A DNA stretch of 64,000 bases, from the NCBI RefSeq assembly GCF_000686945.1, contig NZ_JMME01000002.1, forward strand, positions 124,001 to 188,000, read 5' to 3'. Numbering within the stretch: the first letter of the stretch is position 1; each line of letters starts with the position of its first letter. The notes beneath the pieces were generated by a model. It was given only the letters and a program-made list of their open reading frames with translations, made no database searches and was not told the DNA's origin. Positions 1 to 64,000 of the stretch are shown piece after piece. The position numbers were made by a program, and so were the translations under genes. This DNA is from Selenomonas sp. AE3005. GTDB taxonomy: Bacteria; Bacillota; Negativicutes; Selenomonadales; Selenomonadaceae.

Positions 1-339
1 TTGTCATCAGAATATAAATTGAATATATTGAGAAAAGCTAAAGCTGAAGGATATTTTATAAAATGTATTTTTGTGTTGACAGTAAACCCTTATATCAATG
101 TTGCAAGAGTAAAGACTAGAGTGGCTCAAGGCGGACATGATGTCGAGAAAGACAAGATTGTGACAAGATATAAGAAGTCTTTGGCTAATATAAAAAAGTT
201 ATTGGAAATATGTGACATCATGCATGTTTATGATAATACCGAAGAGCCTTGCAGAATAATTAGGAAGCATAAGGATGATGTTTCGATATTTGCTAATGCT
301 TTATGGAGCGAAGATCAGATATTAGACTTAATGGAATAA
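1..339 (+). CDS. zeta-toxin-like kinase, C-terminal part (truncated by window edge)
   Basis: About 112 residues are visible; the reading frame runs off the left edge, so the N-terminal part with the Walker A motif is not seen. The stretch around NPYINVARVKTRVAQGGHDV matches the nucleotide-binding/substrate region of the zeta toxin / predicted ABC-type ATPase family (UDP-GlcNAc kinase-like P-loop proteins), in which an Arg and the GGHDV element are conserved. No antitoxin gene is visible on this side. The first codon in the window is TTG but is probably internal. A terminator-like hairpin follows the stop. The family is fairly clear; whether it acts as a toxin is unknown. Confidence 0.7.
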   Translation: MSSEYKLNILRKAKAEGYFIKCIFVLTVNPYINVARVKTRVAQGGHDVEKDKIVTRYKKSLANIKKLLEICDIMHVYDNTEEPCRIIRKHKDDVSIFANALWSEDQILDLME

Positions 340-359
340 AGTAGATAGGGAAAACGAAG

Positions 360-394
360 GGCTGACATGTCAATTTGACTGTCAGCCACTTTTT
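360..394 (+). terminator. rho-independent terminator after zeta-like gene
   Basis: GGCTGACA at 360-367 pairs with TGTCAGCC at 380-387 and is followed by a T tract at 390-394. It sits between two genes that converge and may also slow transcription from the minus strand. Confidence 0.7.
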
Positions 395-399
395 GTTTG

Positions 400-1551
400 C
401 TATGGAATTGCCGTATACAGGTGTTGTGTCAGTATTCCGCCGTAGGTCATATAGAAATGATAGTAGAGCAGCAGCAGTATCAGTACGGCGAGGTTGCTGG
501 CGGTGAAGGTCAGCAGGTAGTAGCCGGGTTTGCTGAAACGTGTTTGCAGGTAGGCTTTGAAGGAAATGACACTGGCCATGGAGGCGATGATGGTGCCGAG
601 GCCGCCGATGTTTACGCCGAGCAATAGCGGCGTGTAAGCGGTGGTGTAGTTGGCCAGCAGGACGGTGGCCGGTACGTTGCTGAGCAGCTGGCTTAAAAGA
701 AGTGATACCCAAAACTCGTGGCCGCTGAGCATTTTTGCCGGCCAGCTTTGGAAAAACTCGATGTGGCTGAGATTGCCGACGCCGATGAACAGCAGGGCAA
801 AGAGCAGCAGTAGTTTATAGTCGGCCTCCTTGTATAAACGGTGGTTAAGCAGGGCAATGGCTGGAATTACGATAATGGCCAGCAGGGTGAAGTCAAGGAG
901 ATGTACCACATGAAGAAGGCAGAGGCCAAAGAGCAGCAGCAAAGGGAGGATTTTTCTCCATGGCAGGGTGGTGCCTGGCTGCTGTGGCAGGGTGACATCG
1001 CAATCGGGGAGGCTGAAGGCAGCCAGATAAATGGCAGCACCGCTTATAAGCACAATGGGGGCGGTGATGGCAAGAAATTCTGATGGTTCAAGGCCGTAGT
1101 GGGAATAGATGAACAGGTTTTGCGGATTGCCGATGGGAGTCAGCATACTGCCGAGGTTGGCCGCGATAGTCTGCCAGCAGACAGTGGGGACGATGAGGCG
1201 TATTCGCCGGGCCTCGGTAAAGACCATAATGGCCAGGGGGACAAAGATAATCAGGGCGACGTCATTGGTGATGAACATGGAGCTGAAATAGCAGCTGAAG
1301 ATAAAAAATCTTCCCAAGGGACGGCCGGAGGCGCTGCCATGAAACACCTGCTGAAAGATGGCAGCAAAAAAGCCGCTGAGTCTGAGGCCGGCCACAATGC
1401 ACATAAGAAAGAGCAGTAGGCCCAGCAGGGGCAGGTTGATGCGCGGTATGATTTCATTTAAGCCGGGAGGCGCGATTAGGCTCGTGACCATCGCCAGTAA
1501 CAAGGCTGCGGTCAGGTCAGGATTCTGGCGCAGCTTTTGGTATATATACAT
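400..1551 (-). CDS. SLC13/ArsB-like anion or ion permease
   Basis: A 383-residue protein made almost entirely of hydrophobic segments, about ten to eleven predicted membrane helices. Two features fit the citrate-transporter/ArsB-NhaD superfamily (ion transporter fold): an internal ITNDVALIIFVP-type segment near residue 95 and a second LSNVPATVLL segment near residue 290. These N-[DP]-hairpin regions form the substrate site in that fold. The substrate cannot be told from sequence; arsenite, dicarboxylate or Na+/H+ exchange are all possible. It is a single gene on the minus strand, divergent from priA, with no arsenic genes nearby. Confidence 0.75.
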   Translation of the reverse strand: MYIYQKLRQNPDLTAALLLAMVTSLIAPPGLNEIIPRINLPLLGLLLFLMCIVAGLRLSGFFAAIFQQVFHGSASGRPLGRFFIFSCYFSSMFITNDVALIIFVPLAIMVFTEARRIRLIVPTVCWQTIAANLGSMLTPIGNPQNLFIYSHYGLEPSEFLAITAPIVLISGAAIYLAAFSLPDCDVTLPQQPGTTLPWRKILPLLLLFGLCLLHVVHLLDFTLLAIIVIPAIALLNHRLYKEADYKLLLLFALLFIGVGNLSHIEFFQSWPAKMLSGHEFWVSLLLSQLLSNVPATVLLANYTTAYTPLLLGVNIGGLGTIIASMASVISFKAYLQTRFSKPGYYLLTFTASNLAVLILLLLYYHFYMTYGGILTQHLYTAIP

Positions 1552-1602
1552 AGGTAAACTCCTTTGTCGTTTCTAATCAAAGACAAAGTATAACATAATT
1601 GG

Positions 1603-1631
1603 TTGCGTATTCACAGGGGGAATGCTAGAAT
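1603..1631 (+). promoter_or_regulatory. likely priA promoter
   Basis: TTGCGT at 1603-1608 and TAGAAT at 1626-1631 are separated by 17 bases. The site lies about 40 bases upstream of the priA start. Confidence 0.5.
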
Positions 1632-1673
1632 TTATATATCTTGAAAGACTTAATGAATGGTGGTTAAAAATAC

Positions 1674-4100
1674 ATGCTGACAGCCAGCGTCTTTGTTAAT
1701 ATTCCCGTAAAAAGCATAGCCAAGGCTTATACCTACAGCGTGCCAGCCGAGCTTTCCTATTTGGAGGCAGGCTGGCGTGTTTTTGTGCCTTTTGGCGGGC
1801 GCAAGGTCGAAGGCTTTATTGTGGCGGTGGCGGAAAAATCGCCAGAGGAACTGGGGGATATTAAGTTAAAGCCCATCGAGGCGGCAGTGGACGAAGAGGC
1901 CTGGTTTTCGCCCTTGATGCTGCAGGCGGCCAAATGGCTGGCAGATTTTTACCTGTGTTCGTTTGCGGAAATGATGCGGCTGTTTATGCCGGGGAAAAGC
2001 GGTATAAAGATAAATGTCTGCTATCAGGCGGTGGCCGGCCAGGAAGAACATGTGCTCTTGCATATGCCTGGCTATAGGGAAATTTATAGCTGTCTGACAA
2101 GTAATCCCGGCAGCAGCAAAAATGAAATTGCCAAGGCCGTGCCATTAGCTGGTGTTGACCTGGCACAGGCTTTAGCAAAACTATGTCAGTATGGCGTTAT
2201 CCGCAAGGAATATTTGGCACAGAGCCGGGAAAAGCTGCGATATGAAAAATATGTCCGTTTAAAGACGGCTGTTACGCCGGACCTAACGGCGGCGTATAAG
2301 CGTAAAAAAGCCCAGCTGCACCTGCTGGAACTATTAGCCGCAGCGGCAGAGGGCACGCTTGACTTTAAGGAACTTAAGGCCTTGCAGGTGTCCACGGCGA
2401 CGGTCAATAATCTCACGGCAGCCGGCCTGGTGGAAATCGGGCAAAAACGCGTTCTGCGTGACAGTTATGCTGCCAGTCACAGCCAGCGGCAGGAAGTAGA
2501 ACTGACAATTGACCAGCAAAAAGCGTTAGAGGCGATGGAGCCTTATCTGTCAGCCCGGGAGTATCATGGCTTTTTGCTCAAAGGGGTAACGGGCAGCGGC
2601 AAGACGCAGGTTTATATGGAAATGGCGGCCAAGGTTAGGGCGGCAGGACGGCAGGTCATCGTATTGGTGCCGGAAATCGCGTTGACAGGTCAGGTGGTGA
2701 TGGCCTTTAAAGGTTATTTCCCTGATGATATTGTGGTCATGCACAGCCGCCTGTCGCTAGCGGAGCGCAATGATGCGGTGGTCCGGGTGCGCCGGGGCGA
2801 GGCTGGTATCGTAATCGGTGCGCGGTCGGCGCTGTTTACGCCGCTTGATAATATCGGGCTGATAATTATGGACGAGGAGCAGGATTCTTCCTATAAACAG
2901 GACGAATCGCCGCGTTATCATGCCAGAGTGGTGGCCGAGGAACTGGCTAAAATCCATCAGGGTATTTTATTGCTGGGCAGTGCGACGCCGGCCATGGAAA
3001 GTTATTACCGCGCTATACAAGGTGAGCTTACCCTGCTGACCATGCCCAAGCGCATTGGCAATATGCCGCTGCCTGTGGTGCAGTGTGTGGATATGCGCCA
3101 GGAATTGCGTATGGGCAACCGCCATATTCTTTCCCAGGCATTGCGTCAGCTTATCGAAGAAACCATGGGCAAGGGCCAGCAGATTATCATCATGCTGAAC
3201 CGCCGGGGTTTTTCGACCTTTGTCATGTGCCGTTCCTGCGGCGAGGTCATCAAGTGCAAACTCTGCGGCCTGCCGCTCGTCTATCACCAAAGCGGTAAAC
3301 TCGCCTGCCATCACTGCGATGTGACAGAGCAGGTGCCTGACGTGTGCCCTAAATGCAGCAGCCGTTATATCAAATATTTTGGTTCCGGGACGGAAAAGCT
3401 GGAGCAGGAGCTGCACCAGCTTGTACCTTCGGCGCGTGTTATCCGCATGGACAGGGATACGACTAATACGAAATTTGCCCATCAGGAAATCTTGGAAAAG
3501 TTCCGCCGGCATGAGTATGATATTTTGCTGGGGACGCAGATGGTGGCTAAGGGGCATGACATTCCCAATGTGACGGCGGTCGGGATAATAAGCGCTGACT
3601 CCAGTCTGAACCTGCCGGACTTCCGGGCGGCGGAACGCTGTTTTATGCTGATTACGCAGACGGCAGGCCGGGCCGGGCGTCATGGCACCCAGGGCAAGGT
3701 TATCATTCAGACTTATAATCCCGAACATTATGCCGTTACCTGTGGTATGGCCCAGGATTACGAAGGCTTTTATGAGCAGGAACTGGCCATGCGGCAAGGA
3801 CTTTTTTATCCGCCGTACAGCCGGATTGTGAAACTGCTTTTTCAACATGAGGACGAGGCGGCGGCCAAGGGCAGTGCCCGGCAGCTAATAAATGACTTCA
3901 ACAGCCATTTTAGCGGGCAGCAGGGCCGGCTGATTATCGGCCCGTCGCCGGCGGTGATTGCCAGACTCCGGGGGATTTACCGTTATGTGGTGCTGATAAA
4001 GACCACGGATATAGCAGCGGTGCAGGCTTTCCTGCGTACGGCAGGCTTGCATTTGCGTACCGACGTGGCCATTGATATTGACCCGATTACCATGCTTTAA
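1674..4100 (+). CDS. priA: primosomal protein N', replication restart helicase PriA
   Basis: PriA is a 3'-5' superfamily 2 helicase that reloads the replisome at stalled forks. At 808 residues it has the full family length. The N-terminal 3'-DNA-binding domain starts FVNIPVKSIAKAYTYSVP. Walker A is GVTGSGKT at about residues 304-311. The Walker B/DEEx motif reads DEEQDSSYKQ from residue 400; most PriA proteins have DEEH, so the Gln is a small deviation. Four CxxC pairs (CRSC, CKLC, CHHC, CPKC, about residues 519-560) form the zinc-binding insertion. The helicase C motif GTQMVAKGHD follows. It is monocistronic or leads into gatCAB, which has its own -10 element. Confidence 0.97.
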   Translation: MLTASVFVNIPVKSIAKAYTYSVPAELSYLEAGWRVFVPFGGRKVEGFIVAVAEKSPEELGDIKLKPIEAAVDEEAWFSPLMLQAAKWLADFYLCSFAEMMRLFMPGKSGIKINVCYQAVAGQEEHVLLHMPGYREIYSCLTSNPGSSKNEIAKAVPLAGVDLAQALAKLCQYGVIRKEYLAQSREKLRYEKYVRLKTAVTPDLTAAYKRKKAQLHLLELLAAAAEGTLDFKELKALQVSTATVNNLTAAGLVEIGQKRVLRDSYAASHSQRQEVELTIDQQKALEAMEPYLSAREYHGFLLKGVTGSGKTQVYMEMAAKVRAAGRQVIVLVPEIALTGQVVMAFKGYFPDDIVVMHSRLSLAERNDAVVRVRRGEAGIVIGARSALFTPLDNIGLIIMDEEQDSSYKQDESPRYHARVVAEELAKIHQGILLLGSATPAMESYYRAIQGELTLLTMPKRIGNMPLPVVQCVDMRQELRMGNRHILSQALRQLIEETMGKGQQIIIMLNRRGFSTFVMCRSCGEVIKCKLCGLPLVYHQSGKLACHHCDVTEQVPDVCPKCSSRYIKYFGSGTEKLEQELHQLVPSARVIRMDRDTTNTKFAHQEILEKFRRHEYDILLGTQMVAKGHDIPNVTAVGIISADSSLNLPDFRAAERCFMLITQTAGRAGRHGTQGKVIIQTYNPEHYAVTCGMAQDYEGFYEQELAMRQGLFYPPYSRIVKLLFQHEDEAAAKGSARQLINDFNSHFSGQQGRLIIGPSPAVIARLRGIYRYVVLIKTTDIAAVQAFLRTAGLHLRTDVAIDIDPITML

Positions 4101-4118
4101 GTATGGCGGTTTTTGTGC

Positions 4119-4124
4119 TATAAT
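4119..4124 (+). promoter_or_regulatory. extended -10 element before gatCAB
   Basis: TATAAT preceded by TGTGC makes an extended -10 about 50 bases upstream of gatC. I see no convincing -35. Confidence 0.45.
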
Positions 4125-4170
4125 GACTAGGTATGTTTTTTAGCAATTAACATCTATGGATGGTGAGAAA

Positions 4171-4461
4171 ATGAAAGTTACTAAAGAAGATTTGCAAAAT
4201 GTAGCTGTTCTTTCCCGTCTGGCAATCTCTGCCGACCAGGAAGACAAGTACATTGACCAGATGGATAAAATCCTGACCTATATGGACAATCTGTCCGAGC
4301 TGGATACGGAAAATGTTAAGCCGACCACTTACGCCCTGCCCATGCAGAATGTGTTCCGCAAGGACGAAGTGAAAGAGTCCCTTGACCGTGAGGCAGCGCT
4401 CGCTAACGCGCCGCTCAAGGAAGACGGCTACTTCAAAGTACCGAAGGTTCTGGAAGACTAA
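4171..4461 (+). CDS. gatC: Asp-tRNA(Asn)/Glu-tRNA(Gln) amidotransferase subunit C
   Basis: The small subunit that stabilises GatA-GatB in the amidotransferase converting misacylated Glu-tRNA(Gln) and Asp-tRNA(Asn) to the amidated forms. The 96-residue product has the typical opening [17 protein letters not shown] and the [18 protein letters not shown] segment. An ATG at 4156 is in frame, but the ATG at 4171 has a better-placed GGTGAG Shine-Dalgarno sequence and gives the usual N-terminus. It is first in gatC-gatA-gatB, which is the usual Firmicutes order. Confidence 0.95.
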
Positions 4462-4477
4462 GGCAGGAGGATTGAAC

Positions 4478-5947
4478 GTGAGATTATATGAAAAACCGGC
4501 TCATGTACTCCATGACATGCTGGTGAATAAAGAGATTACAAGTGTAGAGCTCACCGAAGATGTGCTGGCGCGCATTGACGAGGTGGAAGGCGACGTTAAA
4601 GCATATTTGACCGTAACCCGTGACGAGGCTCTGGCTCAGGCCAAGGCCGTGGACGAAAAGATTGCCCGCGGCGAGGAGATTTCCTTCCTCGAAGGTATCC
4701 CGGGCGCCATCAAGGACAATATCTGCACCAAGGGCGTAAAGACGACCTGCGCCTCCAAGATTCTGGAAAACTTCGTACCGCCTTATGATGCTACGGTAAT
4801 GACCAAGCTCAAAGCCGAAAATCCGGTTATCCTGGGCAAGCTTAACATGGACGAGTTCGCTATGGGCGGTTCCACGGAAAATTCCGCATACCATCCGACC
4901 TGCAACCCCTGGAATACGGAATGCGTACCGGGCGGTTCATCGGGCGGCAGCGCCGCATCTGTAGCTGCTGGTACGGCAATTTGGTCTTTGGGCTCCGATA
5001 CGGGCGGCTCCATCCGTCAGCCGGCCTCCTTCTGCGGCGTGGTAGGCTTAAAGCCGACCTACGGCCGTGTTTCACGTTATGGTCTCGTGGCTTACGGTTC
5101 TTCTTTGGACCAGATTGGCCCTGTGACGCGCGATGTGACGGACTGCGCCAATATTCTCAACATCATCGCTGGCCATGATGATATGGACTCCACTTCCAGT
5201 GCCGCGGAAGTACCGGATTTCACCAAGGCTTTGGTGGAAGATGTGAAGGGCCTTAAAATCGGCCTGCCGAAGGAATACTTCGTCAAGGGCATGGACCCCG
5301 AAGTGGAAAAGGCTATCCGCACGGCTATTGAAAAGTACAAGGAAATGGGCGCGGAAATCGTCGAGATTTCGCTGCCGCATACGGATTATGCGATTTCCGC
5401 CTACTACCTCATTGCACCGGCTGAGGCAGCAACCAACCTGCAGCGTTATGACGGCGTAAGCTATGGCGAGCGTGTTGAGGGTGAAGACCTCGTTGCCATG
5501 ATGACCAACACCCGTACGGAAAAATTCGGTGAGGAAGTAAAACGCCGTATCGTTATCGGCAACTACGCTCTGTCTGCCGGTTACTATGATGCTTACTACC
5601 TCAAGGCCATGAAAGTGCGTACGCTTGTTGCAGAGGACTATGCCAAGGCCTTTGAACAGGTGGACGTAATTCTGGCCCCGGTTGCCCCGACGACGGCCTT
5701 CAAGATTGGTGAAATGGCTGGCGACCCGCTGCAGATGTACCTGCAGGATGCCTGCACCGTACCTTTGAATCTGGCTGGCCTGCCGGGTATCTCTATTCCC
5801 TGCGGCATGAGCAGCAAGGGAATGCCTATCGGCATGCAGCTTATCGGCAAGGCGCTGGATGAAGAAACCATTATCCGTGCGGCTTACACCTATGAACAGA
5901 GCCAGGAGTATCACACGAAAATGCCGCAGCTGGGAGGTAACAACTAA
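4478..5947 (+). CDS. gatA: Asp-tRNA(Asn)/Glu-tRNA(Gln) amidotransferase subunit A
   Basis: The amidase subunit that releases ammonia from glutamine for tRNA transamidation. From the GTG at 4478, preceded by GCAGGAGG, the product is 489 residues, the normal family length. The amidase-signature catalytic triad is visible as Lys79 (GAIKDN), cis-Ser154 (GGSSGGS) and nucleophile Ser178 (DTGGSIR). The longer frame opening at 4382 would overlap gatC and is not needed. The stop codon TAA shares its last base with the gatB ATG, so the two are probably translationally coupled. Confidence 0.97.
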
Positions 5948-7386
5948 TGAAGTACGAAGCCGTCATTGGCCTGGAAATACATTGCGAATTAAAGACGAAA
6001 ACCAAGATTTTCTGCGGTTGTGCCACGGAATTTGGTGCTGACCAGAACACTCATGTATGCCCGGTTTGTCTGGGTATGCCTGGTGTACTGCCCACGGTAA
6101 ATCAGCGTGTGGTGGAGTTCGGTATCAAGGCTGGTCTGGCCACGAACTGCGAAATCAACAAGTACAGCAAGTTCGACCGCAAGAACTATTACTATCCTGA
6201 CCTGCCGAAAAACTGGCAGACGTCCCAGTACGACCTGCCGATTGCTGAACATGGCTGGGTAGATATTGACGTGGACGGCGAAAAGAAACGCATTCGCCTG
6301 ACGCGTATCCATATGGAAGAAGATGCCGGCAAGCTCGTGCACTCCGGCACGACCATCAAGGATTCCGCGTCCAGTAACGTTGATTACAACCGTACCGGCG
6401 TACCCCTCCTCGAAATCGTATCCGAACCGGATATGAGCTCGGCCGAAGAGGCCCGCGCCTATATGGAAAAAATCAAGGCCATCATGGAATACATCGATGT
6501 GTCCAACTGCCGTATGGAAGAAGGCAACCTGCGTGCTGATATCAACGTATCCCTGCGCCCCGTGGGCACGAAGGAACTTGGCACCCGTACCGAGATGAAG
6601 AACATCAACTCCTTCAAGAACCTCGAAGATGCCATTAACTACGAAATTGAGCGTCAGACGGAGGTCCTCGAGGACGGCGGCCATATCGTGCAGGAAACCC
6701 GTACCTATGACCCGGCCCGTGGCATTACGCTGTCCATGCGCAGCAAGGAAAATGCCCATGACTACCGCTACATGCCGGAACCGGATCTGCCGCCTATCGT
6801 GACCAGCGAAGAAACCATCGAAAAGTACCGTAGCGAACTGCCGGAACTGCCCGATGCCCGCCGTGCACGTCTGGAAAAGGATTTCGGCCTGTCTGATTAC
6901 GATGCCGGTATCATCACGAGCTCCCGCGCTATGGCTGAGTATTTTGATGCCGTAGTGGCTACGGGCGCTGACGCCAAGCTGGCTGCCAACTGGATGATGG
7001 GCGACCTGGCCAAGAACCTCAACGAGGAAGGCCTCGACATCAGCAAATCACCGGTGGACGCACAGCGCCTGGGCGAAATGATTCAGCTCATCATGAAGGA
7101 TACCATTTCCGGTAAGATTGCCAAGAAGGTTTTCCAGGAAATGTGGACGAATACCGACAGCCCGGAAAAAATCGTCAAGGACAAAGGCCTTGTACAAATT
7201 ACCGATACCAAAGCCATCGAAGGCATTGTGGACGAAGTTATCGCCAACAATCAGAAAGCTGTTGACGACTACAAGGGCGGCAACAAGAAAGCTATCGGCG
7301 CTCTCGTAGGCCAGGTTATGAAGGCCTCCAAGGGTAAAGCCAACCCGCAGATGGTCAACAAGTTATTGGCTGAAAAGCTGAATTGA
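5947..7386 (+). CDS. gatB: Asp-tRNA(Asn)/Glu-tRNA(Gln) amidotransferase subunit B
   Basis: The kinase/tRNA-binding subunit of GatCAB; it activates the misacylated tRNA and receives ammonia from GatA. The 479-residue product starts [23 protein letters not shown], with the conserved Cys pairs of the zinc site (CGC and CPVCLGMPG). It has the catalytic-cradle signatures [15 protein letters not shown] and [11 protein letters not shown] and a C-terminal YqeY-like tail ending in [11 protein letters not shown]. Presence of the full set implies that this organism makes Gln-tRNA and/or Asn-tRNA by the indirect route. A strong terminator follows. Confidence 0.98.
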
Positions 7387-7403
7387 TAAAATCAGTAAAA
7401 TAG

Positions 7404-7437
7404 CCTTCCCCTTGAGGGGAAGGTTTATTTTCTTTTT
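7404..7437 (+). terminator. terminator of gatCAB
   Basis: CCTTCCCC (7404-7411), loop TTGA, GGGGAAGG (7416-7423), then a T-rich tract to 7437. Confidence 0.85.
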
Positions 7438-7451
7438 TGAAAGGAGAAATC

Positions 7452-8111
7452 ATGCAATACAAAGCAGCCATCTTTGATTTGGACGGCACATTGATTGACT
7501 CTTTGGCCGACCTGGCCGACAGTGCCAATGAAATGCTCACAGGCTACGGCTATCCGACTCATGGTCTCGACAAATACCGCTATTTTGTCGGCAATGGTTC
7601 CCGTAAACTGATTGAGCGCTGCCTGCCTGCTGATAAAGCCGCAGATTCGGCCTTTGTGGATGAGGCATTGGCGAAATATAAAGTGTGCTATGACCGCAAT
7701 CTTACCCATAAGACCGCTTGCTATGCCGGCATAATGGACATGCTGCAGACTTTGCAGGCCAAGAATATCCCCTTGGGCATCTGCACCAATAAGCATCAGT
7801 CGGCTGCGGATATCATTGTGGCAAAGCTGTTTCCGCAGGATATGTTTGTGTCAGTGATTGGTGACTGTAAGGACCTGCCGCGCAAGCCTGATCCGCAAAA
7901 GGTTTTGCTGATTGCCGAGAAGATGGGCGTAAAGCCGGAAGAAGTTGCCTATTTTGGTGATACCAGCGTGGATATGGATACGGCAAAGAATGCCGGAATG
8001 CTTTCTGTTGGTGTAACCTGGGGATTCCGCCCAAAAGAGGAATTAGTGGAGCATGGGGCGAAGATACTCTTAGATACCCCCATGGAATTATTCAGCAAGG
8101 TAGAGTTTTAA
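7452..8111 (+). CDS. HAD-family phosphatase, phosphoglycolate phosphatase-like
   Basis: A 219-residue haloacid dehalogenase hydrolase with Asp nucleophile and acid/base Asp in FDLDGTLIDS (Asp9, Asp11). It has a helical cap, the motif II Thr region in GICTNKHQ, the Lys in RKPDP and motif IV in FGDTSVDM. This layout fits the Gph/phosphoglycolate phosphatase branch, which removes 2-phosphoglycolate from DNA repair or central metabolism, but substrate cannot be fixed by sequence. The ATG at 7452 follows AAGGAG; the TTG at 7437 that would add five residues overlaps the ribosome site. It is followed after 13 bases by rlmD. Confidence 0.85.
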   Translation: MQYKAAIFDLDGTLIDSLADLADSANEMLTGYGYPTHGLDKYRYFVGNGSRKLIERCLPADKAADSAFVDEALAKYKVCYDRNLTHKTACYAGIMDMLQTLQAKNIPLGICTNKHQSAADIIVAKLFPQDMFVSVIGDCKDLPRKPDPQKVLLIAEKMGVKPEEVAYFGDTSVDMDTAKNAGMLSVGVTWGFRPKEELVEHGAKILLDTPMELFSKVEF

Positions 8112-8124
8112 GAAAGAGGAAGTT

Positions 8125-9492
8125 ATGAGCAAAAAAGTTCCCGTCGAAAAAGGAAAAGCTTATGAAATCGTAATCAATACGCTGGGCACCAGCGGTGAAG
8201 GCGTAGGACGCTATGAAGAGTTTACGGTATTTGTGCCCTATGCCCTGCCGGGCGAAACGGTGGAAACCGTCATTGATGAAGTGAAAAAGACCTATGCCAA
8301 GGGGCATGTCAAAAAAATCATCAAGCAAAGTGCGGACAGAGTGGAGCCGGTTTGCGGCATTTATGATAAATGCGGCGGCTGTCAGTTGCAGCATTTAGAC
8401 TATATGGCGCAATTAAAAGCCAAGCGTCAGCAGGTTATCGACGCGGTGACGCGTATCGGCAAACAGCCGGACTTGTATGTTGAACCCACCATTGGCGCTG
8501 CTACGCCGTGGAATTATCGCAATAAAATGCAGTTTCCCATCGGTAGGGAAAAGGGCAAGACCATTATCGGCTGTTTTGCCCAGGGGAGTCATGCCATCAT
8601 TGACACCACTGACTGTCATATCCAAAAGGAAGGCAACAACGAAGTCGTCAACGCCGTACGGGAAATTGTCACCAAGCTGAATATTCCCGTCTATAACGAG
8701 GATAAACATACCGGCGTCCTGCGTCATGTGGTAGGGCGCGTGGGCAAGAATGGCGATATTATGGTTGTCATCGTTACCGCCACCAAGACCATGCCCAAGG
8801 AAAAGGAATTTGTCAAAATGCTGCGGAGCAAGCTGCCCAAGGTGGTCAGCGTTCACCAGAATATCCAGACCTATCACAACAACGTTATCATGGGGCGTGA
8901 TACCAAACTTCTCTGGGGACGGCCGACCATTCAGGACAGCATTGGCCGCCTGAATTTCCATATTTCCCCGCGTTCCTTCTTCCAGGTCAATACCAGTCAG
9001 GCAGAGGTTCTCTACAACAAAGCCCTGGAATATGCTAATCTGACCGGTCAGGAAACCGTTATTGACGCTTACTGCGGTACGGGGACAATCACCCTGTTCC
9101 TCGCGCAGAAAGCCCATAGCGTTATCGGCATAGAAATCGTTAAACCGGCTATTCTTGACGCGCAGAAAAACGCCCGCGATAACAATGTGCGCAATGCTGA
9201 GTTTATCGTAGGCGATGCTACCAAGGTTATGCCACGTCTCTATAAGCAGGGCGTCCGGGCGGATGTAGTAGTCGTAGACCCGCCGCGCGCCGGCTGTACG
9301 CCGACTGTCCTGGAAACCTTCGCCAGTATGCAGCCGGAACGCATTGTCTACGTATCCTGCAACCCCGCCAGCCTGGCCAGGGATATTGCTATTCTTGATG
9401 AATTAGGCTACAAAGCTGTAAAAGTACAGCCTGTTGATATGTTCCCGTGTACTTCGCACGTCGAGACGTGCGTCCTACTCGTTAGGGAGTAG
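8125..9492 (+). CDS. rlmD: 23S rRNA (uracil-C5)-methyltransferase RlmD/RumA-type
   Basis: A SAM-dependent enzyme methylating a uracil in 23S rRNA. The 455-residue frame has an N-terminal TRAM domain (GEGVGRYEEFTVFVPYALPGE). The iron-sulfur cysteines are in VCGIYDKCGGCQ near residues 76-86, with the SAM motif DAYCGTGTITLFLA. The catalytic pair is DPPRAGC and Cys412 in YVSCNPASLARD. The frame ends at TAG 9490-9492, just after the conserved HVET motif, which is a normal end for short members. The same reading frame continues after the TAG with a C-terminal extension domain (see next entry). The core enzyme is intact and should be active. Confidence 0.9.
   Translation: MSKKVPVEKGKAYEIVINTLGTSGEGVGRYEEFTVFVPYALPGETVETVIDEVKKTYAKGHVKKIIKQSADRVEPVCGIYDKCGGCQLQHLDYMAQLKAKRQQVIDAVTRIGKQPDLYVEPTIGAATPWNYRNKMQFPIGREKGKTIIGCFAQGSHAIIDTTDCHIQKEGNNEVVNAVREIVTKLNIPVYNEDKHTGVLRHVVGRVGKNGDIMVVIVTATKTMPKEKEFVKMLRSKLPKVVSVHQNIQTYHNNVIMGRDTKLLWGRPTIQDSIGRLNFHISPRSFFQVNTSQAEVLYNKALEYANLTGQETVIDAYCGTGTITLFLAQKAHSVIGIEIVKPAILDAQKNARDNNVRNAEFIVGDATKVMPRLYKQGVRADVVVVDPPRAGCTPTVLETFASMQPERIVYVSCNPASLARDIAILDELGYKAVKVQPVDMFPCTSHVETCVLLVRE
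9455..9472. repeat. palindrome at the 3' end of rlmD (possible integration site)
   Basis: CGCACGT (9455-9461) and ACGTGCG (9466-9472) form a perfect 7-bp inverted repeat around CGAG. It covers the codons for the conserved HVET segment. The 3' end of rumA/rlmD is a known integration hotspot for Firmicutes mobile elements, and the accessory island begins immediately downstream. That it is the crossover site here is inference. Confidence 0.35.
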
Positions 9493-9783
9493 ATATCTGA
9501 CGATGAAATGGTATCCATTAAGGTTGATTTGGATGGTATCGCACTTGATCAGGGCAGATATGTTCCTCCGACAAAGCCGACCTATAAGAACATCAAACAG
9601 TGGATTTTCGATAAGTACGGCTTCAATGTATCCACACTGTATATCGCCCAGGTAAAGGACAAGGTCGGGCTGGAGAAGCGGAAGAACTATAACCCGGGAT
9701 CAGGTGAGGGAAAGGTTCCTGTCTGCCTGCCTGAGAAGGAAAAGGCAATCATGGAGGCCTTCAAGCATTTTGGTTTGATCTGA
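9493..9783 (+). pseudogene. detached C-terminal extension domain of an RlmD-type methyltransferase
   Basis: The reading frame of rlmD continues without a break after the TAG at 9490, for about 96 codons. The translation has VSIKVDLDGIALDQGRY, IKQWIFDKYGFNVSTLYIAQVK and VCLPEKEKAIMEAFKHFG. These match the C-terminal extension that I know from longer RlmD proteins of Lachnospiraceae-type Firmicutes (VDLDELD ... YIAQIKRK ... EKEKAI.EALKYFGMI). An ATG at 9508 exists without a good ribosome site. I therefore read this as a former C-terminal domain cut off by one nonsense codon, or as donor 3' sequence brought in by the adjoining element. It is not an independent gene. Confidence 0.6.
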
Positions 9784-9850
9784 TTTAGGCGTTGGCTAAA
9801 GAAATCGCAAATACGTTGAACCTACATTTATTCTGAAAGTGTTTTTTTAT

Positions 9851-9885
9851 AAAGAACTGCTCCCTTTTGTAGGGCAGTTCTTTTT
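9851..9885 (+). terminator. terminator between the rlmD remnant and dcm
   Basis: AAAGAACTG on the left pairs with CAGTTCTTT on the right, with an inner CCC/GGG, followed by T5. It closes the rlmD unit. Confidence 0.75.
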
Positions 9886-9930
9886 ATTAATCGAAGGGAA
9901 AAAACACATACCTGATAAATCCCAGAATCC

Positions 9931-9959
9931 TTGACTAAAATGGTTTGTAGTGCTAGAAT
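9931..9959 (+). promoter_or_regulatory. promoter of the dcm-REase-vsr operon
   Basis: TTGACT (9931-9936), 17-base spacer, TAGAAT (9954-9959), about 40 bases before the dcm start. This is a near-consensus sigma-70 promoter. The methyltransferase has an N-terminal ribbon-helix-helix segment and could repress here; that is inference. Confidence 0.7.
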
Positions 9960-10001
9960 GGGGGCTGGTTATATACCAAATAATCCCCAGAGGTGAGAGG
10001 A

Positions 10002-11132
10002 ATGGCTAAACAAATTCATATTCGATTAGAGGATTCTCTGTTTGAGGCTCTTTCTGAATATACAGATACATCAGGCCAGTCTGTTCAGGACGTTATTTCA
10101 AGTTCTATAATGCAGATGTTAAGTAATCAAATGCAGGCGGCGGAAAGCAAAGAGGCAAGGTTTACATTTATAGACTTATTTGCCGGAATCGGAGGAATGC
10201 GAATCGCATTTGAACGCCAAGGTGGCGACTGTGTTTATTCAAATGAATGGAATAAATACTGCCAACAGACATATTTTGCTAATTTTGGAGAGCAACCGGA
10301 CGGTGATATAACAAAAGTCGATGCGAGGATAATTCCAGATCACGATATTCTGGTAGCGGGATTTCCCTGTCAACCATTTAGTATAGCCGGTGTATCCAAG
10401 AAACAGAGTTTGGGGCGTGCAACAGGTTTTGAAGATAAAACACAAGGAACACTCTTTTTTGATGTATGCCGTATCATTAAGGCAAAACGGCCTAAGGCGT
10501 TTATGCTTGAAAATGTAAAGAACCTGAAAAGCCATGATAAAGGCAACACGTTCAAAGTCATAATGGAGTCTTTAGATGAACTTGATTATGAGGTTTTCCA
10601 TGCAATACTTGATGGTCAGAATTATGTGCCGCAGCATAGAGAAAGAATCCTGATAGTTGGCTTTGACCGGAAACGATATGGAAATGATTTTGATTTTAAG
10701 TTTGATATAACACCTGCAGAACCCAAACCATTGATGAAAGACATCCTTGAAGAAACACCTGACTCTAGATATACCCTCTCGGACAAGTTATGGATTTATC
10801 TTCAAAACTACGCTGAAAAACATAGAGCTGCTGGGAACGGATTTGGCTATGGTATAGCAGATCCAAATGGTATTGCCAGAACTTTAAGTGCAAGATACTA
10901 CAAGGATGGATCAGAAATTCTTATTGCACAGGAAGGTGGTAATCCCAGAAGATTGACTCCCAGAGAATGTGCAAGACTTCAGGGTTTTCCTGATAGTTTT
11001 AAAATTGTTGTATCCGATACCCAAGCATATAAACAATTTGGAAATTCGGTTGTAGTTCCTTTAATGACAGATGTTGCAGGTCTTATTGTTTCGAAACTCG
11101 ATGAAATGGATGGTGAAAGCTGTGAGTCTTGA
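10002..11132 (+). CDS. dcm: DNA (cytosine-5)-methyltransferase, Dcm/EcoRII type
   Basis: A 376-residue C5-cytosine methylase. Residues 1-45 (KQIHIRLEDSLFEALSEYTD...) look like a ribbon-helix-helix DNA-binding segment. Motif I is FIDLFAGIGG. Motif IV has catalytic Cys123 in GFPCQPFS. Motif VI is ENV at 170-172, motif VIII is QHRERILIVGF and motif X is QFGNSVVVPL. The target-recognition region between motifs VIII and IX and the partner genes suggest CCWGG specificity, as for Dcm/M.EcoRII; that is an inference. The ATG at 10002 follows GAGGTGAG. The 3' end overlaps the endonuclease gene by about 23 bases. Codon and base use are more AT-rich than in the core genes on either side. Confidence 0.93.
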   Translation: MAKQIHIRLEDSLFEALSEYTDTSGQSVQDVISSSIMQMLSNQMQAAESKEARFTFIDLFAGIGGMRIAFERQGGDCVYSNEWNKYCQQTYFANFGEQPDGDITKVDARIIPDHDILVAGFPCQPFSIAGVSKKQSLGRATGFEDKTQGTLFFDVCRIIKAKRPKAFMLENVKNLKSHDKGNTFKVIMESLDELDYEVFHAILDGQNYVPQHRERILIVGFDRKRYGNDFDFKFDITPAEPKPLMKDILEETPDSRYTLSDKLWIYLQNYAEKHRAAGNGFGYGIADPNGIARTLSARYYKDGSEILIAQEGGNPRRLTPRECARLQGFPDSFKIVVSDTQAYKQFGNSVVVPLMTDVAGLIVSKLDEMDGESCES

Positions 11133-12369
11133 AAGCGGATACTTGAAACAGTACTTTAAGGGTATTATTGCAAAAAAGCTGTCTGCTGTAGAAACCACAC
11201 CAAAAACCAGTAATCAACATGAATTCAATGCGGCATCAAAGATGAAGGAAATTTTTGGGCTTGACGATCGGAAATTCAAAGCGGATTTTCTTTATATCGA
11301 TGATGAGCAAAGCTTTGGTGCAAGTGATTTTTTGACATGGTACGATGCAAGAAGAAATCATCCTACGAGGACAGAGTACCGACTGTATTATCCTTCTACT
11401 ACAGTTTCTGAAGCAGCATCCGTTGGAGATTCGCTTTTTATATGTGTAAAGCAGGATGAAACAATTTTATGCATTATATCATGTAAAGATGCCACGATTA
11501 CGAGACAGTTATACTGGTTATTTGATATTGAATCGAATGATACTGGCAAATTTACTCAGAATGCGGATCTTCAGACAGACAGCGGACAGCTAGAATTTGT
11601 TGCTCGAACTATACTGACTCAGATTGGAATTGAATATATTGAACCCGACAACCAAGGGCTTCTCTCTCAGCTTCTTGAAAGGTTTGGAGGGACTTTTCCA
11701 AAGACCGAAGTATTTTCTAAGTATGCGCGGTCTCTTGTCTCAGATGTTGATCCAATAAGTGATCCGGATCGAACGCTGACTAAGTGGTTTGATATGGAAG
11801 AGAAACTGTTCTTCCTTTTAGAACAACATACCATTCGCGAAAGACTAAAGGAAGGATTTTATGATGGCGAGGATGTAGATGTTGATGGCTTTGTTAAATT
11901 CTCGCTATCAGTTCAAAATCGAAGAAAAAGCAGGGCCGGCCTTTCATTAGAAAATCATATCTGCGCATTGCTGGATGCAAATGGGATAGCATATTCACAC
12001 ACTCCAGTTACGGAGAACAGATCTAAGCCAGATTTCCTTTTCCCTGACATTGTGTGCTATCGAAATAATGAATTTCCTGCCAGCAGATTGATGATGCTTG
12101 GTGCCAAGAGTACTTGTAAGGATAGATGGCGGCAAGTTCTGGCCGAGGCAGACAGAATAGAAAAAAAGCATCTATTGACCCTTGAGGCGGCAATCAGTAC
12201 TTTTCAGACAGATGAGATGGCTGACAAAAAACTTCAACTGGTTATTCCGCAGTCAATTCATAAGACATATACAGAGAAGCAGCAGGCTTGGCTGTTTTCT
12301 GTTGAAGATTTCTTGCATGAAGTAAGATTGAACCAAAGGTTGACAGCCTATGCTTCCATGCTTAAATAG
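11110..12369 (+). CDS. EcoRII-like type IIE restriction endonuclease
   Basis: A restriction enzyme partner of the adjacent methylase. From the ATG at 11110 the product is 419 residues, close to EcoRII itself. The N-terminal half corresponds to the effector DNA-binding domain. The C-terminal half has the EcoRII catalytic core of PD-(D/E)XK type: RAGLSLENHICALLDANGI, KPDFLFPD and then MLGAKSTCKDRWRQVLAEA with the catalytic Lys. EcoRII enzymes cut CCWGG and need a second site as activator. The start is uncertain because the gene overlaps dcm and lacks a clear Shine-Dalgarno sequence; translation is probably coupled. Confidence 0.88.
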   Translation: MVKAVSLESGYLKQYFKGIIAKKLSAVETTPKTSNQHEFNAASKMKEIFGLDDRKFKADFLYIDDEQSFGASDFLTWYDARRNHPTRTEYRLYYPSTTVSEAASVGDSLFICVKQDETILCIISCKDATITRQLYWLFDIESNDTGKFTQNADLQTDSGQLEFVARTILTQIGIEYIEPDNQGLLSQLLERFGGTFPKTEVFSKYARSLVSDVDPISDPDRTLTKWFDMEEKLFFLLEQHTIRERLKEGFYDGEDVDVDGFVKFSLSVQNRRKSRAGLSLENHICALLDANGIAYSHTPVTENRSKPDFLFPDIVCYRNNEFPASRLMMLGAKSTCKDRWRQVLAEADRIEKKHLLTLEAAISTFQTDEMADKKLQLVIPQSIHKTYTEKQQAWLFSVEDFLHEVRLNQRLTAYASMLK

Positions 12370-12371
12370 TG

Positions 12372-12821
12372 ATGGATAAAATAAGCATTGCAGAGAGAAG
12401 CAAAAACATGTCGGCCATCAGAGGCCAAAATACCAAGCCTGAGCAGCTGATACGACAGTGGTTATTTGCGAAAGGATATCGATATAGGCTTCATGTGAAA
12501 TATATCCCTGGACACCCGGATTTATATCTAAGCAAATATAATACAGCTATTTTTGTGAATGGATGTTTCTGGCATCGTCATAATAACTGTAAATATGCTT
12601 ACACGCCCAAAAGCAATATAGAGTTCTGGCTCAAGAAGTTTGAAAGCAATATCAGACGTGACGATGAGGTGAAAAAGCTGCTTGAAGAGCAGGAAATAAA
12701 GCAGCTTATAATTTGGGAATGCACAATAAAGAAAATGTCAAAGAATGTTGACGACAGATGTGAAATGTTAAGCAAAATAGAGCTGTTTTTGTCGAACGAT
12801 GATCAACATCTCGAGATCTAA
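12372..12821 (+). CDS. vsr: very short patch repair endonuclease
   Basis: Vsr nicks 5' of the T in T:G mismatches that arise when 5-methylcytosine deaminates at Dcm sites. The 149-residue protein opens with RSKNMSAIRGQNTKPEQLIR. It has the catalytic GHPDLYLSKYNTAIFVNGCFWHRHNNC segment, with the Asp and His residues and the zinc-binding Cys/His set. It lies directly after the endonuclease stop, overlapping it if the GTG at 12369 is used. Linkage to a Dcm-type methylase is the normal arrangement. A perfect 16-bp terminator ends the operon. Confidence 0.95.
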   Translation: MDKISIAERSKNMSAIRGQNTKPEQLIRQWLFAKGYRYRLHVKYIPGHPDLYLSKYNTAIFVNGCFWHRHNNCKYAYTPKSNIEFWLKKFESNIRRDDEVKKLLEEQEIKQLIIWECTIKKMSKNVDDRCEMLSKIELFLSNDDQHLEI

Positions 12822-12844
12822 GCGAAAATAATATATCAATCATT

Positions 12845-12885
12845 ATTACAAAAGGACGTCTATAACAATGACGTCCTTTTGTAAT
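12845..12885 (+). terminator. terminator of the R-M operon
   Basis: ATTACAAAAGGACGTC (12845-12860) is perfectly complementary to GACGTCCTTTTGTAAT (12870-12885). It separates the R-M genes from the following ATPase operon. Confidence 0.85.
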
Positions 12886-12930
12886 ATACGAAGAATGTTT
12901 ATAATAATTTAAAAATATTATACACATATC

Positions 12931-12959
12931 TTGACGTAAACCGGATGCGGTGGTATAGT
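12931..12959 (+). promoter_or_regulatory. promoter of the GHKL-ATPase operon
   Basis: TTGACG (12931-12936), 17-base spacer, TATAGT (12954-12959), about 50 bases upstream of the first gene. It shows that the four following genes form their own transcription unit. Confidence 0.7.
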
Positions 12960-13009
12960 TATTAACAGGAAATCAAAATATAACGGACATATTCTGAAAG
13001 GAGCTCAAG

Positions 13010-13240
13010 ATGAGTGAGACGAAAAGAGAAAAATTTGTGAGATTGGCAGAAGGAAGAACTAATAAAATCATAGACACGCTGCAGCTTCTGGGCAATCTTT
13101 CCAATACGGGAGCTTATGAGTACTCTAAAAAAGATGTGGATCAAATGTTTAAGGCAATTGAAGAGGCTATGACAGATACCCGTAAAAAGTTTGATAAAAG
13201 TGAAATCAAAGAGAAGAGAAAGTTTTCCTTTAAGGATTAA
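13010..13240 (+). CDS. small helical protein, first gene of the ATPase operon
   Basis: A 76-residue, highly charged protein with a good AAAGGAG ribosome site. The pattern EKFVRLAEGRTNKIIDTLQLLGNLSN ... YEYSKKDVDQMFKAIEEAM predicts two or three helices. Similar small proteins with an RTNKIID..LLGN..N ... YEYS.ED core recur in accessory regions of Firmicutes, but I know of no function. It is ten bases upstream of the GHKL ATPase and probably co-regulated with it. It could be a regulator, adaptor or antitoxin-like control protein. No membrane segment or signal is seen. Confidence 0.75.
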   Translation: MSETKREKFVRLAEGRTNKIIDTLQLLGNLSNTGAYEYSKKDVDQMFKAIEEAMTDTRKKFDKSEIKEKRKFSFKD

Positions 13241-13250
13241 GGAGTAAAAA

Positions 13251-15167
13251 ATGTTTATATGGCAAGATAAGTATTATTGGGATTTCTCTGATGAAGGCCG
13301 TTCCGCACCAGATAAAGGGCCTGCCATTACTGGTACAAAGATGTTTCGTGGAGGCCACTTTAAAAATGTCATTCGAGAAACAACTCAAAATGGGCAAGAT
13401 CAAAAAAATCCAGAATTACCCACAGAAATACCAGTACGTATGACATTCGAGTATTTATTACTGGATCGTGAAGATATTCCAGGAGTGGATCGTCTTAGTT
13501 CTGTCATAGAAAAATGTTATTCATATATGAAGGGGAAACCCAAGGTTAAAATGGATGACATAGAGATACTTGAAAAAGCAAACCAAAAATATCTGAAGGC
13601 ATCAACAAAAGTACCTGTTTTGAAAATCAGTGATTATAAAACCAAGGGCCTTTCATCTATGAATTATGAATCTCTGATGAATAATGAAGGGATTACGTAT
13701 GATGGAAATGAGGATCGAGGAGGGTCTTTTGGCTTCGGAAAATTTGCCCCGTATTTATTATCACCAGTAAACACGGTTTTATACTCTTCGAAAACAAGCG
13801 ATGGTAAATATCTATTTCAAGGTAGAGCTTTGCTTTCAACATTTGAAGAAGACGGAGATCGTAAACAGGGAACCAGTCTTTTTGGATATGTTAGTGAAGA
13901 CGGGAGAAGAATTCTTCCTATAGATAATCCTCAGGATGTCCCAGCTGCATTTAGACGTGATGAACCGGGAACGGATTTATATATTTTAGGTTTTGATCGT
14001 TCAGATGATTGGAAAGATCAAGCTGTTTTTAGTGCCTTGGAAAACTTCTTCTATGCTATCTGGAAGGATAAGCTTGAAATCGTTATTAAGGAAGGCAACG
14101 AACAGATTGAAATAAATAGCGATACTTTGGACACCGTAATAACAGAATATGAGGAAAAGGCGAAAAGATACGAGGAATATAGATGCTTTGAATTTACTGC
14201 TCCGATTTTCTGGAGAGTTTTAAATGATCCAAGAACTGTTTTTGTCTCAGATCATGATTTCAGAAAAAAAGGAGAGGTTCTTCTTTATATTTTAATGGGT
14301 GAGGATGTTGAAGGCCGATTTGTATTACAGATGCGTAATTCTGGCATGAAGATACGAATTGTTGATAATTTTAAGCGACTACCTCCCTTCAATGGGGTTC
14401 TAATTGCGACTGGTGCGGGAAAAGAGACTGAAGACTACAAAAACAATATCAGCAAGTTTTTACGTGAAATGGAAAGCCCGGCCCATAATTCATGGGAGTT
14501 AGAAGACATTAAAAAGCCGGAGATAGTGGGCGAAGCGAAAAAGGTAATAGAGTCATTACACACTTGGATAAGAAGTACTGTAGTAGACCAAATGCCAAAA
14601 GATGATGGGACCCCTATAGACGCTTTTGGATTAAATAAAATACTTCCAGATGTTACAGGTTCCGGTGATAGCAAGATAGAGGAAGCTGCAGTGTTTAATT
14701 TTGTCCCGCTCCCGGTCGAGACTAAAGAAGGGTCTAAAGAACGTCCTGCTAGGGAGATTATAGTTAACGGCAGAGGAAAACCAGACCCGGACCCTGATCC
14801 CGATAGGAAGATTAAGCATCCTAACAATCATCGTAACAATCATCCAAAGGGAAAGGTGGTTGCGAAACAGATAAGGCTTCAGAAAGTTAGGACACCATAT
14901 CTGGATGAAAAAAAAGCGTATAAAGTATCGTTTATCTCTCCAACAGATGCGGATGATCTACTTCTTAAAATTAATGTTAGCGGAGATGATTCAACAACAT
15001 TTGAATCGAGTGCCACAAGTGCGTCTTCCAAGGGGAAAAGACTTCAAATCAAGGACGGGTTTATACATGTCCCGAATGTGAAAAGGAATGAAAAAACAGC
15101 CCTTGAGATAGTGATTGCTGAAAGCGAAGAATGTGCATTGGAGGTTAAAGCATATGTTAAGAGCTGA
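13251..15167 (+). CDS. GHKL-fold ATPase (HSP90/MutL/MORC-like), candidate defence protein
   Basis: A 638-residue protein. Bergerat ATP-site motifs are readable. The N box is ETTQNGQD, with Glu43, Asn47 and Asp50. KISDYKTKGL (Asp128) takes the DxGxG position. GGSFGFGK at 157-164 is the glycine lid, and GTDLYI at 240-245 has the motif-IV Thr. This places it in the GHKL superfamily, which includes MutL, MORC and HSP90 and dimerises on ATP. After the ATPase and transducer-like part comes a Pro/Asp/Lys-rich linker near residues 495-530. A beta-rich C-terminal domain of about 100 residues ends the protein. No nuclease motif is seen. MutL/MORC-like ATPases have been described beside restriction-modification genes. 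It is part of a four-gene operon. Confidence 0.8.
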   Translation: MFIWQDKYYWDFSDEGRSAPDKGPAITGTKMFRGGHFKNVIRETTQNGQDQKNPELPTEIPVRMTFEYLLLDREDIPGVDRLSSVIEKCYSYMKGKPKVKMDDIEILEKANQKYLKASTKVPVLKISDYKTKGLSSMNYESLMNNEGITYDGNEDRGGSFGFGKFAPYLLSPVNTVLYSSKTSDGKYLFQGRALLSTFEEDGDRKQGTSLFGYVSEDGRRILPIDNPQDVPAAFRRDEPGTDLYILGFDRSDDWKDQAVFSALENFFYAIWKDKLEIVIKEGNEQIEINSDTLDTVITEYEEKAKRYEEYRCFEFTAPIFWRVLNDPRTVFVSDHDFRKKGEVLLYILMGEDVEGRFVLQMRNSGMKIRIVDNFKRLPPFNGVLIATGAGKETEDYKNNISKFLREMESPAHNSWELEDIKKPEIVGEAKKVIESLHTWIRSTVVDQMPKDDGTPIDAFGLNKILPDVTGSGDSKIEEAAVFNFVPLPVETKEGSKERPAREIIVNGRGKPDPDPDPDRKIKHPNNHRNNHPKGKVVAKQIRLQKVRTPYLDEKKAYKVSFISPTDADDLLLKINVSGDDSTTFESSATSASSKGKRLQIKDGFIHVPNVKRNEKTALEIVIAESEECALEVKAYVKS

Positions 15168-16002
15168 TGTAAGCTATCCCTATCCAGTATTGAGGCCAAT
15201 GGCTGTTGATTTTGCAAATACAGTGTTTTCAGATCAGATTCATGTGGAAAACACAGCTACAGGGTATAAGCTTATAACGAATTTTTCTGTAAATAATGAG
15301 AATATTGCTCAAATGATTGAGGGAGGAATTCTTTCATACGCAGTGTTTGTCACCTGCCGTTCTACCTTGCTCAGAAAAATGTTTTATATTGATAATGATA
15401 ATCCGATTATTAATATAGCGGCGAAAGATGTTCATTATCAAGTAAACTATACAGCTTTTATGGTTGTGCTGCAGGATATAGATTCATACTGGAATGAGGA
15501 TTTTGAGGAAGACTACAAGGAAAATCATTACAGATTAGGTCGCGGATCCATCTTTGCAATTGGATCTGAAAGACAGTTTCGTGCATTGTATGACAAAGAT
15601 ATTATTCATGATGCTGCTTCTATAGTAAGTATTTCTGGCAGTGATGAAGAAAAGTATATGAGAATAATTTTGGACAGCCCGCAAATAAAGGTTGTCCTCC
15701 CCACAGAGCAGGTAACAAAGTATAAGGGCTTTAAAAATGAAAAATCAAAGTATCCTTTACTTCATTCTATTTTTGTTGTTCCTGCTTTGGTTGAGGCTAT
15801 TAGTACAATGCAAACAACTGAACCAGAAGGCGATATGGCGCATCGCCCTTGGTTTATTACGCTCGAACAGGAACTAAACAAGCTTTCTCAGAAACTTAAT
15901 GAGCCTCTGGATAATCTTTATGATTATCCAACAAGGACGGCGCATATTCTTTTAGAAAATAATTCTGGGATTGCATTAAAAGCCTTGGAAACACTGGCAT
16001 AA
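15154..16002 (+). CDS. unrecognised protein of the GHKL-ATPase operon
   Basis: A 282-residue protein that I do not recognise. The ATG at 15154 overlaps the ATPase stop by 14 bases, so coupled translation and stoichiometric production are likely. The N-terminal 150 residues alternate short hydrophobic strands (GYKLITNFSV, LSYAVFVTCRSTLLRKMFYID, YTAFMVVLQDID), suggesting a beta-rich domain. The last 80 residues are helical (ALVEAISTM, FITLEQELNKLSQKLNEPL). There is no signal peptide, membrane span or obvious nuclease triad. Its conserved position between the ATPase and the DUF6339-like protein implies it works with them. Confidence 0.7.
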   Translation: MLRADVSYPYPVLRPMAVDFANTVFSDQIHVENTATGYKLITNFSVNNENIAQMIEGGILSYAVFVTCRSTLLRKMFYIDNDNPIINIAAKDVHYQVNYTAFMVVLQDIDSYWNEDFEEDYKENHYRLGRGSIFAIGSERQFRALYDKDIIHDAASIVSISGSDEEKYMRIILDSPQIKVVLPTEQVTKYKGFKNEKSKYPLLHSIFVVPALVEAISTMQTTEPEGDMAHRPWFITLEQELNKLSQKLNEPLDNLYDYPTRTAHILLENNSGIALKALETLA

Positions 16003-16014
16003 AGGAGGATAAGA

Positions 16015-16938
16015 ATGAATTTGCAATTTTTACGGCAAGAAGCACTCGATGTCTTATCCCGAAGTATTCCGGAAAATATTGAACTGTATGCGGATCAGGA
16101 ATCCCCTTGGATAAACGACTTTTTCGTCAAGCATGAGATAAAGGTTCCTAGTTTTATGTCCGAAATTGACATACCAGACATAGAACTGATATATGGAGCT
16201 GATTCCAAAAATGATGCTGAAAATGCCGTTCGGTTATATGAGGCTTTCAAAAACCGCATTTATCCTGTCCAGGCAATGGATCGCAGGCTATGGGTTCAGT
16301 TAACACATAATGAATTCTATGGGTACATGCGAAGCAGGTGGAATGTTGAAAATACCTTAAATGACAGAGGAACGAATGGAACTGTTACAGACAGATATTT
16401 TGTAAGCCGCGGGTTGTTTAGAAACGGCATATCTCGGTTATATTGGATTGCGGAATCGACTTATGACGAATCACTGGAAGATCCGTATGAGTACACTCGG
16501 TTTTTGATTGGATATCAAGATCTAATTAATCAGGTTGACGGCAGATCTTTATGTAGAAATAAAAACATCTTACACTCATGTCTTAAAACACTAAAAAATG
16601 CAGGAGATCTCACTGAACGTCAAAAAAGACTATTTTTCGAGGGCATATGCAAACGAGGCGGAGTAAAAGTACTTGATGCTTTGCCGATGGATGTACTTGA
16701 TGATTTGTGCAAGAGTACCTTGGAACGAGTCCTAGAAATTAAGCAGATAAAGAATGGAAGTAAAGTATATCTACAGGCGGTAGATTCTGACATCAGTCTG
16801 GTCATTATTGTTCGAAATGGGAAAGCATATAGGGGTAAATCATTATTTAAAACCAAGCCAGATAACCTCTATAGACTGACTGTGGGAAACGAAATGGAAT
16901 TGGGAAAGAAAAAATACAGGATTACTGATATTAAGTAA
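16015..16938 (+). CDS. DUF6339-like protein, last gene of the ATPase operon
   Basis: A 307-residue protein with a strong AAGGAGG ribosome site 12 bases after the previous stop. The central block WVQLTHNEFYGYMRSRW, then RYFVSRGLFRNGISRLYWIAESTYD and DPYEYTRFLIGYQDL, agrees with what I remember of the DUF6339 family, whose function is unknown. I cannot confirm the family without a profile search. The C-terminal 60 residues (DISLVIIVRNGKAYRGKSLF ... MELGKKKYRITDI) look like a small separate beta domain. It is likely a partner of the GHKL ATPase. A strong terminator follows. Confidence 0.65.
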   Translation: MNLQFLRQEALDVLSRSIPENIELYADQESPWINDFFVKHEIKVPSFMSEIDIPDIELIYGADSKNDAENAVRLYEAFKNRIYPVQAMDRRLWVQLTHNEFYGYMRSRWNVENTLNDRGTNGTVTDRYFVSRGLFRNGISRLYWIAESTYDESLEDPYEYTRFLIGYQDLINQVDGRSLCRNKNILHSCLKTLKNAGDLTERQKRLFFEGICKRGGVKVLDALPMDVLDDLCKSTLERVLEIKQIKNGSKVYLQAVDSDISLVIIVRNGKAYRGKSLFKTKPDNLYRLTVGNEMELGKKKYRITDIK

Positions 16939-16974
16939 CCAGATAATGCAACTGATAGAATCATAAATACCTAT

Positions 16975-17021
16975 AATAACAAAGCCCTAATCGGAAGCGG
17001 TTAAGGGCTTTGTTATTTTGT
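16975..17021 (+). terminator. terminator of the GHKL-ATPase operon
   Basis: AATAACAAAGCCCT (16975-16988) pairs perfectly with AGGGCTTTGTTATT (17004-17017), followed by T-rich sequence. Confidence 0.88.
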
Positions 17022-17093
17022 TTTCAAAAAACGTCATATTTCGCTCCTTCCCGTGGCTGTCAGATAGGAGGCCACACCGCCTCCGAAAATAAC

Positions 17094-17207
17094 AAGAGCC
17101 TGATTACGTATAAGGGCCGGGATACAGATACCTCATTCTCCACATCAGCGGAGGAAAGATATCAGTACCCTTGGATAACTGTGCCTTTTATTCGTAATCA
17201 GGCTCTT
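17094..17207. repeat. 20-bp inverted repeat flanking 74 bases
   Basis: The left arm AAGAGCCTGATTACGTATAA (17094-17113) is the reverse complement, with one mismatch, of 17188-17207. The 74-base interior has no obvious coding role. The repeat ends four bases before the ATG of the sigma-like gene. It could be an invertible regulatory segment, a recombination site or a leader hairpin of the element. Confidence 0.6.
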
Positions 17208-17211
17208 TTCC

Positions 17212-17658
17212 ATGTGTACGTTCCGGCCCTCGGTCGTCTTCGGGCGGAAAGGAACGGATATTTATATACCTTATAAGCTGGCTGACGGTTCCGTGGTACT
17301 TGTGGAAGTCACACCGGAGACTGCAGAATTTATTCTCATGAATGACCGGGAGATTGCGAATGCAGACCGCAGAGAGCGATACCACACGCCTTACCATATT
17401 GATGCCCTGGAGTATGAAGGCGAGGATTATGCAGTTCATGAAACACCGGAAGACATCCTGATCCGGAAGGAAGAGAAAGAGCATCTGGATGACATGCTGT
17501 CATGCCTCACGGATACGCAGTTCCAAAGGCTGACCATGAAGGCGGAGGGCATGACGCTGCGGCAGATTGCGGAAGCAGAAGGTACAAATGTGAACGCTGT
17601 CAGGGATTCCCTTTTGCAGGTAAGGAAAAAACTTGAGAAATACAGGGATGAATTCTGA
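17212..17658 (+). CDS. sigma-70-like / HTH protein of a mobile element
   Basis: A 148-residue protein. The C-terminal 60 residues (LTDTQFQRLTMKAEGMTLRQIAEAEGTNVNAVRDSLLQVRKKL) form a sigma-70 region-4-like helix-turn-helix. The N-terminal half (KGTDIYIPYKLADGSVVLVEVTPETAEFILMNDREIANADRRERYHT) is the domain commonly fused to it in proteins of Firmicutes integrative elements. It has no region 2, so it is not a full sigma factor. The first ten codons sit against the inverted repeat and may not be native. It precedes a primase-like gene; GC content is clearly higher than in the operon upstream. Confidence 0.7.
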   Translation: MCTFRPSVVFGRKGTDIYIPYKLADGSVVLVEVTPETAEFILMNDREIANADRRERYHTPYHIDALEYEGEDYAVHETPEDILIRKEEKEHLDDMLSCLTDTQFQRLTMKAEGMTLRQIAEAEGTNVNAVRDSLLQVRKKLEKYRDEF

Positions 17659-17739
17659 AACCACACTGTACAAAACGGCCTGTTTTTCTCCGTATAGTGA
17701 GCGGCCTCTCTCAAATCTGCAGGGAAGGAGGAAAAACCA

Positions 17740-20097
17740 ATGTATGAGAGATTACCGCAGGAACTGAAGGCCCATGCCGGTTTCTGCGGATGGAAGTATG
17801 AACAGCGTGACGGCAGGAAGACCAAGGTACCGAAGACCGTCACTGGAAGGAATGCCGATATCAGTAACCCTTCCGACTTCTGCGGGTTTGAAGAGATCCT
17901 GAAGAAGGCCGGTAACTACGATGGTATAGGCATCGCTGTCAGGGATGACCTTGCAGCCATAGACATCGACCACAGCATCGTGGATGGAAGCCTCACGGAT
18001 CTGGCAGCGGGGATCGTGGAGAAGGTGCGGAGTTATATGGAGATAAGCCCTTCCGGCGAAGGCATCCGCATCATAGGGAAGGTAAGCGGCTTCACCTATG
18101 ACAGGGAGCGGTATTACATCAACAACCGGAAGCTGGGGCTTGAGGTATATGCACCTGGCGGGAAAAGCCGTTTCGTCACGGTGACCGGCAATGCAGTCAG
18201 GGATTATCCCATGCGGGATATAACGGACGTTCTGCCGGAAATCCTTGAGGCTTATATGCGGAGGCCGGAACCGCAGCAGACAGAGGGCCGCGCAGATGCT
18301 CCCGGAAGCTTCCTGACGGATGAGGAAGTGACGGAGAAGGCGGCAGCGGCTGTGAACGGTAAAAAGTTCGCTGACCTCTATAACGGGGATATCAGCGGCT
18401 ACCCATCACAGAGCGAGGCGGAACTTGCTTTCATGACGATGCTGGCATTCTGGTGCGGCGGGGACGCGGATCAGATGGACAGGATCTACCGCGGCAGCGG
18501 CCTGTACCGGGCGAAATGGGAACGGGCCGATTACCGGGAGCATACACTCAGCAAGGCCGTGAACGGGACAGCAGATTTCTATATGCCGCCGGAAACCTCG
18601 TCAGCGGATGAGGATTTTGAAGCCCTGAACGATGCCCAGAAGGCCTGTGAAGAGCCGATACCGCTTGAGGAGATGACTGTACCGTCTTTCCCGGTCGATG
18701 CACTGCCGGAGGATATCAGGGACTATGTCCTTGCTGTCGCGGAAAGCACCCAGACGCCTGTGGATGTGGCTGCATGCGCTGCCCTGTCTGTCATCTCCAT
18801 CGGGATGCAGGGGAAATATGTGGTCAGGCCGAAGCCAGACTGGACGGACCCGGTGAATACCTTCATCGCTGTGTTCATGCCCCCTTCTGAGCGTAAGTCG
18901 GCTGTCTGCTCCGCAATGGGGAAGCCGATGAACGAGTATGAGAAGGAATGGAACAGGGAGCATGCGGCGGAGATCGATTTCAGCAAGTCGCAGAAGAGCA
19001 TCCTGGAAAGGAGGCTGAAGGCGCTGGAAGATCAGGCTGCGAAGGGCAAGGCGGAAATGGAGGATGTCCGAAGGGCGTCAGAGGAACTGTCAGCTTTCCG
19101 GGAGCGGAAGCCCCTTCGCTATTACGGGGACGATGTGACCACGGAGAAGCTCGTCAGCATGATCTCCGAGAACGGCGGCAGGGCAGCCATCTTCTCCCCG
19201 GAGGGCGGCATCTTCGACCTTCTGAAGGGGATGTACACAAGGTATGTGAATATCGATGTCTTCCTTAAAGGGTACTCCGGGTACCCGATCCGTGTGGACA
19301 GGATAGGCCGGGAGAGCGAGGTCATCTATACCCCCGTGCTTACCGTCATGCTGATGGCACAGCCCAGCGTCCTTGCCGGGGTAATGGAGAATGGGAATTT
19401 CAGAGGCAGAGGGTTGACCGCAGGGTTCCTTTACTGCATCCCGGAGTCATATGTCGGAAAGAGGAAATACCGCTCTGAGCCGATACCGGAGGAAACGTAC
19501 CGTAAGTATGAGCGCTACATCAGGAATATCCATGCAGATTAGCCGGATATGCAGCCGGAAGCCATCACGCTGTCACCGGAAGCGGACAAAATGCTTGAAG
19601 CCTTTTCGGAGGAACTGGAGCCGAAGCTGAAGGCTGAGTATGCCGATATAGGCCACTGGGCCGGGAAAATAGTGGGAAACACTGCTCGGATCGCAGCACT
19701 CCTGTGCAGGGCTGGAACGCCTGTTACCCGTGACTTCCTTGATGTCAGCGAACCGCTCATCATAAGCGGCACGGTTATGGCTGATGCCATCCGCATCGGA
19801 AGGTATTTCATCGAACATGCGAAAGCGGCATTTTCACTCCTGGGGGCGGATGAAAGGATACAGAACTGCAAATATGTCCTGTCTGCAATCCAGAGGGCAG
19901 GGCTTACGGAAGTCAGCCGGAGGGACATTATGCGGCTGTGCAGGACGTTCAAGACAGCGGAAGAAGTGCAGCCTGTGATAGACCAGCTTGCCGATTATGG
20001 GTACCTGGCTGAGAAGAAACCGGAACGGCAGACGGGCAGCGGAAGGAATCCATTGCCTGTCTATCTGGTGAACACAGGTGCCTTGGACAGAAAATGA
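17740..20097 (+). pseudogene. primase / DUF3987 helicase-like protein, interrupted by an in-frame amber codon
   Basis: A plasmid/phage-type replication protein. The frame opens at the ATG 17740 after AAGGAGG and runs 600 codons to TAG at 19540-19542. It then continues in the same frame for 182 further codons to 20097, giving a 785-codon gene when the TAG is read through. The N-terminal part (FCGWKYEQRDGRKTKVPKT ... GIGIAVRDDLAAIDIDH ... SPSGEGIRI) resembles the primase-polymerase domain of such proteins. The middle (FPVDALPEDIRDYVLAVAES, MPPSERKS) matches DUF3987. The TAG falls within the conserved RNI.A..P..I.LS junction, so the tail is cut off. It is probably inactive or makes a shortened protein. 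Confidence 0.75.
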
Positions 20098-20277
20098 TTA
20101 TGTCCTATTTTGTCCCGTTCGCTGATGAAGCGTGAAAGCCAGTAAATACGGCAAAAAATGGAATTATGTCCTTTTTGTCCTTTGTCCCGAATGTCCCTAA
20201 GTCTATAACTACAGCATGAAAAAGATATTTATATATATTCAGGCCTTTTCCATACCAGGTAAGCCATACACCAGTCC

Positions 20278-20844
20278 ATGAACTGTCCGGAAATGCCTGC
20301 ATTGATGTTTTCAGCTACAGATGCTGTTTCACGCAGTAAGGCAGTATCTTATGGGCGAAAGATGATGCGCCGTTTGGCAGCTTATTTCAAGCGGAATATT
20401 CCCGGCTTTTAAAAAGCCTATATCAGCCGCGAAGCCAGCATGGTAGGCGTGCGCGAGTCTTGGCGGATTCGTGGGAAGTACTACCTGGAAGCTGATGATT
20501 ATTTGAAGGCACGTCATTTTCCCGATGCCGTCTGTCGAACGGCATATCCCATAGATATTCATGATGTGAAGCTGGATGTATTTAAGAAGCTGAAAAAGGG
20601 ACAGTATTACGAAATCCCCTATCGTGCCCTGGTGACCAATGAGATGTCCAACCTGCTGGTGGCAGGACGCTGCGCCAGCGGCAGTTTTACTGCCCAGGCC
20701 TCCTTCCGTATACAGCCCACCTGCATGAGCATGGGAGAGGCAGCCGGCATTGCGGCAGCTTGGGGGCTTTCCCGCAACATTCCCGTAAATGAAATTAAAT
20801 GGGAAGATATACCTGCTGAAAAACGCAGTTATGTAAGCAAATAA
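20278..20844 (+). pseudogene. remnant of an FAD-dependent oxidoreductase (C-terminal part)
   Basis: From about 20278 the frame reads a decayed C-terminal region of the FAD-dependent oxidoreductase family: ATDAVSRSKAVSYGRKMMRRLAAYF, an in-frame TAA at 20410-20412, then AYISREASMVGVRESWRIRG. The final block ALVTNEMSNLLVAGRCASGS ... QPTCMSMGEAAGIAAAW is well preserved. The N-terminal FAD-binding half is missing. An ATG at 20440 exists but has no proper ribosome site. It lies at the right side of the accessory island, and insertion or deletion there probably destroyed the gene. Confidence 0.75.
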
Positions 20845-20883
20845 ATGAAAAAGGCGATAGGCTAAGTAAGCGGAGGTCCCTAT

Positions 20884-20976
20884 ATGTTTAAGCATAGTTT
20901 ATCTCGCTGTGACTTTTGGAAAAGCATAGCCTGGGGCTTGCTGTCGATATCAATACACGTTACAAACCCTATATAA
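20884..20976 (+). CDS. possible 30-residue peptide or truncated gene start
   Basis: An ATG at 20884 preceded by GGAGG (20871-20875) opens a 30-codon frame (MFKHSLSRCDFWKSIAWGLL...) with a hydrophobic second half. It may be the preserved N-terminus of a deleted membrane protein. Support is weak. Confidence 0.2.
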   Translation: MFKHSLSRCDFWKSIAWGLLSISIHVTNPI

Positions 20977-21073
20977 AACATGTTTATGGTAAACGAATTA
21001 GTAGCATTTTTTGTCATCTTGTAGGCTGCACGTAACCTGCATATATGATACTATAATATGGAGGTGAAAAATC

Positions 21074-21952
21074 ATGCTGTATAGTTTGGAAAATGACAAA
21101 TTATGTGTGCAGGTGCGCAGTTATGGTGCCGAATTACGTTCCATTAAGGAACGTGCAGATGAAACGGAGTATCTGTGGGATGGCAATCCGCAGTGGTGGA
21201 AGTATAGTTCTCCAGTGCTTTTTCCCATTGTCGGTAAATTGCAGGATGGAAAGTATCGTGTGAACGGCAAAGAATTTGAACTGCCTGGCCATGGATTTGG
21301 GCGTATCTCTGAGTATCAGCTGGTAGAGCGCCGCCAGGACTATATAGAATTTGCACTGAAGTGGTCAGAAGAATCTCTGGCCAGCTATCCGTGGAAGTTT
21401 CAGTTGAATGTGGCGTATGCCTTGAAGGATAAAACGGTTGAAGTAATCTGGAAGGTGCAGAATTTGGATGACAAGGAAATGGTCTATTCCATAGGCGCCC
21501 ATACAGCTTTTCGTTGTCCCTTGGTGCAGGGGGAAGAATTCAGTGATTACTATCTGAAATTCAATCAGGAAGAAGATAACCTCAATATGCCGCTTAACAG
21601 CAAAGGACAGTTCCTCAAAGCGCACGGTGAGACACACTTGCAGGGGCAGCAGTTAGACTTAAATTACAAGATGTTTGCAGGAGACGCTTTAGCTTATAAG
21701 GGACTGAAGTCAGATGTCGTGTCAATCTGCTCGCATAAGAGTGACAAGAAGGTTTCGATGGAGGCCAAGGATTATCCCTTCTGGGGATTCTGGACTCCGG
21801 CGCAAGGTGGGGCCCCATTTCTTTGCTTGGAACCATGGCAGGGGCATGCAGATTATGAAGGATATGATGGCGAGTTTGCAGAACGCGAAGGCAGCCTGAA
21901 ACTTGCCTCAGGTGAAACGCAGAAGTTCCATTACACCATCAGGATAGGCTGA
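21074..21952 (+). CDS. aldose 1-epimerase family protein
   Basis: A 292-residue galactose mutarotase-like protein that should interconvert alpha and beta anomers of a sugar or sugar phosphate. It has the family opening YSLENDKLCVQVRSYGAELRSIK, then PVLFPIVGKLQDGKYRVNGKEFELPGHGFGR with the catalytic-region His/Arg. GAHTAFRCPL supplies the second His, and FLCLEPWQGHAD carries the catalytic Glu. The LPGHGF and EPWxG pattern points to the YihR/LacX-like branch. TATAAT and GGAGGTG lie just upstream. It is a single gene to the right of the accessory island. Confidence 0.87.
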   Translation: MLYSLENDKLCVQVRSYGAELRSIKERADETEYLWDGNPQWWKYSSPVLFPIVGKLQDGKYRVNGKEFELPGHGFGRISEYQLVERRQDYIEFALKWSEESLASYPWKFQLNVAYALKDKTVEVIWKVQNLDDKEMVYSIGAHTAFRCPLVQGEEFSDYYLKFNQEEDNLNMPLNSKGQFLKAHGETHLQGQQLDLNYKMFAGDALAYKGLKSDVVSICSHKSDKKVSMEAKDYPFWGFWTPAQGGAPFLCLEPWQGHADYEGYDGEFAEREGSLKLASGETQKFHYTIRIG

Positions 21953-22046
21953 GGTTATTAAAATAGAGCTTGCTGGCAACAACTGTTATGTTTTGTACGT
22001 TTCTTTGTACAAGCTGATAAACAAATCTGTTGGCTAAGCCACAATC

Positions 22047-22077
22047 AAGCACCTATGCCGTAGCAGGGTGCTTTTCT
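22047..22077 (+). terminator. terminator after the epimerase gene
   Basis: AAGCACC and GGTGCTT enclose a 12- to 13-base loop, followed by TTTCTT, about 100 bases after the epimerase stop. Confidence 0.6.
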
Positions 22078-22104
22078 TATGAAAGAAATGAGGTAGGCCT
22101 TAAA

Positions 22105-22146
22105 TGAGGCAAAATAATAGAGCCGCCTGCAATCTCTGCAAGCGGC
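22105..22146 (-). terminator. terminator of the LysM gene
   Basis: On the minus strand, GCCGCTTGCA and TGCAGGCGGC (22122-22146 on plus) form a 10-bp stem with loop GAGAT, followed by a T-rich run. Confidence 0.75.
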
Positions 22147-22155
22147 CCCGATTCG

Positions 22156-22452
22156 TTACTTACTGACCTTTTCCCAGTAGTTAATGCGAAGAACATCGCC
22201 CTTCTTCATATCCCTGGTCAAGAGCCAGTCATTGAGCTCCCTGATACCCTCACGGAATTCGTTAATATCACGTTTCCCGTAGGTATTCTTCTGTAAGTAG
22301 GTTTCAGCAACACTCTGAAGAGTGTCGCCTTCTTGAACTTCGTAGGAAACATGGACTACCGTCCAAGAGCGATGATCCACTTCGGCGGCCTCGCTAACGC
22401 TCCCTACACAGACAAACAAAGCCGCCATCAATGCGATAACCACTTTCCTCAT
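22156..22452 (-). CDS. secreted small LysM-domain protein
   Basis: A 98-residue protein with a clear Sec signal (MRKVVIALMAALFVCVGSVSEAAEV, cleavage probably after SEAA). The single LysM-like domain starts YEVQEGDTLQSVAETYLQ and ends with the KKGDVLRINYWEKV strand. LysM modules bind the glycan of peptidoglycan, so it is probably an exported cell-wall-associated or periplasmic protein. There is no enzymatic domain. A GGAGGG-type ribosome site lies upstream on the minus strand. It is monocistronic with its own terminator. Confidence 0.85.
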   Translation of the reverse strand: MRKVVIALMAALFVCVGSVSEAAEVDHRSWTVVHVSYEVQEGDTLQSVAETYLQKNTYGKRDINEFREGIRELNDWLLTRDMKKGDVLRINYWEKVSK

Positions 22453-22820
22453 CTTCTTACCCTCCTGGGCTAACCCAATAATAAAATAAGTATGATTACT
22501 ATGAGATAGATTATTCTATCTAGGAACATCATATTCCTGCTAGTTTTTCAATGTCAATATTTTTTGTCAGAAATATTTTTTATGCAGCAATGTGGGGCTG
22601 ATGTAGCGGAATATTCAGCTGCCAGTAAGAAGGAGATTGGTCATCGACACGGAATTGTTAAAAGAGGAAGAAGAAATTGAGGCAGCAACGCTAATGAGGA
22701 GCATGGCTTGCGTGGCTGCCGAGAGGGGGGAGTAAGTCAGTTGGTTAGAGCTTGAATACAGGAATTTTTGCTGAGTTTAGAATGTGCATTTGGGGGGCAA
22801 AGTTATTGGATATTGAAAGC
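22453..22820. other. gene-poor stretch between the LysM and methyltransferase genes
   Basis: The left part should hold the minus-strand promoter of the LysM gene and is AT-rich. At 22637-22735 a 32-codon frame from TTG (LVIDTELLKEEEEIEA...) is open but unsupported. The phrase AGTCAGTTGGTTAGAGC at about 22734-22750 resembles a tRNA D-arm, but no tRNA can be folded around it. I see no convincing gene here. Confidence 0.4.
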
Positions 22821-23549
22821 ATGGCCAGATATTGGTCGCAGGATGCAGAGAATTATGGCGACATAATACGGAAAGAACTGGCCAGTTTTCGTGTAGAGGC
22901 CTGGCAGAAATATTTGCAGGAAAAAATGCCTGCACATACCCGTAAGGTGCTTGACTTGGGCTGCGGTCCCGGATTCTTTTCCATTATCCTGGCTAAAATG
23001 GGGTATGAGGTAACGGCGGTGGATTGTTCTGAGGGGATGCTGGCTCAGGCGCGGCAGTTGGTTGAAAGCGCAGGCAGCAAAATAACGATAAAGCAGATGG
23101 ATATCAATCATTTGGATTTTTCGCATGCTGCCTTTGATGCCATTGTGAGCCGCAATGTTACCTGGACTTTATCTAATCCGTGGCAGGTATATGAGGAATG
23201 CCGGCGAATACTGCGGACAGGTGGACGACTCCTTCTATTCGACGCTAATTGGAATATGCCGCTTTATGACGAATCTATGGCCAAACGGGCCGAAACTCGG
23301 CGGAAAGAATGCTTGCGGCAGTATGGAGATGCTTTGGATTCTGCAGCAGATATAACCGAGCCTTTTGACCCGTTGCAGCTGCCCCTCAGTGGGATAAAAC
23401 GCCCTTATTGGGATGTGGAGCTGTTGCGTAACATGGGTTTTGGCGATGTGCATACAGAATTTGATGTGACGGACAGACTTTGGGATGATAAAGAACGCCT
23501 GCTCTATGGTGAAACGCCAATGTTCGGTGTTTTTGCCACGAAATTCTAG
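22821..23549 (+). CDS. class I SAM-dependent methyltransferase
   Basis: A 242-residue methyltransferase of the UbiE/COQ5-like type. Motif I is VLDLGCGPGFFSIILAKMGYEVTAVD, the acidic motif II is in the CSEGML region, and post-motif residues include DAIVSRNVTWTLSNP. The segment RRILRTGGRLLLFDANW is the usual strand after motif III. The substrate is unknown. The frame is open from TTG 22752, but homology starts at ARYWSQDAENYG, so I place the start at ATG 22821; TTG 22806 behind a GGGGGG run is an alternative. An esterase-like gene follows after 13 bases. Confidence 0.8.
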   Translation: MARYWSQDAENYGDIIRKELASFRVEAWQKYLQEKMPAHTRKVLDLGCGPGFFSIILAKMGYEVTAVDCSEGMLAQARQLVESAGSKITIKQMDINHLDFSHAAFDAIVSRNVTWTLSNPWQVYEECRRILRTGGRLLLFDANWNMPLYDESMAKRAETRRKECLRQYGDALDSAADITEPFDPLQLPLSGIKRPYWDVELLRNMGFGDVHTEFDVTDRLWDDKERLLYGETPMFGVFATKF

Positions 23550-23562
23550 GAGGACACGGCTG

Positions 23563-24225
23563 ATGGTTACTTATGAATATGGTAATCCTCATGCGGCCAT
23601 AACGCTTATTCAACCAGTGGATGACCATGATATGGCAGGCATTGAGGCGGAAGTGACGGAAATTCAGAGGCTGTCCGGCCAAGAAACTCACTTGTTGGCG
23701 GTCAAGGTGGAAAGCTGGAACCGTGATTTATCGCCGTGGACTGCTCCTGCAGTTTTCGGTTGTGATGATTTTGGTGCCGGGGCAGGAGAAATGCTGGCCG
23801 AAATACTGAACTTGTGTCAGGATGAGAGTAAGGTTTATTACCTTGGCGGCTATTCGCTGGCAGCGTTGTTCTCCCTTTGGGCGGCTTATCAGACCAATAG
23901 ATTTGCAGGTATTGCTGCTGCCTCACCTTCCATGTGGTTTCCGGGATTCGTTGATTACATGAAAGGCAGTAGGATTCAATGCTCAAACATATACCTCAGC
24001 CTTGGCGATAGGGAGGAAAAGACAAAAAATGCGGTTATGGCCAGCGTGGGCGATTGCATTCGGAATGGATACGCATGGCTGAAGGAGCAGGACATCCACT
24101 GTACATTGGAATGGAATGAGGGTGGACACTTTAAAGAGCCGGAGATTCGAACGGCAAAAGCTTTTGCGTGGCTGTTGAACTCCAGCATGGCAGTGCGGCA
24201 TAGTGCCGGGACGGCTGGAGCTTAG
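23563..24225 (+). CDS. alpha/beta-hydrolase fold esterase-like protein
   Basis: A 220-residue protein with nucleophile elbow GGYSLAALFSLWA (Ser in GYSLA) and a candidate catalytic His in EGGHFKEPE near the C-terminus. LSLGDREEKTKNAVM lies at the position that often holds the acid. The layout resembles the enterochelin-esterase/tributyrin-esterase group. There is no signal peptide. The ATG at 23563 is preceded by AGGAGG just after the methyltransferase stop, so both are probably one operon. The substrate is not known. Confidence 0.72.
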   Translation: MVTYEYGNPHAAITLIQPVDDHDMAGIEAEVTEIQRLSGQETHLLAVKVESWNRDLSPWTAPAVFGCDDFGAGAGEMLAEILNLCQDESKVYYLGGYSLAALFSLWAAYQTNRFAGIAAASPSMWFPGFVDYMKGSRIQCSNIYLSLGDREEKTKNAVMASVGDCIRNGYAWLKEQDIHCTLEWNEGGHFKEPEIRTAKAFAWLLNSSMAVRHSAGTAGA

Positions 24226-24271
24226 AAGGTGGAAGGCTTTGGGGCTTATTATATAAAGGATTATTGATACA

Positions 24272-24401
24272 AAAAAGGCCCTGACTGTTGTTACTTGGGG
24301 AAGTGACAGTCAGAGCTTAATGAAATTATGCGAACTGGGGAAGCTCGCTAATGGTACTGCTCAATGGGGATTAGGGGAAGAGCAGCACCATTAATGCTAT
24401 G
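24272..24401 (-). ncRNA. candidate small RNA with three C-rich hairpin loops
   Basis: Reading on the minus strand, a TATAAT element (24408-24413) is followed by about 130 bases that fold into three consecutive hairpins and end in a U6 tract. Hairpin 1: arms 24349-24362 and 24380-24393. Hairpin 2: GCGA/TCGC at 24330-24348. Hairpin 3, the terminator: 24278-24288 with 24306-24316. Each loop carries the same CUUCCCC sequence (plus-strand GGGGAAG at 24297-24303, 24337-24343 and 24374-24380), and hairpin 1 has an extra AUCCCC. No open frame is seen. This layout is like regulatory RNAs that use C-rich loops to cover Shine-Dalgarno sequences. Confidence 0.65.
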
Positions 24402-24550
24402 TGTGTTATTATAAGACATAACAATGCACACGATACTGTAATTATTTACAAAGTTTCAGCTGACTGACAGTATAAATACACATTCGGTTAAGAGCAGGAG
24501 CTATAATCAGTAGCGCAGCTGGTAAAAAATGAAACGTTGAGGTGATTTAG

Positions 24551-24826
24551 ATGACAATGCATGAAGTTATTTACTGGTATCTGGCCATAATCAATATCGT
24601 GGTGCTGGTTATTTATGGCGGTGATAAGCTCTTTGCCAAACTGGACACCTGGCGTGTGCCGGAGAAAGTTTTGCTGTTGTTTGCAGTGTTTGGCGGCAGC
24701 GTGGGGGCTTTGCTGGCTATGCAACTGTTCCGCCACAAGACACGCCACCTTAAATTTCGCTATGGTGTTCCAGTGATATTGCTGTTGCAGATAGCAGGAA
24801 TTGTGTACCTGCATGTAAATTTATAA
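24551..24826 (+). CDS. DUF1294 small membrane protein
   Basis: A 91-residue protein with three hydrophobic helices. The charged motif YGGDKLFAKLDTWRVPEKVLL and the block GGSVGALLAMQLFRHKTRHLKF are the hallmarks of the DUF1294 inner-membrane family, where KxxA...R.PE and G.....M...H.K..K.F are conserved. Function is unknown. GAGGTGATTT precedes the start. A terminator-like inverted repeat lies at about 24899-24937. Confidence 0.85.
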   Translation: MTMHEVIYWYLAIINIVVLVIYGGDKLFAKLDTWRVPEKVLLLFAVFGGSVGALLAMQLFRHKTRHLKFRYGVPVILLLQIAGIVYLHVNL

Positions 24827-24984
24827 TGCCGGCCCAGGAATATCCAGGGTTGCAGGAAAGATTTTCAAACAGGGGCAGCTTTTCTCGGATTGGGTTGATA
24901 GTAAAGCGGCATGGGCTAAAAGCTCGTGCCGTTTTACTTATTTTGTGATAAAATTATCTTTAATTGACAAGGGGAGGTGCTGGT

Positions 24985-25299
24985 GTGAATAAGGTACGGA
25001 TAACTGTGGTGCGGAAGGCTTGCTATCCGGATTTGATGGAAAAGTACGAGAATCCCATCGAGCACGCCTGTGATATTGAGGAAGGCGCTGTGTTTATAGC
25101 CAATGGGTGGCAAAGACCAGAGGGGTTATGTGAAAGTGCCTGGGAGTCTATGTCACCTTTTGTCATGGGCTTAGCGCATGGAGCAGAGGGTTTTTATGAT
25201 GGCTGGATGAAGAATCCGCGTTCAGCGATGATTTCCTGCAACGATGGCTTTCGTCCGGTGAGCTTTCTGTTGGAAACATTAGAGGACAAGGCTGACTGA
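24985..25299 (+). CDS. TIGR04076-family protein
   Basis: A 104-residue soluble protein. KVRITVVRKACYPDLMEKYENP, the internal Cys in EHACDIEEGAVF and CNDGFRPVSFLLE agree with the TIGR04076 family of small anaerobe proteins with conserved cysteines; function is unknown. The GTG at 24985 lies at the right distance from GGGGAGGTG; the TTG 24964 start would place the ribosome site inside the gene. Confidence 0.75.
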   Translation: MNKVRITVVRKACYPDLMEKYENPIEHACDIEEGAVFIANGWQRPEGLCESAWESMSPFVMGLAHGAEGFYDGWMKNPRSAMISCNDGFRPVSFLLETLEDKAD

Positions 25300-25428
25300 C
25301 ATATAATATATTGAGAGTTTTCATGAGCTGTTTGTGACCTACGGCCGGCGTATGGCAGAGCAGTTGATGAAATTGTAAAAAGGAAAGCGCGTAGTTGATG
25401 GCGAAATATTCCATGAGGTGATTTTACC

Positions 25429-25980
25429 ATGGATAGAAATGCAATGGAGCGCGCCCGGGGCTGTATGACGGCGGCGGGGCTGTTTTTTAAACCGGGGGCT
25501 GAAGATATTTCACAGGCGATAGAACTCGGGCTGCGGACGGATGAAGAACCGGAAAGCATTTATGAGTCCTGCATTAAGCGGACCACGGCTGATAAAGGCG
25601 TATTGGCGATGACCTCGCTGATTATCTTTTTCCTGGTCAGGGATGGTGTCAGTGTCAAGAAGGCCTGCATGTCGGCGTGGAAAGTAGCGGATAAGTTTCA
25701 TGACACCATCATCAAAGCAATTTCCAACGCCTTGATGGCGGCGGAAAAGCCGAAGATGCGCGGCAAACTCGTGGCCGGATTCCTGTCGTCGGATAACCTG
25801 CAGGATAAACTAAGCCTGGCTATTTATATCAATATGATCAGCATGGAAGATACTTTCCGTGCACATATGCTGGAACTCAGCAAGCAGCCGGATAATGAAA
25901 CCAGGATTATGGGCGCAGCTTTTGCCGGGGCTGTCTATGGGCTTAAGGAAGTTAATGCTGCCGGCAAGCCAAAGACATAA
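25429..25980 (+). CDS. hypothetical helical protein
   Basis: A 183-residue protein that I do not recognise. It is predicted mostly helical with one hydrophobic stretch (VLAMTSLIIFFLVRDGVSV near residues 65-83) that may be buried or membrane-associated. It has no clear motifs and no signal peptide. ATGAGGTGATTTTACC precedes the ATG. It is 16 bases upstream of a LysE-type exporter, so the two may be co-transcribed. Confidence 0.65.
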   Translation: MDRNAMERARGCMTAAGLFFKPGAEDISQAIELGLRTDEEPESIYESCIKRTTADKGVLAMTSLIIFFLVRDGVSVKKACMSAWKVADKFHDTIIKAISNALMAAEKPKMRGKLVAGFLSSDNLQDKLSLAIYINMISMEDTFRAHMLELSKQPDNETRIMGAAFAGAVYGLKEVNAAGKPKT

Positions 25981-25996
25981 CTGATAAAGGAAAGAT

Positions 25997-26617
25997 ATGG
26001 AACTAAATACGGTTATTTACTTTTTGACGGCCTCCGTGCTGCTGACTTTGGCACCGGGGCCGGATAATATGTACCTGCTGGCCAAAAGTCTGGCCAGTGG
26101 GGCGAAAAGCGGTGTAGCGCTCAGCGGCGGTCTGGCCAGTGGTATCGTCTTTCATACGGGGCTGGTAATGCTGGGAGCAGCGGCCCTTATCAAGGCCTCG
26201 CCGTTTGCTTTTATGGCTTTGAAGTTTGTCGGGGCCGGGTATCTTTTATATCTGGCCTGGCAGGCCTTTCATGAGCAGGGGGATTTGGAACTGGGCCAAA
26301 ATAGTGACACCTTGGCTTATGGTGCTTTGTACCGCCGGGGGGTATTGATGAATATCCTCAATCCCAAGGTGCTGCTGTTTTTCCTGGCATTTCTGCCGCA
26401 GTTTGTCGATACGGGCAGCGAGCAGCTGGCGCTGCAAATTGCTTTGCTGGGAGCGGTGTTTGCCCTGCAGGCGTTTGTCATCTTTGCGTTCATTGCCATT
26501 TGTGCCGGCAGGGTGCGCGCGTTTATAAGCAAAACACGTAATCTCAACCGCATACTGGGAGTCGTGCAGGGAGTGGTGCTGGTGGCTATTGCCGGGGCAA
26601 TTCTGGCGGCTGGTTGA
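25997..26617 (+). CDS. LysE/RhtB-family amino-acid exporter
   Basis: A 206-residue inner-membrane protein with six predicted helices. It carries the LysE family opening TLAPGPDNMYLLAKSLASGAKSGVALSGGLASG and the GAGYLLYLAWQAF segment. NPKVLLFFLAFLPQF is the hallmark of helix 4. Members export amino acids or related small molecules by proton antiport; the substrate is not predictable. AAAGGAAAG precedes the ATG. Confidence 0.92.
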   Translation: MELNTVIYFLTASVLLTLAPGPDNMYLLAKSLASGAKSGVALSGGLASGIVFHTGLVMLGAAALIKASPFAFMALKFVGAGYLLYLAWQAFHEQGDLELGQNSDTLAYGALYRRGVLMNILNPKVLLFFLAFLPQFVDTGSEQLALQIALLGAVFALQAFVIFAFIAICAGRVRAFISKTRNLNRILGVVQGVVLVAIAGAILAAG

Positions 26618-26654
26618 AAACAGATGAAAATATTGGAGCACGTGGAAAAAATAT

Positions 26655-26683
26655 TTGACAGGCTTATAAATCTATGCTAAACT
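26655..26683 (+). promoter_or_regulatory. promoter of infC-rpmI-rplT
   Basis: TTGACA (26655-26660), 17-base spacer, TAAACT (26678-26683) preceded by TATGC. The same TATGCTAAACTAT phrase occurs upstream of the small RNA candidate at 47.4 kb. Confidence 0.7.
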
Positions 26684-26689
26684 ATCAAA

Positions 26690-26800
26690 GTCGTGAACAA
26701 GAAGAAGCCACCGCTTCTCACCTGCTGATTAGGTCAGTCGGGTTTATAGCATTGAGTTTTTAGAGGTGGCTTTATGCCGCCTCTTTCTTGTTTAGATAAG
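26690..26800 (+). promoter_or_regulatory. ribosomal protein L20-type leader of infC
   Basis: The 5' leader before infC contains the CCGCTTCTCACCTG phrase (about 26712-26725). It also has a GAGGTGGC ... GCCGCCTC hairpin (about 26764-26787) followed by a T-rich run that can act as an attenuator terminator. This is the pattern of L20 autoregulatory leaders in Firmicutes, where excess L20 stops transcription or translation of the operon. The assignment rests on layout and short motifs. Confidence 0.65.
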
Positions 26801-26832
26801 AGACGTAGACTTTAAGCAGGAGGTGTTTTACT

Positions 26833-27384
26833 ATTAGCAGAGAAACCTTACGCATCAATGAGGAAATTCGCATCCGCGAAGTGCGTGTGACCAGCGCCGA
26901 AGGTGAGCAGCTGGGTATCATGGCCACGCGTGACGCACTGCGCCTGGCTGAAGAACAGCATCTTGACCTCGTGGAAATTGCCCCGAAGGCCAAGCCGCCT
27001 GTCTGCCGTATCATGGATTTCGGTAAGTACCGCTATGAGCAGCAGAAGCGCGAAAAGGAAGCGAAGAAGAAGCAGAAGGTCATTAACATCAAAGAGGTTA
27101 AGCTTCGCCCCAACATTGAACAACATGATTTTGACGTCAAGTTGAAGAATGCACTTCGTTTTGTAGAGGAAGGGAACAAGGTCAAAGTGACCATCATGTT
27201 CCGCGGCCGTGAGCTTTCGCATCCGGAACTGGGCAAGGAAGTCCTGGGCCGTGTAGCAGAAGCTCTGGGCGACCGAGTTTCCATTGAACGCAATGCCAAA
27301 CTTGAAGGAAAAAATATGACGATGATTGTTGCACCGAAGGTGCAGAAAGCATCGAAGCCCAAACAGCCTGCACAGGAATCCTGA
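26833..27384 (+). CDS. infC: translation initiation factor IF-3
   Basis: IF-3 controls start-codon selection on the 30S subunit and prevents subunit joining. The product is 183 residues when read from ATT at 26833-26835, which lies eight bases after CAGGAGGTG and gives the normal N-terminus (SRETLRINEEIRIREVRVTSAEGEQLG). Non-AUG starts such as ATT are typical of infC and allow IF-3 to repress its own synthesis. A GTG at 26881 would remove part of the N-domain. The C-domain has VKVTIMFRGRELSHPELGKEVL. It is first in infC-rpmI-rplT. Confidence 0.95.
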   Translation: MSRETLRINEEIRIREVRVTSAEGEQLGIMATRDALRLAEEQHLDLVEIAPKAKPPVCRIMDFGKYRYEQQKREKEAKKKQKVINIKEVKLRPNIEQHDFDVKLKNALRFVEEGNKVKVTIMFRGRELSHPELGKEVLGRVAEALGDRVSIERNAKLEGKNMTMIVAPKVQKASKPKQPAQES

Positions 27385-27415
27385 GTGCAAAGGCTAATTT
27401 AAGGAGGAAAATGTA

Positions 27416-27616
27416 ATGCCAAAGATTAAGACTCGCAGAGCAGCAGCTAAACGCTTCACCATGACTGGTAGCGGTGAAAACTTCAAACGCAACAAGGCTT
27501 TCAAGAGCCACATTCTGGAGAAGAAGTCTCCGAAGCGTAAACGTAACCTGCGTAAAGCAGCTATGGTTACTGCCGCTGATTTCGGCCGCGTAAAGAGAAT
27601 GCTCCCGTACGCATAA
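27416..27616 (+). CDS. rpmI: 50S ribosomal protein L35
   Basis: A 66-residue basic protein with the usual sequence [19 protein letters not shown] ... [15 protein letters not shown]. An AAGGAGG ribosome site precedes it. It is the middle gene of the infC operon. Confidence 0.97.
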
Positions 27617-27665
27617 TTTTATCGTAATTGACTCGTTTATTTTGATTTTTTAGGAGGATGAAACC

Positions 27666-28019
27666 ATGCCAAGAGTAAAAGTAGGCGTGACTGCACATAG
27701 ACGTCATAAGAAAATTCTGAAGCTCGCTAAGGGTTACAAAGGTTCCAAGAGCAAACAGTTTAAGAAAGCTAACGAGACCGTAATGAAGGCTCTCTACTAC
27801 GCTCGTCGTGACCGTCGTGCGAAGAAGGGCAACTTCCGTCGTCTCTGGATTGCTCGTATCAACGCTGCTGCACGTGTAAACGGCATTTCCTACAGCCGTC
27901 TCGTTTGCGGCCTCACCAAAGCTGGTGTTGAAGTAAACCGCAAGATGCTGGCTGACCTGGCTATCTCTGATGAGAAAGCATTCGCTCAGCTCGTTGCTGT
28001 GGCAAAAGAAAACCTCTAA
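27666..28019 (+). CDS. rplT: 50S ribosomal protein L20
   Basis: A 117-residue early-assembly 23S rRNA-binding protein and likely repressor of the infC operon through the leader at 26690-26800. It has typical motifs [25 protein letters not shown] and [20 protein letters not shown] precedes the start; a terminator follows. Confidence 0.98.
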
Positions 28020-28035
28020 TTAAGATGGTTTAGTG

Positions 28036-28066
28036 AGAAGTCTTCCCGCAAGGGAGGGCTTCTTTT
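28036..28066 (+). terminator. terminator of infC-rpmI-rplT
   Basis: AGAAGTCTTCCC, loop GCAA, GGGAGGGCTTCT, then T4. Confidence 0.8.
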
Positions 28067-28101
28067 ACGTATAAGGCAATATTATAAGAGGTGATGGGGA
28101 A

Positions 28102-28911
28102 ATGGAACATATCGACAGTCCTGCAAATAAGAAAATCAAATTAGCCATAGCTTTAAAACAGCGGAAACAACGGGAAAAGAACGGCATGTTTGTAGCAGAA
28201 GGTCTGCGGCTTTGCGAAATGGCTGCAGAGTCTGACTGGCAAATCAGTTATGGCCTGTTGACCCGTCAGTTGACATGTCAGGAACGGGGACGGGCGTTGG
28301 CAGAACGTCTGGCAGAGCAGGGCTGTCCGCTGTATGAGGTGCCGGAGGCACTGTTTGCCAAGGCTGCGGCCACGGAAACACCGCAGGGCATTATGCTGGT
28401 GATGGCGGCAAAAAACAGCCCCCTGCCGGCCAGGGCAGAGGGTGAATGTCCTTTGTATGTGGTTATGGATGGTGTGCAGGACCCGGGCAATGCCGGGACC
28501 ATCATCCGTACGGCTGACGCAGTAGGGGCACAGGGCGTTATTATGCTTAAAGGCTCCGTGGATGTGTTCTCTGACAAGGTGGTGCGTTCCACCATGGGCA
28601 GTCTGTTCCATGTGCCTTTATACACAGGTGTTACGCCGGCGGCGCTGTTGGATTTCTGTCAGGCCAGCGGCCTGCAACTGCTGGCCACGGCACTTGACGA
28701 GTCAGCAGCACCGCACTTTGCCCGGGATTATCGCACCGGAACGGCCATTGTGCTGGGCAATGAAGGTCATGGCGTTTCCCAAGAGATTCTCGCCGGTGCA
28801 CAAAAGACCTATATCCCCATGTACGGTCAGGCCGAATCGCTGAACGTCGGTATGTCGGCGGCGATTGTACTTTACGAGGCCCTGCGGCAGAGAAAATTTA
28901 ATGTACGTTAA
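28102..28911 (+). CDS. TrmH/SpoU-family RNA 2'-O-methyltransferase
   Basis: A 269-residue rRNA/tRNA ribose methyltransferase. The N-terminal substrate-binding domain (SPANKKIKLAIALKQRKQREKNGMFVAEGLRL) precedes the SPOUT domain. SPOUT motif 1 is MDGVQDPGNAGTIIRTADA, motif 2 is IVLGNEGHGVSQE and motif 3 is IPMYGQAESLNVGMSAAIVLYE. These form the deep trefoil knot that binds SAM. It follows rplT and is probably a separate transcript. The 3' end overlaps that of the convergent thiamine pyrophosphokinase gene by 4 bases. Confidence 0.92.
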   Translation: MEHIDSPANKKIKLAIALKQRKQREKNGMFVAEGLRLCEMAAESDWQISYGLLTRQLTCQERGRALAERLAEQGCPLYEVPEALFAKAAATETPQGIMLVMAAKNSPLPARAEGECPLYVVMDGVQDPGNAGTIIRTADAVGAQGVIMLKGSVDVFSDKVVRSTMGSLFHVPLYTGVTPAALLDFCQASGLQLLATALDESAAPHFARDYRTGTAIVLGNEGHGVSQEILAGAQKTYIPMYGQAESLNVGMSAAIVLYEALRQRKFNVR

Positions 28912-29609
28912 TCTCCCCAGTGACAGTACAGGCCTAAAATGCCTTGCCCAACGGTTAAGGTCAGATTTGACTTGTCAGGCAGGAGCTCATTGCTAATGGC
29001 AGTGGGCGACATTTGCGTAAGTCTGGCCTCAGTCAGCGGCCAGCGCACGTTATTTATCGTGACACCAGTGCAGTTTTGGCTGCAGGGCAGCAGGGAGATG
29101 GCCTGTGGACGCTGGTTAAAGCTGCAGGTAAGCTGTTCTCTGTCTTTAACAAAACAGACGAACTCCTGTTCGTCACAGAGTACGCAGGGGATATTTTCCC
29201 TGGCGCAGGAAAATATCAGACTGTACAGGTGGTCAAAGCGGCCGCCAAAGGCACCGGTTATGAGGATAAGCGGTGCCTTTTTCATTTTGGTCAGTGCCAG
29301 CTGTGTGTCGGTCAAATCCTTAGCCACGGGAAATTCCTCGACGGGAACGCCCAGACTTTTGCCCCAGTTCCAGGTGTCAGGGGCGGCACTGTCCCCATCG
29401 CCCAGAATATAATCGGGAATGATATTGCTTTCCCGGCAGCAGTCAAGGCCGTGGTCAGCGGCGAAAACTTTTACAGCCGGCGGCAGTTTTTTTATCCAGT
29501 CAGTCGTCGGAGCGCGCCCGCCGGTGAATAGCAGCCAGGGGGCCTGGTGGTATTTTTCTCCGTAGATTGTCAGCTGGGGCAGGGAGAGTCCCGGATTTGC
29601 TATGTTCAT
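28908..29609 (-). CDS. thiN: thiamine pyrophosphokinase
   Basis: Transfers pyrophosphate from ATP to thiamine to make TPP. The 233-residue protein has the N-domain motifs FAADHGLDCC, PDYILGDGDSA and FPVAKDLTDTQLAL, with the acidic metal-binding residues in GDGDS and KDxTDT. ITGAFGGRFDHLYS follows, then the C-terminal beta domain with SLLPCS. It starts at the ATG at 29609, preceded by GAGGT on the minus strand. TPP is the cofactor of Dxs, encoded at 52.5 kb. Confidence 0.9.
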   Translation of the reverse strand: MNIANPGLSLPQLTIYGEKYHQAPWLLFTGGRAPTTDWIKKLPPAVKVFAADHGLDCCRESNIIPDYILGDGDSAAPDTWNWGKSLGVPVEEFPVAKDLTDTQLALTKMKKAPLILITGAFGGRFDHLYSLIFSCARENIPCVLCDEQEFVCFVKDREQLTCSFNQRPQAISLLPCSQNCTGVTINNVRWPLTEARLTQMSPTAISNELLPDKSNLTLTVGQGILGLYCHWGD

Positions 29610-29705
29610 AAACAATTACCTCGAATTTGTGCTATAATTACAAGTATAGCATAACATGAGAGATAACAACGGGCAAATGAAGATTCCGAGAGGGGTGGCA
29701 ATGCG

Positions 29706-30380
29706 ATGGTTAGTTTTACTTACTATGGTCACGCTTGTTTTTTGTTGGATGATGGACAGCATAAAGTCATCTGTGACCCGTTTTTGACAGGCAATCCGAA
29801 GGCGGCTGTGAAGATGGAAGACGTGGAGGCTGATTATATTTTAATCTCCCATGCTCACGGCGACCACTTAGGGGACGCGCCGGAGATTGCTGCCAGAACT
29901 GGTGCTGCACTGGTGGGGATACCGGAAGTACTGGGACTGTGCGAAGAGCGCGTGCCGGGGCTTAAGCAGTTTCCGATGAATCTCGGGGGCTCGCTGACGC
30001 TGCCTTTTGGCAAGGTGCGTATGACATTGGCTCAGCATAGCAGCGGCGTACCAGGAGGCGTAGCCTGCGGCTATGTCATTTATATTGGCGGCCTGAAAAT
30101 CTATTTTGCCGGTGATACGGCACTATTTACGGACATGCAGCTAATCGGCAAGAAAGATGACCTGGATTATGCGATTTTGCCCGTAGGCGATAACTATACC
30201 ATGGGACTGGAGGATGCGGCACTGGCGGCACAGCTGTTAAATGCCCGTCATGTCATTCCTGTGCATTACAACACCTGGCCGGTTATCAACCAGGATGTAC
30301 GGCATTACAAGGAGATTACGGAGGCGCTGACACCGGCTGAGGTTCATATTGTGGAGCCGGGGGCAACTCTTAAAATGTAA
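29706..30380 (+). CDS. metallo-beta-lactamase fold hydrolase (UPF0173 family)
   Basis: A 224-residue metal-dependent hydrolase. It has the metal-binding motif SHAHGDHLGDA, Asp in FAGDTALFTDMQ and the last His in VIPVHYNTWPVI, with the family opening FTYYGHACFLLDDGQHKVICDPFL. This is the UPF0173/YtkL group, whose substrate is unknown. GAGAGGGGTGGC precedes the start. It is followed directly by miaA. Confidence 0.88.
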   Translation: MVSFTYYGHACFLLDDGQHKVICDPFLTGNPKAAVKMEDVEADYILISHAHGDHLGDAPEIAARTGAALVGIPEVLGLCEERVPGLKQFPMNLGGSLTLPFGKVRMTLAQHSSGVPGGVACGYVIYIGGLKIYFAGDTALFTDMQLIGKKDDLDYAILPVGDNYTMGLEDAALAAQLLNARHVIPVHYNTWPVINQDVRHYKEITEALTPAEVHIVEPGATLKM

Positions 30381-30382
30381 AT

Positions 30383-31321
30383 ATGACCAACAAGGAAAAA
30401 CTAATTGTGATACTAGGGCCGACGGCGGTGGGAAAGACGGATTTATCCATCGAGCTGGCCAAGGAACTGCAGACAGAGATTATTTCCGGGGATTCCATGC
30501 TCTTTTACCGGGGCTTTGACATTGGCTCGGCCAAGCCTGCGCTGGTGGAACGGCAGGGGATTGTCCATCATCTGGTGGACAATCTGGAGCCGTGGGAGAA
30601 CTTTAATGTCACGGATTTTGTCCGGGAGGCAAAACTGCTTATTCACGAATTGAATGCGCAGGGAAAAATACCTATTATCGCGGGCGGTACAGGTTTGTAT
30701 ATCAAGGCGCTGCTGGAAGGCTATGAGTTTAATGAAACGGCTGACCACAGTGACTACCGGCAGCAACTTACGGCGCTGGCCGAGGAAAAGGGGCGTGATT
30801 ATATTCACGGCCTGCTGCAAGCAGCTGACCCCGAGGCGGCAGAGCAGATTCATGCCCATAATCTGCGCCGCGTGATTCGTGCACTGGAGGTTGCACATTT
30901 TGGCGGTGAACAGATTTCCCGGCAGAAGGAATATGGCGCCGGGGATTTGTGCTATAATGTGTATGTTGCCGGCCTGAACCGGGAACGTCAGGGGCTTTAT
31001 GAACGGATAAATAAGCGCGTGGAACTGATGTTTGCGGCTGGTCTTGAGCAGGAAGTGCAGCGCCTGCTAAAGCAGGGGATAACCCGGGAAATGCAGGCCA
31101 TGCAGGGGATAGGCTACAAGGAAACGGCGGCCTATCTTGCCGGGGAAATGAGCCGGGAGGCGGCGGTAGAGCTTATACAGAAAAGCACGCGCCATTTTGC
31201 CAAGCGGCAGCTTACCTGGTATCGGAAGATGCCGTATATACACTGGTATATGGCTGACGAAATGACTGAGGCAGAGCTGCAGCGAAATGTTTTAGAAGAT
31301 TTGGCAGGATTTTTTGCTTAA
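30383..31321 (+). CDS. miaA: tRNA dimethylallyltransferase
   Basis: Adds a dimethylallyl group to A37 of tRNAs that read UNN codons, using DMAPP from the isoprenoid pathway. The 312-residue protein has P-loop [11 protein letters not shown] at residues 11-21, the [11 protein letters not shown] motif and [24 protein letters not shown] and KRQLTWYRK follow. It starts two bases after the previous stop and precedes hfq by about 45 bases, the usual miaA-hfq neighbourhood. Confidence 0.97.
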
Positions 31322-31365
31322 ATGGTGAATATTTTAAAGTATGCAAGACGTATGGAGGGGATTTT

Positions 31366-31605
31366 ATGCCAAATAAAGTTATAAATTTGCAGGATACATT
31401 TCTCAATCAGGTGCGTAAGGAAAATGTGCCGGTGACAATTCATTTGGTCAATGGTTTCCAAATCAAGGGAAATGTAAAGGGCTTTGACAATTTTACGGTA
31501 GTTCTTGATGTGCTGGGTAAACAGCAGATGGTATATAAACATGCTATATCTACCATTACACCGGCTAAGGCTGTAAAATTCGGTGACGACAAGGAAGATG
31601 CTTAA
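31366..31605 (+). CDS. hfq: RNA chaperone Hfq
   Basis: A 79-residue Sm-like protein that forms hexamers, binds U-rich ends of small RNAs and promotes base pairing with mRNAs. Sm1 is [25 protein letters not shown] and Sm2 is [10 protein letters not shown]. The start [16 protein letters not shown] is canonical. GGAGGGG precedes the start. Its presence is relevant to the two small RNA candidates at 24.3 and 47.4 kb, both ending in terminators with U tracts. Confidence 0.97.
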
Positions 31606-31618
31606 AGATATGTACTAG

Positions 31619-31646
31619 AGCCTTCCCCTAAGGGGAGGGCTTTTTA
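31619..31646 (+). terminator. terminator after hfq
   Basis: AGCCTTCCCC, loop TAA, GGGGAGGGCT, then T5. Confidence 0.85.
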
Positions 31647-31672
31647 TTTCCAGGAAAGAAAAGGAGCAGTTT

Positions 31673-32131
31673 ATGGGGTTGCGTGGTTTTGAGGTAGTGT
31701 CGGACTGGCAGGGGCAGGGCATAAATCTTCCCCGGCGCAGAACGGCGGCCAGTGCCGGTTATGATATCGAGGCGGCTGCGGACATGGTGGTAAAGAAAGG
31801 CGCGGCGGTGCTCGTGCCTACGGGGCTGAAGGCCTATATGCAGCCGGACGAGGTGCTGACGCTAAACATTCGTTCGAGTATGGCTGTGAAACATGGGCTG
31901 CTGCTGTCCAACAGTGTGGGGATAATCGATGCGGACTATTATAATAACCCGGATAACGAGGGGCATATTATGGTAGCGCTGACCAATTTAGGTCAGACAG
32001 ATTTTGTGATAAATAAAGGTGACCGCATTGCTCAGGGCATATTTTTGTCTTATCTGACCAGCGATGATGATGCGGCTGGGGAAGGGGCTGTCCGGCAGGG
32101 CGGTTTTGGTTCCACGGGAACAGGTGCTTGA
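31673..32131 (+). CDS. dut: dUTP diphosphatase-like protein
   Basis: Hydrolyses dUTP to dUMP, keeping uracil out of DNA and feeding dTMP synthesis. The 152-residue protein has motif 1 AGYDIEAA, motif 2 NIRSSMAVKHG and motif 3 SVGIIDADYYNNPDNEGHIMVALTN. Motif 4 is KGDRIAQGIF and the Gly-rich C-terminal arm is RQGGFGSTGTGA. The dYYNNPdNEG version of motif 3 is the form seen in Firmicutes trimeric enzymes. It ends two bases before rarA. Confidence 0.9.
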   Translation: MGLRGFEVVSDWQGQGINLPRRRTAASAGYDIEAAADMVVKKGAAVLVPTGLKAYMQPDEVLTLNIRSSMAVKHGLLLSNSVGIIDADYYNNPDNEGHIMVALTNLGQTDFVINKGDRIAQGIFLSYLTSDDDAAGEGAVRQGGFGSTGTGA

Positions 32132-32132
32132 T

Positions 32133-33479
32133 ATGGAACAGGAATTGGATTTATTTGCGGCGGCTGCCAGTCAGGGGCAGGGCGCCAGCGGTGTCGGGAA
32201 GAGTTTTGCCCCCTTGGCACAAAGAATGCGGCCGCGGAATTTTCAGGAGTTTATCGGTCAGCAGGAGGCCGTGGGCGGCGGCCGTTTTCTGCGGCAGATG
32301 ATTGAAAAAGACCAGATATCGTCGATGATTTTCTATGGGCCGCCCGGCACGGGTAAAACAACGTTGGCCCAGATGATAGCCGGCATGACGGGCAGTGAGT
32401 TTAAAAAGCTCAATGCCGTGGCAGCAGGCATTGCGGATATACGCCAGATTGTCAAAGAGGCAGATGACGCCCGGAAGTTTTATCAAAAACGCACGATTGT
32501 ATTCATTGACGAAATACACCGTTTTAACAAGAGTCAGCAGGACGTGCTCCTGCCTTATGTGGAGGACGGACGGCTGATTCTCATCGGTGCGACTACGGAA
32601 AATCCCTTTTTTGAGGTCAATCATGCCTTGCTCTCGCGGGTGCGGATTGTGCGGCTCTATCAGCTGACCGATGGGCAGCTCGTGAAAATTCTGCGGCAGG
32701 CTCTTACGGACAAGGAAAGAGGACTGGGAAATCAGCCGATAACCGTAAGTGACGAGGTCATTTTGGGTATGGCGCAGATGGCGGGCGGTGATGCGCGTAT
32801 GGCACTGAACATTCTGGAGGGAACGGCCAGTATGCTGCCCCTGACCGGTGGCGAGATTACCCTGGACATGGTGCAGGAAATCCTAGGCCAGCGTGTGCAG
32901 CGTTATGATAAGAAGGGTGACAATCATTATGATACGGTGTCAGCCTTTATTAAGAGCATGCGCGGCAGTGATCCGGACGCGGCCCTGCATTATCTGGCGC
33001 GCATGCTGGCAGCCGGCGAAGATGTGAAATTCATCGCCCGGCGTATTGTGATATGTGCCTCGGAAGATGTGGGCAATGCGGATCCCATGGCGCTGGTGGT
33101 AGCGATGAATGCCGCCAATGCCGTGCAGTTTGTCGGCATGCCGGAGGCCCAGATTACCTTGGGACAGGCTGTTACGTACATTGCGTCAGCGCCTAAGAGC
33201 AACGCGGCCTGTGAAGGTATTTTTGCGGCCATGCGCGATGTGAAACATAAAAACTGCGGTGCGGTGCCTATACATCTGCGTGATTCTCATTACAAGGGGG
33301 CAGAAAAACTGGGGCATGGCACGGAGTATATTTATCCGCATGATTACCCGGGGCATTTCACGCAGCAGGCTTATCTGCCGCAGGAGCTCAAAAATGCGCA
33401 TTACTATCAGCCCAGTGAAAATGGTCAGGAAAAGCGGCTGGGGGATTATTTACACCGCTGCTGGCCGGAAAGATTTTAG
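32133..33479 (+). CDS. rarA: replication-associated recombination protein A (AAA+ ATPase)
   Basis: RarA/MgsA acts at stalled forks and is related to clamp-loader ATPases. From ATG 32133, the product is 448 residues. It opens with LAQRMRPRNFQEFIGQQEAVG, then Walker A GPPGTGKTTLAQ, Walker B VFIDEIHRFNKSQQD, sensor 1 IGATTENPFFEVN and a conserved C-terminal tetramerisation domain (HYKGAEKLGHGTEY.YPHDYPGHF). The frame is open further upstream, inside dut, but this start matches the family. Confidence 0.95.
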   Translation: MEQELDLFAAAASQGQGASGVGKSFAPLAQRMRPRNFQEFIGQQEAVGGGRFLRQMIEKDQISSMIFYGPPGTGKTTLAQMIAGMTGSEFKKLNAVAAGIADIRQIVKEADDARKFYQKRTIVFIDEIHRFNKSQQDVLLPYVEDGRLILIGATTENPFFEVNHALLSRVRIVRLYQLTDGQLVKILRQALTDKERGLGNQPITVSDEVILGMAQMAGGDARMALNILEGTASMLPLTGGEITLDMVQEILGQRVQRYDKKGDNHYDTVSAFIKSMRGSDPDAALHYLARMLAAGEDVKFIARRIVICASEDVGNADPMALVVAMNAANAVQFVGMPEAQITLGQAVTYIASAPKSNAACEGIFAAMRDVKHKNCGAVPIHLRDSHYKGAEKLGHGTEYIYPHDYPGHFTQQAYLPQELKNAHYYQPSENGQEKRLGDYLHRCWPERF

Positions 33480-33499
33480 GAATATGAGGGGGATTTATT

Positions 33500-34852
33500 A
33501 TGAAGAGTGAGGAATTGGGCAAACAGCTCTATGAAATATTAGGGGCCAAGCGGAATATTATCTCTGCTTACAACTGCATGACCAGACTGCGTGTGCAGCT
33601 ACGGCAGAAGAATGATACACTGCTGAATAATATCAAGCAGGTACCTGGTGTCATGGGAATTAACGATACCGAGGAAGAACTGCAGATTATTTTAGGACCT
33701 GGTACAGCCACACAGGTGGCCACGGTGGTTAATGAATTGCTGGGGCCTGCGGAAGATAAGCCTAAAATCGGTGATGGCAAGGAATTACACCAGCAAATCC
33801 GGGAGAAAAATGCGACGCCGGGTAAGCTGCTGCTGAAAAAAATTGCCAGCATTTTTATTCCGTTGATTCCCGGTTTTATTGCCTGTGGTCTGTTGACGGG
33901 GATATTGGGCGTATCGGCTAAAATATGGCCCACAATAACAACCTCACCGACCTGGCAGCTGCTGGCGGTAGCCGGTAATGCGGTGTTCTGGGGCATGAAT
34001 CTTTTTGTCGGTTATAATGCGGCCAAGGTATTTGGCGGCACGCCGATTTTAGGCGGTGCGCTGGCGGCGCTTATAAGTCACCCAGGACTGGCTAATGTAG
34101 TGATTGATGGGACTAAACTCGTACCAGGCCGGGGCGGCGTTATCGCCGTAATTTTGGTAGCCTTTATCGGTGCCTGGCTGGAAAAACGTCTGCACCGGCT
34201 GGTACCTACGGTGCTTGATTTGTTCCTGACGCCGCTGCTGACATTTTTGCTGGCCGGCGTGGCCGCGATTTTTGTCCTGCAGCCGCTGGGCGGTGTGATT
34301 TCGGCGGCTATCGGCGCAGCCGCTACCGGGGCTGTGGGTTCTGGCGGCGCAGCGGTAGGCTTTGTGCTGGCCGGCATGTGGCTGCCTATGGTCATGATGG
34401 GCATTCATCAGGCACTGACACCGATTCATGCGGACTTAATCGCCCAGTATGGTGTGACCATTCTTCTGCCAATTTTGGCCATGGCTGGTGCCGGACAGGT
34501 GGGAGCAGCAGCGGCTGTCTATATAAAGAGCAGGAATAAGTTTTTAAAGAAAACAATAGCCTCGGCCCTGCCCGTAGGTATTATGGGCATAGGTGAACCC
34601 TTGATTTACGGCGTGACACTGCCCCTGGGGCGTCCCTTTATCGGGGCTTGTATCGGCGGTGCTTTTGGCGGCGCGGTGCAGGCACATTTTATGGTCGGCG
34701 CGTCAGCGATGGGGATTTCCGGACTGCCTCTGGCTGGGACTACCAATAATATTCCCGTTTATCTTTTAGGTGTACTTGTGGCCTATATTGTAGGTTTCAT
34801 TGCCGCTTATATCCTGGGCTTTGATGACCCGGTAGAAGAAAAGGAGTCGTAA
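33500..34852 (+). CDS. murP: PTS IIBC transporter, MurNAc-type
   Basis: A phosphotransferase permease that imports and phosphorylates a sugar. The N-terminal IIB domain has the phosphorylation Cys26 in YNCMTRLRV. A linker of about 30 residues follows, then an IIC domain of roughly ten membrane helices with GMWLPMVMMGIHQALTPIH and MGIGEPLIYGVTLPLG. No IIA domain is present, so phosphate must come from a IIA elsewhere, as for MurP and sucrose-type systems. It is followed by murQ and a mupG-like gene, which makes N-acetylmuramic acid, or a MurNAc-containing disaccharide, the most likely substrate. Confidence 0.88.
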   Translation: MKSEELGKQLYEILGAKRNIISAYNCMTRLRVQLRQKNDTLLNNIKQVPGVMGINDTEEELQIILGPGTATQVATVVNELLGPAEDKPKIGDGKELHQQIREKNATPGKLLLKKIASIFIPLIPGFIACGLLTGILGVSAKIWPTITTSPTWQLLAVAGNAVFWGMNLFVGYNAAKVFGGTPILGGALAALISHPGLANVVIDGTKLVPGRGGVIAVILVAFIGAWLEKRLHRLVPTVLDLFLTPLLTFLLAGVAAIFVLQPLGGVISAAIGAAATGAVGSGGAAVGFVLAGMWLPMVMMGIHQALTPIHADLIAQYGVTILLPILAMAGAGQVGAAAAVYIKSRNKFLKKTIASALPVGIMGIGEPLIYGVTLPLGRPFIGACIGGAFGGAVQAHFMVGASAMGISGLPLAGTTNNIPVYLLGVLVAYIVGFIAAYILGFDDPVEEKES

Positions 34853-34859
34853 ATTTTTC

Positions 34860-35768
34860 ATGCTGGACTTGCAAAAAATTAGTACTGAACGGCGCAATCC
34901 GCTGAGCGCCCATATCGATGAACTGCCGACGCTGGAGATGGTTAAAATCGTTAACGGTGAGGATCAGAAGGTAGCGCTGGCGGTCGAAAAAATCCTGCCG
35001 GAAATAGCCCGGGCTGTGGATATCATCACCGACAGGCTGGCCCGGGGCGGACGTCTCTTTTACCTGGGAGCCGGGACTTCGGGGCGGCTGGGAATTTTGG
35101 ACGCGTCGGAGTGTCCGCCTACCTATGGTGTAGAGCCGGAACTGGTGCAGGGCGTTATCGCCGGCGGCATACCGGCCATCTTCAAGGCGCAGGAGGGGGC
35201 AGAAGATAATCCGGAGCTGGCAGCACAGGACCTGGCTGAGCGTGGCTTTGGCAAGGGTGATGTACTGGTGGGCATTGCTGCCTCAGGACGTACGCCCTAT
35301 GTTATCGGCGGCCTGCAATATGCCAGAAAGCTCGGGGCGGCCACGATAGCCCTGGCTTGTTCAGCGAATGCGGCTATTGAAGAATATGCGGATATCGCCC
35401 TGCTGCCGGTGACGGGGGCAGAGGTGGTGACAGGTTCCACGCGCATGAAGGCCGGGACCGCACAAAAACTGGTGCTCAATATGCTGTCTACTGTCACGAT
35501 GATAAAGCTGGGCAAGGTTTATGGCAATCTGATGGTGGATGTGAAAACCTCTAATGCCAAGCTGGAGGAGCGGGCCAAAAACATCGTTATGGAGGCCACA
35601 GGCTGCAGCCGCGAGGAAAGTATTGCGGCCCTGAGTGAGGCGCGGGGCAATGCCAAGCTGGCGATATTTATTCATCTCACCGGAGCGGATTTTGCAGCAG
35701 GACAGGCGGCGCTGGCCAGGGCTGACGGCCATCTGGCACAGGCACTGAGGCAGGAGGGGACAGTCTGA
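34860..35768 (+). CDS. murQ: N-acetylmuramic acid 6-phosphate etherase
   Basis: Cleaves the D-lactyl ether of MurNAc-6-phosphate to give GlcNAc-6-phosphate and lactate. The 302-residue SIS-domain protein has the signature GAGTSGRLGILDASECPPTYG, the catalytic-region Glu in QEGAEDN and GSTRMKAGTAQKLVLNM. It starts eight bases after the PTS gene, and its stop overlaps the start of the next gene by one base. Confidence 0.96.
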   Translation: MLDLQKISTERRNPLSAHIDELPTLEMVKIVNGEDQKVALAVEKILPEIARAVDIITDRLARGGRLFYLGAGTSGRLGILDASECPPTYGVEPELVQGVIAGGIPAIFKAQEGAEDNPELAAQDLAERGFGKGDVLVGIAASGRTPYVIGGLQYARKLGAATIALACSANAAIEEYADIALLPVTGAEVVTGSTRMKAGTAQKLVLNMLSTVTMIKLGKVYGNLMVDVKTSNAKLEERAKNIVMEATGCSREESIAALSEARGNAKLAIFIHLTGADFAAGQAALARADGHLAQALRQEGTV

Positions 35769-36838
35769 TGGAAAATGGCATATCCCTGTATCCAGGACTG
35801 GATAATACCTTAGAAGAAAACTTACAGCTGCTTGACGCAGCTGCTAAATATGGTATTCGCCGCGTGTTTACGTCCCTGCATATTCCTGAAACCAATGTGG
35901 CGGTGCTGAAAAAAGAACTGGCGCAGCTTTTGGCGGCGGCGCGGCGCTACGATATGGAGATTATTTCTGACGTGTCACCCCGGACTTTGGAAATGCTGGA
36001 TATGACAGAATTTGACATGTCAGCCTTTAAGCAGCTGGGCATTACCACCCTGCGGCTTGATTACGGCTATGACGCGGCGCAGATTGCGGAGCTCAGCCAT
36101 AACCAGCAGGGCATACGCCTGCAATTAAATGCCAGTACGATTACAGAGAAAATCCTGGCGGAGTTACAGGCGGCAGGCACAGATTTTTCCCATATTGACG
36201 CCCTGCATAACTTCTATCCGCGCCGGGGAACAGGTATCAGCGAGGAAACTTTGCAGCGGAAAAACGCAATGCTGCAAAAGCTGGGCATAAAGGTCGGGGC
36301 TTTTGTGCCCAGCTCGGGCAAACAGCGCGCGCCACTCTTTGAGGGACTGCCCACCTTGGAAGACCATCGCGGCTGGCAAACGGACAAAGCGGCCAGACAC
36401 CTGGCGGCGCTGGGCATTGATTCTGTATTTATCAGCGACAGCCTGCCACTGCCGGCAGAACTGCAGGCGGTTGCGGCTTTAAAGCAGGATGAAGTCTTAC
36501 TTGCGGCTAAAATGCTGACGCAGGATAGTGTGCAGCAGGAACTGTTGCGGCATACGTTTACGGCCAGAGAGGACGAGGCCAGGGACGCCATTCGCGCCCA
36601 GGAAAGCCGGAGCCTCATTCAAGGCACCGTCCTGCCGGAAAATAATTACGAACGCAAACTGGGGGCCGTCACCATTGATAACAAGGACTACCTCCGCTAC
36701 ATGGGGGAACTGGAAATCATCAAAAATCCCCAGCCGGCTGACAACCGCGTAAACGTAGCGGCCCAGGTGCTGGACGAAGAATTATTTATGTTAAAATACA
36801 TCACCCCGGGGAGAAAGTTTTCTTTCATTACATGTTAG
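35768..36838 (+). CDS. mupG: DUF871 / MupG-like 6-phospho-N-acetylmuramidase
   Basis: A 356-residue protein of the DUF871 family, typified by MupG, which hydrolyses the MurNAc-6P-beta-1,4-GlcNAc disaccharide phosphate made by the PTS. It opens with ISLYPGLDNTLEENLQLLDAAAKYGIRRVFTSLHIPE (TIM-barrel start). It has LRLDYGYDAAQIAEL, HNFYPRRGTGIS and the C-terminal cyclophilin-like domain with YMGELEIIKN. Overlap with murQ shows a common operon for peptidoglycan-fragment salvage. Confidence 0.85.
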   Translation: MENGISLYPGLDNTLEENLQLLDAAAKYGIRRVFTSLHIPETNVAVLKKELAQLLAAARRYDMEIISDVSPRTLEMLDMTEFDMSAFKQLGITTLRLDYGYDAAQIAELSHNQQGIRLQLNASTITEKILAELQAAGTDFSHIDALHNFYPRRGTGISEETLQRKNAMLQKLGIKVGAFVPSSGKQRAPLFEGLPTLEDHRGWQTDKAARHLAALGIDSVFISDSLPLPAELQAVAALKQDEVLLAAKMLTQDSVQQELLRHTFTAREDEARDAIRAQESRSLIQGTVLPENNYERKLGAVTIDNKDYLRYMGELEIIKNPQPADNRVNVAAQVLDEELFMLKYITPGRKFSFITC

Positions 36839-36850
36839 TTTTTATATATT

Positions 36851-36901
36851 ACGGCTGTCGACAAGTGTGAGTATTCTTCTTTGACAGCCGTTATTTTTTT
36901 T
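36851..36901 (+). terminator. terminator of the muramate salvage operon
   Basis: ACGGCTGTC (36851-36859) pairs with GACAGCCGT (36883-36891), followed by a run of T. Confidence 0.85.
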
Positions 36902-36954
36902 GTTATATTGAAAGACAAATCTTAGTAATTTACTCGGAATTTCAGAGGTGGCTT

Positions 36955-37404
36955 ATGAAAATCTCAACCAAGGGCAGATATAGTGTGACGGCGCTTTATG
37001 AGTTGGCACTTCATTACGGGGAGGGGCCGGTTTCTTTAAAGAGTGTGGCTCAGGGACAGGGACTGTCGGAAAATTATCTGGAGCAGCTCATGGTGCCCTT
37101 GCGGCGGGCCGGCATTGTCAAAAGCATTCGGGGCGCCCAGGGGGGCTATATGCTGGCCAAGAGTCCGGCAGAAATCACCATTGGGGCCATAATCACGACG
37201 GTGGAAGGTCCGATTGCCGTGGTGGACTGCCTGCTGGCTGATGCTGAATCGGCAGAACAGTTTTGTGACAGGGCCTGTGCCTGTGTTACGCGCGGCATTT
37301 GGGAGAAGGTCTGCGACAGTATCAGCGAAGTATTGGAAAGTATCACGCTGCAAACCCTGCTTAATAACGACAAAGGCAAGGACAAAATCGGCTGTGCGCG
37401 CTGA
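36955..37404 (+). CDS. Rrf2-family transcription regulator
   Basis: A 149-residue winged-helix regulator. The HTH is MKISTKGRYSVTALYELALHYGEGPVSLKSVAQGQGLSENYLEQLM and the wing is GAQGGYMLAKSP. Cysteines in DCLLADAE, FCDRACACVTR could hold an iron-sulfur cluster as in IscR, or this may be a CymR-like cysteine regulator without a cluster. The neighbouring symporter may be a target, but I see no operator. No isc/suf genes are in the window. Confidence 0.88.
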   Translation: MKISTKGRYSVTALYELALHYGEGPVSLKSVAQGQGLSENYLEQLMVPLRRAGIVKSIRGAQGGYMLAKSPAEITIGAIITTVEGPIAVVDCLLADAESAEQFCDRACACVTRGIWEKVCDSISEVLESITLQTLLNNDKGKDKIGCAR

Positions 37405-37534
37405 GACGTAAACAATACCATTAAGTATACAATACACATGGACTATATATATAGACACCCTTTACAATAATCTTTTATAATAAAAGCAGATGGAAGTGCA
37501 TTTATTGGTGTTATTTTGTAAAGGGAGTGATATT

Positions 37535-38752
37535 ATGAACCTTTCCATCAAAATTTTTATCGCTCTGGTACTTTCGGTAGTAGTCGGCCTGATTGCCGGC
37601 GAATCGGCATTACCCTTCATTAACTGGTGGATTGCACCGGTTGGTACGCTGTTCATCAATCTTATCAAGATGATGATTGTACCGGTGGTGTTCTTCTCCT
37701 TGGTAGTTGGTATGACCAGCTTGGGGGATACCAAAAAGCTGGGCCGTATCGGAGCAAAGACTGTAGTGATATATCTTTTAACTACGGCCGTGGCTATTTT
37801 GATTGGTTTTGGCATTGCTGGTCTTGTACATCCGGGGATTGGACTCTCCATTGCAAGTGATGCAGCAGTAAAGGTCAAAGAGGCGCCCAGTGTTATGCAG
37901 GTATTGGTAGCGATGGTTCCTTCCAATCCGATTGATGCCATGGCAAAAGCGCAGATTCTCCCGGTTATCGTGTTCTCCCTCTTTGTGGGCATTGGTATTG
38001 TCCAGGTTGGCGGCGAACGCGCACAGCTGCTGATTAAGTTCTTTGATGCGGCAGCAGAAGTTACCTACAAGATTATCGGTATCGTTATGAAGTTTGCACC
38101 GATTGGTGTATTTGCCCTGCTTTTGCCGGTAGTAGCTAAAAATGGTCCGGCAGTGCTGCTGCCGTTGATGTCTGTTATTGCCTGCGTAGCTGTAGGCTGT
38201 GTTATCCATGCTGTGGCTGTATACTCCACCTTGGCACGTGTTTGGGGCGGTCATACCCCCATGGAATTTTTCCGGGGCATGAGTGAGGCAATGATGATTG
38301 CGTTCACGACCTGTTCCAGTGCGGCAGCTCTGCCTATCAATATGAAGAACTGCCAGGAAAAACTGGGGGTATCCCGCGAGGTTTCGTCCTTCGTTCTGCC
38401 CCTGGGGGCTACCATCAACATGGATGGTACGGCGCTCTACATGGGCGTCTGCTCGCTCTTCATTGCCAATGTGTTTGGTGTTGATTTGACTATGGGACAG
38501 ATTCTCATGATTATCCTCACGGGTACGCTCGCCTCCATCGGTACGGCAGGCGTTCCTGGCGCAGGTCTTATCATGCTGGCCATGGTACTGCAGACGGCCG
38601 GTCTGCCTTTGGAAGGCCTGGCACTCGTAGCTGGTATTGACCGTGTACTGGATATGTTCCGTACCTGCCTCAATATTACTGGTGATGGTGCTGTAACCAT
38701 TGTAATGGACCAGGAAGAAAAGAAATACGGCAACAATACGGTATCAGCATAA
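37535..38752 (+). CDS. dicarboxylate/amino-acid:cation symporter (DAACS family)
   Basis: A 405-residue secondary transporter of the GltP/DctA type that takes up glutamate, aspartate or C4-dicarboxylates with Na+ or H+. It has eight helices plus re-entrant hairpins. Substrate-site motifs are CSSAAALPINMKNC (HP1), ATINMDGTALYMG (helix 7) and GTAGVPGAGLIMLAMVLQ (HP2), then DRVLDMFRTCLNITGDG (helix 8). The start is ATG 37535 after AAAGGGAG; the longer frame from 37490 is unlikely. A terminator follows. Confidence 0.94.
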   Translation: MNLSIKIFIALVLSVVVGLIAGESALPFINWWIAPVGTLFINLIKMMIVPVVFFSLVVGMTSLGDTKKLGRIGAKTVVIYLLTTAVAILIGFGIAGLVHPGIGLSIASDAAVKVKEAPSVMQVLVAMVPSNPIDAMAKAQILPVIVFSLFVGIGIVQVGGERAQLLIKFFDAAAEVTYKIIGIVMKFAPIGVFALLLPVVAKNGPAVLLPLMSVIACVAVGCVIHAVAVYSTLARVWGGHTPMEFFRGMSEAMMIAFTTCSSAAALPINMKNCQEKLGVSREVSSFVLPLGATINMDGTALYMGVCSLFIANVFGVDLTMGQILMIILTGTLASIGTAGVPGAGLIMLAMVLQTAGLPLEGLALVAGIDRVLDMFRTCLNITGDGAVTIVMDQEEKKYGNNTVSA

Positions 38753-38772
38753 TGTAATCGTATAGTTTAAGG

Positions 38773-38811
38773 CACCTGCCTCAAAAGTAGTTATGAGGCA
38801 GGTGTCTTTTT
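38773..38811 (+). terminator. terminator of the symporter gene
   Basis: CACCTGCCTCA (38773-38783) pairs with TGAGGCAGGTG (38794-38804), followed by TCTTTTT. Confidence 0.85.
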
Positions 38812-38821
38812 GCTTTATGGC

Positions 38822-38850
38822 GTGACATGAGCGATGGGTTGTGCTACAAT
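38822..38850 (+). promoter_or_regulatory. promoter of the PBP1A gene
   Basis: GTGACA (38822-38827), 17 bases, TACAAT (38845-38850), about 30 bases before the start codon. Confidence 0.5.
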
Positions 38851-38879
38851 GAATAGGTATAAATTTAAGGAGGCAGCTC

Positions 38880-40991
38880 ATGGATAAACGTTCTAATACG
38901 AGCCGTCAGACACGTCCTGCAAAATCTGGTGGGACTGTTAAGCGTGTTGTTTTAGGCTTTGGACTGATGGTCCTGGTAATGTTGACAGGCATTGGCTGTG
39001 GTTTTCTGACAGCCAGTATGAATACTAAGCCCGATTTGGCTAATGACATACTACCGCCGGCATCGTCACAGATATATGATATCAATGGTAACGAGATTGC
39101 CAATGTGCATGCCGCAGAGAACCGGCGTCCGATAAAAATAGCCCAGGTTCCCCGGCAGCTGCAGGATGCATTCGTGGCCGTAGAGGATAATCGTTTTTAC
39201 GAACATTCCGGTGTAGACCCGCGGGGCATTGCCCGTGCCCTCTATACCAATATTCGCGGTCATGGGGTAAGCGAAGGTGGTTCAACTATCACCCAGCAGC
39301 TGGCCAAAAATGCATATCTCACGCAGGAACGAACCCTTACCCGTAAGATACAGGAAGTGTTCTTAGCCCTGCAGCTGGAGCGTCAGTATACCAAAAAGGA
39401 AATTCTGGAGATGTATCTCAATCAGATTTATTTTGGTCAGGGCGCTTATGGCGTGCAGGCTGCGGCGCAGACTTACTTTGGCAAGGATGTGGAACAGCTT
39501 GACCTCAGCGAGTGTGCTATGCTGGCCGGGATTCCCAAAAGCCCGAACTATTATTCCCCGATGAATAATTTACAGGCGGCGCAGGAACGCAAGGCTGTCG
39601 TTCTGGACCAGATGGAAAAGTATGGATACATCAACCGGGAAACGGCAGAGAAGGCCAAAAAAGAGAATATGAAACTGGTTAAGCAGTCCCAGAGCACGGA
39701 CAAGACGACAGCGTCCTATTTTATTGATTATGTAACGCAGAAACTGATTGATAAATACGGGGCTGACGCTGTTTATAAGGAAGGCCTCAAAATCTATACC
39801 ACGCTTGATATAGATATGCAGAAGGCTGCCGAGGAAACAGTGAATAAGCTGCCTACTTACAAGACAGATGGCAACGGTCTGGCTCAGCCGCAGATGGCTT
39901 TGGTGGCTATTGACCCCCATAACGGCTATGTAAAGGCCATGGTGGGCGGCCGTGGCAATGACCAGTTCAACCGGGCAACGATGGCTGTGCGCCAGCCTGG
40001 TTCCGCCTTTAAGCCGTTCGTTTTTATTGCGGCATTGGAGAACAAATTCACGCCTAATACGGTTATTAACGACAGCCCCATTGATATCAATGGTTGGCGT
40101 CCGCAGAACAGCAGCGGTAATTTCAGCGGCAAGGTAACGCTGCGGGAAGTGGCCCGTCATTCCATGAACGTGCCCACGGTTAAGATTGCCCAGAAACTGG
40201 GCATTGATAAGCCCATCTATTACGCTCAGGAAATGGGGATTTCTACATTTGTATTGGAAGGCCCTGCTAATGACAGACAACTGGCTACTTCCCTGGGCGG
40301 CATGACCAAAGGCGTAACGCCCTTGGAGATTACCAGTGCTTATGGTACTTTTGCCAATAAGGGCATTCATGTGGAACCCGTGGTTATCGTCAAGGTGCTG
40401 GACCGCAATGGCAAGGTTCTGGAACAGAATGAACCCAAACAGCGTAGTGTTGTAAGTGAGGCCAGTGCGGCCGACCTTACGGATATGCTGGAAGATGTTA
40501 TCAAAAAGGGCACCGGTACGCGGGCTAATATTGGCCGTCCGGCTGCCGGCAAGACGGGTACCACCAGTAACTACAACGATGCCTGGTTCGTAGGCTATAC
40601 ACCTGACCTGGTGGCTGGCGTCTGGGTTGGCAATGATGATAACACGCCTACCCGGGGCATTATGGGTGGTATGCTGCCGGCCGAAATCTGGCAGGCTTTC
40701 ATGAAAAAGGCTACGGCGCAGACACCGGCCAAGAACTTTGACGGGTCAAGGTCGAGCAATTATGGCGGCGTCGGTGAACTTGAGGACGATAAGAAACAGG
40801 AACTCAAGAAGAAGGACGACAAGAAAAAGACTGATAAAAAGCCTGCTGACGCAAAGGATAATAAAAACAATGCGGCAGACAAAGCCAAGAGTAACCAGCC
40901 TGGCAATGACAGTAAACCAAACAATGTTCCGGCAGCACCGCCTGTGGCAGCACCCGAACCGGGGGCCAGTGTAGGCAAGGGCAGGAACTAA
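38880..40991 (+). CDS. class A penicillin-binding protein 1A
   Basis: A bifunctional peptidoglycan glycosyltransferase/transpeptidase of 703 residues. One N-terminal membrane anchor (VVLGFGLMVLVMLTGIGCGFLTA) is followed by the GT51 domain with EDNRFYEHSGVD and GGSTITQQLAKN. The transpeptidase domain has SxxK at QPGSAFKPFVF, SMN at RHSMNVPTVK and KTGTTSNYNDAW. The last 75 residues are Lys/Asp-rich (DDKKQELKKKDDKKKTDKK) and then Pro/Ala-rich, a disordered tail common in Firmicutes PBP1. AAGGAGG precedes the start. tyrS follows after about 20 bases. Confidence 0.95.
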   Translation: MDKRSNTSRQTRPAKSGGTVKRVVLGFGLMVLVMLTGIGCGFLTASMNTKPDLANDILPPASSQIYDINGNEIANVHAAENRRPIKIAQVPRQLQDAFVAVEDNRFYEHSGVDPRGIARALYTNIRGHGVSEGGSTITQQLAKNAYLTQERTLTRKIQEVFLALQLERQYTKKEILEMYLNQIYFGQGAYGVQAAAQTYFGKDVEQLDLSECAMLAGIPKSPNYYSPMNNLQAAQERKAVVLDQMEKYGYINRETAEKAKKENMKLVKQSQSTDKTTASYFIDYVTQKLIDKYGADAVYKEGLKIYTTLDIDMQKAAEETVNKLPTYKTDGNGLAQPQMALVAIDPHNGYVKAMVGGRGNDQFNRATMAVRQPGSAFKPFVFIAALENKFTPNTVINDSPIDINGWRPQNSSGNFSGKVTLREVARHSMNVPTVKIAQKLGIDKPIYYAQEMGISTFVLEGPANDRQLATSLGGMTKGVTPLEITSAYGTFANKGIHVEPVVIVKVLDRNGKVLEQNEPKQRSVVSEASAADLTDMLEDVIKKGTGTRANIGRPAAGKTGTTSNYNDAWFVGYTPDLVAGVWVGNDDNTPTRGIMGGMLPAEIWQAFMKKATAQTPAKNFDGSRSSNYGGVGELEDDKKQELKKKDDKKKTDKKPADAKDNKNNAADKAKSNQPGNDSKPNNVPAAPPVAAPEPGASVGKGRN

Positions 40992-41012
40992 TATATAAAA
41001 GGAGCGAGTTTG

Positions 41013-42224
41013 TTGGCAAACGTATTTGACATTTTACAGGAACGCGGCTTTATTGCCCAGTGCACCAATGAGGAAGAACTGAGAGAGTTATTTGATAAGG
41101 AACGCGTTACTTTCTATATCGGCTTTGACCCCACGGCGGACAGCCTCCATGCTGGTCATTTTATTGCCTTGATGGCTATGGCACACATGCAGCGTGCCGG
41201 CCACCGTCCCATCTGCCTGGTGGGCGGCGGTACAGGTACGGTGGGTGACCCTTCCGGCCGCACCGATATGCGCCGTATGCTTACCGATGAAGATATTGAG
41301 CATAACTGTGAGTGCTTTAAAAAGCAGATTGCCCGCTTTATCGATTTCAGCGATGATAAGGCCATTATGGTCAACAACGGTGACTGGCTGCGCAAGCTCA
41401 ACTACATTGACCTGCTGCGGGAAGTAGGTGCCTGCTTTACGGTCAACCGCATGCTGGCTGCTGACTGCTATAAGCAGCGCTGGGAAAAAGGTCTGACTTT
41501 CCTGGAATTCAACTACATGGTCATGCAGGGATATGACTTCCTGGAACTCAACCGCCGTTATGGTTGTAAGCTGGAAATGGGCGGTGATGACCAGTGGTCG
41601 AATATTATTGCCGGTGTGGAACTCAACCGCCGCAAGAACAACACGGCCGTGTACGGCCTGACCAACAAGCTGCTCACCAAGAGTGACGGCAAGAAGATGG
41701 GCAAGACCGCCGGTGGTGCTCTGTGGCTGGATGCGGAAAAGACCAGCCCGTATGAGTTCTATCAGTACTGGCGTAATGTTGATGACGCTGATGTGGAAAA
41801 CTGTCTGGCCCTGCTGACCTTCCTGCCGATGGACGAAGTGCGCCGTTTGGGTGCGCTTAAAGACGCGGCCATCAATGAGGCCAAGAAGGTCCTGGCTTAT
41901 GAAGTTACGAAAATCGTGCATGGGGAAGAGGCGGCTGAAAAAGCCAAGGCAACCGCAGAGGCTATGTTCGGTGGCAGTGGTGCCGGTGCCGATATTCCGG
42001 AAATGACGGCTGCGGTGGACGCAAAGCTGCTTGACACGCTGGTGGCTGGCAAGGTATTTGCCTCCAAGGGTGAAGGCCGTCGTCTGATTCAGCAGAATGG
42101 CTTGTCCCTCAATGACGAGAAAGTCAGCGACCCGGATTATGTCCTGACAGAATCTGACTTCAAAGATGGCGAGGCCATTGTCAAGAAGGGCAAAAAGAAA
42201 TACTACAAACTGGTTAAAGCCTAA
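41013..42224 (+). CDS. tyrS: tyrosyl-tRNA synthetase
   Basis: Charges tRNA(Tyr). About 403 residues, class I synthetase. The HIGH-like motif is [12 protein letters not shown]. The tyrosine-binding part is [37 protein letters not shown] appears as [13 protein letters not shown], and the C-terminal S4 domain has [19 protein letters not shown]. Two adjacent TTG codons (41010, 41013) follow GGAGCGAG; the second has the better spacing. No T-box leader fits in the short gap from the PBP gene. Confidence 0.96.
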
Positions 42225-42233
42225 AAAAACAAG

Positions 42234-42261
42234 GCCATGCCGCATACGGCATGGCTTTTTC
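42234..42261 (+). terminator. terminator of tyrS
   Basis: GCCATGCCG and CGGCATGGC with a 4-base loop, then T5. Confidence 0.85.
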
Positions 42262-42298
42262 TTGATTTAATCAGCATAGTACAGGAGGCGCAGGAAGA

Positions 42299-43153
42299 TT
42301 GCAAAGCAGTGCACTGACAAAAGAAATAAATGAAAAACTGACACAGGCTGTTGATTTGTGCCAGCATGAACAGGCCGAACAGGCAGCGGCTATTCTCAAG
42401 GCAGAAATTGAAAAGCTCGAGGCGCTTAATCTCTATAATGATGGCCGGGCGGATTACTATGATTTTAACACGCTGATGGAAATGGTGATGTTCCAAAGCC
42501 GGAATCCGCAGGTCAAAGCCTCGGATATTGAAGAGCCCCTGAACCGGCTTTATGCGATGTATGGTTCTGTGCTGCTCGAGCTCGGAAAACTCGACGCGGC
42601 CGAAGAGGCCCTGGCTGTGGCGATGGACTGGAATCCCATGAGCGCTGATATTGCCTTTGAGCATGCCGAGATTTTCAAGCAGCGCAAGGACTGGGAAAAG
42701 TTCAAGGAGCTGACAATTGCGATTTTCCCGATTGCCTACAAGCGCCGCGAGATAGCTCACGGCTATCGCAATCTGGGCTATTACTTTGTAGAAAAGCAGA
42801 TGTGGGACGAGGCGGTTGGCTGCTATCTGCTGAGTATGAGCTTTGCCGATGCGGAAGGGCGCTATCAGGCCGAGGCAGAACTGAAATATATCCATGAGGA
42901 AACTGAAGGAACAGCCCAGCGGCCGTCAATCGGCGCCATGGCGTCCTATGGCAAAAAGTACGGCTTTCCCATCGGCCCGGATGCCGGGATTATTGAAACC
43001 GCCATGCAGTATGGTAAAACCATGCTGGCCAACAAGAAATACGAGCATAGCGTGTATTTCCTCGATATTGCCTATAAACTTACGGAGAATAAAGAACTAA
43101 AGGACCTGCTGGACAAAATAAATGCCCAAATCACGGCACTGCATAAAGCCTGA
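42299..43153 (+). CDS. tetratricopeptide-like protein of unknown function
   Basis: A 284-residue soluble protein built of helix pairs: LGKLDAAEEALAVAMDWNPMSADIAFEHAEIFKQRKDWEKF, then a GYRNLGYYFVEKQMWDEAVGCYLLSM repeat and a C-terminal KKYEHSVYFLDIAYKLTENKELKDLL repeat. These follow TPR spacing, so it probably mediates protein contacts. It starts at TTG 42299 behind AGGAGGCGCAGGAAG. There is no catalytic motif. It is convergent with the TtcA-like gene. Confidence 0.75.
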   Translation: MQSSALTKEINEKLTQAVDLCQHEQAEQAAAILKAEIEKLEALNLYNDGRADYYDFNTLMEMVMFQSRNPQVKASDIEEPLNRLYAMYGSVLLELGKLDAAEEALAVAMDWNPMSADIAFEHAEIFKQRKDWEKFKELTIAIFPIAYKRREIAHGYRNLGYYFVEKQMWDEAVGCYLLSMSFADAEGRYQAEAELKYIHEETEGTAQRPSIGAMASYGKKYGFPIGPDAGIIETAMQYGKTMLANKKYEHSVYFLDIAYKLTENKELKDLLDKINAQITALHKA

Positions 43154-43171
43154 CGTGACTTGGGCTGTGAG

Positions 43172-43969
43172 TTATTTGTTTTTATAAGCAAAGTAGGTCT
43201 GGCGCATTTCTTCCCGGCTTTTGGCTGCCGGCCAAAGTTCCTTTAACGCCCCCTGGCGCATGGCCGAGCCTAAATGCTCGTAGAGGTCAGGAATTTGGGG
43301 CTCCAATTTGGCGATAAGCTCCTTGATTTCCTGGCGGACCGTGTGCCCATCATGGGGGCACGGGGATTTTACCGGGTCAAAGCCATGAATTTTTATGGCC
43401 TTGCGGATTTCCTTTTCCCGGAAATAAACCAGTGGCCGGATAACGGTCAGCTGGGTTCTGTCCAAATAGGTTACAGGTGTGAAGGTGTGGAGCTGACCGG
43501 AGTATAGCAGCCCCATCAGAAAGGTTTCCACCGCGTCATCGTGATGATGGGCATAGGCGATTTTATTTACGCCGTGTTCCATGGCATAGCGGTTGATAGC
43601 CCCCCGGCGGAAAAAAGCGCAGGTATAGCAGGGATTTTTGTCCGGAGTGGCGGCGATGGTGCCGGCGATATCTACGTCAATTATATCGTAGGGTATTTCG
43701 AGCTGCGCCATGAATTCGCGTGCCCGTTCGATATCAAAGAGGGCAGGACGGCCCTGCTCATCTTTGAACTGGGGATTGATGGTCAGGGCGGACAGCTGGA
43801 AATCCTTGTTTAACCGCTGTTTGAGGATAGTCATGGCATAGGCCAGGAAGATGCTGTCCTTGCCCCCGGAAATGCCCAGCAGAATATGGTCGCCGTCCTG
43901 TATCATATCAAATTCCACAATAGCCCGCATGAGCTTGCTGTAATATAATTGCGGCATATTTAAAGTCAT
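43172..43969 (-). CDS. TtcA/TilS-family PP-loop ATPase
   Basis: A 265-residue tRNA-thiolation-type protein. PP-loop SGGKDS is at about residues 34-39 (LLGISGGKDSIFL). PCYTCAFFRRGAINRYA supplies the CxxC pair, and HHHDDAVETFLMGLLYSG is the TtcA signature. A third Cys in SPCPHDGHTVRQ completes the set that can hold a 4Fe-4S cluster. Related enzymes make 2-thiocytidine-32 in tRNA; the exact modified base here is not certain. A GGAGAACGCA ribosome site lies upstream on the minus strand. Confidence 0.85.
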   Translation of the reverse strand: MTLNMPQLYYSKLMRAIVEFDMIQDGDHILLGISGGKDSIFLAYAMTILKQRLNKDFQLSALTINPQFKDEQGRPALFDIERAREFMAQLEIPYDIIDVDIAGTIAATPDKNPCYTCAFFRRGAINRYAMEHGVNKIAYAHHHDDAVETFLMGLLYSGQLHTFTPVTYLDRTQLTVIRPLVYFREKEIRKAIKIHGFDPVKSPCPHDGHTVRQEIKELIAKLEPQIPDLYEHLGSAMRQGALKELWPAAKSREEMRQTYFAYKNK

Positions 43970-44000
43970 TGCGTTCTCCTTTTTAGTTTCTTAAATAAAT

Positions 44001-44030
44001 ATAAAAACCGGCATTCAGCCGGTTTTTTTA
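44001..44030. terminator. bidirectional terminator
   Basis: AAAAACCGGC, loop ATTCA, GCCGGTTTTTTT. On the minus strand it ends the 92-codon gene upstream. Confidence 0.75.
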
Positions 44031-44097
44031 CTTGCTGTACAGTTCACTGAGATACTTTCCTGCCTGCTAAATCCATCCTTGAATATACGCCAACTAA

Positions 44098-44376
44098 TTA
44101 AGCCGTTAAATTAACCTGTTTACCGCTGTAATTTGCCGTAGAATAGGCGGAAACTTTAGCGCGTCTATCATATCGCATAATAATCATATCACCGTCAGAC
44201 ATCCTCTTGGTAATCGTAGCACTTTCCACAGTATTACGTTTTGCAGAGGAGTCTGGTTTGTTAGAGTCTTGGTGTGTGGAATCTGAAGTCATAGAAGTTG
44301 CATTTACAGACGCAATGCCTGACGCGACCAGATCCCAGTGATAGGCGAAACCGCCGATGCCACTCGCACCACTCAT
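44098..44376 (-). CDS. small hypothetical protein
   Basis: A 92-residue protein I do not recognise. The start has a strong AGGGAGGGATTGTT ribosome site, which supports a real gene. The N-terminus (SGASGIGGFAYHWDLVASGIASV) is Gly/Ala-rich. The middle is Ser/Thr-rich and probably disordered. The end (DGDMIIMRYDRRAKVSAYSTANYSGKQVNLTA) looks like two or three strands. It has no clear signal peptide. It is monocistronic with its own terminator. Confidence 0.55.
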   Translation of the reverse strand: MSGASGIGGFAYHWDLVASGIASVNATSMTSDSTHQDSNKPDSSAKRNTVESATITKRMSDGDMIIMRYDRRAKVSAYSTANYSGKQVNLTA

Positions 44377-44459
44377 AACAATCCCTCCCTTGCATTCGCA
44401 AGCAGGATAGTATCTCTATTAAAATTATATCATGAAATGTCACAGTGTACAATTGTTTT

Positions 44460-44735
44460 TTAACGCCGCCTACAAAACAACCACAGATGGCTCAGCAGCA
44501 TGAAGGGAATACCTAAAATATAGAGGCCGGCAGCCACAGGTTTGCTGGTTTGCAGCCAGGGAGCCAGGCCAAAGGTCAGCGCGCCGGCGGTATTGACCAG
44601 CAGCAGATAGAAAAAGGCGCGCAGGCGGTAAACACCGGCGATTTTTTGCAGACGGTAGAGGGACAGGGTAAAGATGGACACCCCAAAAGTCTGTACCAGG
44701 GTGTAGGCCAGGAGTTGGCCAATACTAATCAGCAT
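44460..44735 (-). CDS. small membrane protein next to hypF
   Basis: A 91-residue protein with three hydrophobic helices and a basic end (FCRRR). Its ATG lies inside the end of hypF (7-base overlap), so it is translationally coupled to it. I know no family. Coupling to a hydrogenase-maturation gene may be incidental. Confidence 0.6.
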   Translation of the reverse strand: MLISIGQLLAYTLVQTFGVSIFTLSLYRLQKIAGVYRLRAFFYLLLVNTAGALTFGLAPWLQTSKPVAAGLYILGIPFMLLSHLWLFCRRR

Positions 44736-47020
44736 GCAAAGTCTCCTTTATGGTTTAAGTGATACATGGCAGCCAGCGCCTGCCCCAGGCAAATGCCGCC
44801 GTCATTGGGAGGGATAAGACTGTGGCGCAGGACGGTAAAGTCATGTTGCTGCAGCTGCTGGCTGACGAGCTCCGTGAGTAAATGATTTTGGAACACGCCG
44901 CCGGAGAGGGCGGCAACATTCAGGCCGGTTTCATGGCGCGCGGTTATGCAGAAATCTTTGATTATGCGGGCCAGACCGAAATGAAATTCCCAGGCAAGTT
45001 TGGCGGTATTTGTACCTGCCAGCCGTGCTGTCACCAGATAGGCAAAGAGCTGGGCGGTGGAAGTCTGCGGCGGTGGAGGTGTAAGCTGAGAGGCGTGGTT
45101 ATCCTGCCAGCTTTGCGCGGCAAATTCCAGATACATGCTGGCCTCACCTTCAAAGGACGAGCTTGTGCGAATGCCGAGCAGGGCACTGACAGCGTCAAAA
45201 AGCCGCCCGGCACTGGTACTTATAATGGTGTTGATGTTGTTATCGAGCATAAAGAACAGCGTGTCCATGTCCTGCGGCGTACAAAGCTGGAGCTTTGCGG
45301 CCAGGGCAGCTGTTTTTTCCTTGTCCTTATACATATCGTAGAGCAGTGACAGGGCGATGCGCCAGCCCTCTCGGCTGGCTTTGTCCCCGCCGGCCTGCCG
45401 GAAAGGTGATATGGAGCCAAGTCTTTTAAAGCCGGCCAGGTCTGCCAGCAAAAATTCGCCGCCCCAGATGGTGCCATCAGTACCATAACCTGTACCGTCA
45501 AAGGAAACGCCGATAACAGGCCTGGTATAATTGTTTTCGGCCATGCAGGCCAGAATATGGGCGTAATGGTGCTGAACCGGGAATAGCGGCAGGCCCAGCT
45601 CACGGGCAACAGTCACGGTGTTGTAACGGGGGTGCATATCACAGGCCACGAGCTCGGGCTGCGTTTCGAGCAGTGTCGTCAGCCGTGTGATGGTTTCCCG
45701 CAGTGCCTGCATGGTGCGTAAATCGCTCATGTCACCGACATAGGGAGAGGGATAAAAGATATTATCGCTGGCGACACAGAAGGTGTTTTTCAGTTCGCCG
45801 CCAATGCCGAGCACTGCGCCCTGGAAGTCCATATCCAGCATAAACGGCAGGGGGGCAAAGCCGCGGCTGCGGCGAATCATATAAGGCCGTCCGTCCAGCC
45901 AGTCCATAACCGTATCGTCAGCCCGAATGCGGATTTTGCGGTTGTGGGAGAGCATGAGGTCGCAGAAGGCGCTGAGGGCAGCCAGCGCCCCTTCGTCATC
46001 ACGGCAGATAGGTGCGCCGGCCGGATTGCCGCTCGTCATAATCAGCGTATCGGGCATATTAAGTCCGTCGGGATAGTCAAAGAGCAGCATGTGCAGCGGT
46101 GCATAAGGCAGCATAATACCAACTTTGGGATTTCCCGGTGCCACAATGTCAGCAATTTGACCTGTCAGTCTGCGTTTTAACAGCAGTATGGGTTTTTGAT
46201 GACCGGTCAGCATTTCGCGCTGGCCGGGTTCAACACAGCATTCGCGTTCGATGACGGCCATATCTTTAGCCATCAGGGCAAACGGCTTGACGGGGCGGTG
46301 CTTTAATTTTCTCAGTCTGGCCACGGCTTTTTCGTTGGCGGCGTCGCAGCATAAATGAAAACCGCCAATGCCTTTTATGGCGGCAATGCCGCCATTTATT
46401 ATGACCTGCCGCGTTTTGGTGATGGCTGCCGCCCCGCGTATCTGTTCATCACCGATAAGGTAAACTTCCGGGCCGCAGTGATTGCAGCATACAGGCTGGG
46501 CGTCATAGCGGCGCGTGGCCGGACTGGTATATTCAGCCTGACAGGAAGGGCACAGGGGGAATTCACCCATGCTGGTACGTTCCCGGTCATAGGGCATGGA
46601 GTCAAGTATGGTCAGCCTGGGGCCGCAGGCCGTGCAGTTGATGAAGGGGTGCAGGTAACGTTTATCCTCGGGGTTAAAAAGTTCCTGCCGGCATTTGTCG
46701 CAGGTGGCAATATCCGGGGACACAAAGATGGCTCCCCGTTCCTTGGCGCTTTCGATAATCTGAAAATCCCGGTATTTCTCGGGCAGGGTGAGAGGTTGGC
46801 TGTCGATTTTTAAAATACTGGCCCGTTCCGGCGGTTCATTGGCAATGGCCTGCAAAAAATCCTGCACGGCAGATTCTGTTCCCTGGGCGAAAACTTCCAC
46901 ATAGGGGCCTTTGTTGCAGACGCTGCCGTAAATATTGAACCGGTCAGCCAGCCGGGCCACGAACGGACGAAAGCCTACTCCTTGAACAATGCCGAATATT
47001 TTTGCTTGATAGATTGCCAT
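44729..47020 (-). CDS. hypF: carbamoyltransferase HypF, [NiFe]-hydrogenase maturation
   Basis: HypF makes the carbamoyl group that becomes the CN ligand of [NiFe]-hydrogenases. The 763-residue protein has all domains in order. An acylphosphatase domain (FGIVQGVGFRPFVARLA) comes first. Two zinc fingers follow, with CDKC/CTAC and CPSC/CNHC. A YrdC-like domain (GIAAIKGIGGFHLCCDA) is next, and a Kae1-like carbamoyltransferase end has QHHYAHILACMAE, GVSFDGTGYGTDGTIWGGE and ALSGGVFQNHLLTE. No hypABCDE or hydrogenase genes are in the window, so the partners must be elsewhere. Confidence 0.96.
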   Translation of the reverse strand: MAIYQAKIFGIVQGVGFRPFVARLADRFNIYGSVCNKGPYVEVFAQGTESAVQDFLQAIANEPPERASILKIDSQPLTLPEKYRDFQIIESAKERGAIFVSPDIATCDKCRQELFNPEDKRYLHPFINCTACGPRLTILDSMPYDRERTSMGEFPLCPSCQAEYTSPATRRYDAQPVCCNHCGPEVYLIGDEQIRGAAAITKTRQVIINGGIAAIKGIGGFHLCCDAANEKAVARLRKLKHRPVKPFALMAKDMAVIERECCVEPGQREMLTGHQKPILLLKRRLTGQIADIVAPGNPKVGIMLPYAPLHMLLFDYPDGLNMPDTLIMTSGNPAGAPICRDDEGALAALSAFCDLMLSHNRKIRIRADDTVMDWLDGRPYMIRRSRGFAPLPFMLDMDFQGAVLGIGGELKNTFCVASDNIFYPSPYVGDMSDLRTMQALRETITRLTTLLETQPELVACDMHPRYNTVTVARELGLPLFPVQHHYAHILACMAENNYTRPVIGVSFDGTGYGTDGTIWGGEFLLADLAGFKRLGSISPFRQAGGDKASREGWRIALSLLYDMYKDKEKTAALAAKLQLCTPQDMDTLFFMLDNNINTIISTSAGRLFDAVSALLGIRTSSSFEGEASMYLEFAAQSWQDNHASQLTPPPPQTSTAQLFAYLVTARLAGTNTAKLAWEFHFGLARIIKDFCITARHETGLNVAALSGGVFQNHLLTELVSQQLQQHDFTVLRHSLIPPNDGGICLGQALAAMYHLNHKGDFAC

Positions 47021-47104
47021 GTTGGTAAATCCCCTTCCCGAAAAAAAGTCTGTTTCTATTATACAGTTTTTGCAGTTGATTTACTATAACTCGGAAGAAG
47101 ATGT

Positions 47105-47223
47105 CTCCCACCTCTATAGGTGGCGAGTTCCTAATTTACTAACAGGCGGTGAGCATATATCTCCCGCCTCGTTGAAACGCCAAGAGGAAGTTTTGCCTGC
47201 GGCAAAACTGGAACAACGGCGTT
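47105..47223. repeat. cluster of three hairpins, possible remnant of an IS200/IS605-type end
   Basis: Hairpin 1: CTC-CCACCT / AGGTGG-C-GAG at 47105-47127. Hairpin 2: GGCGGTGAG / CTCCCGCC at 47145-47168. Hairpin 3: AGTTTTGCC-TGC-GGCAAAACT at 47189-47209, inside a second stem AACGCC (47176-47181) / GGCGTT (47218-47223). A 91-codon frame runs through it, but most of that frame is covered by these stems, so I do not call a gene. Subterminal hairpins of this kind occur at ends of IS200/IS605-like elements; no transposase is present. Confidence 0.35.
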
Positions 47224-47362
47224 ATAATTCGATAGAAAATGGCAGCAGAAGTGGCGGGCTGGTAAAAATAATTACGGTTTTATTAAATTCGTAAAAATAC
47301 AGAAAACTTATTAAAAATCAAAACTTTTTTCTAAAAGGGTTTTTTTTTACTGGTAAATATGC

Positions 47363-47368
47363 TAAACT
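47363..47368 (+). promoter_or_regulatory. extended -10 of the small RNA candidate
   Basis: TAAACT preceded by TATGC, identical over TATGCTAAACTAT to the infC promoter region. The -35 is a T-rich run (about 47340-47345) and is weak. Confidence 0.5.
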
Positions 47369-47374
47369 ATGAGT

Positions 47375-47525
47375 GTCGATAGGAGATTAACTGGATATCC
47401 CACCAGTTTTTATTTAGAACCTATCGGTCTCTTCTCTGGAAACATATCCCAGTTTCCAGTATCCCATTTCCTTACATCTTTTTAGAAAAGAACCGGAGTC
47501 AGTGGAGTGATACCGGTTCTTTTTC
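47375..47525 (+). ncRNA. candidate small RNA with repeated AUAUCCCA loops
   Basis: About 150 bases between hypF and efp with its own promoter and terminator and no open frame. Stem CGATAGG (47377-47383) / CCTATCG (47420-47426) encloses AACTGG-ATATCCCA-CCAGTT (47389-47408). A second perfect hairpin CTGGAAAC-ATATCCCA-GTTTCCAG lies at 47436-47459. Both present the identical eight-base loop. A third TATCCCA (47460-47466) follows unpaired. AAGAACCGG (47488-47496) / CCGGTTCTT (47513-47521) plus U tract ends it. Such C-rich loops are typical of small RNAs that block ribosome sites. It is not shaped like 6S RNA, since the ends do not pair. Confidence 0.65.
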
Positions 47526-47577
47526 GTTGTAAAATAACGGGAGCAAAAAACTTGCAGGAAAACTTACAGGTAAAATC

Positions 47578-47607
47578 TTGTAAAACACGGGACAGATATG
47601 CTATAAT
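47578..47607 (+). promoter_or_regulatory. promoter of efp
   Basis: TTGTAA (47578-47583), 18 bases, TATAAT (47602-47607), about 55 bases upstream of the efp start. Confidence 0.6.
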
Positions 47608-47664
47608 GTGTCTGTTATTTTGAAATTAGAAGCTTAGAAAGCATTCATTGGAGGGCGTAAGTTA

Positions 47665-48222
47665 ATGATTAATAGTACTGATTTTCGCACGGGTCTCACT
47701 ATTGAGATTGATGGCAACGTATGGCAGATTGTGGATTTCCAGCATGTAAAGCCGGGTAAGGGCGCTGCCTTCGTGCGCACGAAAATCAAAAACGTAGAAA
47801 CGGGCGCAGTGGTTGAACGTACTTTCAACCCTAACGAAAAAATGCCGGCTGCACATCTCGAAACGCGCAATATGCAGTATCTCTATGAAGCTGATGGCAT
47901 GTATACGTTCATGGATACGGAAACCTATGAGCAGAGCGAACTCAATCAGGAAACTCTGGGTGACGCCCTGAACTACCTGAAGGAAAACATGGAAGTAAAT
48001 CTCCAGACCTTCAAGGGCCGTATCATCGGTATCAGCCTGCCGAACTCTGTAAACCTGGCTGTTACGGAATGTGAACCCAGCGTTAAGGGCAACACGGCTA
48101 CTGGTGCAACCAAGATGGCTAAACTGGAAACCGGTTACGAAGTTCGCGTACCGCTCTTCATCAACGAAGGCGATGTACTGCGTATCGATACCCGTACGGG
48201 TAACTACATCGAGCGTGCATAA
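47665..48222 (+). CDS. efp: translation elongation factor P
   Basis: EF-P relieves ribosome stalling at polyproline stretches. The 185-residue protein opens INSTDFRTGLTIEIDGNVWQIVDFQHVKPGKG, with Lys32 at the tip of the KOW-like domain where post-translational modification occurs in other bacteria. It ends with the signature FINEGDVLRIDTRTGNYIER. GGAGGGCG precedes the start. No modification enzyme of the EpmA/EarP type is visible in the window. Confidence 0.97.
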   Translation: MINSTDFRTGLTIEIDGNVWQIVDFQHVKPGKGAAFVRTKIKNVETGAVVERTFNPNEKMPAAHLETRNMQYLYEADGMYTFMDTETYEQSELNQETLGDALNYLKENMEVNLQTFKGRIIGISLPNSVNLAVTECEPSVKGNTATGATKMAKLETGYEVRVPLFINEGDVLRIDTRTGNYIERA

Positions 48223-48389
48223 TCGATAAAGATAAATATAATGCACCTGGGACTGCCGCATTATCATGGTGCGGCAGTTTTTCCATCTATATTTTCCGGG
48301 AATTTTAAAAACTGGCAGGAATCTAGCGTATCCAGCACGAAAACTATACAATAACGAATTTTGTGTGCTGAAGTATGGAGGTATGGGTA

Positions 48390-48791
48390 ATGGAACAAGC
48401 AAAAGAAATGGTAAAAAAAGATAACTCCCTAGGTTCGATTCGTATTGCAGATGAAGTGGTCAGCATTATTGCTGGTCTGGCTGCTACGGAAGTAGAAGGT
48501 ATTGCCGGTATGAGCGGCGGTATCGCTGGTGGTATTGCGGAAATGCTCGGCCGTAAAAACTTTGCCAAAGGTGTTAAAGTTGAAGTCGGTGAAAAAGAGG
48601 CTGCTGTGGACCTCTATATCATTGTAAAATATGGTGTGCGTATTCCGGACGTGGCTCTGGCTGCTCAGGAAAATGTTAAGCAGGCCATTGAAAACATGAC
48701 CGGTCTGTCTGTGGTTGAAGTAAATATCCATGTGCAGGGTGTAGGTTTCCCCGATGAAGAGGGAAAGGTAGATGAGGTCCGCGTTCGTTAA
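48390..48791 (+). CDS. Asp23/Gls24-family envelope stress protein
   Basis: A 133-residue protein with the Asp23 core SLGSIRIADEVVSIIAGLAATEVEGIAGMSGG, VDLYIIVKYGVRIPDVA and VVEVNIHVQGVGF. In Gram-positive bacteria these proteins are bound to the membrane by AmaP, encoded next here. The start is ATG 48390 behind GGAGGT; the frame from 48375 would bury that site. Likely co-transcribed with the next two genes. Confidence 0.92.
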   Translation: MEQAKEMVKKDNSLGSIRIADEVVSIIAGLAATEVEGIAGMSGGIAGGIAEMLGRKNFAKGVKVEVGEKEAAVDLYIIVKYGVRIPDVALAAQENVKQAIENMTGLSVVEVNIHVQGVGFPDEEGKVDEVRVR

Positions 48792-48809
48792 GGGCAAGGG
48801 GCGGAGTCT

Positions 48810-49385
48810 ATGAGTATAATCAATCGTTTTTTACTGCTGATTTTATCCCTGACAGGCCTGGCTGTGGCTGGTGTGGTTGTGGCCGCAGCCACACAGGTGC
48901 TGCCGGAAAATGTCTGGCTGAAACAGGTGCATTACTTTTTGCCACGCCCGGAGACTTTGGGCGTGGCTGCCGTAATGTTCCTCATTTCCCTGAAACTGCT
49001 GCTGGCGGTGTTTAAACGGACACCAAAAGAGAAGTACAGCAGCAAAGGGGAGTATGTAATCGACGCCGGCCCGAAAGGTGAGGTGCGTGTCGCACTGGAG
49101 GCCATTCGCAGCCTGGCTGACCGTATGGCCCGTGAGGTGCATGGCGTCCGCGACGCCCGGGTGAAAATCAAAGCCAGAAACAAGGCAGAAGGCGAGGCCA
49201 GTCTTTCTATGGATATGGACCTCACTGTTGGCCGGGAGGCTGATGTCAGCCAGGTGGCCGCTACCCTTACGGAAAGATTGCAAAGCCATTTGGCCCGGAC
49301 TATGGGACTGACCGATGTACCCATCAATGTGGTGGTGTCTGAGGTATCAGACCTGCAGCCGGAAAAGAAACATCGTGTGGTCTAA
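48810..49385 (+). CDS. amaP: alkaline-shock membrane anchor AmaP
   Basis: A 191-residue protein with two N-terminal membrane helices (LLLILSLTGLAVAGVVVAAATQ and GVAAVMFLISLKLLLAVF) and a soluble domain distantly like Asp23 (GEVRVALEAIRSLADRMAREVHGVRDARVKI). This is the AmaP architecture; it anchors Asp23 at the cytoplasmic membrane. It lies between an Asp23-family gene and a DUF2273 gene, as in many Firmicutes. Confidence 0.88.
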   Translation: MSIINRFLLLILSLTGLAVAGVVVAAATQVLPENVWLKQVHYFLPRPETLGVAAVMFLISLKLLLAVFKRTPKEKYSSKGEYVIDAGPKGEVRVALEAIRSLADRMAREVHGVRDARVKIKARNKAEGEASLSMDMDLTVGREADVSQVAATLTERLQSHLARTMGLTDVPINVVVSEVSDLQPEKKHRVV

Positions 49386-49400
49386 GGCGGTGACGGATAA

Positions 49401-49646
49401 ATGAAGGAAGAATTGCGGCAGGTGGCAGAAAATCTGTGGCAGACTCATCGCGGCAAGACCTGTGGTGTGCTGTTGGGCATGGCCTTAGGGACAGCTATTT
49501 TGTGTTTTGGCTTTTGGCATACGTTCTTTGTTCTTTGTTGCGGCTTGATAGGTTTGTTTATCGGCACCCAGCTGGACAATGATGATAATGTTATCGATAG
49601 TGTGCGTGAGAAGGCGTGGACGTTTTTTGAACGCTTTCAGCGGTAA
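49401..49646 (+). CDS. DUF2273 small membrane protein
   Basis: An 81-residue protein with two adjacent helices (GVLLGMALGTAILCFGFWHTFFVLCCGLIGLFIG) followed by the IDSVREKAWTFFERF tail. DUF2273 proteins accompany Asp23/AmaP; function is unknown. It overlaps nothing and precedes nusB by 38 bases. Confidence 0.85.
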   Translation: MKEELRQVAENLWQTHRGKTCGVLLGMALGTAILCFGFWHTFFVLCCGLIGLFIGTQLDNDDNVIDSVREKAWTFFERFQR

Positions 49647-49684
49647 AAAGAGTGTAAGATATTTAGGAAGGTAAAAGGTAAGTA

Positions 49685-50113
49685 ATGAGTCGCAGACAAG
49701 CAAGAGAAGCAGCTTTGCAGGCGCTTTTTCAGTTGGATTTAAATCATGGTGAAGAAGGGCAGCAGGAGCAGTATGAAACTCTGGCTATTGATACGGCCTT
49801 AGGCGAGGCAGAAAAAATGCCCGCCCGTGACCGTGAATATGTTAGTACGTTGGTGCGTGGCACCCGGGAAAATCTCGCTGCCATAGACAGCTTGATTGCT
49901 GCCAGCTCCAAAGACTGGAAAGTGGAGCGTATGGCTGCCGTGGACCGCAATATCACGCGGCTGGCTGCTTATGAGATTGGCTTTTCTGAGGAAAAGATAA
50001 CTCCGAATATTGCCATCAATGAAGCTGTGGAACTGGCGAAAAAATATGGTACGGATAATTCCAGCCGTTATGTCAATGGCATACTCGGCGCAATGATGAA
50101 TAATCTTCGTTGA
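49685..50113 (+). CDS. nusB: transcription antitermination factor NusB
   Basis: A 142-residue all-helical RNA-binding protein that acts with NusE (S10) at boxA during rRNA transcription. It has the typical SRRQAREAALQALFQLDLN start, AAVDRNITRLAAYEI, and PNIAINEAVELAKKYGTDNSSRYVNGILGA. A GC-rich hairpin (CTGCCAGA ... TCTGGCAG plus TTTTG, about 50120-50155) lies between it and xseA and may attenuate readthrough. Confidence 0.96.
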   Translation: MSRRQAREAALQALFQLDLNHGEEGQQEQYETLAIDTALGEAEKMPARDREYVSTLVRGTRENLAAIDSLIAASSKDWKVERMAAVDRNITRLAAYEIGFSEEKITPNIAINEAVELAKKYGTDNSSRYVNGILGAMMNNLR

Positions 50114-50178
50114 GGAAACAGGCTGCCAGACCCGTAATGAGGGCTCTGGCAGTTTTGTGTGTGTATGGGGGAATTTTA

Positions 50179-51369
50179 GTGGCTGTCCATTCTGTCAGTG
50201 AAGTAAATCGCTATATAAAGGAACTGCTGGCCCGGGAGCCTGTCCTGAGCGGCATGCAGGTAAGAGGGGAGATTTCCAACTACAAGCAATACCCCTCCGG
50301 TCACTGCTATTTTACCCTTAAGGACGCGAGCTCGGCACTTAAGTGTGTGATGTTCCGCAGCCGGGCACAATACCTGCGGTTTAAGCCGGAAAACGGTATG
50401 CAGGTCGTAGCCGGCGGCTCGCTTTCCGTCTATGAGCGTGACGGTGTGTACCAGCTGTATGTAGACAGCCTGATGCCGGAAGGGACTGGCGATTTGGCTG
50501 TTGCCTTTGAGCAGCTGAAGAAAAAACTCAGTGCCGAAGGGCTGTTTGCTGAGGAACGAAAACGGCCGCTGCCGGCGTTTCCAAAAAAAATTGGTGTGGT
50601 CACCAGCTCGGCCGGGGCCGTGCTGCGGGATATATATCGTGTATCCAAGCGGCGCTGGCCGGCCGTACAGCTGGTCTTGTATCCGGTACAGGTGCAGGGC
50701 ACGGAGGCTGCCGGACAGATTGCCCGGGGCATAGAGTTCTTTTCCCGTACGTATCCTGTAGACGTAATCATTGCCGGGCGCGGCGGTGGTTCGATGGAGG
50801 ATTTGTGGGCCTTTAACGAGGAAGTAGTAGTGCGGGCTATTGCAGCCGCACAGGTGCCGCTAATCTCTGCTGTAGGTCATGAGACTGATTATACGCTGGC
50901 GGATTTTGCCGCTGATGTACGGGCGGCAACACCCTCACAGGCGGCGGAACTGGCCGTGCCGGACCAGGCCGAGGTAAGACGTCAGGTGTTGGCGCTTAAG
51001 GCGCAGCTGACACGTCAGATGCAGAAGGAAATTGCTGACCGCCGCTGGCGGCTGGAAAATCTGCTGGCGAGCAGGGCCCTGCGTAATCCGCAGCAGCTGC
51101 TGGCAGAAAAGCGGCAGCGTCTGGACTATTTGCTGGAAAATCTGCAGGCGCAGTTAAGCCTGGGACTGCAAGGGAAAAAACACCGGTTGGATATATTGCT
51201 GAACCGTTTGTCGGCTATCAATCCGACCGCAGTTTTACGCCGAGGCTTTGCCTTGGCCGTAAAGGGTGATAAAATAGTAAGCAGCGTTCACGATGTGGCG
51301 CTTGATGATGAATTGATGCTGACTTTGGCTGATGGTACCTTAAAGGTACGGACGCTGGATAAGTCATGA
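50179..51369 (+). CDS. xseA: exodeoxyribonuclease VII large subunit
   Basis: Catalytic subunit of ExoVII, degrading single-stranded DNA. From GTG 50179 (after GGGGGA), the 396-residue protein starts AVHSVSEVNRYIKELLAREPVLSGMQVRGEIS. The N-terminal OB fold (HCYFTLKDASSALKCVMFR) is followed by the catalytic domain with IGVVTSSAGAVLRDIYRV, AGRGGGSMEDLWAFNEE and SAVGHETDYTLADF. A coiled-coil end follows. The frame is open back to 50110, but that would add non-homologous residues. Confidence 0.95.
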   Translation: MAVHSVSEVNRYIKELLAREPVLSGMQVRGEISNYKQYPSGHCYFTLKDASSALKCVMFRSRAQYLRFKPENGMQVVAGGSLSVYERDGVYQLYVDSLMPEGTGDLAVAFEQLKKKLSAEGLFAEERKRPLPAFPKKIGVVTSSAGAVLRDIYRVSKRRWPAVQLVLYPVQVQGTEAAGQIARGIEFFSRTYPVDVIIAGRGGGSMEDLWAFNEEVVVRAIAAAQVPLISAVGHETDYTLADFAADVRAATPSQAAELAVPDQAEVRRQVLALKAQLTRQMQKEIADRRWRLENLLASRALRNPQQLLAEKRQRLDYLLENLQAQLSLGLQGKKHRLDILLNRLSAINPTAVLRRGFALAVKGDKIVSSVHDVALDDELMLTLADGTLKVRTLDKS

Positions 51370-51386
51370 GGGAAGGGTGACCGTTA

Positions 51387-51626
51387 ATGCCGAGAAAAAA
51401 GGAACTGTCCTTTGAGGAATCGCTGGAAAAGCTGGAGACCATTGTCAAAACGATGGAAAGTGGCGACAGCAGCCTGAAAGAACTCATGGAAAACTATACG
51501 GAAGGCATAAAGCTGGGGGAAACCTGCCTCAAGGAATTAGCCAAAGCAGAGGCGGCGCTGGATACAGTGGTCAGTGTGGAAGATGGTAGAGTAACGGAAA
51601 CCCCGCTGGATATAAAGGGAGAATAA
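51387..51626 (+). CDS. xseB: exodeoxyribonuclease VII small subunit
   Basis: A 79-residue helical protein with the family pattern LSFEESLEKLETIVKTMESGDSSLKELMENYTEGIKLGETC. It joins XseA in the ExoVII complex and is the usual downstream neighbour. Confidence 0.95.
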   Translation: MPRKKELSFEESLEKLETIVKTMESGDSSLKELMENYTEGIKLGETCLKELAKAEAALDTVVSVEDGRVTETPLDIKGE

Positions 51627-51628
51627 CA

Positions 51629-52510
51629 ATGGAATTAAAGAAAATCTGGCAAGAGAGAAGTGCTTTGGTGGAAAAAGCACTGGTGCAGCAATTAAACGAG
51701 GCAAACCCTTTGGACAAGACGTTATGCGAGTCCATGAAGTATAGCCTGATGGCTGGCGGCAAGCGCCTGCGTCCGGTTCTGCTCATGGCGGCAGCTGACG
51801 CCGTGGGGGCTGAAGGTGAGCAGTATCTGACCACGGCCTGTGCGCTGGAAATGATACACACTTATTCGCTGATTCATGATGACCTGCCGGCAATGGACGA
51901 TGATGACTACCGCCGCGGCAAACTGACAAATCATAAGGTTTATGGTGCAGGCATGGCCACTTTGGCCGGCGACGCGCTGCTGACACTGGCCTTTGAAGTC
52001 ATGCTGCGCCAGCAGGGCGTCAGCGCTGATAAGCTCGTGCAGGTAGTACGCGAGATAAGCATAGCTGCCGGCCCTGATGGTATGGTCGGCGGTCAGGCCC
52101 TGGATATGGAATCTGAAGACAAGCAGGTTTCTATGGATACCATGAAAAAAATTCATCTGGGCAAGACGGGGGCGCTCTTCCGGGCAGCCCTGCGCAGCGG
52201 TGCGATTTTGGGCGGTGCTGATGATAAGGCCCTGGCAGCTCTGACCACCTATGCGGATAACTTTGGCCTGGCTTTCCAGATAACTGATGATATACTGGAT
52301 GTTATTGGGGACGAACAGGTTATCGGCAAACCGGTGGGCAGTGATGAAAAGAATCATAAGTCCACCTATGTGACCATGACCTCGCTGACCGAGGCCCAGA
52401 AACTGGCACAGGAGGCCGTGGACACCGCGGTAGGGGCTTTGGCTGTTTTTGGCGCTGAGGCTGACTTCCTGCGGGAACTGGTGGCTTATTTGGTAAAACG
52501 CAATAAATGA
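51629..52510 (+). CDS. ispA: farnesyl/polyprenyl diphosphate synthase
   Basis: Condenses isopentenyl diphosphate with allylic diphosphates to make farnesyl diphosphate. The 293-residue protein has the first aspartate-rich motif HDDLPAMDDDDYRRG and the second in FQITDDILDVIGD, plus LMAGGKRLRPVLL. It starts two bases after xseB and is followed by dxs in the common xseAB-ispA-dxs order, linking early and later isoprenoid steps. Confidence 0.95.
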   Translation: MELKKIWQERSALVEKALVQQLNEANPLDKTLCESMKYSLMAGGKRLRPVLLMAAADAVGAEGEQYLTTACALEMIHTYSLIHDDLPAMDDDDYRRGKLTNHKVYGAGMATLAGDALLTLAFEVMLRQQGVSADKLVQVVREISIAAGPDGMVGGQALDMESEDKQVSMDTMKKIHLGKTGALFRAALRSGAILGGADDKALAALTTYADNFGLAFQITDDILDVIGDEQVIGKPVGSDEKNHKSTYVTMTSLTEAQKLAQEAVDTAVGALAVFGAEADFLRELVAYLVKRNK

Positions 52511-52524
52511 TGGGATGTGGCATA

Positions 52525-54387
52525 ATGTCATTGTTGGAGAAAATAAATGGCCCGGAGGTTATTAAACGCCTCAGCGTCAGCGAACTGGAGGAACTGGCGC
52601 GGGAATTGCGTCAGTTTATCGTGGATACCGTGGCGCAAAACGGTGGGCATTTGGCTCCCAGCCTGGGGACGGTAGAACTGACACTGGCTTTGTACAGTGT
52701 GTTTAATTTTCCCCAGGATAAGCTGATTTGGGACGTGGGCCATCAGGCATATACCCATAAGATTATTACGGGCCGCCGGGACAGTTTTCATACCCTGCGG
52801 CAAAAAGACGGCATAACCGGTTTTCCGAACCGCAGTGAATCTCCGTATGACGCTTTTGGTGTCGGTCATGCCAGCACGTCAATTTCCGCGGCGCTCGGCA
52901 TGGCGATTTCCCGTGATTTAAGCGGCCGGAATAATGAGGTTATCGCCGTTATCGGCGATGGTGCCCTTACAGGCGGCGAGGCTTTCGAGGCTTTAAATCA
53001 AGCCGGCGATTTAGGGAAAAAACTCATTGTCATTCTGAATGACAATGAGATGTCCATAGACAAGAACGTGGGCGGCCTTAGCGACTATCTGTCCAGAATC
53101 CGTATTGCCCCCCAGTATAACCGCGCCAAAAAAGATGTGGGCAGCCTTATTATGAGCATTCCCCACATCGGGGACAAGGCACTGAAAACAGCCCGGGTGG
53201 TAAAGGATAGTGTACGGGCGGCGCTCGTGCCCGGCGGCCTTTTTGAGGAACTGGGATTCCACTATATTGGCCCTGTGGACGGACATAATATCAGTCTGCT
53301 GCAGGAGATTTTTGAACGTGCCCGGGAACTTGATGGCCCGATTCTGATTCATGTTCATACGACCAAGGGCAAAGGCTACCTGCCGGCGGAAACTGAGCCG
53401 GATAAATTCCATGGCATTGGCAAATTTGACAAGTCAACGGGCAAATGCCCGTCTAAAGAGTGTCCGCCGACATATACCGCTGTGTTTGGCCAGGCCCTTA
53501 TTGACCTTGCCGGCAGCAACAGTGAACTTGTGGCCATTACGGCTGCTATGCCCAGCGGCACAGGCCTGAAGGCCTTTGGGGACAAATTCCCCCAGCGGTT
53601 CTATGACGTTGGCATTGCTGAGGAACATGCTGTTACCCTGGCTGCCGGTCTGGCTGCTGATGGCAAGCACCCTGTAGTGGCGCTCTACTCCACCTTTGCC
53701 CAGCGTGGCTATGACCAGCTCATGCACGACGTCTGCCTGCAAAATCTGCCGGTGACCTTGTGCCTTGACCGGGCCGGCCTGGTGGGGGCTGATGGCGCTA
53801 CCCATCATGGTGCGTTTGACTTGTCATATCTGCGGCACATGCCGAATATGACGATTTTTGTCCCTAAAGATGAAAGCGAATTGCGAGATATGCTCTACAC
53901 GGCGGTGCAGATGGACACGCCGTCAGCTATACGCTATCCCCGTGGCTGCGGCCTCGGCGTGGCAGTCAGCGAAGATTTTCACAAGCTGGAGATTGGCCGG
54001 GCCGAATGTCTGCAGGACGGGCAGGACGTGGCGATTTTGGCCGTGGGGACAATGGTGTCCAAGGCACAGCAGACAGCGGAGATTCTGGCACAGGCCGGCA
54101 TAGCCGCTGCTGTGGTCAATATGCGCTTTGTAAAACCATTGGACGAGGATATGCTTAAGCAGCACCTTAGCGCACGCCTGCTGGTTACAATGGAAGAAAA
54201 CTCCCTGCTGGGCGGCTTTGGCAGTGCTGTAGCGGAATATCTGGCTGACAATGGCCGGACTATGAACCTGCTGCGCATTGGCCTGCCCGATAAATTTGTC
54301 GAGCAGGGCACACAGGACGAATTGCTGGCCCTGTGCGGCTTGCAGCCGGAACAGATGGCAGAAAAGATAAAGGAACGATTGAAATAA
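52525..54387 (+). CDS. dxs: 1-deoxy-D-xylulose-5-phosphate synthase
   Basis: First enzyme of the MEP isoprenoid pathway; joins pyruvate and glyceraldehyde 3-phosphate using TPP. From ATG 52525, the 620-residue protein starts SLLEKINGPEVIKRLSVSELEELA, the normal N-terminus. An upstream ATG at 52507 overlaps the ispA stop. It has the TPP motif GDGALTGGEAFEALNQAG ... LNDNEMSI, the DVGIAEEHAVTLAAG transketolase motif with the general-acid Glu, and GADGATHHGAFDL. Its stop overlaps the tlyA start. Confidence 0.97.
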   Translation: MSLLEKINGPEVIKRLSVSELEELARELRQFIVDTVAQNGGHLAPSLGTVELTLALYSVFNFPQDKLIWDVGHQAYTHKIITGRRDSFHTLRQKDGITGFPNRSESPYDAFGVGHASTSISAALGMAISRDLSGRNNEVIAVIGDGALTGGEAFEALNQAGDLGKKLIVILNDNEMSIDKNVGGLSDYLSRIRIAPQYNRAKKDVGSLIMSIPHIGDKALKTARVVKDSVRAALVPGGLFEELGFHYIGPVDGHNISLLQEIFERARELDGPILIHVHTTKGKGYLPAETEPDKFHGIGKFDKSTGKCPSKECPPTYTAVFGQALIDLAGSNSELVAITAAMPSGTGLKAFGDKFPQRFYDVGIAEEHAVTLAAGLAADGKHPVVALYSTFAQRGYDQLMHDVCLQNLPVTLCLDRAGLVGADGATHHGAFDLSYLRHMPNMTIFVPKDESELRDMLYTAVQMDTPSAIRYPRGCGLGVAVSEDFHKLEIGRAECLQDGQDVAILAVGTMVSKAQQTAEILAQAGIAAAVVNMRFVKPLDEDMLKQHLSARLLVTMEENSLLGGFGSAVAEYLADNGRTMNLLRIGLPDKFVEQGTQDELLALCGLQPEQMAEKIKERLK

Positions 54388-55208
54388 TGGCAAAACAACG
54401 CTTGGATATACTCTTAGTGGAAAAGGGCCTGGCTGGCAGCCGCGAGCGGGCCAAACGCATGATAATGGCCGGGGAAGTCCTCGTGGACAATCAAAAGGTG
54501 GATAAGGCCGGTGCCACGGTAAAGGCTGAGGCGGAAATCCGCCTGCTGGGTAGTGACATTCCCTATGTCAGCCGCGGCGGCTTGAAACTCGAAAAAGCCA
54601 TGCAGGAATTCGGCGTGGAAATCGCCGGCAAACGCTGCGCGGATATCGGCGCCTCCACCGGCGGCTTTACTGATTGCATGCTGCAAAATGGCGCTGTACA
54701 GGTCTTTGCCATCGATGTCGGTTATGGCCAGCTGGCCTGGAAACTCCGCACCGATGAACGCGTGGTGAATATGGAGCGCACCAATATCCGCAATGTGACG
54801 CCGGACGATATCGGCAGCCTGCTGGATTTTGCCTCCATCGATGTGGCCTTTATCTCACTGACGAAAGTTTTGCCGGTAACCTATACGCTGCTTACGGATA
54901 ATGGTGAAGTGGTGGCCCTGATTAAACCGCAGTTTGAGGCTGGCCGGGAAAATGTGGGTAAAAAAGGCGTGGTCAGAGACCCGCAGGTGCATGCCGCTGT
55001 TATCACCAAGGTGACGGAATTTGCCCGGGAACTGGGTTTTTGTCCGTTAGCGCTGACATATTCCCCGGTGAAGGGCCCGGAAGGCAATATTGAGTATCTC
55101 ATACGTCTGACCAAGCGGAAGGACGGCGAAGATACAGTGACCGCTGAACAGATTAGCGCGGTGGTGGCCGCAGCCCATGGGGCTTTGGACAAACCCAGCG
55201 ACAAATAA
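54387..55208 (+). CDS. tlyA: TlyA-family rRNA 2'-O-methyltransferase
   Basis: A 273-residue protein with an N-terminal S4 RNA-binding domain (QRLDILLVEKGLAGSRERAKRMIMAGEVLVDNQKV) and an FtsJ-like methyltransferase domain (CADIGASTGGFTDCMLQNGAVQVFAIDVG, ALIKPQFEAGRE). TlyA enzymes methylate cytidines in 16S and/or 23S rRNA. It starts with ATG sharing a base with the dxs stop. This gene is a standard member of the dxs-tlyA-nadK-argR-recN cluster. Confidence 0.95.
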   Translation: MAKQRLDILLVEKGLAGSRERAKRMIMAGEVLVDNQKVDKAGATVKAEAEIRLLGSDIPYVSRGGLKLEKAMQEFGVEIAGKRCADIGASTGGFTDCMLQNGAVQVFAIDVGYGQLAWKLRTDERVVNMERTNIRNVTPDDIGSLLDFASIDVAFISLTKVLPVTYTLLTDNGEVVALIKPQFEAGRENVGKKGVVRDPQVHAAVITKVTEFARELGFCPLALTYSPVKGPEGNIEYLIRLTKRKDGEDTVTAEQISAVVAAAHGALDKPSDK

Positions 55209-55220
55209 GGAGCTGACAAT

Positions 55221-56078
55221 ATGCGCACCATTGCTATTTTTCCCAATGTGAGCAAGCCGCAGGCACCTGATGTTTTGCGGCGCATATTAAAATTCTATCA
55301 GGATAAAGACGTCCGTCTGATTATGCCTGTGGACGAGTCCCGGTATTTTGACCTGGAGGCCTACGGGGTAGAGGATATCGAACACGTACCGGCTGACCTG
55401 GCGCTGAGCATTGGCGGCGATGGCACCCTGCTCGGTGTCTGCCGGCGCTATGGGGCTTACGCTGTGCCGGTGTGCGGTATAAATATCGGCACCCTGGGCT
55501 TTATGGCTGATATCGAACTGGGCGAACTGGAAAACAAGCTGCAGAAAATTCTCAACCGGGATTACCGCATTGAGCACCGTTTGCTGCTGGCCGGGTTCGT
55601 GAAAAGCGATGGTGAAGAACGGTTCCTGGGGCATGCCATCAATGATGTGGTGGTCACGAAGGGCGGCGTAGCCCGTATGCTGCATTTGGGGCTGTCTATC
55701 AATGATTCACACCTGATGGACTACAAGGCTGACGGCGTGATTGTATCATCACCTACAGGCTCGACGGCCTATTCGTTGTCAGCAGGCGGCCCCATTATGA
55801 GTCCTTCGATTCAGGCGTTGCTGGTGACGCCTATCTGTGCTCATACCTTTAATATGCGGCCGTTAGTGGTTGGTGAAGATGATGTGGTACACATAAAAAT
55901 CGCCGCCATTCATCAGGATATCATTGTGACCTTTGACGGACAGGAGAGTTTCCGCCTGCTGCCCGGTGATGAAATAACGGTGATGAAATCCAATGTGCAG
56001 GCCGGCATAATTAAGTTTGAGGACAAGGACTATTATCAGATTTTGCGGACGAAACTCTGGAAGAATAGTGGTGCATGA
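55221..56078 (+). CDS. nadK: NAD kinase
   Basis: Phosphorylates NAD to NADP. The 285-residue protein has the GGDGTLLGVCRR motif with catalytic Asp, NIGTLGFMADIE, NDVVVTKGGVARM and DGVIVSSPTGSTAYSLSAGGPIMSP. AAGGAGC precedes the start. Confidence 0.97.
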   Translation: MRTIAIFPNVSKPQAPDVLRRILKFYQDKDVRLIMPVDESRYFDLEAYGVEDIEHVPADLALSIGGDGTLLGVCRRYGAYAVPVCGINIGTLGFMADIELGELENKLQKILNRDYRIEHRLLLAGFVKSDGEERFLGHAINDVVVTKGGVARMLHLGLSINDSHLMDYKADGVIVSSPTGSTAYSLSAGGPIMSPSIQALLVTPICAHTFNMRPLVVGEDDVVHIKIAAIHQDIIVTFDGQESFRLLPGDEITVMKSNVQAGIIKFEDKDYYQILRTKLWKNSGA

Positions 56079-56102
56079 ATAATGAAAAGAGAAGGTGATA
56101 GC

Positions 56103-56555
56103 GTGAAAGGTACACGCCAAGGTTTGATAAAAAGAATAATCGAAGAGCAGATAATTGAAACTCAGGAAGATTTGGCAGAGGCTTTGCGAGCCAGCCGTAT
56201 CAAGGTGACACAGGCTACAGTATCCCGGGATATCAAAGAAATGATGCTCATAAAGGTACCTACCGGCGACGGCCGTTATCGCTATGCCTATCCCTTGCAG
56301 AATACGGTAATTTTTTCGGAGGAGCGTATGCAGCGGCTGCTGCACGATACGGTGACGGGCTGTGACTACAGTGAAAACATCGTAGTGGTAAAGACACTGC
56401 CCGGGGGGGCTAATACCGTAGCGTCTGCCATTGATTATGCCAACTGGCCGGAAGTGCTGGGGACAGTGGCCGGCGATGACAATATTTTCGTAATTGTAAA
56501 GCCTAAGTCTGCGGCGCCTCAAATCGTGGAGCGGCTCAAATCCTACATGATGTAA
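56103..56555 (+). CDS. argR: arginine repressor ArgR/AhrC
   Basis: A hexameric regulator of arginine metabolism. A GTG at 56103, preceded by GAAGGTGA, gives 150 residues with the winged-helix start KGTRQGLIKRIIEEQIIETQEDLAEALRASRIKVTQATVSRDIKEM. The C-terminal arginine-binding domain has GTVAGDDNIFVIVK. ATG 56082 is an in-frame alternative. There are no arginine genes nearby; its place before recN is conserved in Firmicutes. Confidence 0.94.
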   Translation: MKGTRQGLIKRIIEEQIIETQEDLAEALRASRIKVTQATVSRDIKEMMLIKVPTGDGRYRYAYPLQNTVIFSEERMQRLLHDTVTGCDYSENIVVVKTLPGGANTVASAIDYANWPEVLGTVAGDDNIFVIVKPKSAAPQIVERLKSYMM

Positions 56556-56571
56556 AGGAGACGGACAGGCG

Positions 56572-58284
56572 ATGTTAAAAACACTAACAGTCTGGAATTT
56601 TGCTTTGCTGGAACACGTTCAGGTGGAGTTTGGTGCAGGCCTTAATATTCTAACCGGTGAAACAGGCGCTGGTAAATCGATTCTCATCGATGCCCTGGGA
56701 GCCATCTTAGGTCAGCGTGTATCGACGGACGCTATCCGCACCGGCTGTGACTGGCTGCGCGTGGAGGCAGTTTTTTCCCTGGAAGAAAAACAGGCCGGCC
56801 TGCACGAATTTTTGACCAGTCAGGCCATTGATGACGCTGACGGCCTGCTGATTATCACCAGACAGGTCACCCGCGGCGGCCGGAGTATGGTACTGGTAAA
56901 TGGCTGTCATATTACCCTGACCGTATTAAAACAGATAGGCGCCTTTTTGGTAGACATACACGGCCAGAATGAAAATCTGGCCCTGTTGAAAGAAGAAAGC
57001 CAGTTTGCCCTGCTCGACAGCTATGACAATGCTTTGGCCGAGGCTCTGGGCAATTATAAAAACATTTACGAAAGCTGGCGTACCAAGTGTCAGGAGCAGG
57101 CCGAAAAAGAACAGGCCTCCCGGGAATACGCTCAGCGGCTGGATATGCTGCGCTGGCAGGACAAGGAAATCAGCGAGGCGGAACTAAAAGAACATGAGGA
57201 CGAGGAACTCGAGGCCAGAATCCGCAAGCTGTCCCATGCGGAAAAAATATCCGGCTATGTAGAAGAATCCTACAGCCTGCTGGAAGTAGGCCATCAGGAT
57301 AACGGCGGCGTTCTGGCAGCTCTGGCCAAGGTCAGACGCAACCTTGAGGACATGTCACGTTACGATGATTCCCTGGAAAACTCGCGCAACATGGTGGAAG
57401 AGGCCTATATTTCCCTGCAGGAGGCCGCTGCCGAGCTGCGTGATTACGGGGAGTCCCTGGAGTTTGAACCAGCGCTGCTGGATAAACTGCAAAACCGCAT
57501 GGATGTTATTGACAGGCTGTGCCGCAAATATGGCGCCACTATCGCGGACGTACTGGCCCATCAGCAAAAGGTGCAGGCGGAACTGGCGGATATCGAAAAC
57601 TACGATGACGATATGGCCAGATTGGCTGAGGAGATAAAGCGGCTGGAAAAAGACCTGGCTGCCAGTGCCGCGCAGCTGACCAAATTGCGACAGAAAGGGG
57701 CAGCCACCCTGGGAGCTGCCATTGGCGAACAGTTGACGGCTTTGGGTATGCCGCAGGCGGTGTTTCATATCAGAATAGAGCCTGCCGGCAAGTACCTGCC
57801 TAATGGCCACGATGATGTGATGATGTATTTTTCGGCTAATCCCGGCGAAACGGAAAAGCCGCTGGCTAAAGTGGCCTCGGGTGGTGAGTTGTCTCGTATT
57901 GCGCTCGCGATTAAAACCGTGGCTGCTGCCCGGGATGACGCTGTGTCCAGCATGGTTTTTGATGAAATTGATACAGGTATCGGCGGCCGTACGGCACAGA
58001 TGGTGGCGGAACGCATTGCCTTAGTCGCGCAGTACAAGCAGGTCCTGTGTATCACGCATTTGCCACAGATTGCCTGCATGGCAGACAATCATCTCTACAT
58101 TGCCAAATCCAGTGCCGGCGAGTCCACCGTAACGCAGGTGCGCCCGCTGACGGAGCGTGAGCAAATCAGCGAAATTGCCAGAATGGCCTCCGGTGTCGAT
58201 GTGACGACGGCCTCTTTGGATAATGCCAAGGAAATGGTCAGCCATGCGAAATTAGTAAAACAGAAATTTGCTGCAGGCAAATGA
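56572..58284 (+). CDS. recN: DNA repair protein RecN
   Basis: An SMC-like ATPase that acts early in double-strand-break repair. The 570-residue protein has Walker A GETGAGKSILIDALG and a central coiled coil (about residues 150-380). The ABC signature is ASGGELSRIALAIK and Walker B is MVFDEIDTGIGG. QVLCITHLPQIACMADNHLYI is the D-loop/H-loop region. Confidence 0.97.
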   Translation: MLKTLTVWNFALLEHVQVEFGAGLNILTGETGAGKSILIDALGAILGQRVSTDAIRTGCDWLRVEAVFSLEEKQAGLHEFLTSQAIDDADGLLIITRQVTRGGRSMVLVNGCHITLTVLKQIGAFLVDIHGQNENLALLKEESQFALLDSYDNALAEALGNYKNIYESWRTKCQEQAEKEQASREYAQRLDMLRWQDKEISEAELKEHEDEELEARIRKLSHAEKISGYVEESYSLLEVGHQDNGGVLAALAKVRRNLEDMSRYDDSLENSRNMVEEAYISLQEAAAELRDYGESLEFEPALLDKLQNRMDVIDRLCRKYGATIADVLAHQQKVQAELADIENYDDDMARLAEEIKRLEKDLAASAAQLTKLRQKGAATLGAAIGEQLTALGMPQAVFHIRIEPAGKYLPNGHDDVMMYFSANPGETEKPLAKVASGGELSRIALAIKTVAAARDDAVSSMVFDEIDTGIGGRTAQMVAERIALVAQYKQVLCITHLPQIACMADNHLYIAKSSAGESTVTQVRPLTEREQISEIARMASGVDVTTASLDNAKEMVSHAKLVKQKFAAGK

Positions 58285-58327
58285 ATTGAAAAACAAAAGT
58301 TTTAAGTTAATAATGTAGTATTAAGAC

Positions 58328-58406
58328 GCCCGGTGGCTGATAATACTTTCCCTCTGCTTATGCAAGTTTGCCTAATGCGACGGGAAAGCATCATCAGTCA
58401 TCGGGC
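58328..58406. repeat. long imperfect hairpin downstream of recN
   Basis: Arms 58328-58352 and 58382-58406 pair over 25 positions with two G-U pairs and two A-C mismatches, around a 29-base loop. The downstream CTTTG run is a poor U tract, so it is either an unusual recN terminator or an independent structured element. Confidence 0.5.
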
Positions 58407-58451
58407 TTTGTGTACGTAAAAAAGTATACATAGATTAAGTATTGCGAAAAT

Positions 58452-58481
58452 TTGCATTATGGGTTAAAATAGGACTATAGA
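58452..58481 (+). promoter_or_regulatory. promoter before the 150-residue orphan gene
   Basis: TTGCAT (58452-58457), 18 bases, TATAGA (58476-58481). It implies a 5' leader of about 115 bases. Confidence 0.4.
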
Positions 58482-58515
58482 ACTAAGAGTTGTTAATAGG
58501 AATTAAATAATAGTT

Positions 58516-58600
58516 GAGACCGTTTTGACAACAGCGGTTTCAGGTGGATCTGGAATCGATAAGATTCGGCCAAATAGTAGTCACTGAGAAAGTGAGGGAT
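58516..58600 (+). promoter_or_regulatory. structured 5' leader with three hairpins
   Basis: GAGACCG/CGGTTTC (58516-58541), GAATC-GATAA-GATTC (58553-58567) and TCACT-GAGAA-AGTGA (58581-58595). The last stem touches the ribosome site (GTGAGGG) of the TTG start at 58605, so translation could be controlled by folding. I cannot assign it to a known riboswitch. Confidence 0.35.
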
Positions 58601-58604
58601 TACA

Positions 58605-59057
58605 TTGGATAATTTTTATCGATGGCTGTTGTCAACGTCTTGGGCAGAGCGTTTGAGAGCCTATGCGTACATCGAGAAGGATTTGCGGCATCAAAAACGC
58701 TGGGTAATGAATGATGACAAGTGGGAAGATATGAAAATGCTGGTAGGCCAGATTATATCCATTCACTTCAAGAAGTACCCGGCTAAGGATGTCAAGGATT
58801 TTTCGCAGCGATTGACCAGGCTGTATCAGTTGTTATTAGCGCCAATGTCCGAGGAAAAAAGTCGTAACCACGTTATCAGCAAAAATTTATTGATGGATAT
58901 CTATGATGAAGATGATATCGCTGCGCGGCAGACGATAAATCAGTATTTCCATCAGAAACGCCTTAAGGAAAGTCATTCGGTACTGGATAATCTGTTCTGG
59001 TGCTATGAATATATGATGGACCAGGTGATGACTCGTTATTTGGCAGTTATGGCGTAA
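58605..59057 (+). CDS. orphan helical protein
   Basis: A 150-residue protein I do not recognise. It starts at TTG after AGTGAGGGATTACA. It is rich in charged and aromatic residues (FYRWLLSTSWAERLRAYAYIEKDLRHQKRWVMNDDKWEDM) and predicted all-helical. It has no membrane segment or known motif. The long structured leader suggests regulated expression. It ends just before a perfect bidirectional terminator shared with the convergent LRAT-like gene. Confidence 0.65.
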   Translation: MDNFYRWLLSTSWAERLRAYAYIEKDLRHQKRWVMNDDKWEDMKMLVGQIISIHFKKYPAKDVKDFSQRLTRLYQLLLAPMSEEKSRNHVISKNLLMDIYDEDDIAARQTINQYFHQKRLKESHSVLDNLFWCYEYMMDQVMTRYLAVMA

Positions 59058-59100
59058 AAAAATTCCCCTGCAGTATGTGGAATTGTGCAGGGGAATTTTT
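59058..59100. terminator. bidirectional terminator
   Basis: AAAAATTCCCCTGCA (59058-59072) and TGCAGGGGAATTTTT (59086-59100) are perfectly complementary. It serves the orphan gene (+) and the LRAT-like gene (-). Confidence 0.9.
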
Positions 59101-59107
59101 TATGTCT

Positions 59108-59593
59108 TTATGCTTTTACGGCGGCAGGCGATTCTGTCTTGGCTGTCTCTGCCGGTGGATGGGGGATGAAGGGCTGCAGATAGGCGAGGATTTCATCAAT
59201 CTGACTGGATTTGGCTATGCCGGTCTTGCACCAAAAAGAAAAATGCTCGCAGTTGTTCAGTAATAAATTGTAGCCGTGTTCACCGATTTTGCTGCGGGCG
59301 CGTTCGACGGTTTCTCCCGGAGGGAAAGTTGTAATCTCACCGTCCCAAAGCCGTTTGATAATCCAGTCGAAGGCGCTGTATTTGGCCTTTGAATCCATGC
59401 CGTTAAGTACATACAGGGTATCGCTGTCAGACATAAACTCTGACACGCTGGTTTCCGTTACAATGCCATCACATAGCAGGGGATGACGTTCTTTGTGATA
59501 ATGAATTACATGGTCATTGCCGGCGTAGATGCCAAAGTGGCGATAGCCTTTGCGCTTGACATAGACGATGTCCCCCTTATGGGCCTTGAACAT
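59108..59593 (-). CDS. LRAT-like (NlpC/P60-superfamily) protein
   Basis: A 161-residue papain-like thiol enzyme candidate. It has the LRAT order: GDIVYVKRKGYRHFGIYAG (His19), a second His in VIHYH (His31), and NNCEHFSFWCKTG with nucleophile Cys115. Members are acyltransferases, phospholipases or peptidases; many bacterial ones are uncharacterised. It has no signal peptide, so it is probably cytoplasmic. The start is ATG 59593 with AAGGAGGAAG; the extra upstream residues in the open frame are not needed. It has an Ala/Pro-rich tail. Confidence 0.82.
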   Translation of the reverse strand: MFKAHKGDIVYVKRKGYRHFGIYAGNDHVIHYHKERHPLLCDGIVTETSVSEFMSDSDTLYVLNGMDSKAKYSAFDWIIKRLWDGEITTFPPGETVERARSKIGEHGYNLLLNNCEHFSFWCKTGIAKSSQIDEILAYLQPFIPHPPAETAKTESPAAVKA

Positions 59594-59748
59594 AAAACTT
59601 CCTCCTTGCTCGCACATTCTATTATTTTATATATTCGCTATTGCACGGTAAACTCCTTGTACACAAGTAAATAAATAATTAAGCAGGCAGGAGATTATGA
59701 TTGTGTAGCGAAATTAGATTTTATATATTGTTTTTGGAGATGAGTGAC

Positions 59749-60759
59749 ATGAAATTAGCTGTTTTGGGAACGGGCTTTATCGTAAAAGAAGGGATTTTAC
59801 CAGCTTTGCAAAATGTGCCGGAGATAGAGGCAGCAGCAATTTTTGCCCGGCCGCGCAGTCAGGCAAAAGCGGAGGAACTGGCCAGACAATATAAAATTCC
59901 CCGGGTATATACGGACTATGAGGAACTGTTGGCTGACCAGGAAATTGATTTTGTTTATATTGGTCTGACCAACAGCGTGCATTATGAATATGGCAAAAAG
60001 GCCCTGCTGGCCGGCAAGCATGTGATTATGGAGAAACCTTTTGCGTCCACGGCCGCGGAGGTCAGGGAACTTTGTGAGCTGGCACTGGCTAAAAATCTGT
60101 ACATGTTTGAGGCCGTAACCTTGCTGCACCTGCCCAATTATCAGGTGATTAAAGAACAGCTGCCCAAACTCGGGAAAATCACGGCCGTACAAGCCAATTA
60201 TTCCCAGTATTCCAGCCGTTATGATAAATATCTGGCCGGTGATGTGCAGCCGGCATTTAACCCGGAATTGTCCGGCGGCGCCTTGTATGATATAAATATC
60301 TACAATTTGAATTTTATTGTCGGCTTGTTCGGTGCCCCGGCAGAGGCGTCATATCTGCCGAATATCGGCTTTAACGGGATTGATACCTCCGGGGTGCTCG
60401 TGATGAAATATCCGACGTTTACAGCTGTAGCGTTAGGCGCCAAGGATTCGGAGAGTCCCTGCTTTATTACCGTACAGGGTGAAAAGGGGTGGCTGCGTGC
60501 TGTGGGTGCCCCTAATGCGCTGGCGGCTGTTGAGGTATCGCTGCATGGTTCACACGAGACTACGCGGTATGAGTTAAATCGTTATCCTCATCGCATGGTA
60601 CATGAGCTTAAGGAGTTTGCACGCATTTATGAGGCCGGCGATTATAAAAGTGTACAAAAAGGTCTGGATATTTCGCTGGCTGTTATGGAAACCGCAGAAA
60701 GAGCGCGTAAAGACGCCGGCATAGTATTTGGCTGCGACAAGAATGTGGCGGAAGGTTAA
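59749..60759 (+). CDS. Gfo/Idh/MocA-family oxidoreductase
   Basis: A 336-residue NAD(P)-dependent dehydrogenase. Rossmann start is LAVLGTGFIVKEGILPAL, the YIGLTNSVHYEYGKKALLAGKHVIMEKPFAST segment carries the catalytic EKP Lys, and GGALYDINIYNLNFIVGLF has the family (D)xxxH-region variant. Substrate is likely a sugar or polyol derivative but is not predictable. ATG 59749 follows GGAGATGAG. It is upstream of dhaKL, but about 120 bases separate them. Confidence 0.9.
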   Translation: MKLAVLGTGFIVKEGILPALQNVPEIEAAAIFARPRSQAKAEELARQYKIPRVYTDYEELLADQEIDFVYIGLTNSVHYEYGKKALLAGKHVIMEKPFASTAAEVRELCELALAKNLYMFEAVTLLHLPNYQVIKEQLPKLGKITAVQANYSQYSSRYDKYLAGDVQPAFNPELSGGALYDINIYNLNFIVGLFGAPAEASYLPNIGFNGIDTSGVLVMKYPTFTAVALGAKDSESPCFITVQGEKGWLRAVGAPNALAAVEVSLHGSHETTRYELNRYPHRMVHELKEFARIYEAGDYKSVQKGLDISLAVMETAERARKDAGIVFGCDKNVAEG

Positions 60760-60878
60760 ACGTAATAGCGCAAGGCGTTGTAAAAATAAAAGTCCCCATA
60801 AGCAGGAAATAGCAGACTGTATCACGAATAAGGACATAAAATAATTTTTTGTCACGCAGGGAGCAAAGAGGTGATATT

Positions 60879-61865
60879 GTGAAGAAATTTATCAATAGAC
60901 CGGAAGATTTGGAAGTGGAGGTCGCACGGGGAATGGCTTTGGCCAAACCGGGACTTATTCGCCAGTTGCCGGGCACGAATATCATGGTCAGACGCAATTT
61001 AAAAAAGGACAGGGTAGCTTTGGTGTTTGGCTGTGGCAGTGGCCATGAGCCGGCACCTAACGGTTTTGTTGGCTATGGCATGCTTGATGCAGCTATTCCA
61101 GGGAAAATATTTTCTTCACCAACGCCGGATATGATTCTCAAGGGGATCAAAGAGGTTCAGAATGAGGCTGGCGTATTGTGCCTCATAGTAAATTATACCG
61201 GTGATGTTTTAAATTTCCGCATGGCTATGGAAATGGCACAGATGGAGGGCATTGCCCTGGAATCCGTGCTTATTGCTGATGATGTGGCTACTCAAAAGAA
61301 CAAGTCTGTCGGACGTCGCGGTCTGGCTGGTGTAGTGCTGATAATGAAGATAGCCGGGGCTGAGGCGGAAATGGGCACGGACCTTTATGGGGTAAAAAAA
61401 GTCGCTGAATGGGCGGCTGCCGGACTGCGCACGGTAGGTGTAGCCTGCCGGCCCTGCATTATTCCTGCTGATGGTTCTCCCAGCTTTGAACTCGGGGAAC
61501 AGGAAATGGAAATCGGCATGGGGCTGCACGGCGAACCGGGCGTTCTGCGGTGCGGCATGATGAGTGCCAAAGATACAGCCAAGGAAATGCTGGACCTCAT
61601 TTTACTGGACTGCAACTATGAAAAAAGTGAAGTGGTGGTTCTGATAAATGGTTTAGGTGGAACGCCTATAATGGAACTCTATGTGCTCAACGAGTTTATC
61701 CATGACTATTTGGCTGAGCATGGCATACGTGTTTATGATACGATGGTTGGCAATTTCATGACTTCCATGGAAATGGGCGGTTTTTCCATAAGCCTTATGC
61801 GGCTAGACCCGCATTTGAAAGCCCTTTATGATGCAGCAGCGGATACATCAGTCTTTAAACGTTGA
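60879..61865 (+). CDS. dhaK: dihydroxyacetone kinase subunit DhaK-like
   Basis: Binds dihydroxyacetone (or a related short ketose) covalently for phosphorylation by DhaL. The 328-residue protein has GCGSGHEPAPNGFVGYGMLDAA (usual form GGGSGHEPAH) and the hemiaminal His in EIGMGLHGEPGV. GTG 60879 is preceded by AGAGGTG. The GCGSGHEPAPN variant suggests a divergent branch; some such pairs act on other triose or tetrose substrates. dhaL follows after 17 bases. Confidence 0.87.
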   Translation: MKKFINRPEDLEVEVARGMALAKPGLIRQLPGTNIMVRRNLKKDRVALVFGCGSGHEPAPNGFVGYGMLDAAIPGKIFSSPTPDMILKGIKEVQNEAGVLCLIVNYTGDVLNFRMAMEMAQMEGIALESVLIADDVATQKNKSVGRRGLAGVVLIMKIAGAEAEMGTDLYGVKKVAEWAAAGLRTVGVACRPCIIPADGSPSFELGEQEMEIGMGLHGEPGVLRCGMMSAKDTAKEMLDLILLDCNYEKSEVVVLINGLGGTPIMELYVLNEFIHDYLAEHGIRVYDTMVGNFMTSMEMGGFSISLMRLDPHLKALYDAAADTSVFKR

Positions 61866-61882
61866 AGGAGGATGCGGGCTGA

Positions 61883-62527
61883 ATGACAGGAAAAGAATTC
61901 ATGCTTGCCTCGCTTAAGGCCATTAGTCAGGAAATCATAGCGCATGAGGAGGAACTGAACCGTTTGGACAATGCCATTGGTGATGGCGACCATGGTACCA
62001 ATATGGCCCGGTTCTGCCGAATAATATTGCAGGATTTGCCTGAACTGGCTGAGCAGGAAGATATGGGCAAGATTCTTCAGCATGTGGGCATGCGTTGTAT
62101 TACAGAAATTGGTGGTTCTGCGGGGCCGTTGTTTGGTAAATTTTATCTGCAGGCCGCAATGGCCAATATGGGCAATAGCTGTATGGAAGTGGCAAACTGG
62201 GTGGTGTCCTTCGAAGAAGGCACTATGGGGGTTTCGCAAATCGGTAGAAGTGTGGAGGGCGAAAAAACCATGCTCGACGCGCTGTTTCCGGCGGATAGAG
62301 CTATGCAGGAGGCGTTGGAGGAAGGCCGGAGCTTTCAGGATATTCTTCTGGCAGGTGCCGAGGCTGCCCAAAAAGGTGTGGAGTACACAAAAACAATTCA
62401 AGCCAGCAAGGGGCGGGCTGCGTATCTGGGAATGCGCAGCATAGGTCATCAGGACCCCGGCGCCACCACGATTATGCTGATGCTGCAGGCTATGCATAGG
62501 CTGGCCGTAGAAATGCAGGCAGAGTAA
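61883..62527 (+). CDS. dhaL: dihydroxyacetone kinase subunit DhaL-like
   Basis: The nucleotide-binding subunit: 214 residues with the metal-binding motif NAIGDGDHGTNMARF, GGSAGPLFGKFY and a late GMRSIGHQDPGA loop. The nucleotide may be permanently bound ADP recharged by a DhaM phosphotransfer protein or exchanged as ATP. No dhaM is next to it, and the next gene is a VOC protein, so this may be an ATP-dependent pair or use DhaM from elsewhere. A terminator follows at 62535-62562. Confidence 0.87.
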   Translation: MTGKEFMLASLKAISQEIIAHEEELNRLDNAIGDGDHGTNMARFCRIILQDLPELAEQEDMGKILQHVGMRCITEIGGSAGPLFGKFYLQAAMANMGNSCMEVANWVVSFEEGTMGVSQIGRSVEGEKTMLDALFPADRAMQEALEEGRSFQDILLAGAEAAQKGVEYTKTIQASKGRAAYLGMRSIGHQDPGATTIMLMLQAMHRLAVEMQAE

Positions 62528-62534
62528 ATTATTT

Positions 62535-62562
62535 ACGCACAGCCAGGCGGCTGTGCGTTTTT
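62535..62562 (+). terminator. terminator of dhaKL
   Basis: ACGCACAGCC and GGCTGTGCGT around AGGC, then T5. Confidence 0.85.
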
Positions 62563-62625
62563 ATCAGTAAGTAAAACAGGCTTATCATTTGCCGGCGCGT
62601 ATTTAACGCATGGAGGTAGCTGAAA

Positions 62626-63009
62626 ATGGCGGAAAAACAATCTTATTTGGAACACGCTGCAGTGACGGTAGCAGATATTGAATGGAGCCAAAAGTTCTTT
62701 GCCGAGGTTCTGGGCATGACGGAAACACGGCGCAAGGAAAAAGACGGCAAATTGCAGCATTTGTGGCTGAAAGGCGGCCTGCAGCTGGTCGCTGCGCCGG
62801 ATAATCCGGCTGCCGGCAGGGGACATCACTTGGGAATTGTGGTACAGGATTTTGCTGCTACCCTGCAGGAAATGCTGGCGTATGATGGTGTACATGCCAT
62901 GGAAGGCAAGCCGGAAAAATGGGTGCAGCTGCCTGATGGTCTGGTACTGGAACTCTTTCAGGAAAAGCCGGGAGCCATTGCGAAGGTATTGGCCGTGGAA
63001 GTTAAATAA
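62626..63009 (+). CDS. VOC-family (glyoxalase-like) protein
   Basis: A 127-residue protein of the vicinal oxygen chelate fold: LEHAAVTVADIEWSQKFFAEVLGMTE with the first metal His, a GHHLGIVVQDFAATLQEML half, and LPDGLVLELFQE with the last Glu. It may be a lyase, dioxygenase or resistance protein; the substrate is unknown. GGAGGTAGC precedes the start. Confidence 0.82.
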   Translation: MAEKQSYLEHAAVTVADIEWSQKFFAEVLGMTETRRKEKDGKLQHLWLKGGLQLVAAPDNPAAGRGHHLGIVVQDFAATLQEMLAYDGVHAMEGKPEKWVQLPDGLVLELFQEKPGAIAKVLAVEVK

Positions 63010-63011
63010 AA

Positions 63012-63048
63012 AACAGCCATGCAAGGTTCATATTCCTGCATGGCTGTT
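63012..63048. terminator. terminator between convergent VOC and MerR genes
   Basis: AACAGCCATGCA (63012-63023) is complementary to TGCATGGCTGTT (63037-63048). Confidence 0.7.
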
Positions 63049-63069
63049 GCAATTTCAGGGGGATACGTA

Positions 63070-63444
63070 TCAGTCTTTTAAATGGGGACAGTTTTTGGCC
63101 ATGATTTCTTCATAGTGGGCAATTTTGTAGTCAAGTCTGTCCATGGTAGCTTTTAGCTGCTCATACTGTTCCTGCAGACGGGCGCGCTGTTCGATGAGGA
63201 TTTCCTTGCGGGCAGCCTCAGTGCCTTCTTTGAAGAATAAATCCACGTACTCGATGAGTGCCTCAACCTGCACACCGGCACTGCGCATGCATTTGGAAAA
63301 CTCTACCCAGCCACAGGCGGCCTCATCAAAATCACGAATGCCGTTTTCCTTGCGCGGTACGTGAGGGATAAGGCCGATACGTTCATAGTAGCGGATAGTA
63401 TCGGCGGATAAATCGTATTTTTCGCTGACTTCCTTGATTGTCAT
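63070..63444 (-). CDS. MerR-family transcription regulator
   Basis: A 124-residue regulator with the winged HTH MTIKEVSEKYDLSADTIRYYERIGLIPHVPRKENGIRDFDEAACGWVEFSKCMRSAGVQVEALIEY. It has a coiled-coil dimerisation helix and a short effector tail (CPHLKD). It fits the AdhR/NmlR-like group that senses aldehydes or redox stress. It faces the VOC gene, which is convergent, and its own promoter region lies next to the CYTH gene. The target is unknown. Confidence 0.9.
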   Translation of the reverse strand: MTIKEVSEKYDLSADTIRYYERIGLIPHVPRKENGIRDFDEAACGWVEFSKCMRSAGVQVEALIEYVDLFFKEGTEAARKEILIEQRARLQEQYEQLKATMDRLDYKIAHYEEIMAKNCPHLKD

Positions 63445-63631
63445 AAAATCACCTCGTTAATTCAGACTTTATCTTTATGCTTTAGTTTAGCACTTGGAGT
63501 GTACTTCAAGTCAAGAAAAACTTGCAAGCTGTGCTGCGGCCGGCAGGTGGTGGAGTGGCACGGGTGACAGATACGATGCTGCGGGGCTGGAAGATGCGGC
63601 AGGTAATGGCAGGCGAATAGAAGGTGTAATA

Positions 63632-64000
63632 ATGGAGATAGAACGTCAATTTTTGGTAGATACAGTACCGGGGTTACCGGCAGAATATGAGGTATTGCGG
63701 CAGGGGTATGTGTCATTAGAGCCGGAAATCCGTATTCGCCAAATCGGCGAAAAACACTTTGTGCTGACGGTAAAACGGGGGGCTGGCTTGGTACGGGAAG
63801 AATGGGAAACAGAAATAACGCCGCAGGAATTTGCTAATCTGTCGCAACACTTATGGCCGGCTACGCTTATGATTGAAAAACGCCGTTATATTATAGCCTT
63901 AGCTGACGGTAATCAGGCAGAACTGCACATGCATGACGGGCATTTGACAGGTTTTAACTATGTTGAGATTGAATTCCCGAGCATAGAGGCAGCCCGGGCG
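63632..64000 (+). CDS. CYTH-domain protein, N-terminal part (truncated by window edge)
   Basis: The frame opens at ATG 63632 and runs off the right edge after 123 codons. The start MEIERQFLV is the CYTH/triphosphate tunnel metalloenzyme signature (ExExK-type, here EIERQF). It is followed by alternating strands with basic and acidic residues (EPEIRIRQIG, FVLTVKRG, EEWETEI, IEKRRYII, YVEIEFPS), as in tunnel enzymes that act on triphosphates. The exact substrate is unknown. Confidence 0.8.
   Translation, partial: MEIERQFLVDTVPGLPAEYEVLRQGYVSLEPEIRIRQIGEKHFVLTVKRGAGLVREEWETEITPQEFANLSQHLWPATLMIEKRRYIIALADGNQAELHMHDGHLTGFNYVEIEFPSIEAARA

What the first reader, a model, noticed from the sequence alone, without database searches (positions are those of the whole stretch)
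12931..17021. Self-contained four-gene operon built around a GHKL ATPase beside an EcoRII-type R-M unit: candidate undescribed defence system
Directly visible: a near-consensus promoter (12931-12959), four tightly spaced or overlapping genes, and a perfect 14-bp terminator (16975-17021). Gene 2 has all four Bergerat ATP-site motifs (ETTQNGQD, ISDYKTKG, GGSFGFGK, GTDLYI). Gene 1 is a small helical protein, gene 3 is not recognisable, and gene 4 looks DUF6339-like. Known: MutL/MORC-type GHKL ATPases occur in prokaryotic R-M-linked operons, and the mza system pairs a MutL-like ATPase with Z1, DUF and AIPR genes. Here the Z1 helicase and AIPR partners are absent, so the gene set differs. Inference: ATP-driven dimer clamp with two partner proteins acting against phage or plasmid DNA.
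Basis: partly seen in the sequence, partly recalled or inferred. Interest (0 to 1): 0.82.

Follow-up and report, generated by a model that had tools for sequence, protein, structure and literature searches.

The report
Catalogued candidate phage-defence operon (PDC-M33)
The four genes form a real, mobile operon built around an ATPase of a DNA-clamp type; three of them match a candidate anti-phage system that is already catalogued but apparently untested, and the small fourth gene and a transcription-factor-like tail suggest new ways to test how it works.

Summary
Genes at 13010-16938 sit behind an extended -10 promoter-like site and end in a perfect 14-bp terminator stem, on low-GC DNA (38%; left flank 51%) beside a genuine EcoRII/Dcm/Vsr unit. 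The operon is not undescribed: genes 2, 3 and 4 match PADLOC's candidate system PDC-M33 (A, B, C; E 1.6e-104, 1.9e-54, 2.3e-52), and the ATPase carries the ExxxH mark of the published paraMORC2 family, invariant in 70 of 70 aligned sequences. A-B-C is one unit in 85 of 89 loci with enough flank. It is enriched beside C5-methyltransferases but also travels alone (queA-tgt slot, 11 loci of one genus).

Added here: (1) gene 1 is a recurrent fourth member (adjacent in 47 of 121 loci) and, outside M33, precedes unrelated GHKL-like ATPases in 5 of 10 further loci; (2) gene 3 is modelled as a fibronectin-III-like sandwich plus helices; (3) gene 4's tail looks like a GreA/Gfh1 C-domain (low confidence), and 18 related loci carry a protein with sigma-4 or RNA-polymerase alpha-CTD domains. 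Best reading: a mobile anti-invader ATPase clamp with modular, sometimes RNA-polymerase-directed accessories. Defence activity is untested.

The parts
12931..12959 (+). promoter-like TTGACG-17-TATAGT with extended -10 TG
   Evidence: lies directly upstream of gene 1; pattern frequency in the region is not above chance
13010..13240 (+). gene 1 (sm), 76-aa small protein, recurrent partner of GHKL-type ATPases
   Evidence: phrog_7012 E 8e-4; NF033604 E 0.0046, below cut-off
13251..15167 (+). gene 2 = PDC-M33A, 638 aa, GHKL-motif ATPase with ExxxH (E408, H412)
   Evidence: (E 1.6e-104)
15154..16002 (+). gene 3 = PDC-M33B, 282 aa; FN3-like beta-sandwich (about 24-147) plus helical C-terminal part
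   Evidence: E 1.9e-54; mean pLDDT 91.2
16015..16938 (+). gene 4 = PDC-M33C, 307 aa, DUF6339 (residues 66-233) plus C-terminal tail
   Evidence: E 4.8e-42; E 2.3e-52
16744..16935 (+). GreA/GreB C-domain-like tail of gene 4 (residues about 244-307)
   Evidence: pLDDT 50-71 here; 2pn0 Z 5.7; 2f23 Z 5.4, 28% id
16975..17017 (+). terminator, perfect 14-bp stem
9993..11132 (+). neighbouring Dcm-type C5 cytosine methyltransferase (separate unit)
11071..12369 (+). neighbouring EcoRII-type endonuclease (separate unit)
   Evidence: EcoRII-C E 5.5e-68
12369..12821 (+). neighbouring Vsr endonuclease (separate unit)
12844..12886 (.). perfect 17-bp stem after the R-M unit

Best explanation
The operon is a horizontally acquired, divergent member of PADLOC's candidate defence system PDC-M33, in its four-gene form (sm-A-B-C). 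Most likely it acts against invading DNA. The paraMORC2-type GHKL ATPase (A) closes as an ATP-dependent dimer on DNA. The FN3-like protein B and the DUF6339 protein C are obligate partners that recruit the clamp or carry out the effect. The small protein sm binds or stabilises the ATPase. In this locus a GreA/Gfh1-like tail on C may tether the complex to RNA polymerase. The adjacent EcoRII R-M unit is a frequent but dispensable companion. Shown: gene order, family matches, co-occurrence, invariant ATP-site residues, signs of mobility. Modelled: the folds of B and of C with its tail. Inferred: clamp action, DNA target, role of sm, RNA-polymerase tether, defence function.
For: PADLOC matches in order. 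DUF6339. Invariant Bergerat-type and ExxxH residues, 70 of 70. B and C follow A in 85 of 89 loci with enough flank, 80 of 84 clusters at 90% identity and 38 of 41 at 50%. sm directly upstream in 47 of 121 loci. Mobility: plasmids of three phyla, 7 viral contigs, GC 38% against 51% in the left flank, and DNA similarity stopping at 9464-9470 in 20 of 20 same-genus genomes with a match. C5-MTase density 0.105-0.117 per kb next to A-B-C against 0.010 per kb at 5-10 kb upstream. Neighbours include R-M units of several types, Shedu, AbiG, AIPR and Z1 genes.
Against: No experiment on PDC-M33 was found: 0 papers for 'PDC-M33', 0 for 'DUF6339'. The fold of A was not modelled, and Pfam and profile comparisons did not confirm GHKL. 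No nuclease or toxin domain was recognised in A, B or C, so the effector is unknown. The tail of C has pLDDT 50-71, its Foldseek TM-scores are low (0.15-0.17 of the query), and unrelated DM10-type rows score as well as GreA. In 39 of 73 loci with 5 kb on both sides no C5-MTase was found within 6.5 kb.
Confidence: 0.55

Rival explanations
1. M33 is an accessory of R-M systems: the clamp senses methylation state or controls or assists the linked methyltransferase and endonuclease.
For: C5-MTase density is about tenfold higher beside A-B-C than 5-10 kb upstream. sm-bearing loci have a C5-MTase more often (19 of 28 against 15 of 45, Fisher p 0.007; p 0.002 by clusters at 90% and at 50%). Iyer et al. 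place paraMORC families in R-M operons (PMC2292703).
Against: A-B-C lies between queA and tgt in 11 loci of genus g272 with no PF00145, PF02384 or PF01555 hit within 10 kb on those contigs (some contigs are short). With any of my methyltransferase models the sm association is weaker (19 of 28 against 20 of 45, p 0.059). R-M partners are of several unrelated types. In the window the two units have separate promoter-like sites and terminator stems.
Confidence: 0.22
2. M33 is an abortive-infection or toxin-antitoxin-like system in which B or C is a toxic effector held in check by the ATPase.
For: Compact fixed operon, some abortive-infection neighbours (AbiG in L058, AIPR in L065), no recognised nuclease in A.
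Against: No toxin-like match among the fold-search rows seen for B or C; parts of both models were barely tested, so this is weak.
Confidence: 0.15
3. A is a MutL-like mediator for Vsr repair of T:G mismatches at 5-methylcytosine, so the operon is a repair partner of the Dcm-Vsr unit.
For: Vsr and Dcm are adjacent in the window; Vsr-type genes occur in 14 loci of the survey, window included.
Against: Those 14 are of 121 loci, many M33 loci have no C5-MTase, and B and C have no known place in that repair.
Confidence: 0.05

Closest known systems
PADLOC candidate system PDC-M33 (PADLOC-DB 2.0.0)
   Same: A, B and C present in order, matched over most of their length.
   Different: The window's A is divergent (22-30% identity to the 69 other rows of A7); a small gene that matches no PADLOC model precedes it; C has an extra Gre-like tail. 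PADLOC's own gene-set rule was not seen.
paraMORC2 family of GHKL ATPases (Iyer, Abhiman and Aravind 2008, PMC2292703)
   Same: N-terminal GHKL motifs, a conserved ExxxH motif farther on, R-M neighbourhoods, Gram-positive bias.
   Different: Their sequences were not compared here; B and DUF6339 are not described in the parts of the paper read (parts 1 and 2 of 4, and passages).
mza (MutL, Z1, DUF, AIPR) system
   Same: ATPase of MutL-like kind in a multigene defence operon; two loci with a Z1-type gene (L055, L056; mza-like is my label) are weak relatives of M33A (L056 E 7.7e-10), and six M33 loci have a Z1-cluster gene within 10 kb, two of them (L027, L088) about 2 kb upstream.
   Different: No Z1 or AIPR among the window genes scanned. 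B and C matched no mza model.
VcSduA, Shedu with a GHKL N-terminal domain (PMC12137116)
   Same: GHKL ATPase in tested phage defence; the ATP-site variant loses activity (passages).
   Different: VcSduA carries a fused nuclease (DUF4263); no nuclease domain was recognised in M33A.

Membership tests
PDC-M33 | PDC-M33A protein | tested here: met
   E 1.6e-104, residues 10-636 on 5-625 of 627
PDC-M33 | PDC-M33B protein | tested here: met
   E 1.9e-54
PDC-M33 | PDC-M33C protein | tested here: met
   E 2.3e-52; DUF6339 E 4.8e-42
PDC-M33 | anti-phage activity | not testable with these tools
   one paper calls PDC systems unpublished candidates (PMC11811056, passages); no test found
paraMORC2 | GHKL N-box, G1, G2 and motif IV residues | tested here: met
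   invariant or nearly so in 70 sequences
paraMORC2 | strongly conserved ExxxH in the C-terminal part of the S5 domain | tested here: met
   E408-x3-H412, 70 of 70; that this region is an S5 fold was not shown
paraMORC2 | grouping with the published paraMORC2 sequences | not tested
   those sequences were not at hand
GHKL ATPase superfamily | profile similarity to known GHKL ATPases | tested here: inconclusive
   no HATPase family among the 25 of 47 Pfam families shown for 70 members; one member (L073) HATPase_c_3 E 0.13; hhalign against 12 MutL: probability 1.3, E 0.039, N-boxes aligned, three controls lower; against 30 GHKL proteins score 28.2 but out of register; the shuffle control there is flawed
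mza system | Z1 helicase and AIPR in the operon | tested here: not met
   no Z1 or AIPR hit among the ten window proteins scanned
GreA/GreB C-terminal domain (tail of gene 4) | domain fold | tested here: inconclusive
   top 9 Foldseek rows are GreA/Gfh1, E 0.015-0.30, none <= 0.001; VIA Z 4.3-5.7 with unrelated rows interleaved; Pfam GreA_GreB in 2 of 9 tails, best E 0.037, the window's own tail not among them

The most novel reading that the evidence does not exclude
Two linked ideas. First, the small protein sm is a general plug-in partner for GHKL-type ATPases of mobile elements: it directly precedes M33A and three further GHKL-like ATPase groups that BLAST cannot align with each other. Second, M33 is a transcription-coupled clamp, tethered to RNA polymerase by a GreA-like tail of C in some lineages and by a separate sigma-4/alpha-CTD protein in others, so that it is loaded on actively transcribed invader DNA.
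Probability: 0.2. Interest if true: 0.78.

Novelty: new member of a known kind. Interest (0 to 1): 0.5.

Why it matters
PDC-M33 is widespread (413 relatives by tblastn from two patterns in the 84,980-species contig collection), yet my searches found no paper that names it. The comparative data give handles for tests: an invariant ATP site and ExxxH motif, two near-constant partners with confident models over much of their length, a small fourth gene shared with other GHKL-like ATPases, and transcription-linked accessory domains. If RNA polymerase is involved, this would be a new way for a GHKL clamp to find foreign DNA.

Tried and rejected
Housekeeping reading of the ATPase: the PADLOC family search rang in 0 of 14 control genomes, and the genome's own MutL is another gene elsewhere.

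Strict R-M dependence: rejected because A-B-C also occurs with no methyltransferase hit within 10 kb and beside genes that I recognised by eye as housekeeping (sequences printed; the labels are recalled, not from a search).

Sequence searches of solved structures: A1 gave one row (E 0.23), A2 one row (E 0.58), A3 45 rows, nearly all ferritins at E 0.011 or worse, read as chance. The tail alignment A8 gave 10 rows, GreA at E 0.8 among unrelated ones.

Profile-profile test of GHKL membership: inconclusive. One search used 12 of 13 MutL loci (one gave no sequence). In one search the program printed an alignment-format error, and repeated scores among the 40 shuffles suggest that some runs re-read an older result, so that control should not be relied on.

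The helical part of gene 3 and the first 160 residues of gene 4 were barely tested by the VIA tables. VIA Z under 8 for gene 3 may mean only a common arrangement.

My home-made HMMs for adenine methyltransferases (seeded from L058, L060, L029) find few members, so counts of 'no methyltransferase' are upper bounds. Fisher tests are not corrected for relatedness beyond clustering; the sigma/alpha-CTD association with sm is uncorrected. Seven duplicate contigs (L074, L083, L110, L130, L137, L149, L153) were dropped before the counts, leaving 121 of 128 loci with A; the set itself is the best-scoring part of a larger family (80 of 413 kept).

Papers: PMC2292703, parts 1 and 2 of 4 plus passages; PMC12137116, PMC11811056 and PMC9252829, passages (the last holds no 'PDC'); PMC8011034, outline and abstract; the rest, search listings only. 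Absence from print rests directly, and on the listings.
Full report
WHAT IS THERE. Four ORFs on the + strand (13010-13240, 13251-15167, 15154-16002, 16015-16938) are closely spaced or overlapping. An extended -10 promoter-like site lies at 12931-12959 and a perfect 14-bp stem at 16975-17017 closes the unit. Promoter-like patterns are no more frequent here than in shuffled sequence (22 against 21.8), so only position speaks for this one. To the left is an EcoRII-type unit: C5-methyltransferase, EcoRII-C endonuclease and Vsr, followed by a 17-bp perfect stem. Both units have low GC (39.6% and 38.0%; left flank 51.3%).

THE ISLAND LOOKS MOBILE. Of 22 same-genus genomes searched (own included), 20 others match the gene left of the island, and in 20 of 20 the similarity stops at 9464-9470, near the 3' end of an RNA uracil-5-methyltransferase gene; six of them were fetched and show the same. 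In G536 other DNA fills the space between this gene and the epimerase gene that follows the island. M33A was found in 8 of 398 genomes drawn from the phylum (own included; G142 is a weak, mza-like hit) and in 25 of 189 genomes of the family (own included; G570 weak and mza-like, some others fragmentary), in 23 records of the plasmid collection (one of 2.6 Mb), 1 record of the phage collection and 7 viral contigs.

IT IS ALREADY CATALOGUED. PADLOC-DB 2.0.0 matches gene 2 to PDC-M33A (E 1.6e-104), gene 3 to PDC-M33B (1.9e-54) and gene 4 to PDC-M33C (2.3e-52); gene 1 matches nothing there. Pfam sees DUF6339 in gene 4 (4.8e-42). A paper on the Bacillus cereus group calls PDC systems unpublished candidates (PMC11811056, passages). 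Full-text searches gave 0 papers for DUF6339 and 0 for PDC-M33.

THE ATPASE. In a 70-sequence alignment the residues of the four GHKL motifs are invariant or nearly so, and so are R362, M366, E408 and H412. E408-x3-H412 fits the ExxxH motif that Iyer et al. (PMC2292703) give as the mark of their paraMORC2 family, described with R-M operons and as common in cyanobacteria and Gram-positives. Motif evidence is strong; profile evidence is weak. No HATPase family is among the 25 of 47 Pfam families shown for 70 members. Profile comparison with MutL aligned the N-boxes but with probability 1.3, and a wider comparison was out of register with a flawed control.

CO-OCCURRENCE. After dropping 7 duplicate contigs, 121 loci had A. 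Of 89 with enough flank, B followed in 88, C in 85, both in 85. The four exceptions are a broken A (L054), an mza-like locus (L056) and two with divergent C proteins (L064, L065; DUF6339 E 0.017 and 0.0095). By clusters: 80 of 84 at 90% identity, 38 of 41 at 50%. Gene 1 lies directly upstream in 47 of 121 loci and within 4.5 kb in 52.

R-M LINKAGE. C5-methyltransferase hits by distance: 0.9-2.5 kb upstream 18 of 107 loci (0.105 per kb); 2.5-5 kb upstream 6 of 93 (0.026); 5-7.5 kb upstream 2 of 82 (0.010); 7.5-10 kb upstream 1 of 42 (0.010); 3-5 kb downstream 22 of 94 (0.117); 5-7.5 kb downstream 9 of 83 (0.043); 7.5-10 kb downstream 4 of 46 (0.035). Of 73 loci with 5 kb on both sides, 34 have one within 6.5 kb. 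sm-bearing loci have one more often (19 of 28 against 15 of 45, p 0.007; clusters at 50%: 13 of 17 against 4 of 19, p 0.002), but with any of my methyltransferase models the difference is 19 of 28 against 20 of 45, p 0.059. Partners are diverse: Sau3AI/MutH-type, AlwI, EcoRII and type I R-M units. Yet A-B-C (or its remains) lies between queA and tgt in 11 loci of genus g272 (the labels come from one representative each), with no PF00145, PF02384 or PF01555 hit within 10 kb on those contigs (some contigs are short). R-M is a companion, not a component.

GENE 1 HAS A LIFE OF ITS OWN. A profile of gene 1 hits 4 of 398 phylum genomes, two of them with M33. In the plasmid collection gene 1 hits 16 records, 6 of them M33 loci; I read 8 of the other 10. 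With L206 and the phage-collection record L217, which is nearly the same element as L215, that makes the 10 non-M33 loci; L207 (contig edge) and the phage locus L214 are extra. In 5 of these 10 (L206, L208-L211) the next gene starts within about a dozen nucleotides and encodes a large protein with GHKL-like motifs. These fall into three groups with no BLAST similarity to each other at E 1e-3 and no match to the M33A profile at E 10. In the other five (L212, L213, L215, L216, L217) I saw no such gene. The GHKL label of these proteins is from motifs read by eye; Pfam found no family in the one that I scanned (L206). It is a lead. A Synechococcus phage carries the gene with only small genes annotated beside it.

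GENES 3 AND 4. Gene 3 models with mean pLDDT 91.2 and pTM 0.68. Residues 24-147 resemble fibronectin-III-type beta-sandwiches (VIA Z up to 7.8, rmsd 3.2-3.4 over 96-97 residues; best Foldseek E 2e-3), a common fold that names no function. Gene 4 models with mean pLDDT 86.6 and pTM 0.82: a helical core plus a tail. The tail resembles GreA/GreB/Gfh1 C-domains: 2pn0 Z 5.7, rmsd 2.1, 55 residues; 2f23 Z 5.4, rmsd 2.7, 61 residues, 28% identity. The top nine Foldseek rows are all GreA/Gfh1, E 0.015-0.30, with low TM-scores. Against it: the tail's pLDDT is 50-71, unrelated rows score alike, and Pfam sees GreA_GreB in 2 of 9 tails at best E 0.037, not in the window's own. C tails vary across loci: HTH-like in L089 and L090 (E 9.7e-5 and 4.6e-4, below cut-off), a long extension in L086 and L094. 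Tails of 55 residues or more past the core were picked up by a rough motif rule in 21 of 116 proteins, a few of them false.

A TRANSCRIPTION THEME. In 18 loci a protein, 800-1190 residues in 16 of them and shorter in two, stands beside A-B-C on the same strand, 16 downstream of A and 2 upstream. Of 8 scanned, 5 have RNA polymerase alpha-CTD domains (E 1.1e-37 to 3.6e-6); of 7 scanned at a lax threshold, 7 have Sigma70_r4 at E 4.1e-7 to 0.017, 5 of them over Pfam's cut-off. 17 of the 18 loci have sm, against 35 of 103 others (p 1.2e-6, uncorrected). With the Gre-like tail this suggests contact with RNA polymerase. The alternative is that alpha-CTD and HhH modules simply bind DNA.

VERDICT. A sound observation and a sensible guess, but the core is a catalogued candidate system with an ATPase that fits a published family. 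What is added is the small gene as a shared partner, the predicted folds, and the transcription-linked accessories. Function remains inference until tested.

Noticed in passing
L095, L096, L111, L112, L114, L117, L119, L123, L125, L135, L143 and others (18 loci): Large protein with RNA polymerase alpha-CTD and/or sigma-70 region 4 domains (8 scanned) encoded next to A-B-C on the same strand.
   Followed up: partly
L206:459-2984; L208:5224-7089; L209:5235-7100; L210:5238-7640; L211:5233-7080: GHKL-like proteins (by motif) unrelated to M33A directly follow a gene-1 homologue.
   Followed up: partly
L214:3980-4258 (Synechococcus phage S-CRES1 gp47): Phage-borne gene-1 homologue with only small genes annotated beside it; could be a decoy or anti-defence protein.
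   Followed up: no
window 9464-9470: Similarity stops here, near the 3' end of an RNA uracil-5-methyltransferase gene, in 20 of 20 same-genus genomes with a match: a variable insertion slot.
   Followed up: partly
window 17740-20097: Primase-helicase-like gene (DUF3987) split into two adjacent ORFs, with a sigma-like gene before it.
   Followed up: no
window 20440-20844: C-terminal fragment of an FAD-dependent oxidoreductase; similar DNA occurs elsewhere in the same genome.
   Followed up: no
L027, L088 (about 2 kb upstream of A); L109, L133, L138, L142 (7-9 kb downstream): Genes of a Z1-domain cluster near M33 loci, a possible link to mza; Z1 was confirmed by Pfam in L027 and L056 only.
   Followed up: partly
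L065:6638-7879: AIPR-family gene directly before a divergent M33 in an Enterococcus faecalis plasmid.
   Followed up: no
L086:3694-5223, L094:12805-14349: DUF6339 proteins of about 510 aa with a long C-terminal extension not matched by Pfam.
   Followed up: no
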